The notes under the pieces are model-generated. The model saw only the letters and a program-made list of their open reading frames with translations. It was not told where the DNA came from and ran no database searches. From positions 1-64,000 of the forward strand of contig JAPOQU010000124.1 of assembly GCA_026710545.1 (NCBI GenBank): DNA of 64,000 nucleotides, in the 5' to 3' direction. The translations under genes and the position numbers were made by a program. Positions 1-64,000 of this stretch are shown here, piece by piece; position 1 is the first letter of the stretch; the number at the start of each line of letters is the position of its first letter. The stretch is from Gammaproteobacteria bacterium (GTDB lineage Bacteria; Pseudomonadota; Gammaproteobacteria; Eutrophobiales; Eutrophobiaceae).

Positions 1-22
1 GCCTCTCGTGTGCTTATATTCG

Positions 23-1660
23 TCATGCATCCGGGTCTTGGTTTTGCCGCTCTCCCGCGCGCAACTCCACCCGGCGGATCTTGCCGCTGACGGTCTTGGG
101 CAAGGCATCGATGAAATCTATCCTGCGCGGGTACTTGTAGGGCGCCGTCACCCGTTTCACATGGTCCTGGAGTTCCCGTTTCAGGTCATCGGACGCGGCA
201 TATCCGGGGGCCAGCACCACAAACGCCTTGACCACCTCGCCGCGGGTTTCATCCGGGCTGGAGACCACCGCCGACTCGGCGACGGCCGGGTGTTCAATGA
301 GGGCGCTTTCCACCTCGAAGGGCCCGATCCGGTAGCCTGCCGACAGGATTACGTCATCGGCGCGGCTGACGAACCAGAAATAGCCGTCTTCATCCCGGTA
401 GGCCCGGTCGCCGGTCACGTACCAGTCGCCCCGGCGGGTAGCGGCCGTACGTTCGGGGTCGTTGCGATACTCGCGGAAAAATCCCTGGGGCGGTTGCGGC
501 CTGATGCGCACGGCGATATCCCCTTCCGTATCCGGTCCCACTATGTTTGCTTCATCGTCGATGACCTGCAGGTCGATGCCCGGCGCCGGTTTGCCCATGG
601 ATCCGGCCCTGGGTTCGATACAGGGGAAACTGGCGCACAGGATCACGGTTTCGGTCTGTCCGAAGCCGTCCCGGATGGTCAGACCGGTTGCTTTTTTCCA
701 GGTATCGATAATCTCGGGGTTGAGCGGTTCGCCCGCCCCGGTACAGTGTCTCAGCGTCTTGAACCGGTAACGGCCGAGATCCTCCAGCACCAGCATGCGG
801 TAGATGGTCGGCGCACCGCAAAAAGTGGTAACCGGGTATTTTGCCAGGAGTTCCAGGGTCTGTTGCGGGTTGAAACCGGAGGTATGATGGATGAACAACG
901 TCGTCCCGCACAGCCATGGGCCGAAATAACTGCTGTAGGCGGCCTTGCCCCAGCCGGTATCGCTGACGTTCCAGTGCAGGTCCCCGGGTTTCAGGTCCAG
1001 CCACAACTCGCCGGTAATGCGGTGGCCTAGCGCGTAGTCGTGGGTATGGATGCACATCTTGGGGTAACCCGTCGTGCCCGAGGTGAAGTAGCAGATGGCC
1101 TCGTCGTCAGCGCCCGTGTCTGCAGCCTCAAAATCAGGGGCTGCCGCGGCCACGGCCTGCCGGTAATCGATCCAGCCGGCCCGCTGTCCGTCCGTGACAA
1201 TGCGCGCCGCCAGGGTAGGGCACTTGCCGAGCACTGCATCCACCTTGGCCGCATTGGCGCTGTCGGTAATGACGCAGGTGGCCGCTGCCGCGTTGATGCG
1301 GTATTCCAGGTCTTTTTCGGAAAGCTGCACGGTTCCCGGTGATATCACCGCGCCCATGCGCAGCGTGGCGGTAAATGTCTCCCACCACGGGATCACCCTG
1401 GGCAGCATCACGATGACCGTATCGCCTTTCCCGACCCCTGCATCGGTCAGGACGTTGCATAAGCGTCTTGACGCCTCGCTGATCTCGCCGAAGATTTTGC
1501 TGATCTCGGTGCCCGCGTCGTCGACCCAGAACAGGGCTGCCTTGGACGGGTCCCAGCGGTCGATCACATCACGGGCAAAATTGTATTTTTCAGGACGGTC
1601 CCATTGAAACGAGGAATACGTTTCCTGGTAGTCCTGCATGTTGTAGTCGTTGTCTTTCAT
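23..1660 (-). CDS. Acyl-CoA synthetase, AMP-forming (medium-chain ACSM type)
   Basis: A 545-residue ANL-superfamily ligase that would activate a carboxylic acid to its CoA thioester through an acyl-adenylate. The P-loop-like motif YFTSGTTGYPK lies at residues 191-201. The GDRAYRDEDGYFWFVSRADD hinge region is near residue 430, and the catalytic lysine motif KTVSGKIRR is near the C-terminus, so the enzyme looks complete. Its overall pattern resembles the medium-chain or branched acyl-CoA synthetases of the ACSM family. It lies 33 bases downstream of the MerR gene on the same strand, so the two are probably co-transcribed and divergent from icmF. That suggests a short or branched acid feeding the mutase; the exact substrate is inference. 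Confidence 0.85.
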   Translation of the reverse strand: MKDNDYNMQDYQETYSSFQWDRPEKYNFARDVIDRWDPSKAALFWVDDAGTEISKIFGEISEASRRLCNVLTDAGVGKGDTVIVMLPRVIPWWETFTATLRMGAVISPGTVQLSEKDLEYRINAAAATCVITDSANAAKVDAVLGKCPTLAARIVTDGQRAGWIDYRQAVAAAAPDFEAADTGADDEAICYFTSGTTGYPKMCIHTHDYALGHRITGELWLDLKPGDLHWNVSDTGWGKAAYSSYFGPWLCGTTLFIHHTSGFNPQQTLELLAKYPVTTFCGAPTIYRMLVLEDLGRYRFKTLRHCTGAGEPLNPEIIDTWKKATGLTIRDGFGQTETVILCASFPCIEPRAGSMGKPAPGIDLQVIDDEANIVGPDTEGDIAVRIRPQPPQGFFREYRNDPERTAATRRGDWYVTGDRAYRDEDGYFWFVSRADDVILSAGYRIGPFEVESALIEHPAVAESAVVSSPDETRGEVVKAFVVLAPGYAASDDLKRELQDHVKRVTAPYKYPRRIDFIDALPKTVSGKIRRVELRAGERQNQDPDA

Positions 1661-1693
1661 TTGCGAGTAAATGCCTCAGACCTGATTATACCG

Positions 1694-2119
1694 TTATTTA
1701 TCGCTCATCTGCTCAAGCCGTTCCCGGCATTGTGACTTGAATTCCTGTAATTCCTGCATGACGATCTGTATGTCCTCCAGTTGCCTTTCCAGGAGATCGA
1801 TTTTTTCGCTGATTTTTTCCAGTATGTGGTTCAACTGGGCTTCCTCACCCGGTTCGGAATCGTACAGCAGGAACATCTCCCCGATCTCGTTCAGGGAGAA
1901 CCCCAGCCGTTTTCCCCGCAGGATCAACTTCAGACGGGTGCGGTCACGGACCGAATACAGGCGGCTGCGTCCTTCTCTTAGCGGAGACAGCAGACCGGCA
2001 TCTTCATAGAACCTGATGGCGCGGGTTGTGACGTCAAATTCCTTTGACAATTCTGATATGGTATATAGCTTTCTTCTATAACCTGTTGAAATATCTTTCT
2101 TTATGCCTTGTGTTGCCAT
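1694..2119 (-). CDS. MerR-family regulator (LiuR-like)
   Basis: A 141-residue regulator. An N-terminal winged helix (about residues 16-85) starts YTISELSKEFDVTTRAIRFYEDAGLLSP, of which the RAIRFYEDAGLL stretch is the MerR signature. A C-terminal coiled coil (about residues 95-135) serves dimerisation. No metal-binding cysteine cluster is evident, so a metal sensor is unlikely. The family member LiuR controls branched-chain amino acid and short-chain acyl-CoA catabolism in proteobacteria. Here the gene sits between an acyl-CoA synthetase and icmF, next to a perfect palindrome in the icmF promoter, which fits that role. The effector is probably an acyl-CoA, but this is inference. Confidence 0.85.
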   Translation of the reverse strand: MATQGIKKDISTGYRRKLYTISELSKEFDVTTRAIRFYEDAGLLSPLREGRSRLYSVRDRTRLKLILRGKRLGFSLNEIGEMFLLYDSEPGEEAQLNHILEKISEKIDLLERQLEDIQIVMQELQEFKSQCRERLEQMSDK

Positions 2120-2154
2120 AATTTCCCGGGATCGGTGCGGCGATAAAAGTTTTA

Positions 2155-2183
2155 ATTGACGTTTACGTAAACGTCAATATAAT
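2155..2183 (+). promoter_or_regulatory. icmF promoter with 24-bp perfect palindrome operator
   Basis: Bases 2155-2178 form a perfect palindrome with arms ATTGACGTTTAC and GTAAACGTCAAT. TTGACG (2156-2161) serves as -35 and TATAAT (2178-2183) as -10, with a 16-base spacer occupied by the operator. This is the usual MerR arrangement, in which the regulator remodels a promoter spacer. The predicted transcription start (about 2190) coincides with the first ATG of icmF, so the transcript would be leaderless or start translation at the ATG at 2220. The neighbouring MerR protein is the likely binder. Confidence 0.8.
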
Positions 2184-2189
2184 ATATTT

Positions 2190-5100
2190 ATGGGTCTGGG
2201 ACAAACAAAAGTGGGAGATATGTCAACAGAAACCAAGCGTACCGAGTCTGCAACACGTTTTGTTACGGCAGCCAGCCTGTTCGACGGCCATGATGCCGCA
2301 ATCAACATTATCCGGCGCATCCTGCAACAATCCGGCGCGGAGGTGGTACACCTGGGCCATAACCGCTCTGTGCACGAGATAATTACCACGGCGCTGCAGG
2401 AAGACGTGCAGGGAATTGCCCTCAGTTCATACCAGGGAGGGCACCTGGAATATTTCAAATACATGGTGGACATGCTCCGTGATCATGACGCCGGTCATAT
2501 ACGCGTGTTCGGCGGCGGCGGTGGTGTCATCATCCCTGATGAAATACGGGAGTTGCATGACTATGGAGCAGCCAGGATCTATTCTCCGGAGGACGGACAC
2601 GAGCTGGGGTTGCAGGGAATGATCGATGACATGCTCAAGACCTGCCGCGCCAACCTTAACTGTACATCACAATGTACATTAGATCATCTGCAATCCGGCG
2701 ACAGGATTGTTTTATCCCGGATAATCAGTGACATAGAGAATGGTGCGCTGACCCCGGAACTCACGGTTGATTTGAGACAGCGGGCGCTTGACCGGGGCGG
2801 TGCAACACCTGTACTGGGTATTACCGGCACCGGTGGGGCGGGCAAGTCCTCCCTTACCGATGAAATCATTCTGCGCATGCGCCTGGACAGCAGGGACAGC
2901 CTCAAAATCGCCGTTATCGCGATAGACCCTACCCGCAGGAAAACGGGTGGCGCTTTGCTGGGCGACCGGATCCGGATGAATGCGATCTACCATGAATCCG
3001 TCTTTATGCGCTCCCTTGCCACGCGTTCCGCGGCGACGGAAATCCCGGAATATATGCCTGATGTTCTGAATGCGGCGAAAGTGTCGGGGTTTGACTTGAT
3101 CATTGTCGAAACACCGGGTATCGGCCAGGGCGATGCCGGGATTGTGCCCCTGGTGGACGTTTCGCTGTACGTGATGACGCCGGAATTCGGCGCCGCCAGC
3201 CAACTGGAAAAAATCGACATGCTGGATTTTGCCGAGGCCGTTGCCATCAACAAGTTTGAGCGCAAGGGCGCGCAAGATGCCAGGCGGGATGTGGCAAAAC
3301 AACTGCAACGCAACCGCCGGCAGTTTACCGAATCCCCGGACGATATGCCGGTTTACGGCACAATCGCCGCGAAATACAACGATTCCGGGGTTACTGCGCT
3401 TTACCAGGGCCTGTTGCCGGTCCTGAAAGCAAAAGGCCTGCCTGACTATGAAAGCGTACTGCCCGTTGTCCGGGAGAAAACGTCCGGGGAACGTTCCGTA
3501 ATCGTTCCGCCGCAGCGGACGCGTTACCTGGGAGAAATAGCGGCTGCAGTCAGGGAGTACCACCGGCATGTGGCGGACCAGGCCGGCGCGGCGCGGGAGC
3601 GCCAGCAGTTACAGGCCAGTATGGCCATGCTGCAGGCTGCCGGCAACGGAATTGACCAGGAGACCGGCGCTGCGCTGGCGCAACTGGCTGAGCAAAAAGA
3701 AGGCATCCTGGACCCGTACAGCAGGGAATTGCTGGCGCGCTGGCCGGCGCTGAAGCAGCAATACCAGTGTGATGAATTCGTCACGCAGGTACGGGACCGG
3801 GAGATCAGGACAAAAACCACGTTCACGACACTTTCAGGCACGGAGGTTCCCAGGGTCATGCTGCCGCGTTATTCCGACCATGGTGAACTGTTAAGCTGGC
3901 TGATGCGGGAAAACCTGCCCGGATACTTCCCCTATACCGCAGGCGTATTCCCGTTCAAGCGGGAAAATGAGGACCCGACCCGCATGTTTGCCGGGGAAGG
4001 CGACCCGTTCAAGACCAACCGGCGCTTCAAAAAGCTGTCGGAACACTCAAGCGCCAAACGCCTGTCCACGGCGTTCGATTCGGTCACCCTGTACGGCTTT
4101 AACCCGGACGAGCGGCCGGATATCTACGGCAAGGTCGGCAATTCCGGTGTTTCCATCGCCACCCTGGACGATATGAAAGCCTTGTACGACGGTTTCGACC
4201 TGTGCGACCCCGATACCTCCGTATCCATGACCATAAACGGTCCGGCGCCGGCGATACTGGCGTTTTTCCTGAATACCGCGATCGACCAGCAGGTGGAAAA
4301 TTTCAGGGAGGAACATAAACGGGAGCCGGATCCCGAAGAAGCTGCCGGGATCAGGTCGGACACCCTGGAAAACGTACGCGGCACCGTGCAGGCCGATATA
4401 CTGAAAGAAGACCAGGGCCAGAATACCTGCATTTTTTCCACGGAATTCAGCCTGCGCATGATGGGGGACATACAGCAGTACTTCATCGATAACAACATCC
4501 GCAATTTTTATTCGGTCTCCATATCCGGCTACCACATTGCCGAAGCCGGGGCCAACCCCATCTCACAACTGGCGTTCACCCTGGCGAACGGTTTTACTTT
4601 CGTCGAAGCCTACCTGGCCCGGGGCATGCACGTCGATGATTTTGCCCCCAACCTGTCGTTTTTCTTTTCCAACGGTATGGACCCCGAGTACACGGTGCTG
4701 GGCAGGGTGGCGCGGCGCATCTGGGCCGTTGCCATGCGCGACAGGTACGGCGCCGATGAGCGCAGCCAGAAGCTGAAATACCATATCCAGACCTCCGGGC
4801 GCTCCCTGCATGCCCGGGAAATGGCATTCAACGATATCCGCACCACCTTGCAGGCCTTGATTGCCGTCTATGACAACTGCAACAGCCTGCACACCAATGC
4901 CTTCGACGAGGCAGTTACCACGCCTACGGAGGAATCAGTGCGGCGCGCCCTGGCGATCCAGTTGATCATCAACAAGGAATGGGGCCTGGCCATGAACGAG
5001 AATCCCGGCCAGGGGTCGTTTATCATCGAGGAACTGACCGACCTGGTGGAAGAGGCGGTATTGCAGGAGTTTGAACGCATCTCCGAGCGCGGCGGGGTGC

Positions 5101-5474
5101 TCGGCGCCATGGAAACCGGCTACCAGCGCGGCAGGATCCAGGACGAATCACTTTATTACGAGCACAGGAAACATGACGGCAGTTATCCCGTCGTCGGGGT
5201 CAACACGTTCCTCAACCCTGCTGAGGAAGAGAATTCCGGCACACTGCTGAGCCGCTCCACGGAGCAGGAAAAGCAGAGCCAGCTACGGCGCCTGAGGGAG
5301 TTCGAAGAAAGCAACAGGGATGAGGCGGACGCGGCCCTGCAGCGTATCCGCAGCGCGGTCATCAACAACGAGAACGTATTTGCGGAACTCATGGATGCGG
5401 TGCGCTATTGTTCCCTGGGCCAACTGACCGACGCCTTCTTCGCCACCGGCGGCCAGTACCGGCGCAGTATGTAA
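2190..5474 (+). CDS. icmF: Fused isobutyryl-CoA mutase (B12 domain + G-protein chaperone + mutase)
   Basis: A 1094-residue adenosylcobalamin enzyme interconverting isobutyryl-CoA and n-butyryl-CoA; some relatives also act on pivalyl/isovaleryl-CoA. An N-terminal B12 domain contains SLFDGHDAAIN with cobalt-ligand His34. A MeaB-like GTPase follows, with P-loop TGTGGAGKSS (Lys219), and then the mutase barrel (YTAGVFPFKRE onward). Gln744 in DQGQNTCIF occupies the place of methylmalonyl-CoA mutase Arg207, and a Phe replaces its Tyr89; both favour isobutyryl over methylmalonyl substrates. Two starts are possible: ATG 2190, at the predicted transcription start, or ATG 2220, preceded by GGGAG at only two bases. 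The length is normal for IcmF. Confidence 0.95.
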   Translation: MGLGQTKVGDMSTETKRTESATRFVTAASLFDGHDAAINIIRRILQQSGAEVVHLGHNRSVHEIITTALQEDVQGIALSSYQGGHLEYFKYMVDMLRDHDAGHIRVFGGGGGVIIPDEIRELHDYGAARIYSPEDGHELGLQGMIDDMLKTCRANLNCTSQCTLDHLQSGDRIVLSRIISDIENGALTPELTVDLRQRALDRGGATPVLGITGTGGAGKSSLTDEIILRMRLDSRDSLKIAVIAIDPTRRKTGGALLGDRIRMNAIYHESVFMRSLATRSAATEIPEYMPDVLNAAKVSGFDLIIVETPGIGQGDAGIVPLVDVSLYVMTPEFGAASQLEKIDMLDFAEAVAINKFERKGAQDARRDVAKQLQRNRRQFTESPDDMPVYGTIAAKYNDSGVTALYQGLLPVLKAKGLPDYESVLPVVREKTSGERSVIVPPQRTRYLGEIAAAVREYHRHVADQAGAARERQQLQASMAMLQAAGNGIDQETGAALAQLAEQKEGILDPYSRELLARWPALKQQYQCDEFVTQVRDREIRTKTTFTTLSGTEVPRVMLPRYSDHGELLSWLMRENLPGYFPYTAGVFPFKRENEDPTRMFAGEGDPFKTNRRFKKLSEHSSAKRLSTAFDSVTLYGFNPDERPDIYGKVGNSGVSIATLDDMKALYDGFDLCDPDTSVSMTINGPAPAILAFFLNTAIDQQVENFREEHKREPDPEEAAGIRSDTLENVRGTVQADILKEDQGQNTCIFSTEFSLRMMGDIQQYFIDNNIRNFYSVSISGYHIAEAGANPISQLAFTLANGFTFVEAYLARGMHVDDFAPNLSFFFSNGMDPEYTVLGRVARRIWAVAMRDRYGADERSQKLKYHIQTSGRSLHAREMAFNDIRTTLQALIAVYDNCNSLHTNAFDEAVTTPTEESVRRALAIQLIINKEWGLAMNENPGQGSFIIEELTDLVEEAVLQEFERISERGGVLGAMETGYQRGRIQDESLYYEHRKHDGSYPVVGVNTFLNPAEEENSGTLLSRSTEQEKQSQLRRLREFEESNRDEADAALQRIRSAVINNENVFAELMDAVRYCSLGQLTDAFFATGGQYRRSM

Positions 5475-5645
5475 CAACTCCGCCGCCATACCCGCACCCC
5501 TTATTACACTGGATGCCGGTTCAAGCCCGGCACGGCGAACAGGGGGCGAGGCTTTACGACAACTTAGGTGATGGCATTGTGGCTGCCGGTTATCCCGTCC
5601 AGGGGCAGTCCCAGTTCCCTGGCGCGCGGTTTTGAAGATGTCATG

Positions 5646-6935
5646 TCAGTTTTTTCGTGTTTTCCGCGCCAATGCTTCCAGTTCCTGCTGCCCGCGTGCC
5701 AGGTAAGCCTGCAACTCCTGCCACTTGCCGGGCCGGTGTGCAGCCATGCTGTAGCGCTCCTGCGGATCTGCGCGCATATCGAACAATAGCAGGACGTCGT
5801 GCTCCGGCAACCGGCGGTCAATACCGCGATAGCGTGCCTGAACCAGCATCTTCCAGTTCGGGGTGCGCAACGCTGCAATTCGCTCATCGCTGAAGTAATA
5901 CAATACATCATGTGGTGATTCGCTGCCGCCCCTGAGCAACCCCCCGATGTCTCTGCCGTCGAGTTTCAGTCCGGCAGGCAACGAAGCGCCGGTGATGACC
6001 TTCAGGGTAGGTAACAGATCGATATTCATTGAGATGCCGCTGGATACGGCCCCCGCAGGAATATGGCCGGGCCAGCGCGCGATGAACGGGACCCGGTAAC
6101 CTCCCTCCCACGGCGTGCCTTTGCTGCCGCGTAGTCCGCCCGTACTGCCTTGTGGATACGGCCCGTTGTCGCTGGTGAAGATCACCAGGGTATGCGCATC
6201 CAGTTCCAGGCGCCGTAGGGTATTGAGCAGTTCCCCCATACTCCAGTCCAGGGCTTCGACGACATCACCGTAAAGGCCGGCGAGTGATTTACCGGCGAAC
6301 CTGTCCGGTACGTGCAGCGGCACGTGCGGCGCCGTGTGCGGCAGATAAATGAAAAAAGGCCGGTCGGGACGCTGCTCGATGAAGCGTATGGCTTCGGCGG
6401 TATAGCGATCGATCAGCGTTGCCTGCCGGACCGGCTCCTCTATTTTGCTGCTGCCCCGGTACAGGGCAAGAGGTGTTGCATTGTTGCTGTACGGCAAGCC
6501 GTAAAAGTAGTCGAACCCCTGTGTGGTCGGCCAGTGTTGCGGCGTGTGGCCGAGATGCCATTTGCCGATGATCGCGGTACGGTAACCCAGGGGTTTCAGC
6601 ATTTCTGCAATGGTGATTTCCTCCGCCGGCAAGCCATGTTCATCAGCAACGAAGATGACCTGGTGCGCCAGACCGGAGCGGACGGCGTAGCGGCCGGTCA
6701 TGAGTCCTGCGCGGCTGGGCGTACAATTGGAACCGCTTGCATAGAAATCAGTCAACCGCACCCCCTGGCGCGCCATCTCATCGAGGTGTGGCGTCTTGAT
6801 GTGCGTAGATCCGAAACTGCGCAGGTCGCCGTAACCCAGATCGTCCGCCAATACCAGGATGATGTTGGGTGGGCGTTCCGACGCCGGCGTAACGGAGGCG
6901 AAACAAAGCAGGCAGACCAGGCTTATGACGCCCAT
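5646..6935 (-). CDS. Exported sulfatase (type I, formylglycine)
   Basis: A 429-residue alkaline-phosphatase-fold sulfatase that hydrolyses sulfate esters outside the cytoplasm. I place the start at the ATG at 6935 because it gives a signal peptide (MGVISLVCLLCFASVTPAS) directly before PNIILVLADDLGYGD, whose Asp pair binds calcium. The longer frame upstream runs into the preceding gene. The modification motif CTPSRAG places the formylglycine cysteine at residue 71, and TSDNGPYPQGSTGGLRGSKG supplies further active-site residues. It lies 50 bases after a paralogous sulfatase on the same strand, so the two are probably co-transcribed. No maturation enzyme is present in this window. The substrate is unknown. 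Confidence 0.85.
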   Translation of the reverse strand: MGVISLVCLLCFASVTPASERPPNIILVLADDLGYGDLRSFGSTHIKTPHLDEMARQGVRLTDFYASGSNCTPSRAGLMTGRYAVRSGLAHQVIFVADEHGLPAEEITIAEMLKPLGYRTAIIGKWHLGHTPQHWPTTQGFDYFYGLPYSNNATPLALYRGSSKIEEPVRQATLIDRYTAEAIRFIEQRPDRPFFIYLPHTAPHVPLHVPDRFAGKSLAGLYGDVVEALDWSMGELLNTLRRLELDAHTLVIFTSDNGPYPQGSTGGLRGSKGTPWEGGYRVPFIARWPGHIPAGAVSSGISMNIDLLPTLKVITGASLPAGLKLDGRDIGGLLRGGSESPHDVLYYFSDERIAALRTPNWKMLVQARYRGIDRRLPEHDVLLLFDMRADPQERYSMAAHRPGKWQELQAYLARGQQELEALARKTRKN

Positions 6936-6984
6936 AAGCCGGCAGCCACCGCATTCTGAAGGAGCGGCAACGCGCCCATACCTG

Positions 6985-8334
6985 TCAGTTCTTGTCCATG
7001 CCTTCATACATTTCGCTGTCGCTGAGTGATGACAATGCCTCAAGCGTCTCCCGTCCGCGCTTGAGATGCGCAAGGAGTTGTTGCCCGGCTTCTGGGTGAT
7101 CCCGGGACATATCATATTGTTCACCCGGATCGTTTACCAGGTCGAACAGCAATACCTGCCGGTTCCTTGTCGCTTCGAACAAAACGGGTTTCGCATCACG
7201 CCAGGGCGGGTAATCGCTGAGCACCAGGCGCCAGCGCCGGGTACGTAACGCCGCAATACGTTCATTATTGAAGAAATACAACACTTCGTGCGGCGATGCA
7301 TCCGTACTGCCCGACAGGACAGGCAGGATATCCCGGCCATCGAGGTGCAGGGACCGGTCAGGCGGCATACCCGCAATCGTTGCCAGGGTCGGCAGCAGGT
7401 CGATGTTCATGGATATTGCGTCCGCCGTGCTGCCGGCGCGGATCCGTCCCGGCCAGCGCGCAATGAACGGGACGCGGTAGCCGCCGTCCCATGCCGTACC
7501 CTTGCCGCCGCGCAAACCGCCGGTGCCGCCTTCCGGGAAAGGGCCGTTATCGCTGGTAAAGATAATGATCGTGTTATCGGCGAGGCCATTGCGCTGTACT
7601 GCACCCAGCACCTCGCCGACGCTCCAGTCCAGTTCCTGCACAACGTCGCCGTAGGCGCCGGCCCGGGAAGTGCCGGCAAAGGCCGGTGAGGCGACCAGGG
7701 GGATATGCGGTGCGCTGTGAGACAGGAACAGGAAGAACGGTCGCTGTGCATTGATTTCGATAAACCTGATTGCTTCTTCGGTAAAGCGGCTGGTCAGACT
7801 GCCTTGATCAACGGGTTCTTCGAGCGCCAGCGTATCCCGGTACAGCGGTTGTCCGGCGTCATTGGGTTGCAGCAGGCCGTAGAATACGTCGAAACCGTGT
7901 GCGTTGGGCTGTTGTGCCTGCAAGTGATGGCCTAGGTGCCACTTCCCGATCAAGGCCGTGCGATAACCCCCGCGTTGCAGCAATCCGGCAATGGTGGTCG
8001 TACCTGCCGGCAAGCCGCGTGTGTCACCGGCCGTGATAGTCCTGTCGGCCAGGCCGTCCCGGATTGCGTAGCGGCCGGTAAGCAGGCCGGCGCGCGATGG
8101 GCTGCAGACGTTGCCGCTGGCGTAAAAATTCGTCAGGCGTGTGCCTTCTGTTGCCAGACGGTCAAGGTCAGGCGTCTCGATCAGTTCGGCGCCGTAGACG
8201 CCGACATCGCCATAGCCCAGGTCATCGGCGAGGATCAGGATGATGTTTGGAATGTTTGCAGGAGCAGCGACCAGCGGAGCGCAAAGATCTTGGAGTAATA
8301 AGAGAAAAAGCAAAATCTTTACGCACAGTTTCAT
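6985..8334 (-). CDS. Exported sulfatase, paralogue of the downstream gene
   Basis: A 449-residue type I sulfatase. The ATG at 8334 gives a clear signal peptide (MKLCVKILLFLLLLQDLCAPLVAA) followed by PNIILILADDLGYGD. An in-frame ATG 60 bases further upstream adds residues that do not look like a leader. The formylglycine motif is CSPSRAG (Cys77), followed by the conserved TSDNGPFPEGGTGGLRGGKG. It aligns along its whole length with the next gene, including shared C-terminal features (LYFFNNERIAALRT against LYYFSDERIAALRT), so the pair arose by tandem duplication. Both proteins are expected in the periplasm. Confidence 0.85.
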   Translation of the reverse strand: MKLCVKILLFLLLLQDLCAPLVAAPANIPNIILILADDLGYGDVGVYGAELIETPDLDRLATEGTRLTNFYASGNVCSPSRAGLLTGRYAIRDGLADRTITAGDTRGLPAGTTTIAGLLQRGGYRTALIGKWHLGHHLQAQQPNAHGFDVFYGLLQPNDAGQPLYRDTLALEEPVDQGSLTSRFTEEAIRFIEINAQRPFFLFLSHSAPHIPLVASPAFAGTSRAGAYGDVVQELDWSVGEVLGAVQRNGLADNTIIIFTSDNGPFPEGGTGGLRGGKGTAWDGGYRVPFIARWPGRIRAGSTADAISMNIDLLPTLATIAGMPPDRSLHLDGRDILPVLSGSTDASPHEVLYFFNNERIAALRTRRWRLVLSDYPPWRDAKPVLFEATRNRQVLLFDLVNDPGEQYDMSRDHPEAGQQLLAHLKRGRETLEALSSLSDSEMYEGMDKN

Positions 8335-8422
8335 TATGTTGAGAGAGTTATCACAAGTAGATGATTGTTTATCGGGTAGGGAACAGTATGACAAAAAAGC
8401 GGATACAGATGAGTAATTTTAT

Positions 8423-8461
8423 GGGATATACCATTGACATATCCCTAGCCTGGCTTATAAA
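8423..8461 (+). promoter_or_regulatory. Promoter with inverted-repeat operator upstream of the vapB remnant
   Basis: TTGACA at 8434-8439 and TATAAA at 8456-8461 with a 16-base spacer make a near-consensus sigma-70 promoter. An inverted repeat, GGGATAT (8423-8429) and ATATCCC (8439-8445), overlaps the -35 box, as expected for an autorepressed antitoxin promoter. The promoter looks intact although the gene it once served is broken. Confidence 0.6.
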
Positions 8462-8493
8462 TAACAGTTCATTTGATCCAGGTTGAAATTCAT

Positions 8494-8601
8494 ATGGAGC
8501 AATCTACTGTATTCAAGAGTAACAAAAGTCAGGCTGTGCAGCTTCCCAAGCCGTTTGCTCTACCCGATTCCGTCAAAAAGGTGGATATCGTCCAGCTGGG
8601 C
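8494..8601 (+). pseudogene. VapB/AbrB-type antitoxin remnant
   Basis: The first 36 codons read as a VapB antitoxin N-terminus: STVFKSNKSQAVQLPK followed by a VDIV strand, the AbrB-fold DNA-binding half. After codon 36 the similarity stops at the sequence GGTCCGACCC, and the frame continues into unrelated sequence overlapping brnT. The toxin-binding half and any vapC partner are missing. The upstream promoter and operator are preserved. I read this as a decayed module truncated by an insertion or deletion. Confidence 0.55.
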
Positions 8602-8616
8602 TGGTCCGACCCCTAC
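8597..8616 (+). repeat. Short dispersed repeat (core TGGTYCGACCC)
   Basis: TGGGCTGGTCCGACCCCTAC occurs here. A close copy, TGGGCTGGTTCGACCCTATA, begins at 10489. An inverted relative, AGGGTAGGGTCGGACCGCCC, ends at 9240. All three copies flank broken toxin-antitoxin genes, and this one sits at the exact truncation point of the vapB remnant. It may be the scar or end of a mobile element; no transposase is nearby. Confidence 0.35.
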
Positions 8617-8646
8617 CGTGTTCTATATTCCCACATTTCCAGGGGC

Positions 8647-8674
8647 AAACCGGTAGTTTTCAATGCCGGTTTTT
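8647..8674 (+). terminator. Possible Rho-independent terminator
   Basis: AAACCGG (8647-8653) pairs with CCGGTTT (8666-8672) across a 12-base loop, and a run of T follows. It lies between the vapB remnant and brnT, so it may separate the old vapB promoter from the brnT module. The long loop and short stem make it a weak candidate. Confidence 0.35.
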
Positions 8675-8711
8675 GTTATGATTGCAAGTATCTTTACATG
8701 GAGGTTGCAGC

Positions 8712-8996
8712 ATGGATATCGGATTTATATGGGACAATGATAAATATCGGGAAGTTCAGAGAAAGCATAGGGTTCAGTTTTATGAGGTTGTTTCTGCATT
8801 CGATGATCCGAATGGCTTTGGGCATATGGGCTTGCAGGGACATACCGAACGGTGGACGTGGATAGGGAGCACCACTGGAATGCGGATATTAGCCATTATC
8901 TATACCGAAGAAGATTTACCGCTTTATCGACTTATTACTGCATTTGATGCGGGAGAGAGGTTGCTTAATGATTACTACCGAAGATCCCGAATTTGA
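8712..8996 (+). CDS. brnT: BrnT-family ribonuclease toxin
   Basis: A 94-residue RelE-fold toxin. It begins MDIGFIWDNDKYREVQRKH and continues VQFYEVVSAFDDPN, then WTWIGSTTGMRILAIIYT, the typical BrnT order of motifs. BrnT proteins cleave mRNA and are neutralised by BrnA. I chose the ATG at 8712, which has GGAGG eight bases upstream; the frame is open further upstream but without family similarity. The stop overlaps the start of the presumed antitoxin by 29 bases, indicating translational coupling. No large truncation is visible. Confidence 0.75.
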   Translation: MDIGFIWDNDKYREVQRKHRVQFYEVVSAFDDPNGFGHMGLQGHTERWTWIGSTTGMRILAIIYTEEDLPLYRLITAFDAGERLLNDYYRRSRI

Positions 8997-9159
8997 TTAT
9001 TACACTTATTTGGAAGAACACGCGCCCAGGCCGAGTCAAATTCATTATGGGCCGGCGGAGCGTGAAAAAATTATGAAGGCCATTATGGAGCGTAAGCGTA
9101 TTGCCCAAAACAAGCAGTCCGAAGACGCTGGTAAGCATGGAAAGAGCAACACTGATTGA
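8968..9159 (+). CDS. Probable antitoxin partner of BrnT
   Basis: A 63-residue acidic then basic protein starting MITTEDPEFDYYTYLEEHAP and ending in a charged helix (EREKIMKAIMERKRIAQNK). It overlaps the end of brnT, the position normally held by BrnA. I cannot see a convincing ribbon-helix-helix motif. The assignment therefore rests on position and size. An upstream in-frame ATG at 8944 is less likely because it extends deeper into brnT. Confidence 0.55.
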   Translation: MITTEDPEFDYYTYLEEHAPRPSQIHYGPAEREKIMKAIMERKRIAQNKQSEDAGKHGKSNTD

Positions 9160-9378
9160 TAGTTCATAGAGTTAAGACTGTTCTTTCTGGTCAGTATTGG
9201 GGTTATCGGTATTTGTGGGGAGGGTAGGGTCGGACCGCCCTAACTATCTGTTTCCATTCAGTTTATGCGCAATCTGCGCCTCTTATGTGTCCCCAGAATT
9301 ATATCCCGGAGTTTCATTGTGTTGAAATATCTACAGTAATAATACATTAATACTGGATTACTGAAAGGCAGTTCATTT

Positions 9379-9576
9379 ATGACAAAACCAGAAAAAATGA
9401 AAATAATAAAGTTAAACAATGCTCGTCTCATGACGCCCGCAGGGGAAAACTGGGAGCACTGGTTTGACGGGCCGGGAGTCTCGGATGACTTTATGACAGA
9501 ACGAGAACAACCGGAACGTGAGGAAAGAGAACTATTTTTAACAAGTGCCGGGCTTGCGTATCGAAAACCAGACTGA
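9379..9576 (+). CDS. VapB-like antitoxin without a toxin partner
   Basis: A 65-residue protein. Its C-terminal half, WEHWFDGPGVSDDFMTEREQ, matches the toxin-binding tail of VapB antitoxins. The N-terminal half (MKIIKLNNARLMTPAGENW) is a shortened, poorly conserved AbrB-like strand. No PIN-domain toxin follows; the next gene is an unrelated HTH-nucleotidyltransferase. It could be an orphan antitoxin acting in trans or a relic. Together with the vapB remnant at 8494 it shows repeated loss of VapC partners here. Confidence 0.45.
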   Translation: MTKPEKMKIIKLNNARLMTPAGENWEHWFDGPGVSDDFMTEREQPEREERELFLTSAGLAYRKPD

Positions 9577-9623
9577 TTAGCTGGAAGCAAGCTTTTAACG
9601 GCATTTTATTGTACTCATTGATC

Positions 9624-9665
9624 GTTCATTATTATTGAACTATAGTTCACTATTGATGAACTATT
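9624..9665 (+). promoter_or_regulatory. Tandem palindromic operator of the HTH-nucleotidyltransferase gene
   Basis: Two 21-base units lie head to tail (9624-9644 and 9645-9665), 17 of 21 positions identical. Each is an inverted repeat of GTTCA and TGAAC around 7 bases, and the junction forms TGAACTATAGTTCA. A -10-like TATAGA follows at 9668, leaving almost no leader before the GTG start at 9679. The winged helix encoded immediately downstream is the likely ligand, giving autoregulation. Confidence 0.6.
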
Positions 9666-9678
9666 GGTATAGATAATC

Positions 9679-10260
9679 GTGAGTCAATTAAGCGGTGCAC
9701 TCTTTACGGTTACCCAACAGAAAGTTTTGAGCCTGTTATTTACACAGCCGGATAAAAGCTTCTACGTCAAGGAAATACTGCGGTTGACAGGGATGGGGGT
9801 AGCCACAATCAAGCGCGAACTGGACCGGATGCGGGCTGCCGGCATTCTTCGAATGACAAAGATCGGAAACCAGCACCATTACCAGGCGAATCCGGACTGC
9901 CCGATTTATTTGGAATTGTCAGGATTAATAAAGAAAACTTCCGGTATCGTCGGTTCAATCAATTCGGTATTGTCCGACTTGTCGGAACAGATTGACTGGG
10001 CATTTATATACGGTTCAGTAGCCAGTAATGAAGAAACAGCAGATAGTGATATTGATTTAATGATTATCGGAGACATAAGTTTTTCCCAAGTGGTGAGTTT
10101 GCTTTATCTGGTTCAGAAAACTCTGGGCCGAGAAATCAATCCAAAGATCTATAGCAGGCAAGAATGGATACTGATGAAAAAAAGTAAGAACACTTTTGTA
10201 GAAGAATTGTTGTTGAAACCGAGACTGGATGTGATAGGTGATGGCCATGGGCTTGGATAA
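9679..10260 (+). CDS. Winged-helix / MNT-type nucleotidyltransferase fusion
   Basis: A 193-residue two-domain protein. Residues 1-85 form a winged helix (QQKVLSLLFTQPDKSFYVKEI, then GVATIKRELDRM). Residues 100-180 form a minimal nucleotidyltransferase with the motif AFIYGSVASNEETADSDIDLMIIGD, which keeps GS and the DxD metal ligands. MNT proteins of this kind act as antitoxins or as AMP-transferring enzymes on a HEPN partner. The start is GTG at 9679, close behind a tandem operator. The stop overlaps a 33-codon partner gene by 20 bases. The role is inferred from architecture and neighbours. Confidence 0.7.
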   Translation: MSQLSGALFTVTQQKVLSLLFTQPDKSFYVKEILRLTGMGVATIKRELDRMRAAGILRMTKIGNQHHYQANPDCPIYLELSGLIKKTSGIVGSINSVLSDLSEQIDWAFIYGSVASNEETADSDIDLMIIGDISFSQVVSLLYLVQKTLGREINPKIYSRQEWILMKKSKNTFVEELLLKPRLDVIGDGHGLG

Positions 10261-10342
10261 TCTGGTAGGGATATCGCTTGACAAAATCGACCCTGATGCG
10301 GCTGTAATAAAACGATTAATCTCAGCAGGCGGAATTGAATGA
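10241..10342 (+). CDS. Truncated partner of the nucleotidyltransferase (33 residues)
   Basis: A 33-codon frame, MAMGLDNLVGISLDKIDPD followed by AAVIKRLISAGGIE and a stop, overlaps the end of the nucleotidyltransferase gene. Its position and its start resemble the N-terminus of the small helical, HEPN-like partners that follow such genes, but it ends before a helical bundle could form. No continuation was found in another frame downstream. It is most likely a stub left after a nonsense mutation or deletion. Confidence 0.4.
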   Translation: MAMGLDNLVGISLDKIDPDAAVIKRLISAGGIE

Positions 10343-10380
10343 ATTGATAATCTAGTACTCAGCAAAGCACAAAATCAGTT

Positions 10381-10512
10381 ATGAATAATGAGCCCAAATT
10401 ATTTGAAGAATACTTTGTTATCTCTAAGCGTAGTAGTGCACCACTAGATGACATATGTTATCTTTATTATCAAAAGGTTGTATCAAAATGGGCTGGTTCG
10501 ACCCTATACTGA
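10381..10512 (+). CDS. Small hypothetical ORF, 43 residues
   Basis: An ATG-to-TGA frame of 43 codons fills most of the gap between the nucleotidyltransferase stub and the convergent regulator. It starts MNNEPKLFEEYFVISKRSS and ends inside a copy of the TGGTYCGACCC repeat. I see no ribosome-binding site and do not recognise the sequence. It may be a chance frame or a fragment of a gene cut by the repeat. Confidence 0.15.
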   Translation: MNNEPKLFEEYFVISKRSSAPLDDICYLYYQKVVSKWAGSTLY

Positions 10513-10800
10513 TCTCTCAAGCAGTTCACGCAGGTATGAGACGTGATTTTGAAAAGCCTGTTGTCCCGGCGCGGTAATCCCGACCCGGGTTCTGGGTTTC
10601 TTGCCGGCGAAGTCCTTTACGATCTTGATATAGCCTGCTTTCTCCAGAGTGGTCAGGTGCGCCCCCAGGTTGCCGTCCGTGGCTTCGGTAATGGTTTTGA
10701 GTCGGACAAACTCCAGCAATTCCTTGCGCGGCAGTGCGTTCAGTGCGGACATGATCCTGAGGCGCACCGACTGGTGAATGATTTCGTCGGGGGCGTTCAA
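10504..10800 (-). CDS. Winged-helix transcriptional regulator (ArsR/MarR-like, HTH_34 type)
   Basis: A 98-residue DNA-binding protein with no effector domain. VRLRIMSALNALPRKELLEF and TDGNLGAHLTTLEKAGYI make the helix-turn-helix, and KKPRTRVGITAPG the wing. It starts at TTG (10798-10800) immediately after the TGA of the upstream membrane-protein gene, so the pair is translationally coupled. Regulators of this family commonly accompany a small membrane protein and repress their own operon. The palindromic promoter at 11399-11427 is a plausible target. Confidence 0.7.
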   Translation of the reverse strand: MNAPDEIIHQSVRLRIMSALNALPRKELLEFVRLKTITEATDGNLGAHLTTLEKAGYIKIVKDFAGKKPRTRVGITAPGQQAFQNHVSYLRELLERSV

Positions 10801-11364
10801 TCAGGCTCTCCGCATCCACAGACCGCCCAAAATTAGCGCCGCACCGCCGAGTATGGAGACCATCAGCGGAAACTGGGCCGGGGTGTAGAAAAAAGCACTT
10901 GTCACCAGGATTGCCAGGACTAAGCCAGTAACCGCAAGTCTGTAACCTGTCCACAAGCCCAGGATCATATAAATTGCGGCGATCAGTATGGTGATGAATG
11001 TTTGAACTTCAACTCCGGACACTGGTGCAAAGACCAAAAACGTCATGGTAAGGAACGCAGTTAATACGGCAACAGTCGCTCCGTAACGTAATCCCTCGCT
11101 ACGCTCACTATCTTTAGGTATACGTCGCGCGTCGCTGGCGACAAGATAGCCGGTGGCGACAATACCGATAGTAACGACTGCCAGCCACGCAATGTCGGTG
11201 TGCTGCGGCGAGAAAACGCCGACTATACCGGCGATCACCCACAGCACTCCCCAGAGCAACAGGTAGGGGCTTGCCATCTCGTAGTTGAAAAGGGTCTGGC
11301 TGTGTTCGCCAGCCTGGCCTGCATCGCGTAATGCCGCTGCAGCATCATTTTTTGTTATGTTCAT
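10801..11364 (-). CDS. Six-helix membrane protein of unknown function
   Basis: A 187-residue protein with a soluble N-terminus (MNITKNDAAAALRDAGQAG) and six hydrophobic segments, beginning PYLLLWGVLWVIAGIVGVFS and ending FPLMVSILGGAALILGGLWM. The start at 11364 is supported by GGAGG seven bases upstream on the minus strand; the longer frame has no such site. It is coupled to the winged-helix regulator that follows. No catalytic or transport motif is evident, so the function remains unknown; membrane stress sensing is one guess. Confidence 0.6.
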   Translation of the reverse strand: MNITKNDAAAALRDAGQAGEHSQTLFNYEMASPYLLLWGVLWVIAGIVGVFSPQHTDIAWLAVVTIGIVATGYLVASDARRIPKDSERSEGLRYGATVAVLTAFLTMTFLVFAPVSGVEVQTFITILIAAIYMILGLWTGYRLAVTGLVLAILVTSAFFYTPAQFPLMVSILGGAALILGGLWMRRA

Positions 11365-11398
11365 GGTTTTTCCTCCGCATAAGTAACTGTCATATGGA

Positions 11399-11427
11399 AG
11401 TATAAGCATGCATTTATACTCTGTCAA
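11399..11427 (-). promoter_or_regulatory. Consensus-like promoter with embedded palindrome
   Basis: On the minus strand TTGACA (11422-11427) and TATACT (11399-11404) are separated by exactly 17 bases. An inverted repeat AGTATAA-N8-TTATACT at 11399-11420 covers the -10 box and most of the spacer. A repressor bound here would block transcription of the membrane protein and regulator operon. The co-encoded winged-helix protein is the obvious candidate. Confidence 0.65.
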
Positions 11428-11493
11428 GTAGAGTTCTCTGTAATATTTCAAAAACTGGTCCGGTTTCTGTGAAAAGCGGGTAGTATAATTCAC

Positions 11494-12243
11494 ATGGAGT
11501 GTAGAAATGTGCTGTTAACTTCAATCAAATCCATCGTCGTTTTGACCGGGGCAGGCGTATCCGCTGAATCCGGGATCAAGACATTTCGTGACAGTGGAGG
11601 CCTGTGGGAAAAATACCGCGTGGAGGAGGTGGCGTCCCTGCAAGGTTTTGCCGCCGACCCGGCACTGGTGCACAGGTTTTACAACATGCGCCGCAACAGG
11701 CTACTGCACGGAGGAATTGATCCTAATCCAGCGCACGTGGCGCTGGCTAGGCTTGATCGGGAGTTCCCGGGTGACGTTCTGCTGGTAACCCAGAACATTG
11801 ACGACCTGCATGAGCGGGCCGGATCACAGCGGTTGCTGCATATGCACGGCGAAATCCTGAAGATGCGTTGCTCCGATAGCGGTCAGGTGTATCCAATTGA
11901 TCGGGATCTGTCGGTGAAAGACCGTTGTGAATGCTGCAACGAGCCCGGCAGGCTACGTCCGAATGTTGTCTGGTTCGGCGAAATGCCTATGCAGATGGAC
12001 AGGATTTACAACGCCTTGGAGAACTGCGATTTATTCATTTCAATCGGCACCTCCGGTAATGTCTACCCCGCCGCGGGTTTCGTCCAGGTAGCCCGTGAGT
12101 CCGGCGCCCACACCGTTGAAATAAACCTGGAGCCGTCCGCGGTCGAGTCGGCCTTTCATGAACATCTATATGGCTTGGCAGGTGAGAAAGTTCCGGATTT
12201 CACGGATGAGTTGCTGAAAAATTCATTGTTTGACAAATTTTGA
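11494..12243 (+). CDS. cobB: Sirtuin NAD-dependent protein deacylase (class III)
   Basis: A 249-residue sirtuin that removes acyl groups from lysines using NAD. It shows GAGVSAESGIKTFRD (residues 19-33), TQNIDDLHERAG, catalytic His118 in HMHGE, and GTSGNVYPAAGF. Tyr63 and Arg66 (YNMR) form the pocket typical of desuccinylases and demalonylases of the CobB/SIRT5 class. The zinc-site region CSDSG and CECC resembles E. coli CobB closely. It is divergent from the membrane protein operon. In a genome rich in acyl-CoA metabolism it may reverse non-enzymatic protein acylation; that link is inference. Confidence 0.93.
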   Translation: MECRNVLLTSIKSIVVLTGAGVSAESGIKTFRDSGGLWEKYRVEEVASLQGFAADPALVHRFYNMRRNRLLHGGIDPNPAHVALARLDREFPGDVLLVTQNIDDLHERAGSQRLLHMHGEILKMRCSDSGQVYPIDRDLSVKDRCECCNEPGRLRPNVVWFGEMPMQMDRIYNALENCDLFISIGTSGNVYPAAGFVQVARESGAHTVEINLEPSAVESAFHEHLYGLAGEKVPDFTDELLKNSLFDKF

Positions 12244-12256
12244 CGCAAGCATTATA

Positions 12257-12286
12257 TTGACGATTGACGTAACTCGTCAATATATC
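12257..12286 (+). promoter_or_regulatory. higBA promoter and operator
   Basis: TTGACG (12257-12262) and TATATC (12281-12286) with an 18-base spacer form a plausible promoter. An inverted repeat ATTGACG-N5-CGTCAAT (12263-12281) lies between them. HigA antitoxins usually repress their own operon by binding such a site. Confidence 0.55.
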
Positions 12287-12296
12287 AGGATGAACT

Positions 12297-12572
12297 ATGA
12301 TAAAAGGCTTTAGGTGTAAAAAGACAAGGCGTCTGTTCGAGGGTGACCGAGTACCCGCTTTTGCCGGTTTCTTCCGACAAGCTGATAAAAGGTTGAGGAT
12401 ACTCAATGCATCAGAAACGCTGGGGGCCTTGAAAGCCTTGCCAAGTAATCAATTTGAGGTGTTATCTGGCGATAGGGCAGGACAGTACAGTATCCGTGTC
12501 AACAGACAATGGCGTATATGTTTTACGTGGGATGAAGGGGCCTTTGACGTGGAAATTGTGGATTATCACTAA
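12297..12572 (+). CDS. higB: HigB/RelE-type mRNA interferase toxin
   Basis: A 91-residue toxin beginning MIKGFRCKKTRRLFEGDRVP and ending with YSIRVNRQWRICFTWDEG followed by VEIVDYH. These are the hallmarks of the short HigB/RelE family, whose members cleave mRNA on the ribosome. It precedes its antitoxin, the usual higBA order. CAGGA lies six bases before the start. The gene appears complete. Confidence 0.88.
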   Translation: MIKGFRCKKTRRLFEGDRVPAFAGFFRQADKRLRILNASETLGALKALPSNQFEVLSGDRAGQYSIRVNRQWRICFTWDEGAFDVEIVDYH

Positions 12573-12607
12573 TTAGATGAACTAAAGACAAAGACGAGGA
12601 GATGAGT

Positions 12608-12907
12608 GTGGAAAAAGAAGCGATTCATCCAGGTGAATTTCTGGCAGATGAGTTAATTGAAATTAAGATTTCGCCAACTGAGTTATCACGTCAGATAGAT
12701 GTGCCGGCTAACCGTATTTCGCAAATAATTCGGGGTAAGCGCGATATTACCGCAGACACTGCATTACGTCTTGGCAAGTTTTTTGGAACCGGGCCGGAGC
12801 TATGGATGAATTTGCAAAAGGCGTATGAACTGGACAAGGCCAGAGCAGCACTAGGGTCGAAGATTCGCAGGATACACCGTTGGCAACCTGAAGTGCATAC
12901 CGCATAA
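12608..12907 (+). CDS. higA: HigA antitoxin, XRE-type HTH
   Basis: A 99-residue antitoxin. IHPGEFLADEL opens the protein, then a helix-turn-helix (SPTELSRQIDVPANRISQII) and the conserved GKRDITADTALRL and FFGTGPELWMNLQ. I prefer the GTG at 12608 because GAGGAG ends six bases before it; the ATG at 12602 directly abuts that sequence. It follows higB by 35 bases. HigA neutralises HigB and represses the operon. Confidence 0.88.
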   Translation: MEKEAIHPGEFLADELIEIKISPTELSRQIDVPANRISQIIRGKRDITADTALRLGKFFGTGPELWMNLQKAYELDKARAALGSKIRRIHRWQPEVHTA

Positions 12908-12938
12908 TGATGATCAACAGAATAATAGGTCAGTTACT

Positions 12939-15218
12939 ATGAATTACCGTCAGATTTTCACCTTCTCAAGACTCTGGACCATGTTCGGAGTTTCCCTTGT
13001 CGTGATGTTCGGGATACTGCTGCTGGTGGGCGGCAGGGCATTCCAGTTGGCGCCGCCCATGCCGGACGCGGTGGTCGCAACAGATGGAGATACGACGGAT
13101 GTAATTTTCACCAGTGACGATATCCGGGCCGGGCGCGACGTGTGGCGCCGTCTCGGCGGCATGGAACTGGGTTCCGTCTGGGGTCACGGCAGCTACCTGG
13201 CGCCGGACTGGACGGCCGACGTGCTGCACCGGGAGGCGCTGGCGATGCTGGATGCGGACGGAGAGTTTGACTCACTTTCCGAGCCGGCCCGTGCCGCGCG
13301 CATAGCGGAGTTTGCCGCCAGGCTGCGCGTGAATACCTACAACCCGGAGACCGGACACATTACGATCTCACCTGAGCGGGCGCAGGCTATCGATAGCGTC
13401 ATCACGCACTACCAGGCGTTGTTCGGCGGCAGTGGCGACGGCCCGGAAGCGGAGGCGCTGCGAGAAGCGTATGCCATCCCCAACGCGCCGCTTGGTTCGG
13501 ATCCGGACGAGGGTATCCGCACGCTCGTGTCCTGGTGGTGGTGGACGTCCTGGGCTGCCTCAACACTGCGTCCGGATGATACGGTCACCTATACGAATAA
13601 CTGGCCTCACGAACCGCTGGTCGACAACAAGCCCAACAGTTCCATCTTTATCTGGACGTTTGTTTCCATCGTGTTGCTCATCGCCGGTATCGGTGCGCTG
13701 TGCTGGTTCTTCCTGCGCGAACGGGAAGAATGGCAGAAGGATACCGAAATCCCCGAAGGTTACCCGGACAGGAGTCTGATTGCCGCAGCGTCACCCACCG
13801 CCTCCATGAAGGCTGTAGTCAAATATATCTGGATCGTTGCGGCCCTGCTCGGACTGCAGATTTTCCTGGGCGCGGTCACGGCCCATTACGCCGTGGAAGG
13901 CCACGAATTCTACGGCATACCGATTGCTGACATCGCCCCCTACGCGTTGACGCGCACCTGGCACGTACAACTGGCGGTGCTGTGGATAGCCACGGCCTGG
14001 CTGGGCGCGGGACTGTACCTTGGCCCGATGATCGCCGGGTCCGAACCGCCATTGCAGAAGCTGGGTGTGGATATTCTCTGGGTGGCGCTGGTGATTGCAG
14101 TACTGGGCTCGCTGACCGGTGAATGGGCGGCGCTGACCGGCAGGATGACGGACCCTGCCATGGTGTACTGGTTCGGTCACCAGGGCTACGAGTTCCTGGA
14201 TATGGGACGTTTCTGGCAAATACTGATCTTCGCCGGCCTGCTCATCTGGCTGGCGTTGATGGCCCGTTGCGTCATTCCTGCCATACGTGCGGGAGGGCCT
14301 GACAAACACCTGCTGCTGCTGCTGTTTATTTCTTCCGCGGGTATCGGGCTCCTGTTCGGCGCCGGGTTCCTGTACGATCGGGACACCCATCTCACCATCG
14401 CCGAATACTGGCGCTGGTGGGTCGTGCATCTCTGGGTGGAAGGCGTGTTCGAGGTCTTCGCCACCGCCTGGGTCGCCTGGGTATTCGTCCACATGAGGCT
14501 GTTGCGCGCGTCGACTGCAGCGGTCTATGTCATGTTCTCGGCCATGATTTTCCTGGGGGGTGGTGTCTTGGGCACGTTCCACCACCTGTATTTCGCCGGC
14601 ACGCCGGAACCTGTACTGGCGCTGGGCGCGGTGTTCTCAGCTCTTGAAGTGGTGCCGCTGGCGCTGATAGGCTTCGAGGCCCACGACCACTGGCGCGCGG
14701 AGCGCCATGCACCCTGGGTTGCCCGTTACCACCTGCCGTTGATGTTTTTCCTGGCCGTGGCGTTCTGGAACCTGGTCGGCGCCGGTGTCCTCGGTTTTCT
14801 TATCAACCCGCCCCTGGCGCTGTATTACATGCAAGGTTTGATGACGACACCGACCCACGGACACGCCGCGTTGTTCGGAGTCTACGGCATGCTGGGCATC
14901 GGCCTGCTGCTGCTGTGCCGCCGCGACCTGCCACAGGTGGAGGGCGCCTGGTCTGATCGGACCCTCAAATGGGTGTTCTGGCTGTTCAACGGGGGGCTGG
15001 CGCTGATGGTATTCGGATCGCTGCTGCCCCAGGGGATCATCCAAACGCTGGTATCGTTTGACCAGGGCTACTGGTATGCCCGTTCCCCGGAACTTCTGCA
15101 TTCGCCGGTAATGGAGGCGCTGGTCTGGTTGCGGGTGCCGGGCGACGTTGTTTTTGCGGCAGGTGCCATACTGCTCCTGGTCTTTCTCGTGCGGCTCGAA
15201 ATGCCGGCAAAGCGGTAA
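12939..15218 (+). CDS. norZ: Quinol-dependent nitric oxide reductase (qNOR)
   Basis: A 759-residue membrane enzyme of the haem-copper oxidase superfamily that reduces two NO to N2O with quinol electrons. The long N-terminal periplasmic extension after the first helix (about residues 35-215) is typical of the single-subunit qNOR rather than NorBC. Recognisable blocks are RTWHVQLAVLWIATAWLG, the histidine-containing HLWVEGVFEVFATAW, FHHLYFAGTP and TPTHGHAALFGVYGMLGIG. It stands alone with no NorR or NsrR regulator or other denitrification genes, so NO detoxification is as likely as respiration. The gene appears intact. Confidence 0.93.
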   Translation: MNYRQIFTFSRLWTMFGVSLVVMFGILLLVGGRAFQLAPPMPDAVVATDGDTTDVIFTSDDIRAGRDVWRRLGGMELGSVWGHGSYLAPDWTADVLHREALAMLDADGEFDSLSEPARAARIAEFAARLRVNTYNPETGHITISPERAQAIDSVITHYQALFGGSGDGPEAEALREAYAIPNAPLGSDPDEGIRTLVSWWWWTSWAASTLRPDDTVTYTNNWPHEPLVDNKPNSSIFIWTFVSIVLLIAGIGALCWFFLREREEWQKDTEIPEGYPDRSLIAAASPTASMKAVVKYIWIVAALLGLQIFLGAVTAHYAVEGHEFYGIPIADIAPYALTRTWHVQLAVLWIATAWLGAGLYLGPMIAGSEPPLQKLGVDILWVALVIAVLGSLTGEWAALTGRMTDPAMVYWFGHQGYEFLDMGRFWQILIFAGLLIWLALMARCVIPAIRAGGPDKHLLLLLFISSAGIGLLFGAGFLYDRDTHLTIAEYWRWWVVHLWVEGVFEVFATAWVAWVFVHMRLLRASTAAVYVMFSAMIFLGGGVLGTFHHLYFAGTPEPVLALGAVFSALEVVPLALIGFEAHDHWRAERHAPWVARYHLPLMFFLAVAFWNLVGAGVLGFLINPPLALYYMQGLMTTPTHGHAALFGVYGMLGIGLLLLCRRDLPQVEGAWSDRTLKWVFWLFNGGLALMVFGSLLPQGIIQTLVSFDQGYWYARSPELLHSPVMEALVWLRVPGDVVFAAGAILLLVFLVRLEMPAKR

Positions 15219-15264
15219 TCCTTGACCTGTCTCACCGGTGAGGCAAACAATTCAGGAGGGGAAT

Positions 15265-16395
15265 ATGGCTCTATCTCGTCGTGGGTTTCTAACACACACT
15301 ACTGTCTCGGCCGCGAGTGCGCCGCTGTTGCTGGGGTTTGGTATGGATTTCTGTGATGCCACACCATCCTCGGTCATTAATTGGTCCATGGGTTTCCCCG
15401 AGGGCGCCGTCCTGCTGAATCGTAACGAAAACCCCATCGGCCCCTCGCCATTGGCCATTGAAGCTGCCAACAAGGGTATCCCGAGGTCATTTCGCTATGC
15501 CGACCCGGACTATATCCGCGCTCTCCTTGCCGGACACCATGACATTGACAAGGACTATTTGCTGGTGGGAACGGGATCGGGTGAAATCCTCAAACTGGCG
15601 CCGCTCGTTTTTGCGCGCGAGGGTAACGTGGTATCCACGCTTGAGTCTTACCGGCAAACTCCACGCTTTGCTGAAAAGCTCGGTGCTGAAGTGAAATGGG
15701 TAAACCTGCTGAAAGAGACTAATTATGCCTATGATATAAACGGGCTCCTCAGTGCAGTGGATGCCGATACAAAACTGTTGTTCACAGTCACCCCGAATAA
15801 CCCTACCGGCACCTCATTAAGCTTCGCTGATATGCAAAAACTGGCCGATGGGTTGCCGAAGCATGTACTGCTTGTCATCGACGAAGCCTATGTCCACTTC
15901 CAGGCTGAGGGGAAAACCGGCCTCGACCTGGTGAAAGAGGGTCACCGGAATGTCCTGGCGACACGCACTTTCTCCAAGGCCTATGCGCTTGCAGGATTGC
16001 GTTGCGGTTATGGTATCGGGCATCCCGACATTATGAAAAAAATCGCTCAATTCGGTTGCGGACCTACCAGTACGAACATGGCGGGGTTTGGCGCTGCCAT
16101 TGCTTCACTCGAGGATAAGGCCCACCTGGAACGTTCAAGGACTTTTGTAAGTCAAGCCCGCGTCTATTACGAGAAGAATTTCCGGGAACTGGGAATATCT
16201 TATGTATCGGGCCCCTCGACTTTTATCCTGGCCGAATTAGGTAAAAGAACTACCGCTATCAGGGATGAACTCCGTAACAGGAAAATCTTCGTACGCGACG
16301 GAGTCGAGTGGTCGCTGCCCGATCATTTACGCATTTCCTATGGGCATGAATGGGAAAACCAGGCATTCTTCAGGGAACTTAAAAAATTGATTTAG
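15265..16395 (+). CDS. Tat-exported PLP aminotransferase (histidinol-phosphate type)
   Basis: A 376-residue fold-type I aminotransferase preceded by a twin-arginine signal (SRRGFLTHTTVSAASAP). RNENPIGPSPLA, TPNNPTG and DEAYVHF line the cofactor site, and the PLP lysine is in TRTFSKAYALAGLRCGYG. The start is ATG 15265, directly after AGGAGGGGA; the longer frame is unlikely. HisC-like enzymes normally work in the cytoplasm, so export of a folded, PLP-loaded enzyme is unusual. The next gene also has a Tat signal, and the two are probably co-transcribed. The substrate is unknown; an amino acid or amine in the periplasm is the simplest guess. Confidence 0.8.
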   Translation: MALSRRGFLTHTTVSAASAPLLLGFGMDFCDATPSSVINWSMGFPEGAVLLNRNENPIGPSPLAIEAANKGIPRSFRYADPDYIRALLAGHHDIDKDYLLVGTGSGEILKLAPLVFAREGNVVSTLESYRQTPRFAEKLGAEVKWVNLLKETNYAYDINGLLSAVDADTKLLFTVTPNNPTGTSLSFADMQKLADGLPKHVLLVIDEAYVHFQAEGKTGLDLVKEGHRNVLATRTFSKAYALAGLRCGYGIGHPDIMKKIAQFGCGPTSTNMAGFGAAIASLEDKAHLERSRTFVSQARVYYEKNFRELGISYVSGPSTFILAELGKRTTAIRDELRNRKIFVRDGVEWSLPDHLRISYGHEWENQAFFRELKKLI

Positions 16396-16416
16396 CATAA
16401 TGTCACTAATTACGCC

Positions 16417-17172
16417 ATGACCCAAACCACACATCAACTTTCCCGTCGATTATTTATGGGCGCCGGTGGCGCTCTCGCTACGGCCTCCGGGCTGTCTACA
16501 CTGGTTGCTGCAACGGAGAGTACGACTGCGCGACCCGCCCGGTTCAGTGGCGTCAGCGTCAGTTTGATTGCGGATTCGTTAAGAAAGATCGGACATAATC
16601 CCATGGAACTGGTGATGACGCCTGATATCAAACCGCTGGTGAACGTGGGTGAAACGGTTATCGGTCCTGCCGTCACAACCAAATGGGAAGCCACCCGCGA
16701 CAAGGGAAACGCCGAAGACATACGGCGTTTTGTTTTCCGTCCGCTGGACGAGGCCGCAGCCGGCTCTGTCTGGGTCGTTGCCAGCGGCACTGAGCAGATA
16801 CTGAGCATGTTTGGCGATGTGATTGCCCGTGCCTGTTTGCGCAATGGCCTGGCGGGAGCCGTCACGGATAGCGGCTGCCGGGATATCAAGGGAATGCAGG
16901 CAATCGGCTTTCCCGTTTTCGGCAAGGCCTCGGTTCCCTACGGACCGGGAAACATAATCCGGCCGGTTGCCGCAAACGTGCCGGTCACCTGTGGTAAGGT
17001 GGAGGTTCATCCGGGCGACCTGGTCGCGGCAGACAGCGACGGTGTGATCGTGGTGCCGAAAGCAGTCATTGACGGGCTGGGGGCAAGTATCATGGAGCGG
17101 TCAGCCCATGAAAAGGAAATGCGTCGTAAAATTGATGAAGGTGAATCTCTGGAACAGGCTTATTCTTTGTAA
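16417..17172 (+). CDS. Tat-exported RraA-like protein
   Basis: A 251-residue protein with an N-terminal Tat signal (SRRLFMGAGGALATASG), then an RraA/aldolase-fold domain. The usual GxxGxVxDGxxRD region reads GLAGAVTDSGCRDIKGM, keeping the Arg-Asp pair that binds substrate and metal in the oxaloacetate decarboxylase/HMG aldolase branch. HPGDLVAADSDGVIVVP is also typical. It follows the aminotransferase by 21 bases. Members of this fold are either aldolases or RNase E regulators; export to the periplasm rules out the latter here. A periplasmic keto-acid lyase acting on the aminotransferase product is a reasonable hypothesis. Confidence 0.75.
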   Translation: MTQTTHQLSRRLFMGAGGALATASGLSTLVAATESTTARPARFSGVSVSLIADSLRKIGHNPMELVMTPDIKPLVNVGETVIGPAVTTKWEATRDKGNAEDIRRFVFRPLDEAAAGSVWVVASGTEQILSMFGDVIARACLRNGLAGAVTDSGCRDIKGMQAIGFPVFGKASVPYGPGNIIRPVAANVPVTCGKVEVHPGDLVAADSDGVIVVPKAVIDGLGASIMERSAHEKEMRRKIDEGESLEQAYSL

Positions 17173-17208
17173 CACACCGGAAAATGCAGGCGTGATATCG
17201 AATACGGC

Positions 17209-17370
17209 ATGAAATCAGCAATGCAATCTTCCCTGAACTGCAGTTTGTACAACCTGTTCAGTTGCCTGCTACTGTTATTCTCGACAGCAGCTTGTGAAAA
17301 GAGCAATGAAGTCGATGTTTCAGAAAATAAACCTGTAACGAATATAAATTCGGAAAGACTCATCATTTAA
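17209..17370 (+). pseudogene. Truncated lipoprotein, likely fragment of an NmrA-like lipoprotein
   Basis: A 53-codon frame with a lipoprotein signal (LLLLFSTAAC, lipobox ending at Cys27), an acidic-polar linker, then NSERLII and a stop. The layout copies the start of the NmrA-like lipoprotein at 24716, where the linker is followed by AKLILVSGATG. Here the frame ends at the first Rossmann strand. I therefore read it as a truncated paralogue. A genuine small lipoprotein cannot be excluded. Confidence 0.4.
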
Positions 17371-17525
17371 AGGAAAATGGCTGGTAATCCGGAAGATTGT
17401 TGACGCTCTTTTTGGATCCCCTCAATTACAGTTGATTTATGCCTGACCTGTAATTTGAATCCGGTTCTAAAACCATGTAATAATCATTAAGCTGACAAGC
17501 ATCACCCACATAACCGGAGCGGATC

Positions 17526-18140
17526 ATGGGTTCACAATTAGGCAAGCTGGTTGATGGATGGATCCTGCAACCGGATACTACCGATAGCAAGACGATTAAG
17601 AAAGGTCAGACTTTACGGATCATCGATCTGGAAGGCCAGCAGGTAGCGGATTTCGTTGCCTGGAAACAGGGAGACCCGGACGAATACCAGCACGTCGTCT
17701 ATACGAACTTCGCGCTCAGCAGTTGGAAGATAGGCGCCGGTGGGAAGCTGTACTCGAATCATATGAACACGATGTGGTCGATTACCGAGGACGATTGCGA
17801 AAACCACTACATGGGAGGCGCTTTCTGTGCCTGGGACTTGTATACATTCCTGGGTGACAAGCCGCAAATGGGTTGCCGTGACCGCCTCCAGGATGAGATC
17901 AAGAAACACGGCATGATCCCGCAGCATTTGCGGGAGATTTCGTGCTTCAACATCTTCATGAACGTCGCCTATGACCCGGACGGCACCTGGGAGATACGCC
18001 CGCCTGACAGTAAGCCCGGGGATCATATCGACTTGCTGGCTGAGATGGACATGCTATGGGCGGTATCCATCTGTAACGACCCGTGGTCGAACGGCGAAAA
18101 ACCGACCCCCATGCGGTTCGAGTTGTACGACCCGGCTTAA
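17526..18140 (+). CDS. DUF1989 protein (urea carboxylase-associated family)
   Basis: A 204-residue DUF1989 protein with the expected blocks GQTLRIIDLEGQQVADFVAW, LYSNHMNTMWSITEDDC, CFNIFMNVAYDPDG and PGDHIDLLAEMDMLWAVSIC. Family members accompany urea carboxylase and other amide or amine-degrading genes. They are thought to bind metal via conserved His, Cys and Asp residues, but no reaction is firmly established. It is convergent with the Rieske gene, only four bases between the stops. The neighbourhood (Rieske, glutamine-synthetase-like ligase, AllG-like protein) points to nitrogen compound metabolism. Confidence 0.8.
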   Translation: MGSQLGKLVDGWILQPDTTDSKTIKKGQTLRIIDLEGQQVADFVAWKQGDPDEYQHVVYTNFALSSWKIGAGGKLYSNHMNTMWSITEDDCENHYMGGAFCAWDLYTFLGDKPQMGCRDRLQDEIKKHGMIPQHLREISCFNIFMNVAYDPDGTWEIRPPDSKPGDHIDLLAEMDMLWAVSICNDPWSNGEKPTPMRFELYDPA

Positions 18141-18144
18141 TCGA

Positions 18145-19353
18145 TCAGGCCGGCAGTTGTCCGTTAGAAACCTTGTTGATCACGTAGCGGGCGATGTTGT
18201 TGACCGGCAACTCGTAGCTTGACAGGCGGCCCTGTAGCCTGTCGCGCTGAGTCAACGGCGACTGGAAGCAGCGTTGCATCGACATGCACGCCCACATATC
18301 CTGGCTGTTGATGAAGGAAAGGCTGGCTTCCGCCGTTTGTCGCGACGCCTCGAAATTCGACACTTTTGTTATCGTTTCCGGGCGATACAGGGTGAATATG
18401 GTCAGCCTTATCTCCCCCGGGGCATGGGGAAGCACACGGTAGTATCCCACTATCTCCGGCGTGAGAAAAAACAGGGTGTGCGGGTAGACCAGGTAGAACT
18501 GGCCCATCTGCATCTCTGCATCGGATAATCCCTCCATCGGCGGTATCGGCGAGTGCGCCCCGCTTGGACTCCACAGGGTCTTGTACTCATCCAGCGCGCC
18601 CGGGATATGCCCCCAGGAATGGACATAGGCATCGTTATACTCCTCTGCCCTGGACAGGTGTACCGGCATCGGGTCGTGCGAACCGCTGTGCAGACCCATC
18701 ACGTGGTAGAACTCCATGAAATTATCCATCAGCAGCTTCCAGTTAAACGGGCGTATACCGTCTTCCATGATAAAGGACTTCATATCTCCCAAGCGGTAAT
18801 TCTTCACATGTTCGGAAACGGGAGCGAGTCTCGGGGCCAGCGGTTCGGCATCGGGATCAAAATTGACAAATATGAACCCCTGCCAGACTTCGACCCGCAG
18901 TTTCGGCAGGCAGATTTTTTCCTTGTTGAAATTCCTGGCCTCGCCCATTTCCGGCGCGCCCACGAGTTTCCCCGTCAGATCGTAATTCCAGAAATGGTAG
19001 CGGCACTGGAAACGCCTGGTATTACCCTGACCCGGTTCCACGACCTCCGCGGCGCGGTGACGGCATACCCTGGACAGACACTGAATCTCGCCGTCTTCGT
19101 CGCGACAAATGACCAGGGGTTCGCCGAGCAACTCGATGGTGAAATAATCCCCCACGTTTTCCACCATATCGGCCCTGCCGACGCTGACCCATTCCCTGGA
19201 GAATATTTCCCTGACTTCCAGGTTGAAAAATTCATCCGACGTATAACAGTCAGGCGGCAACGTGGACGCCTCGTTCAGTGGTTTTAACGCGTTTGAAAAT
19301 TCCTGTGCATTAGCGCTCAGGATATCTGTAGCTGTACCATTACCGTTACTCAT
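18145..19353 (-). CDS. Rieske non-haem iron oxygenase, alpha subunit
   Basis: A 402-residue oxygenase component. The Rieske cluster ligands are Cys97-x-His99 and Cys117-x2-His120 (VCRHRAAEV and FQCRYHFWNY). The mononuclear iron site shows NFMEFYHVMGLH with two histidines, and an Asp in NSQDMWACMSMQ. The set is intact. It resembles the oxygenases acting on betaines, carnitine and similar quaternary amines more than ring-hydroxylating dioxygenases, and no beta subunit is adjacent. No reductase is present in the window. It follows the ligase gene by 30 bases on the minus strand, so they likely form an operon. Confidence 0.85.
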   Translation of the reverse strand: MSNGNGTATDILSANAQEFSNALKPLNEASTLPPDCYTSDEFFNLEVREIFSREWVSVGRADMVENVGDYFTIELLGEPLVICRDEDGEIQCLSRVCRHRAAEVVEPGQGNTRRFQCRYHFWNYDLTGKLVGAPEMGEARNFNKEKICLPKLRVEVWQGFIFVNFDPDAEPLAPRLAPVSEHVKNYRLGDMKSFIMEDGIRPFNWKLLMDNFMEFYHVMGLHSGSHDPMPVHLSRAEEYNDAYVHSWGHIPGALDEYKTLWSPSGAHSPIPPMEGLSDAEMQMGQFYLVYPHTLFFLTPEIVGYYRVLPHAPGEIRLTIFTLYRPETITKVSNFEASRQTAEASLSFINSQDMWACMSMQRCFQSPLTQRDRLQGRLSSYELPVNNIARYVINKVSNGQLPA

Positions 19354-19383
19354 AATAATTCCCCCCTGAATTGCATACTAATT

Positions 19384-20814
19384 CTAGAACTTGCTCAGGT
19401 ATTCGTCCAGTTCCCATTTGCTTACCTGGTTGTGAAACTCCCACCATTCCGCGCTCTTGATGTCGATAAACGACCCGGCAAGCTCTTTGCCCATGACGTC
19501 CGCTGCCAGTTCATCTACAGCGAATGCATCGACCGCTTCGAGCAGCGTTCTGGGCAACTGGGCTACCCCTTTTTCAGCAAGTTCAGCATCACTCAGTTCA
19601 TACATATTGACATCAATCGGGTCGCCGGGATCGAGTTTGCGCTCTATTCCATCGAGACCTGCGCCAAGCATCATCGCCGCGGCCAGGTAGGGATTCATCG
19701 ACGGGTCCGCCGCCCGGCACTCTATGCGCGCCGATGAAAGGTCGACGCCGTCATGGCCGTCCTCGTCCTCTATCTCGGGGCGGACCATCGGCACGCGCAG
19801 CATGTGTGTCCGGTTATTGCCGCCATAGGAGATGAAAACAGGCGCCCACGTGTAGCCGGTCATCGATCCGGTCTTCACCAGGCGCTTGTACGAGTTTACC
19901 GTGGGGCAGGTGGTTGCGACAACGGCGGGTGCGTGTTGCAAAACTCCGGCCAGAAACCGGTAGGCCAACTCGGATAAGCCCCTGCCGCGCTCGTCGTCCG
20001 GGTCCTGGAAAAGATTGGCGCCGCTGTCGACGGACTCGATGGACATGTTCAGGTGCGCGCCGCTGCCGGTTCTGTCATCGTACGGTTTGGGCATGTAGGT
20101 AGCCTCGCAACCGCGCTGTCTGGCGATCTCCTTGATCATCAATCTCCATAGTACGAACCGGTCCGCCATTGTCAGCGCATCAGCATAGGCGAAATCAAAC
20201 TCGAATTGACCGTTGGCATCTTCGTGGTCGAAGGAGTGTACGTCCCAGCCCAGTTCGTTCATATATCCTACCGCCTGGTCCAGCCAATCCAGGTCTTCCA
20301 GTACGCCGATGACGTCATAGGCGGCCTTGGGAAGTACATCAAAAGGATTCACGGGTTGCACCCGGTCTCCTTCTCGTTGAACCAGGAATACTTCGCATTC
20401 AATGCCCAGGTTAAAACGTAGGCCCATCCCGGCTGCCCGTGCGATCTGGTTCCCCAACACAGTGCGCGAGCACATATGCCAGGGTTCATCGTGATATCTC
20501 AGGTTGCCCGGCGCCCAGGCGACATTGGGCCGCCACGGCAATACGGTAACTGCGTCAGGGTCCGGGTGCAGCGCCAGTTCGTCGTCGTGCGGACCTTGTC
20601 CGAGTCCGTCCAGGGCTGCTCCGGTGTACAGTTCGGAACCGCGCATCATGCGCTCGAAATGTGATACGGGGACTACTTTCCCCTTCGGGATACCGTGAAT
20701 ATCGACATAGGAAGACAGGCAATAGGCCACCCCCTTTTCAATCAGGCTCTCCTTGAGCTCGCGTGCTGATAATTCCTGTCTGGGGCTGACAGCCGGCAAT
20801 TCAGTTACTGTCAT
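19384..20814 (-). CDS. Glutamine synthetase-like ligase (GlnT/GmaS/PuuA type)
   Basis: A 476-residue glutamine-synthetase-fold ligase that would join an amine or ammonia to glutamate using ATP. SSYVDIHGIPKGKVVPV opens the beta-grasp domain. The catalytic domain contains GIECEVFLV, HSFDHEDANGQFEFDF, GSGAHLNMSI and NNRTHMLRVP. The absence of an adenylylation-tyrosine tail and the neighbouring oxygenase favour gamma-glutamylamide or GlnT-type function over core ammonium assimilation. Start ATG 20814 has GGAGG six bases upstream; a longer in-frame ATG at 20856 lacks one. It is divergent from the TonB receptor across an AT-rich region with spaced repeats. Confidence 0.82.
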   Translation of the reverse strand: MTVTELPAVSPRQELSARELKESLIEKGVAYCLSSYVDIHGIPKGKVVPVSHFERMMRGSELYTGAALDGLGQGPHDDELALHPDPDAVTVLPWRPNVAWAPGNLRYHDEPWHMCSRTVLGNQIARAAGMGLRFNLGIECEVFLVQREGDRVQPVNPFDVLPKAAYDVIGVLEDLDWLDQAVGYMNELGWDVHSFDHEDANGQFEFDFAYADALTMADRFVLWRLMIKEIARQRGCEATYMPKPYDDRTGSGAHLNMSIESVDSGANLFQDPDDERGRGLSELAYRFLAGVLQHAPAVVATTCPTVNSYKRLVKTGSMTGYTWAPVFISYGGNNRTHMLRVPMVRPEIEDEDGHDGVDLSSARIECRAADPSMNPYLAAAMMLGAGLDGIERKLDPGDPIDVNMYELSDAELAEKGVAQLPRTLLEAVDAFAVDELAADVMGKELAGSFIDIKSAEWWEFHNQVSKWELDEYLSKF

Positions 20815-20911
20815 AAGGACCTCCGAATAGCTTAATTCCGGGTTTTCCGGGGGCAAACCAGCATTGGCTTCATACGCTGTTATTTTGCATCATATTAGCG
20901 TTTATTCTGGT

Positions 20912-20980
20912 TAGTATATAATTTTCAGCTAATATATGAATTACTTAGTCGATATGTGAATATTGTAGGTAATATATAAT
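20912..20980. promoter_or_regulatory. Four regularly spaced AT-rich repeats between ligase and TonB receptor
   Basis: Four 11-base repeats close to YRATATRTRAA begin at 20912 (TAGTATATAAT), 20930 (TAATATATGAA), 20950 (CGATATGTGAA) and 20970 (TAATATATAAT). The last three are exactly 20 bases apart, about two helical turns, so bound proteins would sit on the same face of DNA. They lie upstream of the receptor start at 21018 and of the divergent ligase. The last copy contains TATAAT and may also act as a -10 box. Confidence 0.4.
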
Positions 20981-21017
20981 ATAAATATCTTTCGCAATGT
21001 AAATAGGGGGAGTCATC

Positions 21018-23369
21018 ATGCGCAAGTTATTCTTGGGGCGAATCATCTCGGCGGCCATATTCCTGGTTATCAGTTTTCCACAGGCCAGTTTCGCACAGAC
21101 CCTCGAAGAAGTGGTGGTTACCGCCCAGCGGCGTGCGGAGAGCATTCAGGATGTGTCAATCTCCATCACCTCGTTTTCAGGTGAAAGGTTGCGGGAGCTC
21201 AAGATACTCAACCCGGTGCATATTGCCTACCAGACACCCGGGGTCAACATCAAGAACCAGTTCAGCGAAGAGGCCCCGGTGTTTACGTTTCGCGGGATAG
21301 GCACGAACGACCCGTCCAGCGTCAACAGTCCCACGGTCAGCGCCTATCTCGATGGCGTCCTCGTCCCGTTCCACTGGATGCTGGGCGGAGAGTTCTATGA
21401 CCTGGAACGCATAGAGATACTGAAGGGACCACAGGGTACGCTTTACGGCAGCAACAATACCGGCGGCGCCATCAATCTTATCACGAAAAGACCTGAGCAG
21501 GAGTTCTCGGGATTCGGCCGGGTGGAATACGGCAGTTACCAGACATTTGAATTCGAGGGCGGGGTCGGCGGCGGCCTGACGGAGAACCTGGCGGGACGCG
21601 CCTCGCTGCTGGTGCGGGACCGCTCCAAGGGGCACCAGAGGAACCGCTATTTTGACCTGGCGCGCACCGGTGAGCAGGAACGTTTTGCCGGCCGGGTCCA
21701 ACTGTTGTGGGAGCCGACGGATGACCTTGATATGCACCTGACCGTACACGGTTCCAGCCATGAGGACGATCATCTCAATTACGTCAATATCAGCACCCAG
21801 GACCCGGCGTTCGCGTTTGGCGGTCCGCCACCGGTATTATGCGGGCCGGCCCTGGAGGGAAGGCGATCCGAAGGGGAATGTACGAATTTTCGCGGGTATT
21901 ACGATGATGACGGCGATGATCACGTAGGCGATTTCAACAACGCGCTGTCCGATGAGCCCGATGGCAGGCTGGAATCACGCTTCCGGGGGTTGGGAGCCAA
22001 TATCAAGATCACCTGGGACCTGCCGCGTTTTACCATCACCTCAACCACCAGCTACGACGAGTTTGAACGCGATGCCAAGGAAGATACCGACCAGGGCCCT
22101 GCGCTGATGCTGGAGGCTGTCTTTGAAGACGATATCTGGGTTTTCTCGCAGGAAGTGCTGGTTTCCTCGGACGACTCATGGCCCATCGACTGGCTCGCAG
22201 GGGCCTTTTACACCACCAATACAAACGACGGCGCCGTCACATTCCGGGCGCGGGATCTGCTGGCGACGGATGCAATAAATGCCTACGACCACGAGGTAGA
22301 AGCCATAGCCGGTTTCGCCCACTTCGGCTGGGAATTTGCGGATAACTGGAAAATCAACGGCGGCGTGCGGGTCACCCACGAGACCCGCGAGATGACCCAG
22401 GCAATAGTTGACTTCAACACCTTCGGTATCAGCCTGTTCAGTCAACCCGCCTCGTTCTGTGCGGTGGTCGGCATCTGCGGCATCCCCGGACTCGGCTTTG
22501 AGGGACTGTCCCCCGCGCCACCTACGTTCGGACCTGCCACCCTGGCCAGTCTGGACGGACATGAAATTGATGTAACGGACGTTTCCGGTGAGATCGGCCT
22601 GGAATGGAAACCGCAGGAAGACCTGCTGCTCTATGCAAAATTCAGCAAAGGATTCAAAAGCGGCGGATTTAACAGCCTGATTGTATTTTCCCAGCCGGAT
22701 GCCGAGCCCTTTGATGACGAGGTTGTGCTGGCATGGGAAGGGGGTTTTAAATCGACACTGCATGATTTGGGCATGCAATTGAACGGCGCCGTGTTCTACA
22801 TGGAATGGAAGGATTTTCAGGCACAGATCGTCCAGGGCACCGGCGCGTTCCCGGTCACCAATGCAGGCGATGCTGAAATTCTGGGCTTCGAATTGAGCCT
22901 TGACTGGTCGCCGCCCGCGCTCAGCGGCCTGGACATTATTCTGGGACTCTCGTACCTGGATACGGAAGTGACCAAGTCGAACCCGGACCTGGCATTCAGC
23001 CTGAAGGGCAACAAGTTACATGATGCGCCCGAGTGGACATTTAACGGCGTTGGTCGCTACGCTATGCCGCTGCCGGCGCTGGGCGGGAGCAACCTGTATT
23101 TCCAGGTGGACTTCAACTGGAACGACGACTTTTTCTGGGAAGCCAAGAACGTGCCGCCCATTGTCGAGCACGCCTACTGGCTGGTGAACACCCGGGTTGG
23201 TATCGCGGCAGAGGATAATCGCTGGGACATTGCATTCTGGACGCGTAACGTCTTTGACGCGGAATACATGGGGGAGATATTTGACTTCACCGCGACAACG
23301 GGCACAGGGCTCGGGATCGCCGGTTTTCCGCGGGAACTGGGCGTTAGCGTGAATTACAGTTGGGACTAA
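21018..23369 (+). CDS. TonB-dependent outer-membrane receptor
   Basis: A 783-residue receptor with a signal peptide (cleaved near SFAQ at 23-26) and the plug start LEEVVVTAQRRAESIQDVSI. The plug carries FTFRGIGTNDPSS and the ERIEILKGPQGTLYGSNNTGGAINLIT segment conserved in the family. The rest is a 22-strand barrel ending in an aromatic-rich strand (VSVNYSWD). Receptors of this type take up substrates too large or dilute for porins and are not limited to iron. GGGGGAG precedes the ATG. Lying between the ligase/oxygenase operon and the DUF1116 gene, it may import their shared substrate. Confidence 0.93.
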   Translation: MRKLFLGRIISAAIFLVISFPQASFAQTLEEVVVTAQRRAESIQDVSISITSFSGERLRELKILNPVHIAYQTPGVNIKNQFSEEAPVFTFRGIGTNDPSSVNSPTVSAYLDGVLVPFHWMLGGEFYDLERIEILKGPQGTLYGSNNTGGAINLITKRPEQEFSGFGRVEYGSYQTFEFEGGVGGGLTENLAGRASLLVRDRSKGHQRNRYFDLARTGEQERFAGRVQLLWEPTDDLDMHLTVHGSSHEDDHLNYVNISTQDPAFAFGGPPPVLCGPALEGRRSEGECTNFRGYYDDDGDDHVGDFNNALSDEPDGRLESRFRGLGANIKITWDLPRFTITSTTSYDEFERDAKEDTDQGPALMLEAVFEDDIWVFSQEVLVSSDDSWPIDWLAGAFYTTNTNDGAVTFRARDLLATDAINAYDHEVEAIAGFAHFGWEFADNWKINGGVRVTHETREMTQAIVDFNTFGISLFSQPASFCAVVGICGIPGLGFEGLSPAPPTFGPATLASLDGHEIDVTDVSGEIGLEWKPQEDLLLYAKFSKGFKSGGFNSLIVFSQPDAEPFDDEVVLAWEGGFKSTLHDLGMQLNGAVFYMEWKDFQAQIVQGTGAFPVTNAGDAEILGFELSLDWSPPALSGLDIILGLSYLDTEVTKSNPDLAFSLKGNKLHDAPEWTFNGVGRYAMPLPALGGSNLYFQVDFNWNDDFFWEAKNVPPIVEHAYWLVNTRVGIAAEDNRWDIAFWTRNVFDAEYMGEIFDFTATTGTGLGIAGFPRELGVSVNYSWD

Positions 23370-23403
23370 CCGGTTCGCCGTTCGCTTAACCGCTAAGGGG
23401 GAG

Positions 23404-24657
23404 ATGGTCACGACGAGGGCCGACGCTAACCAACTGGCTTTTGAAAGACTGACCGCTTCGGAACCGGTACTCAGGGACATACGTCCGGCTGATGACGTGC
23501 TGCCGGGCATGACGGCCGCGATGATACTGACCTCCGGGGTCACCATGCCCTGGAACGAGTACACGGGCGGGCAACGCGAGGCGATCATCGGCGGGGCGCT
23601 GTTCGAAGGCCTTGCCGCGGACAGGGAAGAAGCCATACATCGCCTCGATAGCGGCGAAATCCGGGTAAAAGGCTGCCAGGACCATGGCTGTGTCGGGTCC
23701 CTGGCAGGAATTTACACGGCCTCCATGCCGGTCTTTGTCGTCGAAAACCGCACTTTCGGCAACCCCGGTTACTGCAACCTGTATGAAGGGACCAATCCAA
23801 GGCGCCTCAACTACGGGGTTTACGACGAAGGTGTCCGTGATCGTCTCATGTTCATCCAAGAAGTCGTCGCACCGATTATCTCGGATGCATTACGCGCATC
23901 AGAGGGCATTCCGCTCAAACCTCTCATGAAACGCGCCTTGCACATGGGTGACGAGTTACACAGCCGCAATACCGCGGCCTCATTATTGTTCATGAACGAA
24001 CTTTTCCCCTTGTTGCTGACGGCCGATACAAAAAGACAGGAGGCAGTCAAACAAACGCTTGAAGCCATTACAGCGGATCACTATTTCTTCCTGCGCCTGT
24101 CCATGGCGGCCGCCAAGGCAAGCGCGGATGGGGCGCACGGCATCCACGGTTCCAGTATGGTGACGGCCATGGCGTTCAACTGTCGCGGGTTTTCAATCCG
24201 TGTGAGCGGACTGGGGGATGAGTGGTTTCCCGGCCCTCACGCATCCGTTCAGGCAAAGTTGTTTGACGGCCATAGTGAGGACGAGATTACCTGGATGGGG
24301 GGTGAGAGTCCCATTATCGAGACAATCGGGGCAGGAGCATTTGCCCAGGCAGCGGCTTTTCCGCTACAGCAATACCAGGGTGGTACGCCCCAGGCCATGG
24401 TCGAGCGTAACCTGGAACTCTATGACATCACGCTGGGAGAGAACCCTGATTTTCATATCCCGTACCTGGGCTACCGGGGCACCCCGACCGGCATCGATAT
24501 CTTCCGGGTGCTGGAGACAGGTATCCTGCCGTCCATGGATATCGGTATTGCCGGTCGCGACGGCGGGCAAATCGGCGCGGGGATCGTGCGTGCGCCGAGA
24601 AAATGTTTCGAGGTTGCAGCACATGCCTATCTGCAGAGGTACGGTACGCAACAATAA
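23404..24657 (+). CDS. DUF1116 protein, AllG (YlbE)-like
   Basis: A 417-residue DUF1116 protein, essentially the full length of E. coli AllG (YlbE). Visible blocks include GMTAAMILTSGVTMPWNEYTGGQ, GCQDHGCVGSLAGIYTASMP, MGDELHSRNTAASLLFMNELFP and HGIHGSSMVTAMAFNCRGF. AllG works with AllF (FdrA) and AllH as oxamate carbamoyltransferase in allantoin breakdown, but neither partner is in this window. It begins 34 bases after the TonB receptor with GGGGGAG before the ATG. A carbamoyl- or amide-transfer role on a nitrogen compound is plausible; working without AllF/AllH would be atypical. Confidence 0.8.
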   Translation: MVTTRADANQLAFERLTASEPVLRDIRPADDVLPGMTAAMILTSGVTMPWNEYTGGQREAIIGGALFEGLAADREEAIHRLDSGEIRVKGCQDHGCVGSLAGIYTASMPVFVVENRTFGNPGYCNLYEGTNPRRLNYGVYDEGVRDRLMFIQEVVAPIISDALRASEGIPLKPLMKRALHMGDELHSRNTAASLLFMNELFPLLLTADTKRQEAVKQTLEAITADHYFFLRLSMAAAKASADGAHGIHGSSMVTAMAFNCRGFSIRVSGLGDEWFPGPHASVQAKLFDGHSEDEITWMGGESPIIETIGAGAFAQAAAFPLQQYQGGTPQAMVERNLELYDITLGENPDFHIPYLGYRGTPTGIDIFRVLETGILPSMDIGIAGRDGGQIGAGIVRAPRKCFEVAAHAYLQRYGTQQ

Positions 24658-24715
24658 TCACTGACCCCCAATTGCTGATCACTTGCTACAATGTTGAATA
24701 CAAAGTGGACAAAAC

Positions 24716-25687
24716 ATGAAACTTTCCCAAAATTACAGCCTGACTAAACTACTCTGCTGCCTGTTTTTGTCATTATCGGCAACGGCCTGCGGGAAAAATA
24801 CCGATACGGCCGCCTCTGCGAAAGATAACGCTGAAAATGACAATACGGCCAAGCTCATCCTGGTCTCCGGCGCCACCGGCAGACAGGGGGGGGCAGTGGC
24901 AAGGGAATTATTGTCCCGCGGCTATCCCGTGCGCGGTTTAACCCGTAATCCTGACAGCGAACGCGCGCAACAGCTTGCCGGGCTCGGCATCGATATGGTC
25001 AAGGGTGATTTCGATGACGTCGATTCACTGAACAGCGCAACGCAGGGTGTGTACGGCGTGTTTTCCGTCCAGAATTTCTGGGAGCACGGCAAGCAGGGGG
25101 AAATCAGGCAGGGGAGAAACCTGGCGGATGCCGCCAAGCGGGCCGGGGCGAGTCATTTTGTCTATACATCGGTTGCCAGCGCAGATAAAAACACGGGCAT
25201 TCCGCATTTCGACAGCAAGTACGAGATTGAAGAATATATTAAATCCATTCAGTTGCCTTACACGGTAATCAGACCCGTTTCATTCATGGAAAACTGGGAA
25301 TATTCCCGCGCCGATATCGTCAACGGCATAATTTATGGTCCGCTGTCACCGGGAACGCGAACTCAACATATCACCGTTAAGGACATAGGCCGCTTTGCCG
25401 CCGAGGCATTCGATAATCCTGCCGAGTGGCTGGGTGTATCCATAGACATTGCCGGTGACGACCATACTCAACAGGAATTAGCCGGGTTATTCTCGCGGGT
25501 AACCGGGAAAGAAGTCAGCTATGTCCAGGTACCATGGGATGAATTTGAAGAACAGCAGGGCGAAGAGATGGCCATCATGGAAAAATGGTTTGAAGATGTC
25601 GGTTACAGCGCGGACGTGGCTGATCTGCGCAGCAGATTTCCCTGGCTTACTTCCCTGGAGCGGTACTTAACAGAAAACGGTTGGTAG
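24716..25687 (+). CDS. NmrA-family NAD(P)-binding protein with lipoprotein signal
   Basis: A 323-residue protein. Residues 1-25 are a lipoprotein signal ending SLSATAC (lipobox Cys25). A 20-residue acidic linker follows, then an atypical short-chain dehydrogenase of the NmrA/HSCARG type: LILVSGATGRQGGAVAREL (nucleotide loop), YPVRGLTRNPDS, HFVYTSVASADKN and YTVIRPVSFMENW. NmrA-like proteins sense or use NAD(P)H in the cytoplasm, so lipid anchoring outside the inner membrane is unexpected. The signal seems genuine, because hydrophobic core, cysteine and linker are all present. A shortened relative occurs at 17209. Confidence 0.75.
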   Translation: MKLSQNYSLTKLLCCLFLSLSATACGKNTDTAASAKDNAENDNTAKLILVSGATGRQGGAVARELLSRGYPVRGLTRNPDSERAQQLAGLGIDMVKGDFDDVDSLNSATQGVYGVFSVQNFWEHGKQGEIRQGRNLADAAKRAGASHFVYTSVASADKNTGIPHFDSKYEIEEYIKSIQLPYTVIRPVSFMENWEYSRADIVNGIIYGPLSPGTRTQHITVKDIGRFAAEAFDNPAEWLGVSIDIAGDDHTQQELAGLFSRVTGKEVSYVQVPWDEFEEQQGEEMAIMEKWFEDVGYSADVADLRSRFPWLTSLERYLTENGW

Positions 25688-25699
25688 AATTACTGCTTT

Positions 25700-26596
25700 A
25701 TGAGCATCTCCACCGAGATACATAGTGTTACTGAAAATACCGGACCGGGACAACTCGCCGGCAGGGTAAAGCAGTTCGCGCTGGACGCCGGCGCCGACGT
25801 GGTGGGTATCGCGCCCGTGGAGCGCTGGAACAAGGACGTGCCGGAAGGGCACAGGCCGGTTGACGTGTTGCCCGGGGCGCGCAGCGTTATCGTAGTGGGC
25901 GCCCGCGGGCCCACTGCCGGGGCCTGGCAGTCGCCCAATCACCGTTTCATGGAAGTCAACGGTTATGATTTTCGCAATGACCTGGTGATCCATATCCTGG
26001 CCGACTTTATCGAAGCCGAACTGGACCACTATGCCATACAGGCGCCGGCCCTGTCGGTCAGCGGCCATAACCCGGTCATGAGCATGATGCATGCCGCGGT
26101 CCTGGCCGGCCTGGGCACGCGCTCGCTGGCGGCCAATATCATTCTCAACCCCAAATACGGTCTGCTGTATTACTCCGCCTGTGTCACCACCCTGGCACTG
26201 CCGGGTGATGCCATGCTGGAACAGAACGTCTGTCCCCATCCCATGTGTGTGGCCACCTACCGGAAAATCGGCAAGACGCCGTGTATCGCCGCCTGCCCGT
26301 CCGATGACGGTGGTTGCCTGGACGGAGAGATTGACGATCAGGGTGAAATCTCCTATTCCTGGTACGATCGGGAACGTTGCACGTCACGGGCGATGAATTT
26401 CGGCATCAACAGCTTCCAGAAGGCCATGGCGCAGATCGTAACGGAAGACGACCCGGAGGCGCAGACGAACATGGTCAATTCCGATTTTTTTACCCGTTCC
26501 TGCAGCGCCGTCAGTTTTTTCAGGGAAAGTGTTGCGCAATGTTTTGAGTGTATGCGCGTGTGTCCGATTACGCGGCCGGAGAGAAAACTGAAATGA
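25700..26596 (+). CDS. QueG-like iron-sulfur protein (copy A)
   Basis: A 298-residue protein distantly like epoxyqueuosine reductase and reductive dehalogenases. The N-terminal part contains DVVGIAPVERWNKDVPEGHRP and ARSVIVVGARGPTAGAW. The C-terminal part is ferredoxin-like, with TPCIAACPSDDGGC and CFECMRVCP. The first cluster is spaced Cx3Cx6C, unlike the canonical CxxCxxCxxxCP, with additional cysteines in CPHPMC and RERC. A corrinoid cofactor is possible but not shown by any motif I can name. It follows the NmrA-like gene by 12 bases and overlaps the next gene by 4. Confidence 0.6.
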   Translation: MSISTEIHSVTENTGPGQLAGRVKQFALDAGADVVGIAPVERWNKDVPEGHRPVDVLPGARSVIVVGARGPTAGAWQSPNHRFMEVNGYDFRNDLVIHILADFIEAELDHYAIQAPALSVSGHNPVMSMMHAAVLAGLGTRSLAANIILNPKYGLLYYSACVTTLALPGDAMLEQNVCPHPMCVATYRKIGKTPCIAACPSDDGGCLDGEIDDQGEISYSWYDRERCTSRAMNFGINSFQKAMAQIVTEDDPEAQTNMVNSDFFTRSCSAVSFFRESVAQCFECMRVCPITRPERKLK

Positions 26597-27459
26597 GCGC
26601 GTCCGCAGGTATGGATTACAGTGCGTGCAGGCAGGAACTCGACAAACTATCCCGCAAGGGTGGAGCGGTAATAACCGGAGTCGCCGATGCGACGGCGTTC
26701 ACCGACTCACCCGAGGGCCAACGGCCAACTGATCTGTTACCCAAAGCCAGGGTCGTTTACGTGGTCGGGGGCGCCCAGCCCCGGGCAGGCGACTGGTTGA
26801 GTCCCGTCTACCAGCACATGGAAACCACGTCGTTCGGTGACCGCATGCATAACCTGGCGCAAAGACTGTCCCGTTATATTGAAGACACTTACGGCTATTA
26901 CGCGATCTGCGTTCCGCCGGGTACCGACAGCGGCAACCGCCCCTTCGTCAGTTTCGCCAGGGCAGCGGAACTGGCGGGTTGCGGCACATCCAGCCTGGCC
27001 GGACCGGTGCTGAATCCCGAGTATGGGTTCATGTATTACTCCGTTGTCATCAGCACCCTGCCGTTAGCGGTCGACGGGCCATTGGCCGAACCGGTCTGCC
27101 CGGCCCCGGAATGCCGGGATATGTGGGAGGAACAGGGGACCACCCCATGCATGTCGACCTGCCCCATAGATGACGGCGGCTGCCTGGGCGGGCGGCTGGA
27201 AAGCGGGCGCATCGCGGAACGGCGTTATGACGCGGCCCGCTGCAGTTCACGGGTGGAAACCAGTTGGGTGCCGGGTTTTCAAAAAGTCCTGGACGCAACC
27301 CTCAAGGAAAAAGACAAGGAACAGCAAAAACTGATGCTTTACTCTTCCCTGTTTTCCCGCACACTCTGGTCCATGACCTACGCCAACGTGAGCCAGGGTC
27401 AGTGTTTCGAGTGCATGCGCGTATGCCCGGTAGGCAGCAAACACCGGCTGAAACAATAA
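26593..27459 (+). CDS. QueG-like iron-sulfur protein (copy B)
   Basis: A 288-residue paralogue of the preceding gene, overlapping it in ATGA. It shares GVADATAFTDSPEGQRPTD, ARVVYVVGGAQPRAGDW, the central GTSSLAGPVLNPEYGFMYYS, and both cysteine regions (TPCMSTCPIDDGGC and CFECMRVCPVG). The shared, non-canonical cysteine spacing indicates one family rather than decay of a single copy. Coupled translation and similar size suggest a heterodimer or two related electron-transfer or reductase subunits. The substrate is unknown. The start is taken at 26593 from the overlap; the frame extends 45 bases upstream into copy A. Confidence 0.6.
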   Translation: MSASAGMDYSACRQELDKLSRKGGAVITGVADATAFTDSPEGQRPTDLLPKARVVYVVGGAQPRAGDWLSPVYQHMETTSFGDRMHNLAQRLSRYIEDTYGYYAICVPPGTDSGNRPFVSFARAAELAGCGTSSLAGPVLNPEYGFMYYSVVISTLPLAVDGPLAEPVCPAPECRDMWEEQGTTPCMSTCPIDDGGCLGGRLESGRIAERRYDAARCSSRVETSWVPGFQKVLDATLKEKDKEQQKLMLYSSLFSRTLWSMTYANVSQGQCFECMRVCPVGSKHRLKQ

Positions 27460-27480
27460 CCACTGGTACAGGAGATCGTC

Positions 27481-27798
27481 ATGGGCTTTTATTTCGTTGA
27501 CCCGGAGACCTATAAAAAATACAAGGACGAGATCCTCTCGTATTCCCAGTCCGTGCAGGTTAACACGCAGGAATTCCTGCCCGCAGAGAAGCGCAAGAAA
27601 GCCTTGTCCGACAAGGAAATCGCGGCGAAGATGGGGCTGGAGGAACGGGTCGTGCGGGAAATCCGGGTAGTGGCGGAACGGGATGAATATCCTATCGATG
27701 AATGGGAAAAGGCGCTGGAGTTCAAGGACAAGGCCTGCCGTGAATACGCCAGAAGCGGCCTGTCTTCGGTGACAAGGAAATACCTGAAGAAACCGTAA
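27481..27798 (+). CDS. Hypothetical protein, 105 residues
   Basis: A charged, mostly helical protein that I do not recognise. It starts MGFYFVDPETYKKYKDEILS and contains LSDKEIAAKMGLEERVVREI (about residues 42-61), which has the spacing of a helix-turn-helix. It is rich in Lys and Glu throughout. AGGAG lies seven bases before the ATG, so it is probably expressed. It follows the two QueG-like genes by 21 bases on the same strand and may belong to their operon, perhaps as a regulator or assembly factor. Confidence 0.5.
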   Translation: MGFYFVDPETYKKYKDEILSYSQSVQVNTQEFLPAEKRKKALSDKEIAAKMGLEERVVREIRVVAERDEYPIDEWEKALEFKDKACREYARSGLSSVTRKYLKKP

Positions 27799-27841
27799 GG
27801 ACTTAATGTTTGAATTTTCGTAAATACAACCGGAGGTAACC

Positions 27842-28231
27842 ATGCAACAAGCAGACAAATTGAAAAATTTGACCATCGCACTTTACGTCTTCGGGCTCAT
27901 CTACCTGGTCGGGGTGCCCGTCCTGATGATGGGGTTCGAGGCGTCAGGCTGGACCTGGACGCCCAGGCAACCGGAGTATGAGCAGATGATCATGGGCGTG
28001 TACGCCACCCTGGGGGTGTTTCTCATCATGGCGGCAAAAAATCCCCTGGAGCATGCCAGCCTGATCTGGTTCACCGTGTGGTCGAATATCGTGCATGGCG
28101 GAGTCATGCTGTTCCATTCCATCATCGATGTGACCGAACGGTCCAACCTTGCCGGTGACGTGCCGGCATTGTTCATCGTTGCCGCTATCCTCTGGTACCT
28201 GATGCCGGGACAGGCAGCCAGTCAGGAATAA
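27842..28231 (+). CDS. Small membrane protein, DUF6632-like
   Basis: A 129-residue protein with four hydrophobic segments (LTIALYVFGLIYLVGVPVLM, MGVYATLGVFLIMAA, ASLIWFTVWSNIVHGGVML and VPALFIVAAILWYLM). The block WTWTPRQPEYEQMI matches small DUF6632-type membrane proteins as I remember them; function is not known. CCGGAGG precedes the ATG by five bases. It is the last gene before a strong hairpin, so it probably ends the transcript that starts at or before the NmrA-like gene. Confidence 0.6.
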   Translation: MQQADKLKNLTIALYVFGLIYLVGVPVLMMGFEASGWTWTPRQPEYEQMIMGVYATLGVFLIMAAKNPLEHASLIWFTVWSNIVHGGVMLFHSIIDVTERSNLAGDVPALFIVAAILWYLMPGQAASQE

Positions 28232-28241
28232 CAGACCTGAA

Positions 28242-28277
28242 CTGCTTCCCGCTGTTGCGTTGTTTGGCGGGAAGCAG
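28242..28277. terminator. Strong hairpin after the DUF6632-like gene
   Basis: CTGCTTCCCGC (28242-28252) pairs perfectly with GCGGGAAGCAG (28267-28277), an 11-base stem with a 14-base loop. There is no T-run after it, so intrinsic termination is uncertain. It could stabilise the 3-prime end of the upstream mRNA. Confidence 0.5.
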
Positions 28278-28313
28278 GTGGTAAGTGCAGCGCTTGACTA
28301 TCAGTAATCAATA

Positions 28314-28341
28314 TTGACGTCTTTGGCAACACGGACGTCAA
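28314..28341 (+). promoter_or_regulatory. Inverted repeat upstream of acyl-CoA ligase
   Basis: TTGACGTC (28314-28321) and GACGTCAA (28334-28341) form an 8-base inverted repeat with a 12-base gap, ending ten bases before the GTG start. The TTGACGT and ACGTCAA arms are the same as in the icmF operator at 2155, but they are spaced 14 bases apart instead of 8. It may be a degenerate or distinct operator. Confidence 0.35.
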
Positions 28342-28350
28342 CAGCATTAT

Positions 28351-29877
28351 GTGAAGACTTTAACAGACGTTCTTCTGAATAACGCCGGGACACGCGGCGC
28401 CGCGACTGCCGTTATCGATGGTCGCATCAGTCTTACCTGGGTTGAATTTGCCCGGCGGATTTCAAAGCTGGGGAGCGTTCTGAACCGGTCAGGGATAAAC
28501 CGGGGCGACAGGTTCGGGATCCTGTCACTGAATTCCTGGCGTCAGGCTGAGGTTATCCATGCTGGACAGTGGATCGGCGCAACGCCGGTCCCGGTTAATT
28601 TCCGCCTTGCGCCGGTTGAAATGCAATCCATCTTCCATGATGCGGGTTGTAAACTGGTCGTAGCGGACAGCCAGTTCAGTGGGTTACTGGAAGCGCCTGA
28701 GTTGGCCGCTTGGACAGACAGCCGCCTGTTAATCGGTGATGACGAAAACAGCTCCTACGAAAGATCGCTCATAGTCGCCGAACCGGCAGAACCGGTTAGA
28801 TGTTCGGCAGACGATGAAGCACTGTTACTGTTCACCGGCGGCACCTCGGGCAGGGCAAAAGGCGTTCCGTTGACCCACGGCAATATCATGGCCAATGCGA
28901 AGCAGGTGGGCAGCAGGTGGCCGGCAAAGCCCGGCGATGTCGTGTTGCACGTTCCCCCCATGTTCCATTCGGCGGAACTGGTAAAGACCGTCTATTTCAT
29001 GCAGGGCGCAGCCAGTGTCTACCTGCCGAAATTCGACCCTGATGCGTTGTTGCAAACGATAGAGGAATTTAATGTCAGTTTTGCCCTGCTGGTGCCGACC
29101 ATGTTGATGCTGACCCTGCAGTCCGGGAAAGTGCCGCAATACGATGTCAGTTCACTCAAACAGATCATATACGGGGCATCGCCCATGTCCGCAGACTGGG
29201 TCAAAGCCGCGTTTGAGGCCTTTCCGAACGTGGAAATAGCGCAAGGTTACGGCCTGACTGAAACCGCGCCGCTGTTGACCATGCTGGATCACCGGTCTCA
29301 CGCGGACGCACTGGCGACAGGAAACCCGGCCCGGTTATCCTCATGTGGCCGCGCACTGGAGGGCGTGGATATAAAAATAATGGATACTGTTGAGGCAGAG
29401 TGCGCAACAGGGCAGGTGGGCGAGATCTATGCCCGCGGCGACAACGTGTTCAGGGGTTATCTCAACCGGGCAGAACTCACGAAAGAAGTCCTGGTGGATG
29501 GCTGGTTCCGAACCGGCGACCTGGGTTACCTGGATAACGAGGGGTACCTGTACCTCAAGGACAGGAAACAGGACCTGATTGTCACAGGTGGTGAAAATGT
29601 CTATTCCGGCGAGGTGGAGGTTGTGCTGAACCGGCACCCGGCTATACTGGAGGCTGCCGTCATCGGTGTTCCCGATGAAATCTACGGCGAGAAGGTGATT
29701 GCCGTGGTAACGGCCAAATCCGGGTCTACCCTGATGCAGGATGAACTTATGGATTTCTGTCGCGGCAAGATTGGTGGTTACAAGATCCCGAAGGAAATAT
29801 ACGTGGTTGAAAGCCTGCCCAAGAGCGCGCTGGGTAAAATCCTGAAAACCGAATTAAGGATTAAATATAAATCATAA
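28351..29877 (+). CDS. Acyl-CoA synthetase, AMP-forming (fatty acid/aryl type)
   Basis: A 508-residue class I adenylate-forming ligase. The adenylate motif is LLLFTGGTSGRAKGVPLTHGN, followed by GYGLTETAPLLTM, GWFRTGDLGYLDNEGYLYLKD and KQDLIVTGGENVYSGEVE. The catalytic Lys is in PKSALGKILK near the C-terminus. It begins at GTG (28351), since the ATG two bases upstream leads straight to a stop. It stands alone between an operator-like repeat and a toxin-antitoxin pair. The motifs do not separate aromatic from aliphatic substrates. Confidence 0.85.
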   Translation: MKTLTDVLLNNAGTRGAATAVIDGRISLTWVEFARRISKLGSVLNRSGINRGDRFGILSLNSWRQAEVIHAGQWIGATPVPVNFRLAPVEMQSIFHDAGCKLVVADSQFSGLLEAPELAAWTDSRLLIGDDENSSYERSLIVAEPAEPVRCSADDEALLLFTGGTSGRAKGVPLTHGNIMANAKQVGSRWPAKPGDVVLHVPPMFHSAELVKTVYFMQGAASVYLPKFDPDALLQTIEEFNVSFALLVPTMLMLTLQSGKVPQYDVSSLKQIIYGASPMSADWVKAAFEAFPNVEIAQGYGLTETAPLLTMLDHRSHADALATGNPARLSSCGRALEGVDIKIMDTVEAECATGQVGEIYARGDNVFRGYLNRAELTKEVLVDGWFRTGDLGYLDNEGYLYLKDRKQDLIVTGGENVYSGEVEVVLNRHPAILEAAVIGVPDEIYGEKVIAVVTAKSGSTLMQDELMDFCRGKIGGYKIPKEIYVVESLPKSALGKILKTELRIKYKS

Positions 29878-29992
29878 AATAACACGGCAACTATCTTCGC
29901 CAACGTGTTTGCCAACAGGTTCCTTATTGCTTATCAGGACAGTCATCTTCTTGAAGATAAAATGAAAACCGGAGAACAGTCGGTTTAATTTC

Positions 29993-30012
29993 TGGTATTC
30001 TATATAATACCA
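29993..30012 (+). promoter_or_regulatory. Operator over the -10 box of the PIN/RHH module
   Basis: TGGTATT (29993-29999) and AATACCA (30006-30012) form a perfect 7-base inverted repeat with a 6-base gap. TATAAT at 30003-30008 lies inside it. Only six bases separate it from the ATG at 30015, so the mRNA is expected to be leaderless. The RHH antitoxin encoded second in the operon is the likely repressor. Confidence 0.6.
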
Positions 30013-30014
30013 AA

Positions 30015-30434
30015 ATGGATGTGGTAATTGATACCAATGTACTTGTTGCGGCGCTGAGATCGGACAAAGGAGCTTCATACAAGCTTTTAAGCTTGTTACC
30101 TGGTGGGCGATATACACCGAATATTTCAGTTCCGCTGTTTTTTGAATATGAGGCAGTACTGAAAAGGAAGGATATGGTCCCGGAATTAAATGCAGCCGAT
30201 ATCGATGCAATTCTGGACTTTGTTCTGAGCAAGTCTCGGATACGAAAAATTTATTTCTTATGGCGACCGTTTTTAAAAGATATGAAAGATGATCATCTCC
30301 TGGAGGTAGCCGTAGAATCAAGCAGCAAGTACATCGTGACTTTCAATGTAAGTGATTTTAAAGGCATTGAAAAATTCGGCGTAAAAGCTGTTACACCCCA
30401 GGAATATTTGAAACTGACAGGTATTATGAAATGA
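30015..30434 (+). CDS. PIN-domain toxin
   Basis: A 139-residue ribonuclease toxin of the PIN_3 group. MDVVIDTNVLVAAL holds the first acidic metal ligand, FEYEAVLKR the second, and DMKDDHLLEVAVESSSKYIVTFN the last pair. These acidic residues coordinate magnesium for RNA cleavage. The start is fixed by the family's usual opening. Its stop overlaps the antitoxin start in ATGA, giving toxin-first order. The module appears intact, unlike several others in the window. Confidence 0.85.
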   Translation: MDVVIDTNVLVAALRSDKGASYKLLSLLPGGRYTPNISVPLFFEYEAVLKRKDMVPELNAADIDAILDFVLSKSRIRKIYFLWRPFLKDMKDDHLLEVAVESSSKYIVTFNVSDFKGIEKFGVKAVTPQEYLKLTGIMK

Positions 30435-30667
30435 GCACATTAAGTCTTCGTCTCCCTGACTCCTTGCATCAGCAGGTTAAAGTACTTGCCAGGCAAGATG
30501 GTATTTCAATAAACCAGTTTATATCATCTGCCGTGGCGGAGAAGATGGCCGCGCTGGTCACCGAGGAGCGTTTAAAAGAGCGCGCGCAAGCCGGAAGTGA
30601 AAGTGATTTTTTCAAGGCGCTTTCCAAAGTACCTTCAGTTGAACCAGATACAAGTGACGTATTGTGA
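30431..30667 (+). CDS. Ribbon-helix-helix antitoxin of the PIN toxin
   Basis: A 78-residue antitoxin. The N-terminal STLSLRLPDSLHQQVKVLAR and GISINQFISSAVAEKMAAL form a ribbon-helix-helix like HicB/Arc-type DNA-binding domains. The C-terminal half is the likely toxin-binding tail. It overlaps the PIN gene by 4 bases. It probably represses the operon through the palindrome at 29993. Confidence 0.82.
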   Translation: MSTLSLRLPDSLHQQVKVLARQDGISINQFISSAVAEKMAALVTEERLKERAQAGSESDFFKALSKVPSVEPDTSDVL

Positions 30668-30689
30668 ACGTGTATAAACAGCATATCCA

Positions 30690-31949
30690 TTGACATTCTC
30701 AGTGCGACAGGCAATAAAATCCCTCGCGGTCAATGCCCTGCTGCTCCCGGAGCGCTGGCAGAACGGCGTCGCCTACAACCCGTTGTCAGAAGAGGTAACC
30801 CAGGACCCGTATCCGGTCTATACAAAATTGCGGGAGCGTTCGCCGGTACATCACAGCCGGGTGATGGATGCTATCATCCTCTCGCGTTATGCGGATGTGG
30901 ACAGAATTCTTCGTGACCACGCCCGATTTTCCGTTAACCCAGACCTGCGAACATTGCGCAAAGCGAGATACAAACCCACGCCGGAAGAGAGGTCGATACT
31001 GTTTATTGACCCGCCGGACCACACCCGCTTGCGTTCGCTGGTCAACAAGGCTTTCACGCGCTCAGCCATTAATGCCCTGGAACCGCGTATCAGGGAGATT
31101 ATGGGAGCTTTGCTGGATGGTATACGGGAACCGGGCGGTTTCGACCTCATGCAAACAGTAGCCATCCCGTTACCGGTAATCGTGATCGCTGAGATGCTGG
31201 GTATTCCGCAGGAAGACCGCGCCCAATTCAGGGTCTGGTCGGACCGGCGCGCCCGCCTCCTGGAGCCTATGCTGACCAGGGACGAGCGTAAAATCGCCGG
31301 CGAGGCATCGAAACAACTCAGTCATTATTTCCTGTCCGTCATCAGGAACCGTCAGGGTGAGCCCAGGGATGACATCATGACCCGCCTGGTGCAGGCGGAA
31401 GAGCAGGGCGATACCCTCAGTGAAACAGAAATGCTGAACATGCTCAGGTTGCTGCTCATTGCAGGAAACGAAACGACCACAAACCTGATCGGCAACGGCA
31501 TGCTGGCCCTGTTGCGCCATCCTGGTGAACTCCAGGCCCTGCGCAACGACCCGGGACTCATCCCTGCGGCGGTGGATGAACTGTTGCGTTATGATTCGCC
31601 GGTACAGATGACCCTGCGCTGCGCGGTCGAGGACTGTGACATCCACGGTACACCCGTGCGCGCCGGCCAGGATATCATCCTGCTGGGCGGCTCGGCCAAT
31701 CGCGACCCCGATGCATTCGAAAACCCGGACAGGCTCGATTTCAACCGGTCGAAACAGGACCATATTTCATTCGGCAGGGGCATCCATTACTGCATCGGCG
31801 CGGCCCTGGCGCGCCTGGAAGGGCGCATTGCTTTGGAGATGCTGTTGGAACGGTTTGACTCGCTGCGCCTGCTCACCGATCGCCCGGCGTTCCGTTACAG
31901 CATCGTGCTGCGCGGTCTTACGTCCCTGCCGGTCGGTACACCATCGTGA
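30690..31949 (+). CDS. Cytochrome P450 (bacterial class I type)
   Basis: A 419-residue soluble P450. The I-helix oxygen-binding motif is LLLIAGNETTTN, the ExxR motif is DELLRYDSPV, and the haem loop is SFGRGIHYCIGAALAR with Cys368 as ligand. It has AGNET rather than the usual AGxDT, still keeping an acid-threonine pair. The start is uncertain: the frame opens at TTG 30690 and a GTG at 30702 is also possible, neither with a clear ribosome site. No ferredoxin or reductase is nearby. It is followed by a palindromic repeat at 31966. The substrate is unknown. Confidence 0.88.
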   Translation: MTFSVRQAIKSLAVNALLLPERWQNGVAYNPLSEEVTQDPYPVYTKLRERSPVHHSRVMDAIILSRYADVDRILRDHARFSVNPDLRTLRKARYKPTPEERSILFIDPPDHTRLRSLVNKAFTRSAINALEPRIREIMGALLDGIREPGGFDLMQTVAIPLPVIVIAEMLGIPQEDRAQFRVWSDRRARLLEPMLTRDERKIAGEASKQLSHYFLSVIRNRQGEPRDDIMTRLVQAEEQGDTLSETEMLNMLRLLLIAGNETTTNLIGNGMLALLRHPGELQALRNDPGLIPAAVDELLRYDSPVQMTLRCAVEDCDIHGTPVRAGQDIILLGGSANRDPDAFENPDRLDFNRSKQDHISFGRGIHYCIGAALARLEGRIALEMLLERFDSLRLLTDRPAFRYSIVLRGLTSLPVGTPS

Positions 31950-31965
31950 GGATATTTGGGATCAG

Positions 31966-32050
31966 ATATTTGGGGTCAGAGTAAAAATACGTCCAGTTCG
32001 GCAAGAAGTAATAGCTTGTTGTTGAGTATTTTTACTCTGACTCCAAATAT
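31966..32050. repeat. Long hairpin repeat, MITE/REP-like
   Basis: A 25-base arm at 31966-31990 (starting ATATTTGGGGTCAGAGTAAA) is repeated inverted at 32026-32050 with 24 of 25 bases matching and a 35-base loop. A partial direct copy, GATATTTGGGATCAG, precedes it at 31951. The element lies between two convergent genes. Its right arm supplies the last codons and stop of the cysteine hydrolase on the minus strand. Confidence 0.7.
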
Positions 32051-32673
32051 GCGAGCGGCCCAGCCATCAATTCCCCTGTTGAAGCCACTTTTCCGAAGTG
32101 GTAGGCAAAATGGGTCAGAATTACTCTCTGCAGGGTAGCGGAATCCACTGCCCCCCAACCCTGGTCGGTGATGCCTGAGGCGGCTGTAACATCACTCAGC
32201 ATGTAAACGAAATAATCCCGTGAGACCGCGTCCCTTGCGGTGGATTCAACACAGGCGCCGGTAGCTACGCCGGCCATCAGGAGATTGACCACCTTCAATT
32301 CCTTGAGTGCCGCATCCAGCCTGGTGTACGTAAAACCGGATTGCCTGATCTTCTCGATGACGATATCACCGGGTTGTGGAGCGATCTCCGGCCAGATACT
32401 GACACCTTCCGTGCCTGCGGCTACGGCCTTGCCGTCCCGGATAACCGGAAAACGGTCTGCCAGGGTGCCCTTGTCGTTGGCGCCCGGATGGTGCACATGA
32501 TTCAGGTAGATGATCGGCAGTCTTACCTCACGGCAATGGCGCATAAACCTGATCAGGTTGGGCAACATGTTCCGTCCTTCTACAGTTTCAAAAGGCGCGC
32601 CGACCTGTAAAAAATCCAGGCTCATGTCAACGATAAGCAGGGCTGTATTTCCGGGGGATAATTCAGGGAACAT
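32032..32673 (-). CDS. Isochorismatase-family cysteine hydrolase
   Basis: A 213-residue amidohydrolase-type enzyme. The catalytic triad appears complete: Asp16 in LLIVDMSLDF, Lys108 in IEKIRQSGF, and Cys141 in AGVATGACVESTARDA. Family members cleave amides such as nicotinamide, N-carbamoyl compounds or ureides. The final residues (YLESE) and the stop codon lie in an inserted hairpin repeat, so the C-terminus has been rewritten. It is the last gene of a minus-strand operon with the Rieske pair and the PLP enzyme. The substrate is not determined. Confidence 0.8.
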   Translation of the reverse strand: MFPELSPGNTALLIVDMSLDFLQVGAPFETVEGRNMLPNLIRFMRHCREVRLPIIYLNHVHHPGANDKGTLADRFPVIRDGKAVAAGTEGVSIWPEIAPQPGDIVIEKIRQSGFTYTRLDAALKELKVVNLLMAGVATGACVESTARDAVSRDYFVYMLSDVTAASGITDQGWGAVDSATLQRVILTHFAYHFGKVASTGELMAGPLAYLESE

Positions 32674-32727
32674 ATTATTTTTGCCTTATTTGATCACGTG
32701 GTGGATGGGACACTGGTTGTTACCGTG

Positions 32728-33246
32728 CTATATAAACACCTGCAAAGGTTCGAAGTAAGCGTCACAGTTTATTAAATCTACCCGTTTGAGACTGATTTTA
32801 AAACCCTCGCCTTCCCGGCGCAGGTGGTAACGGTAAACGCCTGCAAACAGGCGCTGCTCTCCCTGCTGGTGTTCGATCACCTGGAACCGGGTGGTAATCA
32901 TCAACTCTCCCCTGTCGGTATTAACAGCCTCGATCACCCTGTCTCCCGTTACGTGGCTGGTAGTAACGGGATGGTCCAGGGAATGCGCGCGCGGGTGCTG
33001 AATCCTGCTGATGCGCATTTCCATCAGGTCACGGTCTTCATAGAACAGGGATATTTCATTAACCGGGTCCGTCTGATCTTTTCTTGCCGGGACCCAGTAC
33101 CTGCAGTCATCGGTAAACAATGCCAGCCACTCATCATACCGGGCCCTGTCCAGGAATTCCGTTTCCCGGTGCAGCAATAATTCAATGGCTTCCAGATCGT
33201 CCCCGGTTAACCCGGTTGATATTGATTTGTCGGCAAAAATAATCAC
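32728..33246 (-). CDS. Ring-hydroxylating dioxygenase, beta subunit
   Basis: A 172-residue small subunit of the NTF2/SnoaL-like fold. LLHRETEFLDRARYDEWLALFTDD opens the domain, followed by YWVPARKDQ, ISLFYEDRDLMEMRISRI and the C-terminal strand KISLKRVDLINCD. It would assemble with the alpha subunit encoded 17 bases upstream into an alpha3beta3 enzyme. Its presence marks this pair as a true ring-hydroxylating type system, unlike the two other Rieske genes in the window, which lack a beta subunit. Electron-transfer components are not encoded nearby. Confidence 0.85.
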   Translation of the reverse strand: MIIFADKSISTGLTGDDLEAIELLLHRETEFLDRARYDEWLALFTDDCRYWVPARKDQTDPVNEISLFYEDRDLMEMRISRIQHPRAHSLDHPVTTSHVTGDRVIEAVNTDRGELMITTRFQVIEHQQGEQRLFAGVYRYHLRREGEGFKISLKRVDLINCDAYFEPLQVFI

Positions 33247-33262
33247 GCTTCAACCGCCCCGA

Positions 33263-34585
33263 TTAACCATCCCCGGTACTGCCCGGGTTGCACATGTATG
33301 CCAGCCAGGACCGGTACTGGTTACGGATATACTGCTCGCTCAACGCGGACTGCGGCGCGGCATCGTCCGTGTCCGGGCCAAACAGGCTGTGCTGGCTTAT
33401 CCATTCCTGGCCGGTTGAGAGTAATCCTTCCTGTACCCGCCGGTAAGCTTCCAGGTCGTCGGGTTTGATCAGCGAGGAGGGAGAATGGATGGTATTGGCG
33501 TAAACGATATTTCTTTGATTGATTTCATCCGGAGCGCCTTTCCAGCGGAAAACGTTGATCTCTATGGCTGTGCGGTCTACGGAAACCGGCCTGATCACGC
33601 GCATCTGCAGGAAACGCGGATGGGCTGATGCGTTCGGATAGAAGTTCACATTGTGCAGGTTGGTATTCAGGATTTGCGCGGACTTTTCCTTGCCGTAACT
33701 TTTCCGGTGGCGGCTGACGTATTCCCGATAGGCCGGGTCAGCATCATTATCGGGATTACGAAACCCGCGCATGTCGCTGTGACCGTACCCGTAACAGGTC
33801 ACTTCAAGCTCTTCCATCTGCCGGTAACCCTGTGCATTTGCCTGCACCAGTTGCAGCGCCAGTGCCGGTGTCTTCCCTGATGTTTTGTCAATCCTGCTGA
33901 GTTGCTCCCGGCTTGCCGCAATGGAGGATTGATGCACGTTCAGCGGATGCATTCCGTCGTGAAGATTCTCCAGGTAAATCTTCCAGTTGTTGCGATAAAG
34001 GGCGCGGAATGAACTCTTTACCGGTTGCAGTTCGCCATCCGGTGAGCGGTCCACCATGTTGTCCAAGGCGCGCCAGGCTCCACCCAGGTAGTCGGTCAGA
34101 TCAGGGGCGTCAGCGTCCAGGTTGGCAAAAATGAAACCTCGATAGCTGTCTGTCCTGATCCCAGTCAGTCCGTAACCAGCCGGGTTTTCGTCTACTTCCG
34201 TACCCCGGTAATTGTCCCGGCACGGGATGGACAGCAACGCGCCGTCTGTCCTGTAGCTCCAGCCGTGATAGCTGCAGGCCAGGACCTTCGCATTACCTTG
34301 CCCGTTGCCCAGCACCTTTGCCCCGCGATGGGCGCAACGGTTATGCAGGGTCCTGATAAGATTATCTTCACCGCGGATGGCGATGACGGGGTTGCCGGCG
34401 ATATCAGCGGTAAGGTAATCCCCGCTACCGGGCAACTGGCTTTCATGGCACAGGTAGTTCCAGGCGCGGGCAAAGATACGTTTCAGTTCCAGTTCGAACA
34501 GGACCGGGTCCAGGTATACGTCCCTGTGTACGCTATCAGGCCGTACCAGGGAGCGGATGTGGTCTGTATCGTAATTGCCCTTCAT
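33263..34585 (-). CDS. Rieske ring-hydroxylating dioxygenase, alpha subunit
   Basis: A 440-residue catalytic subunit. The Rieske site is Cys84-x-His86 and Cys104-x2-His107 (RCAHRGAKV and ACSYHGWSY). The mononuclear iron histidines lie in LENLHDGMHPLNVHQ, and the acidic ligand in DDLEAYRRVQEG. All ligands are intact. It overlaps the upstream PLP gene by 4 bases and precedes the beta subunit by 17, so the three are co-translated. It would dihydroxylate or monooxygenate an aromatic substrate using electrons from an unlinked reductase. The substrate is unknown. Confidence 0.88.
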   Translation of the reverse strand: MKGNYDTDHIRSLVRPDSVHRDVYLDPVLFELELKRIFARAWNYLCHESQLPGSGDYLTADIAGNPVIAIRGEDNLIRTLHNRCAHRGAKVLGNGQGNAKVLACSYHGWSYRTDGALLSIPCRDNYRGTEVDENPAGYGLTGIRTDSYRGFIFANLDADAPDLTDYLGGAWRALDNMVDRSPDGELQPVKSSFRALYRNNWKIYLENLHDGMHPLNVHQSSIAASREQLSRIDKTSGKTPALALQLVQANAQGYRQMEELEVTCYGYGHSDMRGFRNPDNDADPAYREYVSRHRKSYGKEKSAQILNTNLHNVNFYPNASAHPRFLQMRVIRPVSVDRTAIEINVFRWKGAPDEINQRNIVYANTIHSPSSLIKPDDLEAYRRVQEGLLSTGQEWISQHSLFGPDTDDAAPQSALSEQYIRNQYRSWLAYMCNPGSTGDG

Positions 34586-35742
34586 GTTTGTTCAGGCTGA
34601 ACTCCCTGCATTGCCTGCTCAAAATCCGCGCATAAGTCCGCTGCTGCCTCAATGCCGACCGCCACGCGAATCAAGCGCTCGGATATCCCTGCAGTGTCCA
34701 GTTCCTCGGCATTCAACTCTGCATGCGACGTTTGTACGGGCCGGGTGATCAATGTTTCCACACCGCCCAGGCTTGGCGCGGAGACCGGTAATTTCAGCCT
34801 CGATATCAGTTCATCAGCCACGCGGTAATCGCCCGCTACCTCGAAACTCAATACCCCGCCGCATCCGTTAAACAGCGTTTTTGCGCGGTTGTATTGCGGA
34901 TGGCCGGACAGGCCCGGATAATTTACCCGCACCACGGCCGGATGCGCTTCCAGAAAAGACGCCAGCGCCTGTGCATTTTCATTTTGTTTTTCCACCCGCA
35001 GCGCCAGGGTTTTCATGCCGCGCAGCAACAGGGAACAGGCGTGGGGGTCCAGGCAGCCACCCATTATATTTAAACGGTGTGTAATGCGGGTAATCAGGTC
35101 GCTATTGCCAATCACGCAGCCGGCTACAATATCCGAGTGCCCGTTCAAATATTTTGTGCAACTGTGCAATGAGAGGTCAAAACCCATATCCAGGGGCCGA
35201 AAATTCACCGGCGAGGCGAAGGTGTTGTCGATCATGGATGTGAGATTATGGGACCGGGCAAACGCAACAACAGACGGGAGATCGGCAACTTCCAGCAGGG
35301 GATTGCTCATGGTCTCGATATAAATAGCGCGCGTATTTGGCCTTAACCGTTCTTCCCAGGCACCCGGTTCGTTTCCCGGCACAAAATCCACCTCAATCCC
35401 GAAGTCGGCGATATTGTGCGCCAAAAAAGATTGCGTGCCGCCATAGAGACAATTCTGTGCCAGCAGGTGGTCGCCTTTTTTTAACACGGTCAATAAACCG
35501 GTGGTAATCGCAGCCATCCCCGACGCGGTCACCACGGCCTGCTCACCGCCGGCGATCCGGGCCAGTTTCTCCTGGACTGCGATGTGATTGGGGGTGTTGT
35601 TCAGGCGAATGTACTTCTGATCGTGGTATTCGGTTCCGCTGCGATAGGCAAATGTTGCACTCTGGAATACGGGAAGCGAGACCGCTCCACTGTGTTTTTT
35701 GTTTTCTTCACCTGCATGGATTAACAGCGTTTCAATATTCAT
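34582..35742 (-). CDS. Cys/Met-metabolism PLP enzyme (cystathionine gamma-lyase/synthase family)
   Basis: A 386-residue fold-type I PLP enzyme of the trans-sulfuration family. TLLIHAGEENKKHSGAVSLPVFQSATF opens it; ASGMAAITTGLL and YIETMSNPLLEVADL line the cofactor site; the PLP lysine is in LHSCTKYLNGHSDIVAG; LGGVETLITRP is near the end. These enzymes eliminate or replace gamma-substituents such as thiols on amino acids. Being the first gene of an operon with a Rieske dioxygenase and a cysteine hydrolase is unusual and suggests a sulfur- or amino-acid-linked aromatic compound, though this is inference. Confidence 0.85.
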   Translation of the reverse strand: MNIETLLIHAGEENKKHSGAVSLPVFQSATFAYRSGTEYHDQKYIRLNNTPNHIAVQEKLARIAGGEQAVVTASGMAAITTGLLTVLKKGDHLLAQNCLYGGTQSFLAHNIADFGIEVDFVPGNEPGAWEERLRPNTRAIYIETMSNPLLEVADLPSVVAFARSHNLTSMIDNTFASPVNFRPLDMGFDLSLHSCTKYLNGHSDIVAGCVIGNSDLITRITHRLNIMGGCLDPHACSLLLRGMKTLALRVEKQNENAQALASFLEAHPAVVRVNYPGLSGHPQYNRAKTLFNGCGGVLSFEVAGDYRVADELISRLKLPVSAPSLGGVETLITRPVQTSHAELNAEELDTAGISERLIRVAVGIEAAADLCADFEQAMQGVQPEQT

Positions 35743-36005
35743 ACTCGCGTCCTCGGTTACAAGTGTTCAGCGATAAAAGACAAACGAAACAAATTCATTA
35801 TTATTTCTCCTGCTGATCGGCGCCCCCCGGCTCTACACGGCTCCACAGAGCGTCAAAGAATGATTGTGGCGAGAAGACCGGGTACTGTGGCCGTGACACC
35901 ATCACCCAACCCGTACCGATGTTGTTGTCTTTTGCTCATGATCTCATATCATGGAAACTTGACAAGGGGTTCCTTGAACTATGGAAGACAAACAATAAAG
36001 AAGCT

Positions 36006-37220
36006 GTGGAAGATCGTATCACTTATCGCGGCTGGTGGATCGTGGCAATTGCCGCCGTTGCCATGTCCACCGGGCCGGGGCAATTTGCCTTCGGCGCCCT
36101 GGGCCTGTTTATCAAGCCCTTGGGTGAAGAATTCGGCTGGAGCCGCGCCCAGGTGAGCCTTGCCGCAACTTACTTTACTATCGTTCTTGCGTTCAGCATA
36201 CCCTTCATCGGCCAGCTTGTGGACCGTTTCGGCAGCAGGCGGGTCCTGTTACCCTCCACCCTTATCTTCGCCGTATTGCTGGCGCTGCCTGCCTTTTTGG
36301 TCGATACCCTGTGGAAACTGTTTCTCATCTACATCCTGATGGGTTGCCTTGGCGCCGGCGCCAATGCACTGCCTTTTCTGCGCACCATCGCGACCTGGTT
36401 CGACCGGCGGCGCGGACTGGCAATCGGCATTGCCATGGGGGGTAGCGGCATGGGTTACGCCTATGTGCCGCCGATGGTGCAGCACGTAATCAGCGGCTAC
36501 GGCTGGCGCGCCGGTTATCTTTGCCTGGCAGCCGTCATAGTCATAATTACCATTCCGCTGGTGTATTTCTTCCTGCGTGATGCACCGGCAGGACAGGGCA
36601 GGGCAGATGAACGCCGGGAAGACCCCGGGGGAGCTTCTCTGAAGCTGTTGCCGATACTCAAATCACGGCTGTTATGGCAGTTGTTCCTGATCTTCTGCCT
36701 GTTGTCATTCGGTCTGTACGGCGTGCTGGCGCACCTGGCGCCGATGATGTCCGATCGCGGCATGACGCTGGTCGATGCTGCCCTGGTACAGTCAACCCTG
36801 GGTATTGCGATCGTGGTCTCGCGTGTTTTCGTCGGTTACCTGATAGACCGGTTTGTCGCCACCCGGGTCGCCTTTGTCTGCTTTTTGATCAGCGCCTGCG
36901 GGGTAGGCGTCCTGGCCGCCGGTGCAGCCGGCACACCGGCTTTTCTGGCTGCGCTTGCCATTGGCCTGAGCCTGGGCGCGGAGATAGATATGCTGGCCTA
37001 CCTCACCAGCCGTTACTACGGCGTGGACAATTTCGGCAAGATCTACGGCATCCTGTTTGCCTCTTTCCTTATCGGCACCTCACTCGGCCCCTATGCCTTC
37101 GGCCTGGCTTACGAGGTGTACGGTTCTTACCGGGAAGTACTGATGACAGCGGCCGGTGTCATTATTGTCTCGGCAGTCACGACCCTGTTGCTGCCGGCGT
37201 ATAAAAAGACAGGTTGTTGA
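36006..37220 (+). CDS. MFS transporter (monocarboxylate-like)
   Basis: A 12-helix major facilitator of about 404 residues. ITYRGWWIVAIAAVAMSTGPGQFAFG is the first helix; the loop motif between helices 2 and 3 is GQLVDRFGSRRVLL. The overall pattern resembles oxalate/formate and monocarboxylate carriers. I take GTG 36006 as start because MFS proteins of this type begin just before YRGWW; an ATG at 35919 would add 29 non-hydrophobic residues. It is divergent from the PLP/Rieske operon and convergent with the PanE-like gene, and may import that operon's acid substrate. Confidence 0.82.
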   Translation: MEDRITYRGWWIVAIAAVAMSTGPGQFAFGALGLFIKPLGEEFGWSRAQVSLAATYFTIVLAFSIPFIGQLVDRFGSRRVLLPSTLIFAVLLALPAFLVDTLWKLFLIYILMGCLGAGANALPFLRTIATWFDRRRGLAIGIAMGGSGMGYAYVPPMVQHVISGYGWRAGYLCLAAVIVIITIPLVYFFLRDAPAGQGRADERREDPGGASLKLLPILKSRLLWQLFLIFCLLSFGLYGVLAHLAPMMSDRGMTLVDAALVQSTLGIAIVVSRVFVGYLIDRFVATRVAFVCFLISACGVGVLAAGAAGTPAFLAALAIGLSLGAEIDMLAYLTSRYYGVDNFGKIYGILFASFLIGTSLGPYAFGLAYEVYGSYREVLMTAAGVIIVSAVTTLLLPAYKKTGC

Positions 37221-37232
37221 ATTAAAGACGGG

Positions 37233-38210
37233 TTAATAACATCCGGCGACACGCGCTCGTTGCCGCACCAGCGCCAGTACCAGGTCGATGGCCGGCGTTG
37301 CCACGCCAACTAACTGCCCCAGTTCCTTTACCGCGCCCAGCAAGGCATCGATTTCCATGGTCCTGCCGGCCTCAAGGTCCTGCAGCATGGACGTCTTGTG
37401 CGCGCCCACGGCCGCGGCGCCGTCAATCCTCCTGTCCGCGTCAACCCCGAAGCGCACCCCCAGTTTTTCCCCGATAGCCTGCGCTTCCAGCATCATGGAT
37501 TTTGCCATGGCGCGGGTGCCCGGTTCCGTCGCAATCACATCCAGGGTGGCGTGTGTCAGGACACTGATGGGGTTAAAGCAAAGGTTGCCCCACAGCTTCA
37601 CCCAGATCTCATTGCGGATTTCCGACCTTACCGGTGACTTGAAACCGGCGTTGATTAGCGCTTTGCTCAGTTGCATGCAGCGTTCCGATTTTTCACCACC
37701 GGGTTCCCCCAGGGTAAACCGGTTACCCTCTATGTGCCGGATGACTCCCGGTTCGCTGATTTCACAGGCAGGGTAGGCGACACAACCGATAACCCGTTCC
37801 GGGCCGATCTCGTCCCACTGCCGGCTGCCGGGGTCGACACTTTCCAGCCGATGATTTTCCCAGGGTCCCTTGAGGCCGTAAAAATACCACCAGGGTATCC
37901 CGTTGGTCGTGGTCACCACGCAGGTTTCCTTTCCCAGCAATGGCTGCATGGCGGACAGGACGCCCGTCACCGACGGGGCTTTCAGCGTGATGATCACGTA
38001 ATCCTGGGGACCTGCTTCGGCAGGATCATCTGTGCATGCCGGATGAGTTATCGACTCCTCACCGGCGGCAATTACCCTTAAACCGTTTTCTTGCATCGCC
38101 TGCAGGTGCGGTCCGCGGGCAATCAGCGTGACGTCTGCGTCAGCCAGGGATAACCCGGCGCCCATGTATCCCCCGATAGCGCCGGCGCCGTAAATACAGA
38201 TGCGCATCAC
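37233..38210 (-). CDS. 2-dehydropantoate 2-reductase family protein (PanE/ApbA-like)
   Basis: A 325-residue NADP-dependent reductase. RICIYGAGAIGGYMGAGL is the dinucleotide fold, YVIITLKAPSV is conserved, and the catalytic Lys is in NEIWVKLWGNLCFNPIS. True PanE makes pantoate for CoA synthesis, but many relatives act as other 2-keto or hydroxy-acid reductases. Overlap of 4 bases with the acyl-CoA ligase upstream on the same strand argues for a catabolic role in that operon. I therefore do not name it panE. Confidence 0.8.
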   Translation of the reverse strand: MMRICIYGAGAIGGYMGAGLSLADADVTLIARGPHLQAMQENGLRVIAAGEESITHPACTDDPAEAGPQDYVIITLKAPSVTGVLSAMQPLLGKETCVVTTTNGIPWWYFYGLKGPWENHRLESVDPGSRQWDEIGPERVIGCVAYPACEISEPGVIRHIEGNRFTLGEPGGEKSERCMQLSKALINAGFKSPVRSEIRNEIWVKLWGNLCFNPISVLTHATLDVIATEPGTRAMAKSMMLEAQAIGEKLGVRFGVDADRRIDGAAAVGAHKTSMLQDLEAGRTMEIDALLGAVKELGQLVGVATPAIDLVLALVRQRARVAGCY

Positions 38211-39736
38211 GCCAGTCCCAGTTTCCCGGCCAGGCCGATGCGTTGCACCTTACCGGTAGCGCCTTTGGGAATGTCATCAAGGATCAGGATTTTCTTCGGA
38301 ACCTTGAATCCCGCCAGGTAATCGGCGGCAAAGGAGCGGATGTCGCTTTCGCTAGTAGTCTGCCCATCGTTCAGCACCACCGCGGCCGCCACTTCCTCGC
38401 CCAGTTTGTCGTGGGGGATGGCAAACGTGACGGCCTGGCTGACCGCAGGATGGTCCAGCAATATCTCGTCAACTTCCCTGGGTGAAATTTTTTCTCCGCC
38501 CCGGTTGATGATTTCCTTCAAACGGCCGGTTATCGTCAGGTATCCGTCTTCATCCATAATGCCCTGGTCGCCGGTGCGGAACCAGCCGTTGACGAAGTTT
38601 TCCCGGTTTGCCTCCGGGTTGTTGTCATAACCTGACGTGACGTTGTCCCCCTGGATGACCACCTCGCCCGTGGAACCCTGCTCCAGCAGGTTTCCGGCTT
38701 GATCCATTATGGCTACCTTCGGTCCGGCAGGGATACCGACGCTGCCCGGTTTTCTCGTGCCGGGGGGCAATGGATTGCTGGTCATCTGGTGGGCGGCTTC
38801 CGTCATGGCGTAAGCCTCGATCACCGGCGCATTAAACGTTTCCTCCAACTCGTGCAAAACACTGGGAGGCAATGATGCGGATGAAGATCGGATGAAGCGC
38901 AGGGCGGATTTCCGGACTGTCTCCTTATTTTTACCGGCCCTGGCCAGTATGGCCTGGTGCATGGTGGGGACCGCGGTATACCAGCTTGGCTGCGCTTGCT
39001 CCAGCCAGGCAAAGAATTTCAGTGCGTTAAAACCGGGCGTACAGAAGATACTCGCTTCGGCGCTGATACTGGCAAGTATTGCTGCGATGAGGCCATGGAT
39101 GTGAAACAGCGGCATTACGTTCAGGCAACGATCCCCGGCAGTGAGGGCCAGGGTGGTGCGGATGTTTTCAGCGCTGGCGCATATGTTTCCCTGCGTCAGC
39201 GGCACGATCTTGGGGCGTGACGTGGTCCCGGACGTGTGCAGGACCAGGGCAACGTCGTCCCGGCGGGCATATTCAGGGGTAGTGACGCTGTTATCCGGTT
39301 GGGAATTCACCGGATCAAGCACAAATTCGCCCGCTGTCGCAGTACCGCTCTTTTTCAACAGTAATACGGGGATATTCAACGCCCTTGCAGCTTCAAGGGA
39401 CGGAGAACTGCTGTGTTCCTCCACGATCAGCGCGCCGGCGTCGAGATCGGACAGGTAGAAGTCAAATTCCGGTTTCCGGTAGGCCGGGTTAAGCGGCGCG
39501 GCGGTTGCGCCGCAGGAAACGGTTATAAAAGCTGCTGCCATTTCCGCGCCGTTGGGCAGCACGATTGCGACCCGGTCATTCCTGCGTATGCCGCTGCGGT
39601 TGAGTGCCAGCACCGTGTTCTCAACCAGGTTCAGCAACGCGCCGTAACTGAGCGACTCCTGCCCGGGGGCGTCTATTACCACGGCTGTGCCGGTTGCTTT
39701 TTTTAATATGCCCAGTAACGGCATTTTTTCAGACAT
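38207..39736 (-). CDS. Acyl-CoA synthetase, AMP-forming
   Basis: A 509-residue adenylate-forming ligase. VLHTSGTTSRPKIVPLTQGN is the adenylate loop, EAYAMTEAAHQMTSNPLPPG the TE motif, WFRTGDQGIMDEDGYLTITG the aspartate motif, and KGATGKVQR holds the catalytic lysine near the C-terminus. The pattern is close to oxalyl-CoA or long-chain/aromatic ligases. The pairing with a ketoacid-reductase-like gene is notable. It is divergent from the M28 peptidase. Confidence 0.86.
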   Translation of the reverse strand: MSEKMPLLGILKKATGTAVVIDAPGQESLSYGALLNLVENTVLALNRSGIRRNDRVAIVLPNGAEMAAAFITVSCGATAAPLNPAYRKPEFDFYLSDLDAGALIVEEHSSSPSLEAARALNIPVLLLKKSGTATAGEFVLDPVNSQPDNSVTTPEYARRDDVALVLHTSGTTSRPKIVPLTQGNICASAENIRTTLALTAGDRCLNVMPLFHIHGLIAAILASISAEASIFCTPGFNALKFFAWLEQAQPSWYTAVPTMHQAILARAGKNKETVRKSALRFIRSSSASLPPSVLHELEETFNAPVIEAYAMTEAAHQMTSNPLPPGTRKPGSVGIPAGPKVAIMDQAGNLLEQGSTGEVVIQGDNVTSGYDNNPEANRENFVNGWFRTGDQGIMDEDGYLTITGRLKEIINRGGEKISPREVDEILLDHPAVSQAVTFAIPHDKLGEEVAAAVVLNDGQTTSESDIRSFAADYLAGFKVPKKILILDDIPKGATGKVQRIGLAGKLGLA

Positions 39737-39854
39737 TACACTGGTCGTCCCGGAAGTGTTTACTAGTTATAACATTATGCTGAATGTAAGGCCATACGGT
39801 CCAGGCTTGATTAGCCGTGTTAAACTGGACGTTAATGGTATTAACAACGGGATA

Positions 39855-41213
39855 ATGATGTCGTTGAATAAAAAAAGCCGCGTGCTGGCGCTGTTGGCCT
39901 TGTGTTTTCTGCCTTCAATAGTGCAAACACAGGATGGTGGAGTGGGTGATACAGCCGCGCAGTTACGGGATGCCGGTATGAAGTCCGGCCTGGCCTGGGA
40001 AATCGTCGAGGGGTTGACGACGGAAGTGGGCCCGCGGCTTGCCGGTACCGAGGCGGATCACCGCGCCGTCGAATGGACTAAACGGAAGCTGGAGTCGCTC
40101 GCATTCGACGAGGTATGGCTGGAACGCATCGAGTTTCCGGTCTGGGTGCGCTACCATGAATCTGCAAAGATCGTAGCCCCTTTTCCACAGAAGCTGCATA
40201 TCTCCGCGCTGGGTTACAGCGGTTCCACCGACGGTGAAGTCACGGCGGACGTGGCCGGTTTCACAAGCCTGGAGGCCTTGCAGGAAGCTCCCCTGGATCA
40301 GGTAGACGGCAAGATTGTCTTTATCAATTATTTTACCGAGCGTACCCGGACGGGCGCAGGTTACGGCCATTCCGTTAAAGTGCGCTACGACGCGGGGCAG
40401 CTTGCCAAAGAGAAGGGGGCGGTCGCGGTATTAATCCGGTCTATCGGCACCGACAGTCACAGGTTTCCCCATACAGGAGTCACCACCTTGTCCACAGACC
40501 CCCTGCCGGCTGCAGCCCTGTCTGCTCCGGATGCGGATCAACTGGCGCGTATCATGGAACGCGGAGATGCTGTCAGGATTTCCCTGTTCATCAGGGTCGC
40601 CTACCGGGAAACAGGTTATTCCTGGAACGTCATAGCCCAGGTGAACGGCCGCGAAACGCCGGAGAAGGTGGTCCTGATCGGCGCCCACCTGGACTCATGG
40701 GATTTGGGAACCGGGGCGCTGGATGACGGCGCCGGCGTTGCCATCACGGCGGCCGCCGCACACCTGATCGGTGAGTTGCCGCAAAAACCGCGCAGCAGTA
40801 TCCGCCTGGTGCTGTTCGGGAACGAGGAAGCCGGCCTGTGGGGCGCAAAGCAATATGCCGCCGCCAATGCCGGTATCCTGGGCGACCACCTGTATGCATC
40901 CGAATCGGATTTCGGCGCCAGGGCGATCTGGCGCTTTGACACCGATAACCCGGTATTGATGGAAGCCGCCATGCCGGTGCTGGAAATGCTGGGCATCGAG
41001 AAAGGTGAAGCCGCCAGTTCCGGCGGGCCTGATATCGGGCCATTGCAGGATCGGGGCGTGCGCATTTTCCGATTGCAGCAGGACGGCAGCGACTATTTTG
41101 ATTATCACCACACCGCAGACGACACCCTGGACAAGATTGACCCTGAGCAACTGAGACAGAACGTTGCCGCCTGGGCAGCAGTCAGCTACCTGGCGGCAGA
41201 ACTGGAAGATTGA
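39855..41213 (+). CDS. Exported M28-family metallopeptidase
   Basis: A 452-residue zinc aminopeptidase with a signal peptide (SRVLALLALCFLPSIVQTQ). Zinc ligands and catalytic residues are seen in IGAHLDSWDLGTGALDDGAG (His, Asp), FGNEEAGLWG (Glu pair), SESDFGARAI (Asp) and DYHHTADDTLD (His). The longer frame upstream of the twin ATGs at 39855/39858 adds residues from the divergent promoter region, so it is excluded. It is coupled to the downstream DUF5916 gene by overlap. It likely trims peptides in the periplasm or at the surface. Confidence 0.85.
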   Translation: MMSLNKKSRVLALLALCFLPSIVQTQDGGVGDTAAQLRDAGMKSGLAWEIVEGLTTEVGPRLAGTEADHRAVEWTKRKLESLAFDEVWLERIEFPVWVRYHESAKIVAPFPQKLHISALGYSGSTDGEVTADVAGFTSLEALQEAPLDQVDGKIVFINYFTERTRTGAGYGHSVKVRYDAGQLAKEKGAVAVLIRSIGTDSHRFPHTGVTTLSTDPLPAAALSAPDADQLARIMERGDAVRISLFIRVAYRETGYSWNVIAQVNGRETPEKVVLIGAHLDSWDLGTGALDDGAGVAITAAAAHLIGELPQKPRSSIRLVLFGNEEAGLWGAKQYAAANAGILGDHLYASESDFGARAIWRFDTDNPVLMEAAMPVLEMLGIEKGEAASSGGPDIGPLQDRGVRIFRLQQDGSDYFDYHHTADDTLDKIDPEQLRQNVAAWAAVSYLAAELED

Positions 41214-43420
41214 ACTCAAGAATCCTAATTCTTGCAGCGGTCATCAGTCTGCCGTTGAAGGCAGAACAGGTGCCGATTGATTTTCAGCAGTATGAACCCA
41301 AAACTGAAATAGCAAGAATCGCCGGCAGCGAAGCGCCGAAAATCGACGGCGACATCTCCGACCCGGTCTGGTCGAAAGCGACCCGTATAGACAAGTTTTA
41401 CCAGACAATACCGGTCCGGGGCGCCAAGCCTTCGGAACTCACGGTTGTTTACATGGCATACGATGAAAATAACCTGTATTTCGCATTTGACTGCCGGGAT
41501 TCACAACCGGATAACATCCTGGCCACCGTTATGCAGCGCGACCGCGAATTATGGCAGGACGATAATGTTCGCATTTACCTGGATCCGTACAACAGCGCCA
41601 GGGACGCAGTGGCCTTCATGGTCAATTCCCTGGGCACACAGTTGGATTTGCTGATAGAAAACAACAGCAACTTTTACCCCGAATGGGACACGATCTGGGA
41701 CGTGGAGGCAAGGCGCACGGATGATGGCTGGACTGCAGAGATGGCAATCCCGTTTCGCAGCATCTCTTTTGACCCCGGTGTCGATGAGTGGGGTTTCGAG
41801 ATAATGCGGCAAATGCGCCACAAGAACGAGACAGTAAGATGGTCCCAGATCGATCAATTCCTTCCCCCCTGGAACGTTTCGGAAATAGGTAGACTTTCCG
41901 GAATACGGGATACCAACCGGGGCCTTGGCCTGGACGTGCAGGCGTTCGGCAAGATCGATTATGAACGGGACTGGATGCAGCGTCCCCGTGATGACAGTTT
42001 TACCCCGGAGGCGAGCGGGAATATTTACTACAAGATAACGCCGTCACTGACGGGAATCCTGACGCTTAACACGGATTTTTCCGATTCCCCCCTGGATGAA
42101 CGGCAGGTAAATACGGGTCGCTTTTCACTGTTTTTTCCCGAGACCAGGGATTTCTTTCTCCAGGACAGGTCAATATTCGAGTTCGGGGGCAGGGCTATGA
42201 CCCCGCCGAATACGGCCATAAACGGGTTGCCGTTCTTTACCCGCAAGATTGGTATCGTGAATGATGAGATCGTCGACCTCGTCGCCGGTGGAAAAATATC
42301 CGGCAGGATTGGCAACCTGAACGTGGGCGCCCTGGGTGTAAGAATGGATAATTCGGACAATATCGATGCGGAGACCCTCAGCGTCGCCAGGTTGTCGGCA
42401 GACATACTTGATGAATCGCGAATAGGCGCGATTTTGACGCATGGCGACCCGGACAGCACGGGTAATAATACCCTGGCGGGCGTCGACTTCCAGTACCAGA
42501 ACTCCAGTATATTCAACCGGGGCCGTTTTCTTGCCGATATTTTCTACCAGCGCAGTTTTTCCAACGATGTCCATGGGCCTGCAGCAGGAAAGGATGATGA
42601 TATGTTCGGATTTTTTCTGGGCTATCCGAATGATTTGTTACGCTGGTTTATCAGTGGCAAAGAGATAGGAGAGCGGTTTGAGCCTGCCCTGGGATTTGTC
42701 AACCGCCGCAATATCCGTGATTACAACGGGGACTATGTCAGGAGGAAACGGTTTCAGGACAGCTGGTTTTTGTGGTGGGAAGGCGGCGTGATAGGCAATG
42801 TTGTTACCGACCTGGATAATAACATTGAAACCCATAACTACACCCTGGTTACTGCATTCCGGAATCAAATTGAAGATGAATTCAAGGTTAAAGCCAGTAA
42901 TTTACGGGAGGTTATCAATCAACCCTTCCTGATAGCCGGAGAGCTTCCGGTCCCTGTGGGAGATTACCATTTCAACCAGTTTGATGTTTCACTGGTATCT
43001 TCAAGATCAAGAAAAGTCATTGCCTATCTCGGCGTAACGTGCTGCCGCTTCTATGATGGAGACTACCTGGGGCTGGACAATTCACTGGAATTCAGGTTGT
43101 CCAAACATTTCCGTTTGACGGCCAAGCACAACATGCAAAAATTTGAATTGCCGGCGGGAAACCTGACGGTGCATATCGGCTCGCTGGACGGCAGTATCAA
43201 TTTTACTCCCGACATGCAGATCGATACCCAGATGCAGTACGACAATATTTCGGATCGGTTTTCCTTTTCCGCCAGGTATCGCTGGTTTCCCCGGCCGGAA
43301 ACCGAGGTATTTGTCGCGGTAGGCCAGACTGCGGATATGAAAAGCAGCCGTTTCCCCGGCCACTTTGACGCGGACCAGACACAGGTCACGATCAGGCTGG
43401 GGCATACGTTCAGGTTCTGA
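41210..43420 (+). CDS. DUF5916 protein with CBM9-like domain
   Basis: A 736-residue exported protein. Residues 1-19 form a signal peptide. About residues 40-230 form a CBM9-like beta-sandwich (PKIDGDISDPVWSKATRID, YMAYDENNLYFAFDC, DGWTAEMAIPFRSISFD). The rest, with FSLFFPETRDFFLQDRSIFEF, is the DUF5916 region, predicted as an outer-membrane beta-barrel that ends in an aromatic strand (LGHTFRF). It starts at TTG overlapping the peptidase stop. Such proteins are common in marine gammaproteobacteria and often accompany peptidases; their role is not known. Surface binding or uptake is a guess. Confidence 0.78.
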   Translation: MNSRILILAAVISLPLKAEQVPIDFQQYEPKTEIARIAGSEAPKIDGDISDPVWSKATRIDKFYQTIPVRGAKPSELTVVYMAYDENNLYFAFDCRDSQPDNILATVMQRDRELWQDDNVRIYLDPYNSARDAVAFMVNSLGTQLDLLIENNSNFYPEWDTIWDVEARRTDDGWTAEMAIPFRSISFDPGVDEWGFEIMRQMRHKNETVRWSQIDQFLPPWNVSEIGRLSGIRDTNRGLGLDVQAFGKIDYERDWMQRPRDDSFTPEASGNIYYKITPSLTGILTLNTDFSDSPLDERQVNTGRFSLFFPETRDFFLQDRSIFEFGGRAMTPPNTAINGLPFFTRKIGIVNDEIVDLVAGGKISGRIGNLNVGALGVRMDNSDNIDAETLSVARLSADILDESRIGAILTHGDPDSTGNNTLAGVDFQYQNSSIFNRGRFLADIFYQRSFSNDVHGPAAGKDDDMFGFFLGYPNDLLRWFISGKEIGERFEPALGFVNRRNIRDYNGDYVRRKRFQDSWFLWWEGGVIGNVVTDLDNNIETHNYTLVTAFRNQIEDEFKVKASNLREVINQPFLIAGELPVPVGDYHFNQFDVSLVSSRSRKVIAYLGVTCCRFYDGDYLGLDNSLEFRLSKHFRLTAKHNMQKFELPAGNLTVHIGSLDGSINFTPDMQIDTQMQYDNISDRFSFSARYRWFPRPETEVFVAVGQTADMKSSRFPGHFDADQTQVTIRLGHTFRF

Positions 43421-43433
43421 CCCCATTGATTAT

Positions 43434-45776
43434 TCAGAAGTCTCTTCTTAGCGTCAATCCGTAGGTGCGGGGCCGGGCGTAGGATATCTGGGTATTGCCG
43501 GTGAACCCGGATACATCGAACCCGATAATGCCGTGGTTCGAGTCGAGCAGGTTGTCGATGAAACCGGTTACTGTCCATTCATAACCGGGGTCGGACCAGG
43601 TGAGACGGATATCGATAACGGTGTGGCTCTCGATCTCGTGGGCGGTGAAGTTCCTGGCGTTGTGGAACACTTCGGAACGAAAGGTGCCGCTGAGTTGCGC
43701 TGCCACATTGCCCAGAACGGTGTCCAGGTTATAGCGAATCAGCCCGGAAGCCTGGTATTCCGGCGTGAATGCGGGTCTCGTATCCCTTGTCAGACCCGGC
43801 GCAACCTCGAGTCCCTTGACTTCTGCATCCGTCCAGGAAGCGCCGAACATGATATCCAGTGCGTTTGTCGGGGTAAAAAACAACTCAACTTCGATGCCCG
43901 TAAATTCGGCATCTTCATTCGTCACCGAACTGACGTTGTTCACCCAGGAGAATGATTGATAATCCGTGTAATCGTAGTAGAACGCACTGGCGTTCAACTG
44001 CACCCGGCTACCCGCTAATGTCAGTTTGGCGCCCGCTTCATAGGCCAGCAGTATTTCAGGCTTGTAAGTATCAAATCCCCCCAGCAGGGGAGCGCTGAAA
44101 CTGCCGGCTTTGACGCCGCGGTTAAGGCCGATGTAATACAGGCTGTCATCATCCGGCGTGTATTCCAGTTGAACCTTGGCCGACCACAGGTCCTGGTTGT
44201 TTTCCATGTCAGCGCGTTCCAGATCAGCCATGCGCGTGTGCGTTTCCAGGACCCTGTCGTCAAGGTTCAGGTACATGCCTATATCCCCTGACAGGCTTTT
44301 CTCTTCCCTGATGTAGCGTATTCCGGCCACGCCCACAAGGCTGGGTGTCAGGGAATAGTCAACCTGGCCGAAAATGGAATAAGAGTCGGTTTCCATGGAT
44401 GTGATCGTGTTGAATTCCCGGCTGGGACCGACCACTACCGATGCAGCGCTGCCGGCCAGTCCCTGGGTAAACCCGGTATCTATGCCGAGGTAATACAGAC
44501 CGGCGACCCAGTTCATGGAGTCGTTTGCCCCGGAGATTCTCAATTCCTGGCTGACCTGTTCAATTTCACCGTCGGATTGGAATATAACTTCAGGTGATGC
44601 GCTAACATCAGGATCTAACCCTATAATTCTGCTAAAATATTTATAGTCAGTTATGGATATAAATTCAATTCCGCCGAAGTCATGGTCAATAGTCCCTGTT
44701 ATCCCATGCGATTCGATCCGGTTTTGATCGTCGTAAGCGAAGTCCCGGTCGATACGTCTGCCGCTGCCGTCCGGGTCGATATTACCGCTGAAATCGCCCC
44801 CGGGAACGGGGCGATAGGGGCTGGTACCGGCATCGAGCAGGGCATCGACACACCTGCCCAGTTGTATCTGATCGCAGCCCAGCGGGTCATCTGCGGCGTA
44901 GATGACGTCAATGACCGAGCCGTTTGCATCCAGTATCTCGGTGGTGTTGATGGCCTGGTACGGCCCTTCACTCTTTGTCGTATCGGCCCAGTTCGCGCTC
45001 AGCAGCAGACTGCCGTTTTCATTGAAATCATATTCGATATGCGCGCGCACCGCCTGGGTGTCATCGTTGTAGGTGTCTTCACCGCCGCCGGGAGTGCCGG
45101 GCCGGGTATCCGGCGCGGCGCCGTCCACATAGACATTTTTCAATATCTCTCCCTGCAGGTTGGACAGGAAGGCAACCCGCGCGCGTAACCTGTCGGATAA
45201 CGGACCGGAGAGGGCGCCTTCAAACCGGTACTGGTCAAACCTGGCCGCGGTGAACTCGCCATAGCCTTCAAATTCGACGGTCGGCTTGACAGTCACGGTG
45301 TTGACCAGGCCGCCGGTGGCATTCCTGCCGAACAGGGTTCCCTGCGGGCCTTTTAATATCTCTATGCGCTCGATATCGAACAGGCCGAAGGTCTGGGCCT
45401 GGGTACTGGCCAGGTAACTGTCATCGATATAGACGGCCACAGGGGCTTCTGCATGGTCGGCGTAATCGTTTTGCACCACGCCGCGGATGTTGAAGATGGC
45501 GCGCTGGCCGCCGATGTCACCGGCCAGGGAAACGCCGGGCGTGAACGCGATCAGGTCGGTGCTGGACTCTATTCCCAGCGCATTCATCTGCTCCCCGCTG
45601 AAGGCGGTCACCGCAACTCCGACATCGTTGATATTCTGCTCCCGCTTCTGGGCGGTCACGACGATTTCTTCCAGTCCCCAAGCGCCCGCGCATGCCGTCA
45701 TACCGGCTATAATGAAAAGCCATCTTGCCTGCCAATGCGTGGATTTATTAATTATGGCCATACTGATGTTTCGCAT
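43434..45776 (-). CDS. TonB-dependent outer-membrane receptor
   Basis: A 780-residue receptor. The leader ends near AGAWG, then the plug starts LEEIVVTAQKREQNINDVGV. FNIRGVVQNDYADHAEAPVAVYIDDSYLAS and the IERIEILKGPQGTLFGRNATGG block are typical, and the barrel ends RPRTYGLTLRRDF. It is the last gene of a six-gene minus-strand operon with a CoA ligase, two dehydrogenases, a crotonase and an MFS carrier. It overlaps the MFS gene by up to 29 bases (ATG 45776) or 14 (ATG 45761). It is the likely outer-membrane entry point for the operon's substrate. Confidence 0.92.
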   Translation of the reverse strand: MRNISMAIINKSTHWQARWLFIIAGMTACAGAWGLEEIVVTAQKREQNINDVGVAVTAFSGEQMNALGIESSTDLIAFTPGVSLAGDIGGQRAIFNIRGVVQNDYADHAEAPVAVYIDDSYLASTQAQTFGLFDIERIEILKGPQGTLFGRNATGGLVNTVTVKPTVEFEGYGEFTAARFDQYRFEGALSGPLSDRLRARVAFLSNLQGEILKNVYVDGAAPDTRPGTPGGGEDTYNDDTQAVRAHIEYDFNENGSLLLSANWADTTKSEGPYQAINTTEILDANGSVIDVIYAADDPLGCDQIQLGRCVDALLDAGTSPYRPVPGGDFSGNIDPDGSGRRIDRDFAYDDQNRIESHGITGTIDHDFGGIEFISITDYKYFSRIIGLDPDVSASPEVIFQSDGEIEQVSQELRISGANDSMNWVAGLYYLGIDTGFTQGLAGSAASVVVGPSREFNTITSMETDSYSIFGQVDYSLTPSLVGVAGIRYIREEKSLSGDIGMYLNLDDRVLETHTRMADLERADMENNQDLWSAKVQLEYTPDDDSLYYIGLNRGVKAGSFSAPLLGGFDTYKPEILLAYEAGAKLTLAGSRVQLNASAFYYDYTDYQSFSWVNNVSSVTNEDAEFTGIEVELFFTPTNALDIMFGASWTDAEVKGLEVAPGLTRDTRPAFTPEYQASGLIRYNLDTVLGNVAAQLSGTFRSEVFHNARNFTAHEIESHTVIDIRLTWSDPGYEWTVTGFIDNLLDSNHGIIGFDVSGFTGNTQISYARPRTYGLTLRRDF

Positions 45777-46932
45777 CCGGGCCAGAGAGCATCCTGCAAA
45801 CGATAAAGAAAAAACAAGCTGCGAGAACAGGACCTGAAAACCCTATGAAACTCAACGCTCCCAGAGAAAAATGCTCAACTACCAGTCCTCCGATGGCGCC
45901 GCCGGTTCCGTAACTGAACACCTGGACCGCTAAAGCCGCGGTAGCCAGGCGTCCGCTCCTGTCAATCATTGCAGCAGTTCCTATTACGTAAGGCAGGACA
46001 AAAGACAGCATAAACAGAAACAGGAACAGCATGGTCAGGTAAGACGCTCCATCCGTTGAACCGGGAACCAGGCCGCTGCCTGCGGCAGTGATAACGGCGC
46101 CGCCCACCAAAGGCAAGAACCTGCCGAATTTAACACCGACAATCCCTGCAGCAAACGACCCGAGCATGGAGACCAGCATCCCCAGGCTCATATAGAGACC
46201 TACATCGTGCGGGGTGATGCCCGTGGCCAGACCAATCCGTTCGATAAATGCCCAGACTGTGCCAACGCCTGCCAAAAGCAGGAATTCTCCCACAAAAAAT
46301 AATGCGATTAACCGGTATAGATTATTGCCTCCCTTCACATGGAAGGTTTGCTGATGATACATCTGTCTGGTGGGTAATTTGAGTAACAACAAAATTCCCA
46401 GGATGGTCAACAGGGCAAATAATGAAAATAATACGCGATGATGCCCGTACGGCAACAGCCAGGGGACTGAATACATGAGCAAAGCCAATAATAAAATTAC
46501 GTAAGCGTAGACGTAACCAGTCATGGATTCAGGATGTTTAAAGGAAGATATGGTAATTATGGCTGCTGACAGGCAGAATGCGCTGCCCAGTCCAACCGCC
46601 ACACGCAGGATAAAGAGCAGGGCAAAGATATCGGTCAGCACAGTCAGCAATTGCCCGGCGCCGGCAATCACAGCGCCACAAATCGCCATTTTCCGTGGCG
46701 CCATTCGGACTGCTCCCAAGGAGACAGCAAGCATGCAACAACCAATTGCAATGGTCTCTGCTGAGCCTAATAAGCCGGCAGCAGCTTCGCCCAGTTCCAG
46801 ACCGTCGATTAAGGCGCCTATCTGAAACGGCATCATCATGGAACCGAGTTCGCCATAGAATATGCCGGCGACAAGGGAACAAAACAAGAATACGAATCCC
46901 CTGTTTAAGGTTTGTTCTATTCCATCATTCAA
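45748..46932 (-). CDS. MFS transporter, divergent subfamily (copy 1 of 3)
   Basis: A 394-residue, 12-helix major facilitator. Landmarks are PFQIGALIDGLELGEAAAGLL, then LRVAVGLGSAFCLSAAIITIS in helix 4-5. It lacks the classic GxLaDrxGrr motif in the 2-3 loop, reading instead VRMAPRKMAICG. The same landmarks recur in the genes at 57534 and 62450. It sits between the acyl-CoA dehydrogenase and the TonB receptor of the 43.4-52.2 kb operon and would move the substrate, probably a carboxylate, across the inner membrane. Confidence 0.85.
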   Translation of the reverse strand: MNDGIEQTLNRGFVFLFCSLVAGIFYGELGSMMMPFQIGALIDGLELGEAAAGLLGSAETIAIGCCMLAVSLGAVRMAPRKMAICGAVIAGAGQLLTVLTDIFALLFILRVAVGLGSAFCLSAAIITISSFKHPESMTGYVYAYVILLLALLMYSVPWLLPYGHHRVLFSLFALLTILGILLLLKLPTRQMYHQQTFHVKGGNNLYRLIALFFVGEFLLLAGVGTVWAFIERIGLATGITPHDVGLYMSLGMLVSMLGSFAAGIVGVKFGRFLPLVGGAVITAAGSGLVPGSTDGASYLTMLFLFLFMLSFVLPYVIGTAAMIDRSGRLATAALAVQVFSYGTGGAIGGLVVEHFSLGALSFIGFSGPVLAACFFFIVCRMLSGPDAKHQYGHN

Positions 46933-46949
46933 TATTCACACCCAGGTTG

Positions 46950-48032
46950 TCACATTGCCGTAATTGTCGGCCACAGCGCCTTGCTTCCCTCGCGGCAGAC
47001 CAGATGTCCCAGCAATGACGCCCATTCCGGGACAGAGCCGAAATCATCGGTCCATGACCAGAGCCGCCTGGTGAACTGATGCAAATGATATTCCCTGGCA
47101 TAACCAATGGCGCCATGGATCTGGTGAGCAATCTTCGCCCCCCTGGCAGCCGCTTCACCGCAACGAACCTTGGCTGCCGCGATGGCGAACTCCGTATGCA
47201 TATCATCGATTCCAAACCTGGCCCAATGAAGCAAACCGTTGTCGGCGGCACACAGCGCCGCTGCCGCTTCTTCAGCCAGCACGGCAACATTGTGTTGTAT
47301 CGCCTGGAACCGCGCAATCGGCCGACCGAACTGTTCACGTTCCAGGGCATAATCAACCGTCATATCCAATATCCGCTCCAATGCGCCCGCCATCTGAAAA
47401 CTTCGGACCAGGGCGCCCACCCTGTGTAAGGCTTCTGCCAATCCCGGATGATCACACCTGCTGATGATGGTTACCGCGAGGTTATCAAAACGGATATCAT
47501 TCAGCGGTTCGCCGGCCAGGTTGGTGCGGTGAGACAGTTGTACCTCCGCTCCGGGCACGGATACGATGGCGCAGTCGTTGTCACAGGGCACGATAACGAT
47601 GATCTGTTCAACTCCGGCTGCATAAGGCACCCGATAGACCTCTCCATCCAGCCTTCCGTCCCGGGTCAGGGACAAAGTCCCTGTACGAATTACGGGGGCT
47701 ACGGTCAGGGAGGTCATCGGAACATCACAGCCTGCCCGGGCTAACAGCCAGCCGGCAATCAACGTTTCGCATACCGGCGCCGGTACCGCGTATTTCCCGG
47801 CCAGTCGCAGTACAGGTCCGCAGTCGACGACAGACAATCCCGCGCCCCCGGAATCCTCCGGCACCCAGGCCCATGGAACGGCAGTTTCACACAGTTTGCT
47901 CCAGAGCTGTCCCTGCGGTTCGCCTTCCTCTGCCCGGTTGATAACATCGGGAGTACACAATTCGGAGAATATCCGTGTTACCGCATCGACCAGTACCGGG
48001 TCTGCCTCACTTTTATCCATGACCGGTATCAT
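46950..48032 (-). CDS. Acyl-CoA dehydrogenase subunit carrying the catalytic Glu
   Basis: A 360-residue acyl-CoA dehydrogenase-fold protein, short for the family. LEREQFGRPIARFQAIQH is the C-terminal domain signature. HQIHGAIGYAREYHLHQFTRR carries a Glu in the position of the usual catalytic base. It lacks the GGTxEVxRxIIA motif found in the companion dehydrogenase at 51041. That complementary pattern is known from heterotetrameric enzymes of steroid side-chain degradation (ChsE1/ChsE2 type). It overlaps the crotonase gene by 4 bases. An in-frame ATG at 48020 is an alternative start. Confidence 0.82.
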   Translation of the reverse strand: MIPVMDKSEADPVLVDAVTRIFSELCTPDVINRAEEGEPQGQLWSKLCETAVPWAWVPEDSGGAGLSVVDCGPVLRLAGKYAVPAPVCETLIAGWLLARAGCDVPMTSLTVAPVIRTGTLSLTRDGRLDGEVYRVPYAAGVEQIIVIVPCDNDCAIVSVPGAEVQLSHRTNLAGEPLNDIRFDNLAVTIISRCDHPGLAEALHRVGALVRSFQMAGALERILDMTVDYALEREQFGRPIARFQAIQHNVAVLAEEAAAALCAADNGLLHWARFGIDDMHTEFAIAAAKVRCGEAAARGAKIAHQIHGAIGYAREYHLHQFTRRLWSWTDDFGSVPEWASLLGHLVCREGSKALWPTITAM

Positions 48033-48826
48033 TCTCCGGAGAATCGGGGTGGGCGCCTTTGTGCCGAAGCGCTGATTCCCTCCCTGAAATCCGCGGTGGA
48101 TTTAAGGTGCGTCTGTTCGGCCAGTTCCCTTTGAATTACTTCAGGGAGTTCGCTGAGAAGCTGCCGGCGTTGCGTCTTTCTGATCGCCTGTACCGCCAGC
48201 GGCGCCGACTCCGAGATCTCGGCAGCAAGCTCGATTGCCGCTTTTCGAACATCCCCCTGCGCAACCGACCGATCTGCAAGGCCCGTTGATACTGCTGTCT
48301 CACCGTCTATACGACGGCCTGTGAACAACATCAGGTTTGCCTGATTATGCCCGACCAGTCGCGGCAAGGTAACGCTGAGACCGAAACCATGGTGGAAACC
48401 CAACCGGGAAAAATTGGCGCTGAATCTCGCATCGGCGCAGGTAATACGGAAATCCGCTACCAGCGCGAGACCTAAACCACCTCCGATCGCGGCGCCCTGG
48501 ACAGCCGCCACCACGGGTTTGCAGGATCGATACAGGCGCAGGGCATGCCCGTAGATTGTTTCCACATCGGCCTGGGCGGTACGCTCCTTTCCCGGCAATT
48601 CGGGCGGCCGGTTAAATTGAAAACCGGCACAGAAATGTTTTCCCCTGGAACATTGTACGATGGCGCGACAAACCGGGTCGGTGTCGAGTTTCTCGTAAAT
48701 ATCGGCTAACCCCTGGATTAATCCTGCATCGAAATAGTTATCCGGAGGCCGGCACAGCTCGACGATCGCTACGTGGTCCTCGAATTCAACATTAATATCC
48801 GGATTTTCCATCATTGTTTCATTCAT
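48029..48826 (-). CDS. Crotonase-superfamily protein (enoyl-CoA hydratase-like)
   Basis: A 265-residue crotonase-fold protein. The oxyanion-hole regions are GKHFCAGFQF and GAAIGGGLGLALVADFRI. However, by eye-alignment to rat enoyl-CoA hydratase, Glu144 and Glu164 both appear replaced (SANFSRLGFHHGFG and QANLMLFTGRR), so classical hydration is doubtful. Crotonase relatives also act as isomerases, hydrolases, decarboxylases and C-C lyases. It sits between the CoA ligase and the dehydrogenase in the operon, so it most likely works on their acyl-CoA intermediates. Confidence 0.8.
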   Translation of the reverse strand: MNETMMENPDINVEFEDHVAIVELCRPPDNYFDAGLIQGLADIYEKLDTDPVCRAIVQCSRGKHFCAGFQFNRPPELPGKERTAQADVETIYGHALRLYRSCKPVVAAVQGAAIGGGLGLALVADFRITCADARFSANFSRLGFHHGFGLSVTLPRLVGHNQANLMLFTGRRIDGETAVSTGLADRSVAQGDVRKAAIELAAEISESAPLAVQAIRKTQRRQLLSELPEVIQRELAEQTHLKSTADFREGISASAQRRPPRFSGE

Positions 48827-48861
48827 GTTGCTGCCTGACTTCGCCAGGTTATCCCGATTGT

Positions 48862-48890
48862 CAGGGGACGGACTTCAAGTCCGTCCCCTG
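48862..48890. repeat. REP-like perfect palindrome
   Basis: CAGGGGACGGACTT is followed by one base and its exact reverse complement AAGTCCGTCCCCTG, 29 bases in all. Such palindromes are typical of REP elements mobilised by RAYT transposases; none is in the window. The centre of the palindrome provides the TGA stop (48875-48877) of the acyl-CoA synthetase on the minus strand. As RNA it would fold into a very stable hairpin and could terminate or stabilise the message. Confidence 0.75.
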
Positions 48891-51031
48891 TGCCTGTTTA
48901 TCACTAACGCATCCACCACCGTCAATCCTTGCCCTTCAGTGTGGACAATGACGGGATTCAATTCAATCTCCCTGATATGGTCCTTATTGGCCTCTGCAAA
49001 CCGGGATAAGCCGACCATGAGATTAATCAATGCCGTCACATCAGCCGGCTCATTTCCGCGGTAGCCTGCCAGGAGCTTCCAGATCTTTAACTCCTCTAAC
49101 AGATACCTCGCCTGGGATTCGCTGACGGGAACCGGCGTCACGGCAACATCATCCATGACCTCTACCAATACTCCGCCTGCTCCCGCTGACAGCATCAAAC
49201 CGAAATCCTTGTCCGGGGAGATACCGATCAGCATTTCAATGCCGGGTGCCGACATCGGTTCCAGCAATACTCCATGTATATCGGCGCCGGTCTCATACCT
49301 GGCCCCATTCTCCAGCAACCGGGAAAAACCGTCCCTGACTGCCTGAGCAGTGTCCAGGTTCAACAATACGCCACCCGTGTCAGTCTTGTGGGGAATATCC
49401 GGCGATTGTATTTTCATTGCCACCGCCATTGGGGATGCGTATTTCTCAAAATATTCCACGGCTTGTCCTGCTGTCCGCGCGAGGAAACCTGCGGGTTGCA
49501 AGAGCCCCAAATCAGCCAGTACGGTCTTGACCTCGTATTCACATAAAATCTTGCGCTCGCAGAATCGATGCAGATCAACCGGTGGCGGTTGCGTGTCCGG
49601 GACCTGCGTCTCCCGCGGCTGCATATGATCCAGGTAACCATGATAATTCACCATGGAAGAGAGTGCAGATGCGCAATTCTGCATGTCTGTCATGAAAGGA
49701 AACCCCGCTTCCACCAGTAATTTCATTGCATCCGGGTTTGCAGCTGTGTAGGTGCAGAACAATACGGGTTTGTCGCTTTCTTGCCTGATACTGCGCAAGG
49801 TTTCCATATCGGCTGCAATATATTCGGCACTGTAGGTGGCGCAAACAACAACCACGGCGTCAAGTTCACGGGAAGCCAGCATTATCTTCAAAGGGGTCGC
49901 GTAACCGGCTTCGATGACGCCTTGAGCGGTAATATCCACGGGATTCCCAAGCGATGCATAGGGAGGGAGTACTTCAGCCAATCGACGGCGGGTCAATGTG
50001 TCGAGTTCGTTAATTTCCAGCCCTTGCTCTTCACACTTGTCCGCCAGCAAAATTCCGGCGCCCCCGGACGGCGTGAGGATGCCGATCCGGCGTCCCGCCG
50101 GCAGACGGTCGGCAAGATGGCAGAAACAGCAGGCGGTATCGATCAACTGTGCGATATTATGCGCCTCCTGGACGCCGTAGCGCCGGAACACGGCCTGGTA
50201 AGCCTGGTAATTTCCCGCCAGGGCGCCGGTATGGGTGGTAACGGCCCTAGCACCGACTTCGGCGCGGCCGATTTTACAGGCGATTACCGGTTTGCGAAGC
50301 TTTGCTGTCTGTTCCAGGACCGAGCGGAAACCGGATGGTTCAATCAGTCCTTCCAATACAACGACGATAACGCCGGTATCACCGTCATGCAGCGCATATT
50401 CGACGAAATCATGTATCCCCAGTAATGCCTGGTTGCCCGAAGCAACGACATGGGTGAATCTCAACCCTTGCCGGCGCGCCCGGCTGTATATGCCAAATCC
50501 CAGACCACCGCTCTGTGATACCAGGGCAATACCCTTTTGTCCCGCTTCAAATTTATCCCCGTGATGTTCCCCGTTTGCAACGGCTGCACTGAAGCTGGCA
50601 GCCAGCGGGAGACCAGTGTTCAGGATCCCTTCGGAATTCGGGCCCAGCAGGAGCATGCCGTGTTTCAGGCAAATCGATTTGATCTGTTCCTGTCGCGCCT
50701 TGCCTGCTTGCGTGTTTTCATCAGCGAAGCCTGAGCTTACAATCACTACGGCTTTAACGCCTGCCTGGCCGCATTCCTCCATCACCTGCGTGACCGCCGC
50801 TGCAGGTATTGCCACGATCGCGAGATCAACCTGTTCCGGGATCTGCCTCACCGTGACATGACACTCAACGCCTTCAATTTCCTTATGGGAAGGTGAAACG
50901 AAATATATGGGGGCATCCGTCCTGTGGCGTAACAGTGCCGAGACAAGACGGCCGCGAAAATTGCGCTTGTCAGGGGAGGCGCCGACCAGGGCAACCGATT
51001 TGGGCAAAAACAATGGAGCCAGAGCGTGCAT
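48875..51031 (-). CDS. ADP-forming acyl-CoA synthetase, fused alpha-beta
   Basis: A 718-residue acetate-CoA ligase (ADP-forming) family protein. The N-terminal CoA-binding domain starts FLPKSVALVGASPDKRNFRGR. The second succinyl-CoA-ligase-like domain holds the phospho-His in VTTHTGALAGNYQAY. A C-terminal ATP-grasp domain (about residues 490-715) contains AVAMKIQSPDIPHKTDTGGV and LSAGAGGVLVEVMDD. It would activate a carboxylate with ATP, releasing ADP. It follows the dehydrogenase at 51041 by 9 bases. The last residues (HRGRT) and the stop derive from a REP-like palindrome. The substrate acid is unknown. Confidence 0.86.
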   Translation of the reverse strand: MHALAPLFLPKSVALVGASPDKRNFRGRLVSALLRHRTDAPIYFVSPSHKEIEGVECHVTVRQIPEQVDLAIVAIPAAAVTQVMEECGQAGVKAVVIVSSGFADENTQAGKARQEQIKSICLKHGMLLLGPNSEGILNTGLPLAASFSAAVANGEHHGDKFEAGQKGIALVSQSGGLGFGIYSRARRQGLRFTHVVASGNQALLGIHDFVEYALHDGDTGVIVVVLEGLIEPSGFRSVLEQTAKLRKPVIACKIGRAEVGARAVTTHTGALAGNYQAYQAVFRRYGVQEAHNIAQLIDTACCFCHLADRLPAGRRIGILTPSGGAGILLADKCEEQGLEINELDTLTRRRLAEVLPPYASLGNPVDITAQGVIEAGYATPLKIMLASRELDAVVVVCATYSAEYIAADMETLRSIRQESDKPVLFCTYTAANPDAMKLLVEAGFPFMTDMQNCASALSSMVNYHGYLDHMQPRETQVPDTQPPPVDLHRFCERKILCEYEVKTVLADLGLLQPAGFLARTAGQAVEYFEKYASPMAVAMKIQSPDIPHKTDTGGVLLNLDTAQAVRDGFSRLLENGARYETGADIHGVLLEPMSAPGIEMLIGISPDKDFGLMLSAGAGGVLVEVMDDVAVTPVPVSESQARYLLEELKIWKLLAGYRGNEPADVTALINLMVGLSRFAEANKDHIREIELNPVIVHTEGQGLTVVDALVINRHRGRT

Positions 51032-51040
51032 TGTTGATGG

Positions 51041-52174
51041 TTATCTCAGGCCCAGACCGCGCGCAATGATGCCTCTCAGCACTTCCGTGGTGCCCCCCTG
51101 GATGGTGAGTTTTGGCGCGAGCAGCATGGCGCGCCTGCAGGTTTCATCAAACGCGCGATGTTGCTCTCCCGGTCTGAATGTAACCAGGTCCCTGGCTACT
51201 GAAGGCAGTTCCTGTTCCCAACAGGTGCCCAGGTCTTTCACTATAGCCGCTTCCATACCGGGCATCCCGCCCCGGTCAAGCTTCGCTGCCGTAGCTATGG
51301 ACATATGCCGCAGGGTAGACAACTGGGCAGCCAGGCGGCCTATTCCTTCCGCGGCGCGCGCCTCCGGGTGTGGTTCGACCAACGAAATCAACTCGTACAA
51401 TGCGGAGATGGTTTCCAGGAAGCGGTCAGGACTACTGCGTTCGTATATCAATTCGTCAGACACCTGTTTCCAGCCTGCATCGGTTTTACCCAGCATATGG
51501 GAATCGGGCAGCAGTACATCTTCAAACAGCACCTCGTTAAAATCATGTTCGCCGGCAAGGTTGGTGATGGGTCTTACCGTCACCCCCGCGGCGCTCATGG
51601 GGATAAGAAACTGGGTTAGACCGAACCGGCGGTCATCCTCTGCAGGTGTTGAGGTCCGTAACAGCGCAATCATGTAATGTGTGCGGTGCGCATGGCTGGT
51701 CCATAACTTGCTGCCATTGATACGCCACCCGGCACCTGTTTTTTCTGCCCTGGAACGTATCGAAAACAGGTCAGACCCTGAATTCGCTTCGCTCATGCCG
51801 ATACAGAAATAACACTCACCCCTGACGATTTCAGGCAGCAGCTTGTTACATAGTTCGTCACTGCCGTATTTGAGAAGCATGGACCCGCTTTGCCGGTCGG
51901 CCACCCAATGAGCTCTAATGGGCGCGCCGGCCGCCAGCAGTTCTTCCGCGACAATATGGCGTTCAAGATAAGATCGTTCCCGGCCTCCGTAATCCCGCGG
52001 CCAGGTCATGCCGATGTATCCAGCTTGTCCGCATTTACGGCTGAACCCGGGACAAAATCCGTCGCCTGAGTCTTCGGTTGCAGGAAGTTCCCTGCTGATA
52101 AACTCCCTGACTTCGCGTCTCAGCGCGGAAATATTGTCAGCCAAGTCCGCGACATCGAAATGAAAATAGCCCAT
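51041..52174 (-). CDS. Acyl-CoA dehydrogenase subunit with FAD-binding C-terminus
   Basis: A 377-residue acyl-CoA dehydrogenase. GYIGMTWPRDYGGRERSYLERHIVAEELL, CIGMSEANSGSDLFSIRSRA and WRINGSKLWTSHAHRTHYMI form the N-terminal and middle domains. The C-terminal LTIQGGTTEVLRGIIARGLGLR is the FAD-contacting motif. The usual catalytic Glu segment (GxxGYxxEY) is absent. It is the first gene of the operon and has AAAGG before the ATG. The partner at 46950 has the Glu but not this motif, so the two probably form an alpha2beta2 enzyme. Confidence 0.84.
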   Translation of the reverse strand: MGYFHFDVADLADNISALRREVREFISRELPATEDSGDGFCPGFSRKCGQAGYIGMTWPRDYGGRERSYLERHIVAEELLAAGAPIRAHWVADRQSGSMLLKYGSDELCNKLLPEIVRGECYFCIGMSEANSGSDLFSIRSRAEKTGAGWRINGSKLWTSHAHRTHYMIALLRTSTPAEDDRRFGLTQFLIPMSAAGVTVRPITNLAGEHDFNEVLFEDVLLPDSHMLGKTDAGWKQVSDELIYERSSPDRFLETISALYELISLVEPHPEARAAEGIGRLAAQLSTLRHMSIATAAKLDRGGMPGMEAAIVKDLGTCWEQELPSVARDLVTFRPGEQHRAFDETCRRAMLLAPKLTIQGGTTEVLRGIIARGLGLR

Positions 52175-52269
52175 GTACCTTTCGTTAACAGAGTGAGGGT
52201 TATGGTTTCAGTATACGATACAGTAAGATTAGCTGTAACGGCACAAATCAGGAATGGCCACGACTGACG

Positions 52270-53157
52270 ATGAAAATACTGATTCTCGGCGCTACCGGTA
52301 CCATAGGGCACCAACTTGCTGAAGAAATAGTGCAGGGCGCTGCGCATGTTCAATTACGCCTGACGAGCAGACGCACTGAGGGTGTTGTACGACTGAAGCG
52401 AGATTTCTCTGATGCGGAAATCTGCAAGACGGATCTCCTGGACCTGGCAAGTCTGAAATCCGCCGTTACGGGAACGGACAAGATTATGGTCGTCAATCCG
52501 GATTTGATTGATGAAACCCGGGCCTGTTCAAACCTGGCCGGGGCCGTGGGTCAGGCCGGCGGCGTAACACATGTCCTGCGCCTGTTGACGTATCCACCGG
52601 GCCTGACGCCGGCAGATATCAAAGCTGATGCGCGTGATATTCCCATAGGTTTTAACCAGGGTATCAACGCCAGACAGGTACTGGATGCCAGTGACATGCC
52701 GCTGACTTACGTTAATGTCATTTCCAGCTTCATGACCAATTTACTGTGGTCGGCCGAGTTGGTACGTACCAGACAAAAATTTGTCATGCCGTGTCCGCAA
52801 GTGCAGACCTGGTTACACCCCGCTGATATTGCGCATGTGTGCGCCGGGATACTGGTGGATAATCCTGCTTCTCATATCGGTAAGACCTATGAACTGTCCG
52901 GTGTCGAATTGATCTCTTACGATGATATTGCTGCTATGCTGACATCTGAACTGGGTATTTCCATCGAATATTCTGATGATGAAGCATTATTACAGGAAAT
53001 GTTCGGTGAGGATTACGATCTCTCCATGAAATATTTTGAGTGTGAACGAGACTATTACGCCAACGTCCAGGCAACGAATGTAGTAGAACAATTTTCAGGG
53101 CGGCAACCGTATCCCATGCGAAAATGGATACGCGATAATGCCGGCAGGTTTCGGTAA
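52270..53157 (+). CDS. NmrA-like NAD(P)-binding protein
   Basis: A 295-residue atypical short-chain dehydrogenase. MKILILGATGTIGHQLAEEI is the nucleotide loop; RLTSRRTEGVVRLKRDFSDAE, MPLTYVNVISSFMTNLLWS and TWLHPADIAHVCAGIL follow in the usual order of NmrA/NAD(P)H-binding proteins. No catalytic YxxxK is evident, so it may be a redox sensor or an isomerase-type member. Unlike the copy at 24716 it has no signal peptide. It is divergent from the fatty-acid-type operon and starts a plus-strand group with the ureohydrolase and SnoaL genes. Confidence 0.75.
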   Translation: MKILILGATGTIGHQLAEEIVQGAAHVQLRLTSRRTEGVVRLKRDFSDAEICKTDLLDLASLKSAVTGTDKIMVVNPDLIDETRACSNLAGAVGQAGGVTHVLRLLTYPPGLTPADIKADARDIPIGFNQGINARQVLDASDMPLTYVNVISSFMTNLLWSAELVRTRQKFVMPCPQVQTWLHPADIAHVCAGILVDNPASHIGKTYELSGVELISYDDIAAMLTSELGISIEYSDDEALLQEMFGEDYDLSMKYFECERDYYANVQATNVVEQFSGRQPYPMRKWIRDNAGRFR

Positions 53158-53206
53158 ACATGGCATCAATGACGCTCCGTTCAACACTGACAGGAATACA
53201 GATACC

Positions 53207-54196
53207 ATGATAGATGACGATAGTTCCCTGCACGCCGTGGTAGAGGGCACCAACTGGTGGGGGATAGCCACGTTATTCCGTTGTGAACTGGAAAACGACC
53301 CCCTAAATGTCGATATCGGCCTGGCAGGCGTCCCCCACAGTGCGGGGAACGGCACCAGCCAGCGTGACCAGCATTATGGTCCGCGCGCAGTGCGCCATGT
53401 CTCGGCGGAGTATCGCCGGTTCCACCGCGAGTTTGGATTAGATCCCTGGGAATTGTGCCGAATTCGGGATATGGGGGACCCTCGGTTGCCCCATGCCATG
53501 GTGAATGACCTGGCAATGAAGGATATAGAGGCATTTTACAGGAAACTGGATGCGGCAAATGTGCGGCCCGTTTCGATTGGCGGGGATCATTCCATTGTTT
53601 TGCCTATCCTGCGCGCTATCGCCGGTCCCCAATCAAACCTGGCGGGTGAGCCGATTGCCGTGGTCCATGTGGACGCACATACTGACACTTATTACGATGA
53701 AGCCCATTATATGGGAAACAAGGAGTGGGCCGGTGGCTGGGGGGTGCTCATGCAACAGGAAGGCCTGGTTGATCCGGACTGCGTATTCCAGATAGGCATC
53801 AGGGGCCACGGCTATACCCAGACGGATACGGAACTGGGCTATAACGTCATAGAATATAAGGAATTTCAAAAACTGGGGGCAGCAGGTGTAGTCAGGGAGA
53901 TAAGAGCCCGTATAACAGATGACAAGCCTGTTTACATTACCTTCGACCTGGATGCGCTGGACCCGACCGTAGCGCCGGGTGTGGCAAACGTGGAAGCCGG
54001 TGAGGGCATGAAAATGGGAGAAGCGCTGGAACTGTTGCAGGGTTTGCGCGGCATGAACGTAATTGGGGGCGATGTTGTTGAACTGGTGCCGACCAAGGAT
54101 AATCCCAACATGATTACAAGTATCAATGCCAGTGCCCTGATGTTCGAACAGATAAGTCTGATAGCCGATTACCTGAGCAAGCAAGGTCAAACCTGA
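53207..54196 (+). CDS. Ureohydrolase (agmatinase/arginase family)
   Basis: A 329-residue binuclear manganese hydrolase. All six metal ligands are seen: His128 (GGDHS), Asp156, His158 and Asp160 (VHVDAHTD), and Asp247 and Asp249 (TFDLDALDP). Agmatinases, guanidinobutyrases and related enzymes release urea from a guanidino group. The start at ATG 53207 avoids overlap with the preceding gene; the frame is open to 53138. It overlaps the SnoaL-like gene by one base. A guanidino compound as pathway substrate is possible, but the family is broad. Confidence 0.86.
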   Translation: MIDDDSSLHAVVEGTNWWGIATLFRCELENDPLNVDIGLAGVPHSAGNGTSQRDQHYGPRAVRHVSAEYRRFHREFGLDPWELCRIRDMGDPRLPHAMVNDLAMKDIEAFYRKLDAANVRPVSIGGDHSIVLPILRAIAGPQSNLAGEPIAVVHVDAHTDTYYDEAHYMGNKEWAGGWGVLMQQEGLVDPDCVFQIGIRGHGYTQTDTELGYNVIEYKEFQKLGAAGVVREIRARITDDKPVYITFDLDALDPTVAPGVANVEAGEGMKMGEALELLQGLRGMNVIGGDVVELVPTKDNPNMITSINASALMFEQISLIADYLSKQGQT

Positions 54197-54636
54197 TGAG
54201 CCAGTGGCCTCGAGATGAAATTGAACGTGCTTTTAAGCACTATATCGAGCACACTAGGTACTGCGCCGGTTCCGGGAACTGGTCACGCTGGGCGGAACTG
54301 TTCACAGAAGATGTCAGGTACTACAGTAACGGAGTCCTGATCTGGACTAACCGGGAAGAAGTGCGGACAGGTGTCGTCGAATATTATTCCGAATACCCGT
54401 TCAATCACGTAGTTGATTTTGCCTTGAACTGGCACGTTATGGATGAAATAAGCGGCCGGGTGGTGTTCACTATGAAAGTGATCATGGATGACCCCGGTGA
54501 CGGTTCCGACTTCAGCGAAGACGTCCTGATACATATCAATTTTGCCGGCAAAGGTAAGTGGAAACTGCAGGAGGATTATTTTAATCCCGACCTGTTCTCC
54601 AGGATGGCTGAAGACTGGATTGAAGCAAAAAGTTAA
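54196..54636 (+). CDS. SnoaL-like (NTF2-fold) protein
   Basis: A 146-residue NTF2-fold protein: IERAFKHYIEHTRYCAGSGNWSRWAELFTEDVRYY opens the cone, and HINFAGKGKWKLQEDYFN closes it. SnoaL-like proteins serve as small hydratases, cyclases, isomerases or oxygenase partners. It overlaps the ureohydrolase stop (TGATG) and is convergent with the Rieske-type gene, 4 bases overlapping. A second SnoaL-like gene lies at the window's right edge. The function is unassigned. Confidence 0.75.
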   Translation: MSQWPRDEIERAFKHYIEHTRYCAGSGNWSRWAELFTEDVRYYSNGVLIWTNREEVRTGVVEYYSEYPFNHVVDFALNWHVMDEISGRVVFTMKVIMDDPGDGSDFSEDVLIHINFAGKGKWKLQEDYFNPDLFSRMAEDWIEAKS

Positions 54637-55841
54637 TCACACGGGGTAAGATCATCCAGGACAAGACGGGTGAAGTTATAATGCGGCTGATCCCAGAAGG
54701 GTGAGAAGTACTGCTGTGCGCACACGGGCGAACGCCGCGCTTTCTGAATTGCTTCAGTGATTGCGTTATCTTCCCGGGCAGCTTCCTCGAACATCTCTGC
54801 AAACTCGTCGAAAGCTTCTACCAGTGCCGGATCGTTGGCGGCAGATTTATGACAATAATAACCCCGCATTTCTATTGTTTTGCCCGGCCCGTCCGGCAGG
54901 GCAATACCGATTTCAATAATGTTCGGCATAACGACAAGATACAGGTTGGGGTACAGCGTCAGAAAATAGCCGGACTTTGGTGACGGTTTGTCTGTCCGGC
55001 TTAGCGGCGGGCAGGGCAACTCCGGATAGGTATCCGTCAATTCAGCATGATTATAGGAAAACCCTACCAGGGCGCCATCATGGACCGGCTGGAATGTTCT
55101 GTTTCCGTCCCCGACCACGCGCGGCACATCCGGGGATTCATTGTACATCCTGTGGGTGAACGACTCGTGTAACACATTCAAACAGGCATTTTCGCAGTAG
55201 GTTTTCCAGTTGGTATCAATGGTGTCTTCGGTGAGAAACGGCATCCCCTCCTGGTCCCGCGCTATCTCCAGCTTTTCCAGGTCATATTCCTCAAGCAGGT
55301 TGATTACAGGTTGGATGTAGTCGTTGAACGGCTCAGCATTATCTGACAGGTTAATGAATAACAGGCCTTGCCAGACTACTGATTTGACCTGTTTGAGATC
55401 ACCTTCGCCCGGCGCCAGTGCGTCTGCGGTACAATCTTCGTGGCCATTCCAGTAAGGCATGGCTACCAGCTTGCCATCCAGGCTGTATTCCCAGCCGTGG
55501 TAGGGGACAACCAGCTTTTCCATCGCTTTATTTGATTCCAGAACAACCGGGCAACCATCATAAGGACAGATGTTATGGAACGTCCGGAGTGTCTTGTCCG
55601 TACCGCGTACGGCAATAAACGGCATGCCGCAGACATCAAATTTCTTCACATCACCGGGGTTCTCTGCATCGTACGTGAAAACAGCCGCTACCCAGTGTCT
55701 CGAATAGATTCGCTCTGTTTCCAGGTTATAAACATCCCGGGAGATGAATGCCTGCCTGGGTAATGTCCTTGCCTGCCCTATCGGCCGGCGCATCGCAGCC
55801 TGTTCATCCGGGGAAATTAAATGATCAATATTGCCTGACAT
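54633..55841 (-). CDS. Rieske oxygenase-like alpha subunit with incomplete cluster ligands
   Basis: A 402-residue protein of the ring-hydroxylating oxygenase alpha family. The Rieske region reads ICPYDGCPVVLE and VVPYHGWEYS: Cys92 and His115 remain, but the second ligand is Tyr94 and the third is Val112. Cys97 lies nearby and might substitute. The mononuclear iron site looks intact (NWKTYCENACLNVLHESFTH, with an Asp in REDNAITEAIQ). A [2Fe-2S] cluster is therefore doubtful. I use ATG 55841; an ATG at 55865 would overlap the LLM gene by 4 bases. It is co-transcribed with the flavin oxidoreductase. Confidence 0.8.
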   Translation of the reverse strand: MSGNIDHLISPDEQAAMRRPIGQARTLPRQAFISRDVYNLETERIYSRHWVAAVFTYDAENPGDVKKFDVCGMPFIAVRGTDKTLRTFHNICPYDGCPVVLESNKAMEKLVVPYHGWEYSLDGKLVAMPYWNGHEDCTADALAPGEGDLKQVKSVVWQGLLFINLSDNAEPFNDYIQPVINLLEEYDLEKLEIARDQEGMPFLTEDTIDTNWKTYCENACLNVLHESFTHRMYNESPDVPRVVGDGNRTFQPVHDGALVGFSYNHAELTDTYPELPCPPLSRTDKPSPKSGYFLTLYPNLYLVVMPNIIEIGIALPDGPGKTIEMRGYYCHKSAANDPALVEAFDEFAEMFEEAAREDNAITEAIQKARRSPVCAQQYFSPFWDQPHYNFTRLVLDDLTPCD

Positions 55842-55861
55842 ATTAATACCTGGCTCCGGCA

Positions 55862-56890
55862 TCAACCATTATCCAGCATTTCCCTTACCAGTGGAACGAC
55901 GCGTTCCTGAAATCGCCGCATGTTGTTTAACATGTAGTCAACAAATTCCGCGCCCGTAAAACCTCCGGGTTTATAGCCGCCCGAGCCGCCTGAAAGCTCC
56001 ACGATCGCCTGGTCAAACCCGAGGTCAAACACCCGCCTTTTCAAGGTTCTTGCAACTTCCTCGTCATTGCCGGCAATAAAACATTCATAAACATCGAAAT
56101 TATTACGGGTGTATTCGGTTGTCCGGTTGCCCTGCCTTGCGCAAGTTTCAATAAACGCGTCAAAATCGAATTCGCCGTCAACCAATTTTACGCCCACGTT
56201 ACGCGCCAGTTTTACCGTGGAAAAATCACGGCCGGCTTCTTCGAAACGCATTTTTGCAATGGCCAGCAATTCGCGCACATGGTCATCGTCTGCATGATAT
56301 ACGTTGATGTGATCCGCAAATTCCGCGGCGATCCTGGGCATCAGTTTCTTGCCGAATATCAACCCTACCCAGATGGGTGGATGAGGCTGCTGGACCGGTT
56401 TTGGTTCATTAACCGCATTCTTCAATTGATAGTATTGTCCATCGAACGTGACATGTTTCTCGGTCCACATCCGCCGAATAATATCCAGTTCCTCCCGGAG
56501 TATGGCAATACGCTCTGACGGTTTCTCAGGATAAGGTTGACCCCAGGGCAGATGCTGCTGGGGTTCATCACCGGGGCCCATGGCCAGTTGCAACCGGCCA
56601 TTACTTATCTGGTCGACGATACTGCTTGATTTGGCCAGTACCGATGGATGACGTCTGGAGAAGGGTGATACCAGGGGGCCGAATTTTACCTTTTTCGTCA
56701 GCTCTGCAATCACCGGCAGGACCGACCATGTGTCCAGGACCGGCGCTTCCTGGGTATAAGGTTCCGGCCCCACAATATTATCCATCATCCACAGGTAGTC
56801 GTAACCAAGTTCTTCGCCGGCAATCCATAATTCTTTTGATTCTCGGTAGTTACCACCGAGGCCGTTTAAATATACCCCGAAATCAGCCAT
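55862..56890 (-). CDS. Luciferase-like (LLM) flavin-dependent oxidoreductase
   Basis: A 342-residue TIM-barrel flavoenzyme of the bacterial luciferase superfamily. ADFGVYLNGLGGNYRESKELWIAGEELGYDYLWMMDNI begins the barrel; GPLVSPFSRRHPSVLAKSS, NGRLQLAMGPGDEP and PPIWVGLIFGKKLMPRIA are typical. Members use reduced FMN or F420 for oxygenation or dehydrogenation. The start ATG 56890 has AAGGGGA upstream; a frame to 56983 exists but lacks homology. It leads a minus-strand unit with the Rieske-like gene and faces the operator at 57004. Confidence 0.84.
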   Translation of the reverse strand: MADFGVYLNGLGGNYRESKELWIAGEELGYDYLWMMDNIVGPEPYTQEAPVLDTWSVLPVIAELTKKVKFGPLVSPFSRRHPSVLAKSSSIVDQISNGRLQLAMGPGDEPQQHLPWGQPYPEKPSERIAILREELDIIRRMWTEKHVTFDGQYYQLKNAVNEPKPVQQPHPPIWVGLIFGKKLMPRIAAEFADHINVYHADDDHVRELLAIAKMRFEEAGRDFSTVKLARNVGVKLVDGEFDFDAFIETCARQGNRTTEYTRNNFDVYECFIAGNDEEVARTLKRRVFDLGFDQAIVELSGGSGGYKPGGFTGAEFVDYMLNNMRRFQERVVPLVREMLDNG

Positions 56891-57003
56891 CTGTCGTTCC
56901 CCTTTGTGTATAAAAACCGGGCCACTACAAGCAATAATATCAAATGCAACCGTATCAGTTGAAAAATAATCAAACATTGCCATACTAGGAATGAATAGTA
57001 GAA

Positions 57004-57023
57004 AATACTACTAAATTAGTATT
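57004..57023. promoter_or_regulatory. Palindromic operator shared with the P450/MBL promoter
   Basis: AATACTACTAAATTAGTATT has inverted arms AATACTA and TAGTATT around 6 bases. The reverse complement of the site at 61549 matches it at 19 of 20 positions. A looser inverted pair, TACTA (56983) and TAGTA (56996), lies next to it. It sits between the LLM oxidoreductase (minus) and GFA (plus) genes and could control both. No TetR- or MarR-type regulator of its own is encoded in the 52-64 kb segment. Confidence 0.7.
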
Positions 57024-57066
57024 TAGTTTGACGCTGTTGCCACACGTAAACTAAAGGAGGTTGAGC

Positions 57067-57480
57067 GTGACTAAATCGAAGAGTATTTCCGGCCGTTGTC
57101 TCTGTGGCGGTATTCGCTATGAAATTGCCGGTGCAATCACCGGCGCCGGTCACTGCCATTGCGCCATGTGCCGGCAACAATCCGGTGCTGCGTTTATGAC
57201 TGCCGGGTTCGTAACACCCGGTGAGTTTCACTGGACCGAAGGGGAAAACCTGATAGCGCGCTATGAGTCCTCGCCCGGGGCATTTCGAATCTTCTGCAAG
57301 GTGTGCGGGTCGAACCTCGGCGCGACAGAAGAAGGGCGGGTCACACTGATCTTTCTGGGGACCGTGTCGGGCGATCCGGGCGTTCGCCCGGCAGAACATA
57401 TATTTGTGGCTTCAAAAGCGCCCTGGCATGAAATTACCGACGACCTGCCACAGTACGACGAATTTCCTCCCTCTGAGTGA
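57067..57480 (+). CDS. GFA-family zinc protein (glutathione-dependent formaldehyde-activating fold)
   Basis: A 137-residue GFA/CENP-V fold protein. Zinc cysteines are in GRCLCGGIRYEI, HCHCAMCRQQSGAAF and FCKVCGSNL. Start GTG 57067 follows AGGAGG at a six-base distance; the in-frame TTG at 57061 is too close. Family members include formaldehyde-glutathione adduct synthases, but most are uncharacterised. A role in removing formaldehyde released by oxidative demethylation would fit the oxygenases around it, as inference only. Confidence 0.82.
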   Translation: MTKSKSISGRCLCGGIRYEIAGAITGAGHCHCAMCRQQSGAAFMTAGFVTPGEFHWTEGENLIARYESSPGAFRIFCKVCGSNLGATEEGRVTLIFLGTVSGDPGVRPAEHIFVASKAPWHEITDDLPQYDEFPPSE

Positions 57481-57483
57481 AGC

Positions 57484-57504
57484 GCCGGGATGACTTATCC
57501 CGGC
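57484..57504. terminator. Hairpin between convergent genes
   Basis: GCCGGGAT (57484-57491) pairs with ATCCCGGC (57497-57504) around GACTT. It lies just after the GFA stop and before the convergent MFS stop. There is no T-run on either side, so intrinsic termination is not certain. Confidence 0.4.
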
Positions 57505-57533
57505 AGGTAAGATATGAAGAATTGCCATGATCA

Positions 57534-58709
57534 TCAGGCCGAAGCCTGAGGCTCAGGGTACGAATGGCGCCGTAATCCGGCGCTAAACACCAGGCCGCCG
57601 GCAGCGCAGATGAGCGCCAGGATGATTATGAACAGGCCCAGTTCACCATAACCGGAGGCAGTAATGATATTGCCGGCCAGAAACGGGGCCGTTGCCGCAC
57701 CCATCAGGTTGATGCCTGTTGCCCTGGCCGCCCAGCGCCCTTCGCTGTCAAGCATTGCACAGCCACCGATGAGATAGGGAAAACCCAGGAAGAAAGCGAA
57801 GGAGAAGCCCAGAATACTTAGCTCGTATATCCAGGTCTGGCCGGTGTTATACACCAGGTAACCCGCTATGCCCATGACGATGCTGCTCGTCACAAGCGGT
57901 ATATCCCGCCTGATTCGCTTCCCAGCTGCGGCAGACACTGCAGCGCCACACAAACCGGCGACCTGGGCCGCCGCAAGAAGCAAACCGATGCGGGTATCGG
58001 TTAACCCCAGGTTGACTCCACTTCGCTCGCTGAAGGACCAGATTGAACCCTCTACGACGCAATAGATAAACAGGAGACCAACGCCGAATACTCCGAACCG
58101 GAAAACGCTGCGGCTATCAAATTGTTCCTTTGATGGCGCGTGAACCTCTGTGCCAGTCGCCGTTCCCGGCAGCATCAGTAACGGGAAAAAAGCCAACACC
58201 AGCACAATCAGGTAAATGCCCGTCACGCCGTCAAACATGAACCGTTGCTTCATGAAGCTGATAGCCGCTATCACCATTACCATGAGCACGGTATTTAATC
58301 CTACTACGGCACCGGCAACACGGTCAGGGTCTGATGCCCGGCTGATTATCGCGCTGCAGGCCGCCAGGCACATACCCGAGCCAATACCACAAAAAATACG
58401 AAGCACTGATAGATAGACCAGGGCATCCTGTGAAAGGCTGAGCAGGTTGCCTGTTGCAGCCAGGCACACGCCCGCGATACCGAGCCTTCGCAGCGGCAGT
58501 TTGTCAAGCCAGCCTGAAAACAGCACGCAACTCACGGCTACGGCGCCGATTTCCAGACTGCAGACCAGGCCGGCCTGGCGCTCATCCGCGCCCAGCCCGT
58601 CCATCAGTGCCCCGATATAGAGCGGTAAACTGAAAATAGTCAGGTTGCCGATGAGAAAGCCGGCCAGGGCTTCCAGCGAATAGCGCAGGTCAGAGCTACC
58701 GGTCGCCAT
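57534..58709 (-). CDS. MFS transporter, divergent subfamily (copy 2 of 3)
   Basis: A 391-residue, 12-helix major facilitator. PLYIGALMDGLGADERQAGLV and LRIFCGIGSGMCLAACSAIIS match the landmarks of the gene at 45748. The 2-3 loop reads LDKLPLRRLGIAG rather than the classic motif. Its start overlaps the TPR-sulfotransferase gene by 14 bases, making it the third gene of the P450 operon. It may export or import the product or substrate of the P450/sulfotransferase steps. Confidence 0.84.
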   Translation of the reverse strand: MATGSSDLRYSLEALAGFLIGNLTIFSLPLYIGALMDGLGADERQAGLVCSLEIGAVAVSCVLFSGWLDKLPLRRLGIAGVCLAATGNLLSLSQDALVYLSVLRIFCGIGSGMCLAACSAIISRASDPDRVAGAVVGLNTVLMVMVIAAISFMKQRFMFDGVTGIYLIVLVLAFFPLLMLPGTATGTEVHAPSKEQFDSRSVFRFGVFGVGLLFIYCVVEGSIWSFSERSGVNLGLTDTRIGLLLAAAQVAGLCGAAVSAAAGKRIRRDIPLVTSSIVMGIAGYLVYNTGQTWIYELSILGFSFAFFLGFPYLIGGCAMLDSEGRWAARATGINLMGAATAPFLAGNIITASGYGELGLFIIILALICAAGGLVFSAGLRRHSYPEPQASA

Positions 58710-60297
58710 TCACTATGCCGTTTTGTTTAAAGATGTTGATTAATGGTCCCAGTTCATCCCTGTAGTGTTGCCATTTTCCCACGGATGACTGGTATATCGG
58801 CTGCCTCACCTGTACTGCACTGGCTGTGGTGGCCGGAGCCGGGTTATTATGGAATTCAATGCACTGCGGTTCCCAACCCAGGTTACAGTATTCCAGTAAT
58901 TTCCTCACTTCCGCTTCCGTATTCTCAACAATATCCTCATAGGCCACACAATACAGCGCATCTCCCAGCACGTCCCGCCAGTGGTCCACCAGGCGTCGAT
59001 AGGCAAGGTAGTACCTGGCAAGTTCCTTCAGGTCATATGAAAACGGATAGATGCCGATGAACATTGTTTTGTAAATTGCAAGGCATGCATCCAGAGGATC
59101 CCGCTCCAGGACTACGATTTTTGCGTTCGGCAATGCAGAGTGAATAATCCCGCAATACAGATAGTTCAGAGGTAATTTATCGATGAAATGTGGCGTATGG
59201 CCTGTCTTCGGCCTCGTGCTTTCAATATAGTTATCACCCAGCAGAGTGACGTCTGTTGCAACCGATCGGTCAATCATTTCCGTCATTTTCATTTTTGCTG
59301 CTCCTGATTTTTCCTGTATGGCCTTGACCAGGACCGAGCTGAAGTTGTTCAGTTCGCCTGCTGAATATACCTTGCTGTGATTCCCGATGATCCTGTCTAC
59401 CAGCGAGGTGCCGGTTCTGGGCAGTCCCAGGACAAAAATCGGCTCAGTGGATGCGTTGCCAGGACCGATTTTTGCCATAGTGTCTTTTGTGTATACGTCG
59501 ATTATGCGGCCGATCGCCTCGATATCGTCGGATACGTCATAGCGGGTATGGCGCCGCTGCAGGTCACAGGCGGATTTGATAAACCTGAATTGCTCGGCAT
59601 AACGCCCGATATCCTCACATTCCTTGGCGATGGCAAATCGCAATGAAATCTCACCGCGCCAGTTTGTTACGCCGGAAAGCAGTAAGTCCTTCATTTGCTC
59701 AATATGATTGTTTTTCTCCGTCCAGGTTTTCAGGTCGGCGCGGGCGTAATAGGCCTGGTAGTTGTGGGGTTCCGATTTGATGACCTGGTCAAAGTTTGCT
59801 TCGGCGCCATCCATATCTCCAATCATGCGTTGTATCAGGGCCAGGTTTGACCGGTAGAACGAACTGCCCGGTTCCTTATCCACTGCGCGCCGGCTGTAAA
59901 CCAGCGCTTTTTCCGTTTCATCACACAGGGAATACATGGTTCCAATCATGTCATTCAGTGACGCTTCGCCCGGGTTGAATGAAACCGCCTTTTCCAGTTC
60001 CGGCAGGGATTGTGAATTTTTACCGGCGCTGATATATACCCTTGCCAGCAGTAAATAGGACCGGATATTTTCCGGGGCAAGCTCAACTACTTTCCTTGCA
60101 TTTTCTATCGCATTATCGTAATTGCGCTGTGCCAGGTTTATGCTACAGAATAACGACCAGACCTGCGGTTTGTGCCGATAAGTCTTGAACAACTGGTTTG
60201 CAATATTGACGGCTTCCTGCAGTTTTCCATTTGCCAGCAGGGCTTCAGCCCTCTGAACCATGTTTCCCAATTCGTTATTGATTGTTTCCGCGGGCAT
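58696..60297 (-). CDS. TPR-repeat sulfotransferase
   Basis: A 533-residue protein. Residues 1-250 are tetratricopeptide repeats (for example VWSLFCSINLAQRNYDNAIE, then IRSYLLLARVYISAGKNSQS). The C-terminal half is a sulfotransferase domain with PIFVLGLPRTGTSLVDRIIG as the 5-prime phosphosulfate loop and VVLERDPLDACLAIYKT as the 3-prime phosphate region. It would transfer sulfate from PAPS to an acceptor, with the TPRs holding a protein or the substrate. It follows the P450 by 52 bases and precedes the MFS carrier. No PAPS synthesis genes are in the window. Confidence 0.82.
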   Translation of the reverse strand: MPAETINNELGNMVQRAEALLANGKLQEAVNIANQLFKTYRHKPQVWSLFCSINLAQRNYDNAIENARKVVELAPENIRSYLLLARVYISAGKNSQSLPELEKAVSFNPGEASLNDMIGTMYSLCDETEKALVYSRRAVDKEPGSSFYRSNLALIQRMIGDMDGAEANFDQVIKSEPHNYQAYYARADLKTWTEKNNHIEQMKDLLLSGVTNWRGEISLRFAIAKECEDIGRYAEQFRFIKSACDLQRRHTRYDVSDDIEAIGRIIDVYTKDTMAKIGPGNASTEPIFVLGLPRTGTSLVDRIIGNHSKVYSAGELNNFSSVLVKAIQEKSGAAKMKMTEMIDRSVATDVTLLGDNYIESTRPKTGHTPHFIDKLPLNYLYCGIIHSALPNAKIVVLERDPLDACLAIYKTMFIGIYPFSYDLKELARYYLAYRRLVDHWRDVLGDALYCVAYEDIVENTEAEVRKLLEYCNLGWEPQCIEFHNNPAPATTASAVQVRQPIYQSSVGKWQHYRDELGPLINIFKQNGIVNGDR

Positions 60298-60349
60298 GCC
60301 GGCTGTTTGTTATTTTCGGCCTGAAACGTACCGGTGGTTTCCGTATTCT

Positions 60350-61543
60350 TTACCGGTGGGCAAGTGTAACGTGAATTTCGCTGGAACCATATGCCAGGGG
60401 AGTTTGTGCCGGCGTGAGCCAGTCATCACCAGCCGGTTGCATGGTATATCCATTTTCCAGCAATCCCGTCATAAAGGACTTGATTACCAAGCGCGCCAGC
60501 ATGGCGCCGATACACTGGTGGATGCCTGTGCCAAACCCGAAGTGTTGTGTAGCGCCACGGGAAATATCGAACCTGTCCGGGTTTTCAAAAATGTCGCCAT
60601 CGCGATTTGCAGATAACATCCATACAAGTACCGTGTCTCCTGCGTTGATTTCTTCATGCCCTAGCGCGGTATTTCGGGTTGCCACCCTTACCATGCACTT
60701 GACACAACCATAATAGCGCAAGGTTTCTTCGATAGCGGGACCCAGCAAATTTTTATCCACTGCCAATCGTTGAAACTGTCCGGGATTTTCAAGCAATGCG
60801 CGCAATAAATTACCTATTACTGTAGAAATTGTATCAACACCGGCAAAACTCAGTATTGCCACGATATCAATGAAAATCTCCCTGGTTACGACCCTGGGGT
60901 TACTCTCATGCAGATTATTGATATATTGCAAGGCGGAATTTTCACCCGTATGACTGGCTGAATCGATCATATCGATTATATATTCCCGGACCTCCTTAAA
61001 TACCCTGTCGAGACGTTCCTCCCTGTCACTGTAACCGGAATTTCTGAAATAAAGATAACCCTCATTTTGGACCACCTCACGGGCCCAGTGCAGCGCCTTT
61101 TTCGAGTCATTGTGATCGAGGCCGAGGAATTTGCACATGGCAAAAGATGCCAGCGGGTCAGCAATATCACTGACTATATTGACGGATCTGCCATGCTCCA
61201 TATTGTTCAGCAGTTCGATACTCTTTTCTCGTACTACCTTATCCAGCCAGTGAATTCTCTTGCGGTTGAATAACGGATCAAATAACTCTCGCATCCGGGT
61301 ATGTACCGATGGATTCCGGAACAGGGTTTCCCCTCCGACAAGCGGTTTGTCATGGTTGGCGATCCCCTGAAAAGAGAAATCATTGTCATTCCGGCAAACG
61401 TAACGCACATCGGCGTATTTGAATACGGAAACACACGGGACGGCAGTTTCTTCGTGCCGGTAGACGGGTTTATTGGAGCGAAACCACTCGAGGACCGGAA
61501 AGGGATCATTATGGAACTCAGGAGAAAGGAAATCCGGTTTCAT
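60350..61543 (-). CDS. Cytochrome P450
   Basis: A 397-residue P450. The I-helix motif is ILSFAGVDTIST, the ExxR motif is EETLRYYG, and the haem loop is FGFGTGIHQCIGAMLAR with Cys344 as ligand. It differs from the P450 at 30690 along its whole length, so it is not a recent duplicate. It is the first gene of a minus-strand operon with the TPR-sulfotransferase and an MFS carrier. Its ATG is six bases from the shared palindromic operator. No dedicated redox partner is present. Confidence 0.9.
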   Translation of the reverse strand: MKPDFLSPEFHNDPFPVLEWFRSNKPVYRHEETAVPCVSVFKYADVRYVCRNDNDFSFQGIANHDKPLVGGETLFRNPSVHTRMRELFDPLFNRKRIHWLDKVVREKSIELLNNMEHGRSVNIVSDIADPLASFAMCKFLGLDHNDSKKALHWAREVVQNEGYLYFRNSGYSDREERLDRVFKEVREYIIDMIDSASHTGENSALQYINNLHESNPRVVTREIFIDIVAILSFAGVDTISTVIGNLLRALLENPGQFQRLAVDKNLLGPAIEETLRYYGCVKCMVRVATRNTALGHEEINAGDTVLVWMLSANRDGDIFENPDRFDISRGATQHFGFGTGIHQCIGAMLARLVIKSFMTGLLENGYTMQPAGDDWLTPAQTPLAYGSSEIHVTLAHR

Positions 61544-61548
61544 AATTA

Positions 61549-61568
61549 AATACTGATTTAGTAGTATT
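61549..61568. promoter_or_regulatory. Palindromic operator shared with the LLM/GFA promoter
   Basis: AATACTGATTTAGTAGTATT lies between the divergent P450 and MBL genes. Its reverse complement, AATACTACTAAATCAGTATT, differs from the site at 57004 at one base. A -10-like TATACT at 61579 for the MBL gene follows, which places the operator over the -35 region. It touches the 5-prime end of the P450 gene, six bases from its ATG. Confidence 0.7.
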
Positions 61569-61621
61569 ATGTTTACATTATACTGTATGCGTGACTGTAT
61601 ATCACATAAACGACTTGAATC

Positions 61622-62440
61622 GTGAATAACATTGATACGATTGAAAGACCGGAGATGAGGCTGCAGGAGTTACCCATTGCAGAGCAGTGGTACAGCAGCA
61701 CGACACTGGATGGTGGCATAACCCTGCTTACGGAGCCATATGTGGACCGGCTTATCCGTTGTAACATCTGGCACATAAAGGGAAGAGATCATGACCTTTT
61801 GATCGATACCGGCCTGGGGGTGTGCAGCCTGAAAGAAGCGGCCCGGGACCTGTTGGAGTCGCGGATTATTGCAGTAGCCACGCATACCCATTATGACCAT
61901 ATCGGCAACCACCATGAGTTTGATGTGCGCGCAGTGCATGAAGCGGAGGTCGAACTGATGAGCATGCCTGAGCCGGCGCCTTTATTTCTGTCCGAGTTCG
62001 GTGATCAGGCAAGTTATATTATCGAAGCAGGATATACACCGGATGAAGATCTGATTAAAGCCTTACCTTATACCGGCTTTGAACCGCATAATCATCATAT
62101 ACAGGCGGCGCCGGCAACCTGGATCCTCCAGGAAGGAGATGTTATAGACCTGGGGAATCGTGCCTTCGAGGTATTGCATCTACCCGGCCATACGCCGGGC
62201 AGTATCGGCCTGTGGGAAGCTGATACAGGCATCCTGTTTTCCGGGGATGCTATCTATGACGGGCCGTTGCTGGCCAACCTGCCGGAAGCAAACATCGATG
62301 ACTATATCGACACGATGGAGCGCCTGATAAGACTGCCGGTGCGTACCGTGCATGGGGGCCATGAGAGAAGTTTTGATCAACCACGGCTGCTGGAAATTGC
62401 AAGAAAGTACCTGGAGTCCTGGCGTGACGGCAGCACCTGA
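61622..62440 (+). CDS. Metallo-beta-lactamase-fold hydrolase
   Basis: A 272-residue MBL-fold enzyme. The zinc motif is THTHYDHIGNHHEFD; other metal ligands are in LHLPGHTPGSIGL, FSGDAIYDGPL and TVHGGHERSFD. The N-terminal region reads LITEPYVDRLIRCNIWHIKGRDHDLLIDTG. Lactonases, glyoxalases and thioesterases share this fold. It is divergent from the P450 across the operator and leads a two-gene unit with an MFS carrier. Hydrolysis of a lactone or ester made by the oxygenases is a plausible role. Confidence 0.84.
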   Translation: MNNIDTIERPEMRLQELPIAEQWYSSTTLDGGITLLTEPYVDRLIRCNIWHIKGRDHDLLIDTGLGVCSLKEAARDLLESRIIAVATHTHYDHIGNHHEFDVRAVHEAEVELMSMPEPAPLFLSEFGDQASYIIEAGYTPDEDLIKALPYTGFEPHNHHIQAAPATWILQEGDVIDLGNRAFEVLHLPGHTPGSIGLWEADTGILFSGDAIYDGPLLANLPEANIDDYIDTMERLIRLPVRTVHGGHERSFDQPRLLEIARKYLESWRDGST

Positions 62441-62449
62441 TCCCTGGGT

Positions 62450-63610
62450 TTGACTGGGACAAATACAAAGCCGGAAACCCCCGTCCACATAACCGGCATC
62501 CTTGGCGGTTATATATTCGGCATGCTCAGTCTCTGGCTGGCGCCCGTCTTTGTCGGCGAATTCATGCATGCCTACGACATTTCCGAGCAGGAAATTGGTC
62601 TGATATTCGGGTTGCAGGCTGGGGCTATCGCCCTTGTTTCACTCTACTGTTCATACAGGGTCAGCGTCCTGCGGTTAAGGAAACTTGCCTGTGCGGGCGC
62701 CGTACTTGCCTTGACGGCACACGGCTTATCTCTCATGGCGGACACATTCCAGGTGTTTACGCTGTGCCGTATCTTGGCGGGCACAGGTGAGGGCATGGCG
62801 TTCGCAGCAGCGAATACTGCAGGAGCAGCCGTTAAAAACCCGGATCGCGTATTCGCCCAGGCACAACTGGCCAGCATGTCTGTTGTTGTCGTTTTACTGT
62901 TTGCTGTCCCGGATATCACGGCCCAGTACGGGTTTCGTATGAGTTTAGGCGCAATGATCCTGGCACTCGTCGTATCAGCCCCTCTCATGACCCGGTTCCC
63001 GGTTGCCGGCATCGGGGTCGACATCAAAATCAGCGGTAAATTCAACCACTATCCACTCCCGGTACTGGGCATCAGCATATTGATCGCCTTCACGCTGGTA
63101 AACCTGAGCGATATAGGCATATGGGTGTTCAGTGAACGTATTGCGGCAGACATAGGCATGACACCGGATGCCATCTCATGGAGCCTTGGCGCGGTGACGA
63201 TTCTCGGCATGAGCGGACCCTTGCTCGCTGCCCTGCTGGGGGACCGATTTGGCCTAGTGATACCCTTGACTGCAGGATTGGTTTTGGAAGGATGCAGCGC
63301 GCTCCTGGTGGTTTACGCAACCGGTCCGATCAGTTATAGCGCGGGATTGGTCCTGCTCCTGATCAGTATAGGTTTTCTCATTCCCTATTTTCTGGGCGTC
63401 CTGGCAAGGCTTGACAAGCACGGAGCGTGGACAACCCTGTCCGGTACCATCGTGTCATTCGCCATGGCCATCGGGCCGGTTTTTTCCGGGTTTATCGCGG
63501 CTCACGCAGGTTATACCACTGTGGGCTGGTTTACGGTTGGATTTTGCTGTGCAGCGTTATCCATATTACTGGCGGTCCTGCAATCCCTGGGCAGGACTAA
63601 AGAGTACTAG
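62450..63610 (+). CDS. MFS transporter, divergent subfamily (copy 3 of 3)
   Basis: A 386-residue, 12-helix major facilitator. PVFVGEFMHAYDISEQEIGLIFGLQAGAIA and LCRILAGTGEGMAFAAANTAG align with landmarks of the genes at 45748 and 57534. It begins at TTG 62450, nine bases after the MBL stop. It probably shares the substrate range of the other two carriers. Confidence 0.82.
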   Translation: MTGTNTKPETPVHITGILGGYIFGMLSLWLAPVFVGEFMHAYDISEQEIGLIFGLQAGAIALVSLYCSYRVSVLRLRKLACAGAVLALTAHGLSLMADTFQVFTLCRILAGTGEGMAFAAANTAGAAVKNPDRVFAQAQLASMSVVVVLLFAVPDITAQYGFRMSLGAMILALVVSAPLMTRFPVAGIGVDIKISGKFNHYPLPVLGISILIAFTLVNLSDIGIWVFSERIAADIGMTPDAISWSLGAVTILGMSGPLLAALLGDRFGLVIPLTAGLVLEGCSALLVVYATGPISYSAGLVLLLISIGFLIPYFLGVLARLDKHGAWTTLSGTIVSFAMAIGPVFSGFIAAHAGYTTVGWFTVGFCCAALSILLAVLQSLGRTKEY

Positions 63611-63651
63611 CAGTGCACCATCATGGACCGGTTGGATAGGCTTTATGTCCT

Positions 63652-64000
63652 TTAAGGTAATGTGAAATCCACAGCTTCCAGTGACTGCAACATTTCAAGT
63701 GTATCGCTGGCGTACCACATGCAAGTAATCATGTTATTTTCAATGAGAAACATATCTCTAATTCTCCATGATACCCGTTTGCCATGTGCAGGTATGCCTT
63801 TGTACTCTTCTAAAAAATCCGCACTGTAAACAGCATCCACCGTTACCATGCCTGTTTCTTCACCCACAACAATATAGTTGATATCAAAGTTTTCATTGCG
63901 GAATGCCCTGTCTGATGGGCGTATGATCTGCTCCAGCACCGCTTCCTTTCCATTGACCACCCCGGCTTTTGTCCAGTCATAGCAGACAACGTCTTCTGCA
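63652..64000 (-). CDS. SnoaL-like protein, cut by the window edge
   Basis: The reading frame is open to the right end of the window, so the N-terminus lies outside. The visible 116 residues read VVCYDWTKAGVVNGKEAVLEQ, then DINYIVVGEETGMVTVDAVYSAD, and end MLQSLEAVDFTLP. This is an NTF2/SnoaL-like fold related in type to the gene at 54196. The GTG at 63958 is not likely the true start because the family sequence continues upstream. It is convergent with the MFS gene. Confidence 0.65.
   Translation of the reverse strand, partial: AEDVVCYDWTKAGVVNGKEAVLEQIIRPSDRAFRNENFDINYIVVGEETGMVTVDAVYSADFLEEYKGIPAHGKRVSWRIRDMFLIENNMITCMWYASDTLEMLQSLEAVDFTLP

Follow-up and report, generated by a model that had tools for sequence, protein, structure and literature searches.

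A 13-bp palindrome at divergent promoters of a gammaproteobacterial gene island is the probable operator of a neighbouring Lrp/AsnC-type regulator

Results

The window analysed here is a stretch of 64,000 nucleotides, bases 1-64000 of contig C124 (263,552 bases), from a gammaproteobacterial genome of 4,425,347 bases in 129 contigs; coordinates past 64000 follow the same contig numbering. On the minus strand lie a gene for an LLM-class flavin/F420-type oxidoreductase (LLM1, 55862..56890; PF00296, 1.7e-39), whose nearest NCBIfam family, TIGR03560, is matched with a score under that family's cut-off and whose start is most likely the ATG at 56890, and a gene (54633..55865; PF00848 and PF00355) for a Rieske-oxygenase-like protein without two of the [2Fe-2S] ligands. 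Divergent from LLM1 is a plus-strand gene for a GFA-family protein (57067..57480; PF04828, 9.8e-23), most likely starting at the GTG at 57067, which is preceded by AAAGGAGG. A second divergent arrangement consists of minus-strand genes for a cytochrome P450 (60350..61543; PF00067, 9.8e-28), a TPR-sulfotransferase (58696..60297; PF13469, 2.5e-40, together with TPR) and an MFS carrier (carrier 1, 57534..58709; PF07690, 1.7e-16), and of plus-strand genes for a metallo-beta-lactamase-fold (MBL) hydrolase (61622..62440; PF00753, 2.9e-18) and a further MFS carrier (carrier 2, 62450..63610; PF07690, 2.2e-15). At the end of the window, part of a SnoaL-like gene (minus strand, 63652..63999 of a gene at contig 63652-64083; PF07366) is the last gene behind the regulatory gene asnC, which is described below.

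A sequence-only reading of the window had reported that two 20-mers, 57004-57023 on the plus strand (AATACTACTAAATTAGTATT) and 61549-61568 on the minus strand (AATACTACTAAATCAGTATT), agree at 19 of 20 bases, and direct comparison and shuffling confirm this: no match at three or fewer mismatches arises in 100 shuffles of the window. The two are in opposite orientation and each lies, as that reading had placed them, between a divergent gene pair, LLM/Rieske-like versus GFA in one case and P450/TPR-sulfotransferase/MFS versus MBL/MFS in the other. Stray copies across the genome, which had been named as evidence that would speak against a regulatory site, are rare, the 20-mer being found at up to three mismatches in these two places only and its reversed sequence, as a control, in none. 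An identity of 19/20 bases confined to two places might suggest leftovers of a duplication or of a mobile element, with no operator function, but this is very improbable indeed; the likeness of the two loci ends within a few bases outside the site on both sides, and the core of the site recurs at further promoters, here and in other genomes, with flanks that are not alike.

Besides this genome, the island is carried by RHO3_bin_19 (L009; genome G003), Plut_88898 (L011, L075 and L081; genome G002) and a contig of the NAT224 MAG (L010), so that it is known from four sources, three of them in one genus, which is probably sponge-associated to judge by the isolate names of two relatives. Loss of the site from orthologous intergenic regions had been the other outcome named against it, and the site is retained in the relatives. 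In L009 and L011 the 20-mer adjoining the MBL gene is identical to that at the window's MBL promoter, which is weak evidence alone because the entire intergenic region is conserved there. The L010 contig is the more telling comparison, since its island proteins are only ∼53-79% identical to their counterparts in the window; it has three copies of the site exactly 31 bp apart between asnC and a TonB receptor gene (one with an assembly N; 0/5000 shuffles) and two copies 31 bp apart at the MBL gene. The L010 contig has a GC content of 44.5%, whereas five other stretches of the NAT224 MAG are at 22-29%; it is therefore probably mis-binned, but the sequence comparison is independent of its binning. 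The helix-turn-helix stretch of the AsnC protein is identical in L009 and L010, the whole protein being 76% identical. Among 116 genomes scanned, 20-mers without mismatch are confined to the three with this asnC gene, and four congeners have neither the gene nor the 20-mer. In a further 368 genomes sampled from the class, there were no additional island carriers and no orthologues of the regulator at E<=1e-22.

Comparison of the sites reduces the conserved part to a 13-bp palindrome, TACTA-N3-TAGTA. The palindrome of the sequence-only reading is confirmed, but with a shorter core than the 20 bp given to it, since elsewhere only the inner 13-mer recurs. Operator 1 (57009..57021, TACTAAATTAGTA) is a perfect 13-bp palindrome of the form 5-3-5 within 57004-57023, and operator 2 (61551..61563, TACTGATTTAGTA) has one mismatch and lies within 61549-61568; examples of the 13-mer centres are AAT, TTA, CAT and ATA. 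When 11,264 five-base palindromes with gaps of 0-10 are counted in intergenic DNA from the island and L010, TACTA with a gap of 3 ranks first. The exact 13-mer occurs once in the genome, as operator 1 (reversed control, 12), and twice in G002, where one copy is 2.6 kb from asnC, at the promoter between the TonB and MFS genes. A matrix made only from L010 sites and run over 123 kb of the window's contig places 57009, 61551 and 65691 at ranks 1, 2 and 3; when the matrix was permuted, all three top matches fell in island promoters in 8/999 cases, a figure that is not a P value, since some permutations (an estimated ∼6) rebuild the same word.

When one mismatch is allowed, the 13-mer has 18 places in the genome, against 221 for the reversed control, and three of them lie inside an 8.7-kb span of the island, each in a divergent intergenic region. 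A wider regulon based on the other 15 was left out, their number not being above expectation; four are inside genes, and the neighbours of these sites (two TonB receptors, an amidohydrolase, a P450, repeat proteins and unknowns) make no clear set. No TetR or MarR domain was found in ten genes neighbouring these wider sites that were checked.

The regulator had been said not to be encoded in the window, which is supported by a candidate asnC gene 1.1 kb past its end (contig 65114-65608, minus strand). Both family domains are present in the product, an AsnC-type helix-turn-helix and a Lrp/AsnC ligand-binding RAM domain (PF13404, 2.3e-14, and PF01037, 1.1e-11, both above cut-off); among solved structures, the closest relative is PH1519, also known as FL11. 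Site 3 (TACTATTATCGTA, 65691-65703; L003:2692-2704) lies between asnC and a second LLM gene (LLM2), in asnC's own promoter, and has one mismatch in this genome and two each in L009 and L081; it has a partner 31 bp off, at 65660, and similar pairs are present in L009 and L081. The asnC promoter carries sites in every island seen. Site 4 (TACGGAAGTAGTA, at 67997), a fourth and weaker copy with two mismatches, lies 60 bp before the TonB receptor gene. Of 56 pair distances tried, 31 bp was the best over the L010 asnC/TonB and MBL regions, asnC/LLM2 in three congeneric genomes and two TonB promoters. There is no clear 31-bp partner for operator 1 and only a weak one for operator 2, a possible half-site (TACTGTATGCGTG, 61581..61593) at 30 bp that has the second-best matrix score of the region.

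Operators of the Lrp/AsnC type are imperfect inverted repeats of 13-17 bp with an AT-rich centre, and targets of Lrp-like proteins have site clusters in which a centre-to-centre spacing of two or three helical turns is observed (PMC2995911). TACTA-N3-TAGTA has the former character, and several sites two to three helical turns apart are found in L010 and at the asnC/LLM2 and TonB promoters. The sequence-only reading had suggested a search for a TetR/MarR gene with the site in its own promoter. The strong copies in the island are at LLM/GFA, P450/MBL and asnC/LLM2, none of which is the promoter of a TetR/MarR gene, and a TetR/MarR protein reading a 20-bp site is disfavoured, since the 20-mer does not keep its outer bases and the site is in the asnC promoter. 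The most likely regulator is the Lrp/AsnC protein encoded nearby.

The start codon of the P450 gene is 7 bp from operator 2 (the GTG start of the MBL gene is 58 bp from it). This P450 start is supported by L011, where the sulfotransferase gene carries the first 14 P450 codons as an in-frame fusion; L009 retains no more than a decayed start. A sigma-70-like promoter directed toward the P450 gene (GTGATA-17-TATAAT, 61577..61605, minus strand) has 10/12 consensus bases, about 0.8 such sites being expected by chance in the region, with operator 2 starting 13 bp downstream of its −10 element. The GFA gene has no counterpart in the relatives' islands, and, given also the loss of the P450, both genes are by this comparison accessory.

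The earlier proposal that eight genes of the window are under one regulator is supported by the operator common to both divergent promoters. Independent evidence tying the two together comes from the relatives, since L009 has the sulfotransferase, MFS, LLM and Rieske-like genes in a single run with one site ahead of it. The regulon is very probably genuine and extends further than had been stated, over at least four divergent promoters. From gene spacing, operator 1 would serve LLM1, the Rieske-like gene and the GFA gene; operator 2 would serve the P450, TPR-sulfotransferase and MFS genes on one side and the MBL and MFS genes on the other; site 3 would serve, in one direction, asnC, a normal Rieske oxygenase beyond the window (64080-65099) and the SnoaL-like gene and, in the other, LLM2; and site 4 would serve an MFS carrier and, divergent from it, the TonB receptor together with any genes co-transcribed downstream. 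Probably, twelve or more enzymes with oxidising, transport and related functions are under one control.

The wider island includes two agmatinase-type hydrolases, an arginine-deiminase/DDAH-like protein, a type III glutamine synthetase and a glutamate-synthase-like gene, and the L010 contig has a peptidyl-arginine-deiminase-type gene and an arginase-family gene. The earlier label of an "oxidative" regulon is therefore too narrow, since uptake genes also have control sites and guanidino-type hydrolases are in the same island.

Discussion

The palindrome appears, with good though not complete confidence, to be the operator of a local, self-regulating Lrp/AsnC regulator, the product of asnC. The sites, how they are spaced and conserved, the regulator gene and the copy in its promoter are seen directly in the sequence, and binding by the protein, the sign of its action, the effector and the role of the island are inferences from it. 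An AsnC dimer would read the 13-bp core, and adjacent dimers of the oligomer would contact another copy, often a degenerate one, at a distance of 31 bp (three helical turns); the oligomer may hold one strong site together with a weak partner. It should be considered whether a different protein reads the palindrome, either a TetR/MarR regulator encoded elsewhere or the product of an XRE-cupin gene (contig 77606-78250), with asnC controlling something else. The XRE-cupin gene is within the same island, and the perfect 7-6-7 inverted repeat at operator 1 (AATACTA...TAGTATT) could suit a TetR dimer. However, only the inner part of this repeat is kept elsewhere, the asnC promoter has sites in each island, the 31-bp phasing is typical of Lrp-type oligomers, and the L010 contig, which is short, includes asnC and lacks an XRE-cupin gene, all of which makes another reader of the site unlikely.

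With AsnC as the regulator, the sign of its action can be approached from the position of the sites. Binding at operator 2 would block the P450 transcript, because the operator lies just past the −10 element. A variant in which AsnC mainly activates the catabolic and uptake genes and represses only itself and the P450 is compatible with the core of this explanation, and we hold it to be less probable than not. In several genomes, sites precede the start codons of the MBL and TonB genes by ∼58-60 bp, a position that does not by itself imply repression, and a review describes an Lrp-like protein that may be positive at its targets and negative on its own gene (PMC2995911); the placement of the operator past the −10 element of the P450 promoter argues in the other direction. 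In either case, binding of an effector, perhaps an arginine-like or guanidino metabolite, may reset the oligomer and switch the promoters together. The best guess, which falls not far short of an even chance, is that the substrate or effector is guanidino or arginine-like, because of the arginine-type enzymes in the wider island and on the L010 contig. The role of the island would most likely be to take up and oxidatively degrade a compound rich in nitrogen, perhaps a guanidino one.

In proteobacteria, amino-acid catabolism has local Lrp/AsnC regulators of the BkdR and PutR type. The present system is like these in having the regulator gene beside its targets and a site in its own promoter, but it differs in its targets, which are P450, LLM, Rieske-like, sulfotransferase, MBL, MFS and TonB genes over four divergent promoters. 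FL11 (PH1519), the Lrp-like feast/famine regulator of Pyrococcus horikoshii, has been co-crystallised on a 13-bp palindromic site, a site length shared with the present operator; members of its family have clusters at two or three turns, and its ligands include lysine, arginine and glutamine (PMC2995911). The half-site word differs as far as known, and FL11 is described as global, with ∼200 units, whereas the regulator described here looks local and is bacterial.

The regulatory system itself is of a known type, but the controlled pathway and the Rieske-like protein lacking cluster ligands are without description in the literature searched; a weak search, limited to open papers, found no account of such an island. 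A more speculative and, on balance, doubtful proposal is that sponge-associated and marine bacteria have an undescribed pathway in which a guanidino compound is imported and degraded by the P450, LLM, sulfotransferase and a cluster-less Rieske-type oxygenase that keeps its catalytic iron site, under one Lrp/AsnC switch acting via phased operators. For a pathway to which no match was found, the analysis names a regulator, delimits a set of genes and gives an operator of 13 bp that can be tested. The boundary of the regulon tells which genes act together, and the nearby arginine-type enzymes point to effectors for a first trial.

The best matches of the Rieske-like protein are Rieske non-heme iron oxygenases of the CntA and GbcA type. 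The iron-site histidines align with theirs and are retained, H233 and H238 being invariant in the family and D366, a candidate for the Asp of the His-His-Asp facial triad, being present, but two of the four [2Fe-2S] ligands and the bridging acid, which is replaced by N230, differ in all five members aligned. In place of the Rieske motif C-x-H...C-x-x-H, the protein has C100-P-Y102...V120-P-Y-H123 (CPY...VPYH), the H and the second C of the motif being those replaced throughout the five. Structure prediction from three sequences gave a mean pLDDT of 29. The same weak search of open papers found no cluster-less Rieske oxygenase, and a Rieske-fold enzyme lacking the electron-donating cluster poses a biochemical question that can be tested directly. 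Rieske-fold enzymes deficient in the cluster ligands are present in three separate islands.

The Rieske-like gene of the window (54633-55865, minus strand) belongs to a Rieske-oxygenase-like family that is also represented in the islands of the congeners RHO3_bin_19 (L009) and Plut_88898 (L075), in the island of a diverged relative (L010), and at L073:9437-10672 and L056:2152-3429. An alignment shows that, in 5/5 aligned members, two of the four [2Fe-2S] ligands are substituted (His to Tyr102 and Cys to Val or Thr120), Asn230 takes the place of the bridging acid, the iron-site histidines are retained, and an additional cysteine, Cys105, is shared. The L010 contig, PAJD01000028.1, is probably mis-binned, because its GC content is 44.5%, as compared with 22-29% for five further stretches from the Neomarinimicrobiota MAG to which it is assigned.

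Diverged Rieske-like copies occur in two more islands, one on C4 (L074), another contig of the genome to which the window belongs, and one on contig C650 of Plut_88898 (L073), accompanied by MBL-fold hydrolase and arginase-type genes (C4) or a TPR-sulfotransferase gene (C650) and a TonB receptor. The predicted TACTA operator is absent from both islands, and a LuxR-type regulator gene adjoins the copy on C4. Rieske-type matches number at least 24 in the window's own 4.4-Mb genome (G000), and the counts in some of its congeners are comparable.

Both congeners have lost the P450 that the window encodes (60350-61543, minus strand). In Plut_88898, the sulfotransferase gene carries the first 14 P450 codons as an in-frame fusion (L011:146-260), and in RHO3_bin_19 a decayed start is the sole remnant (L009:6075-6200). 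Beyond the TonB receptor, the stretch at contig positions 71573-82626 (L003:8574-19627) contains a second P450 and TPR-sulfotransferase pair, together with ADI/DDAH-like and agmatinase-type genes, an XRE-cupin regulator gene, glutamate-synthase-like genes, and a type III glutamine synthetase gene.
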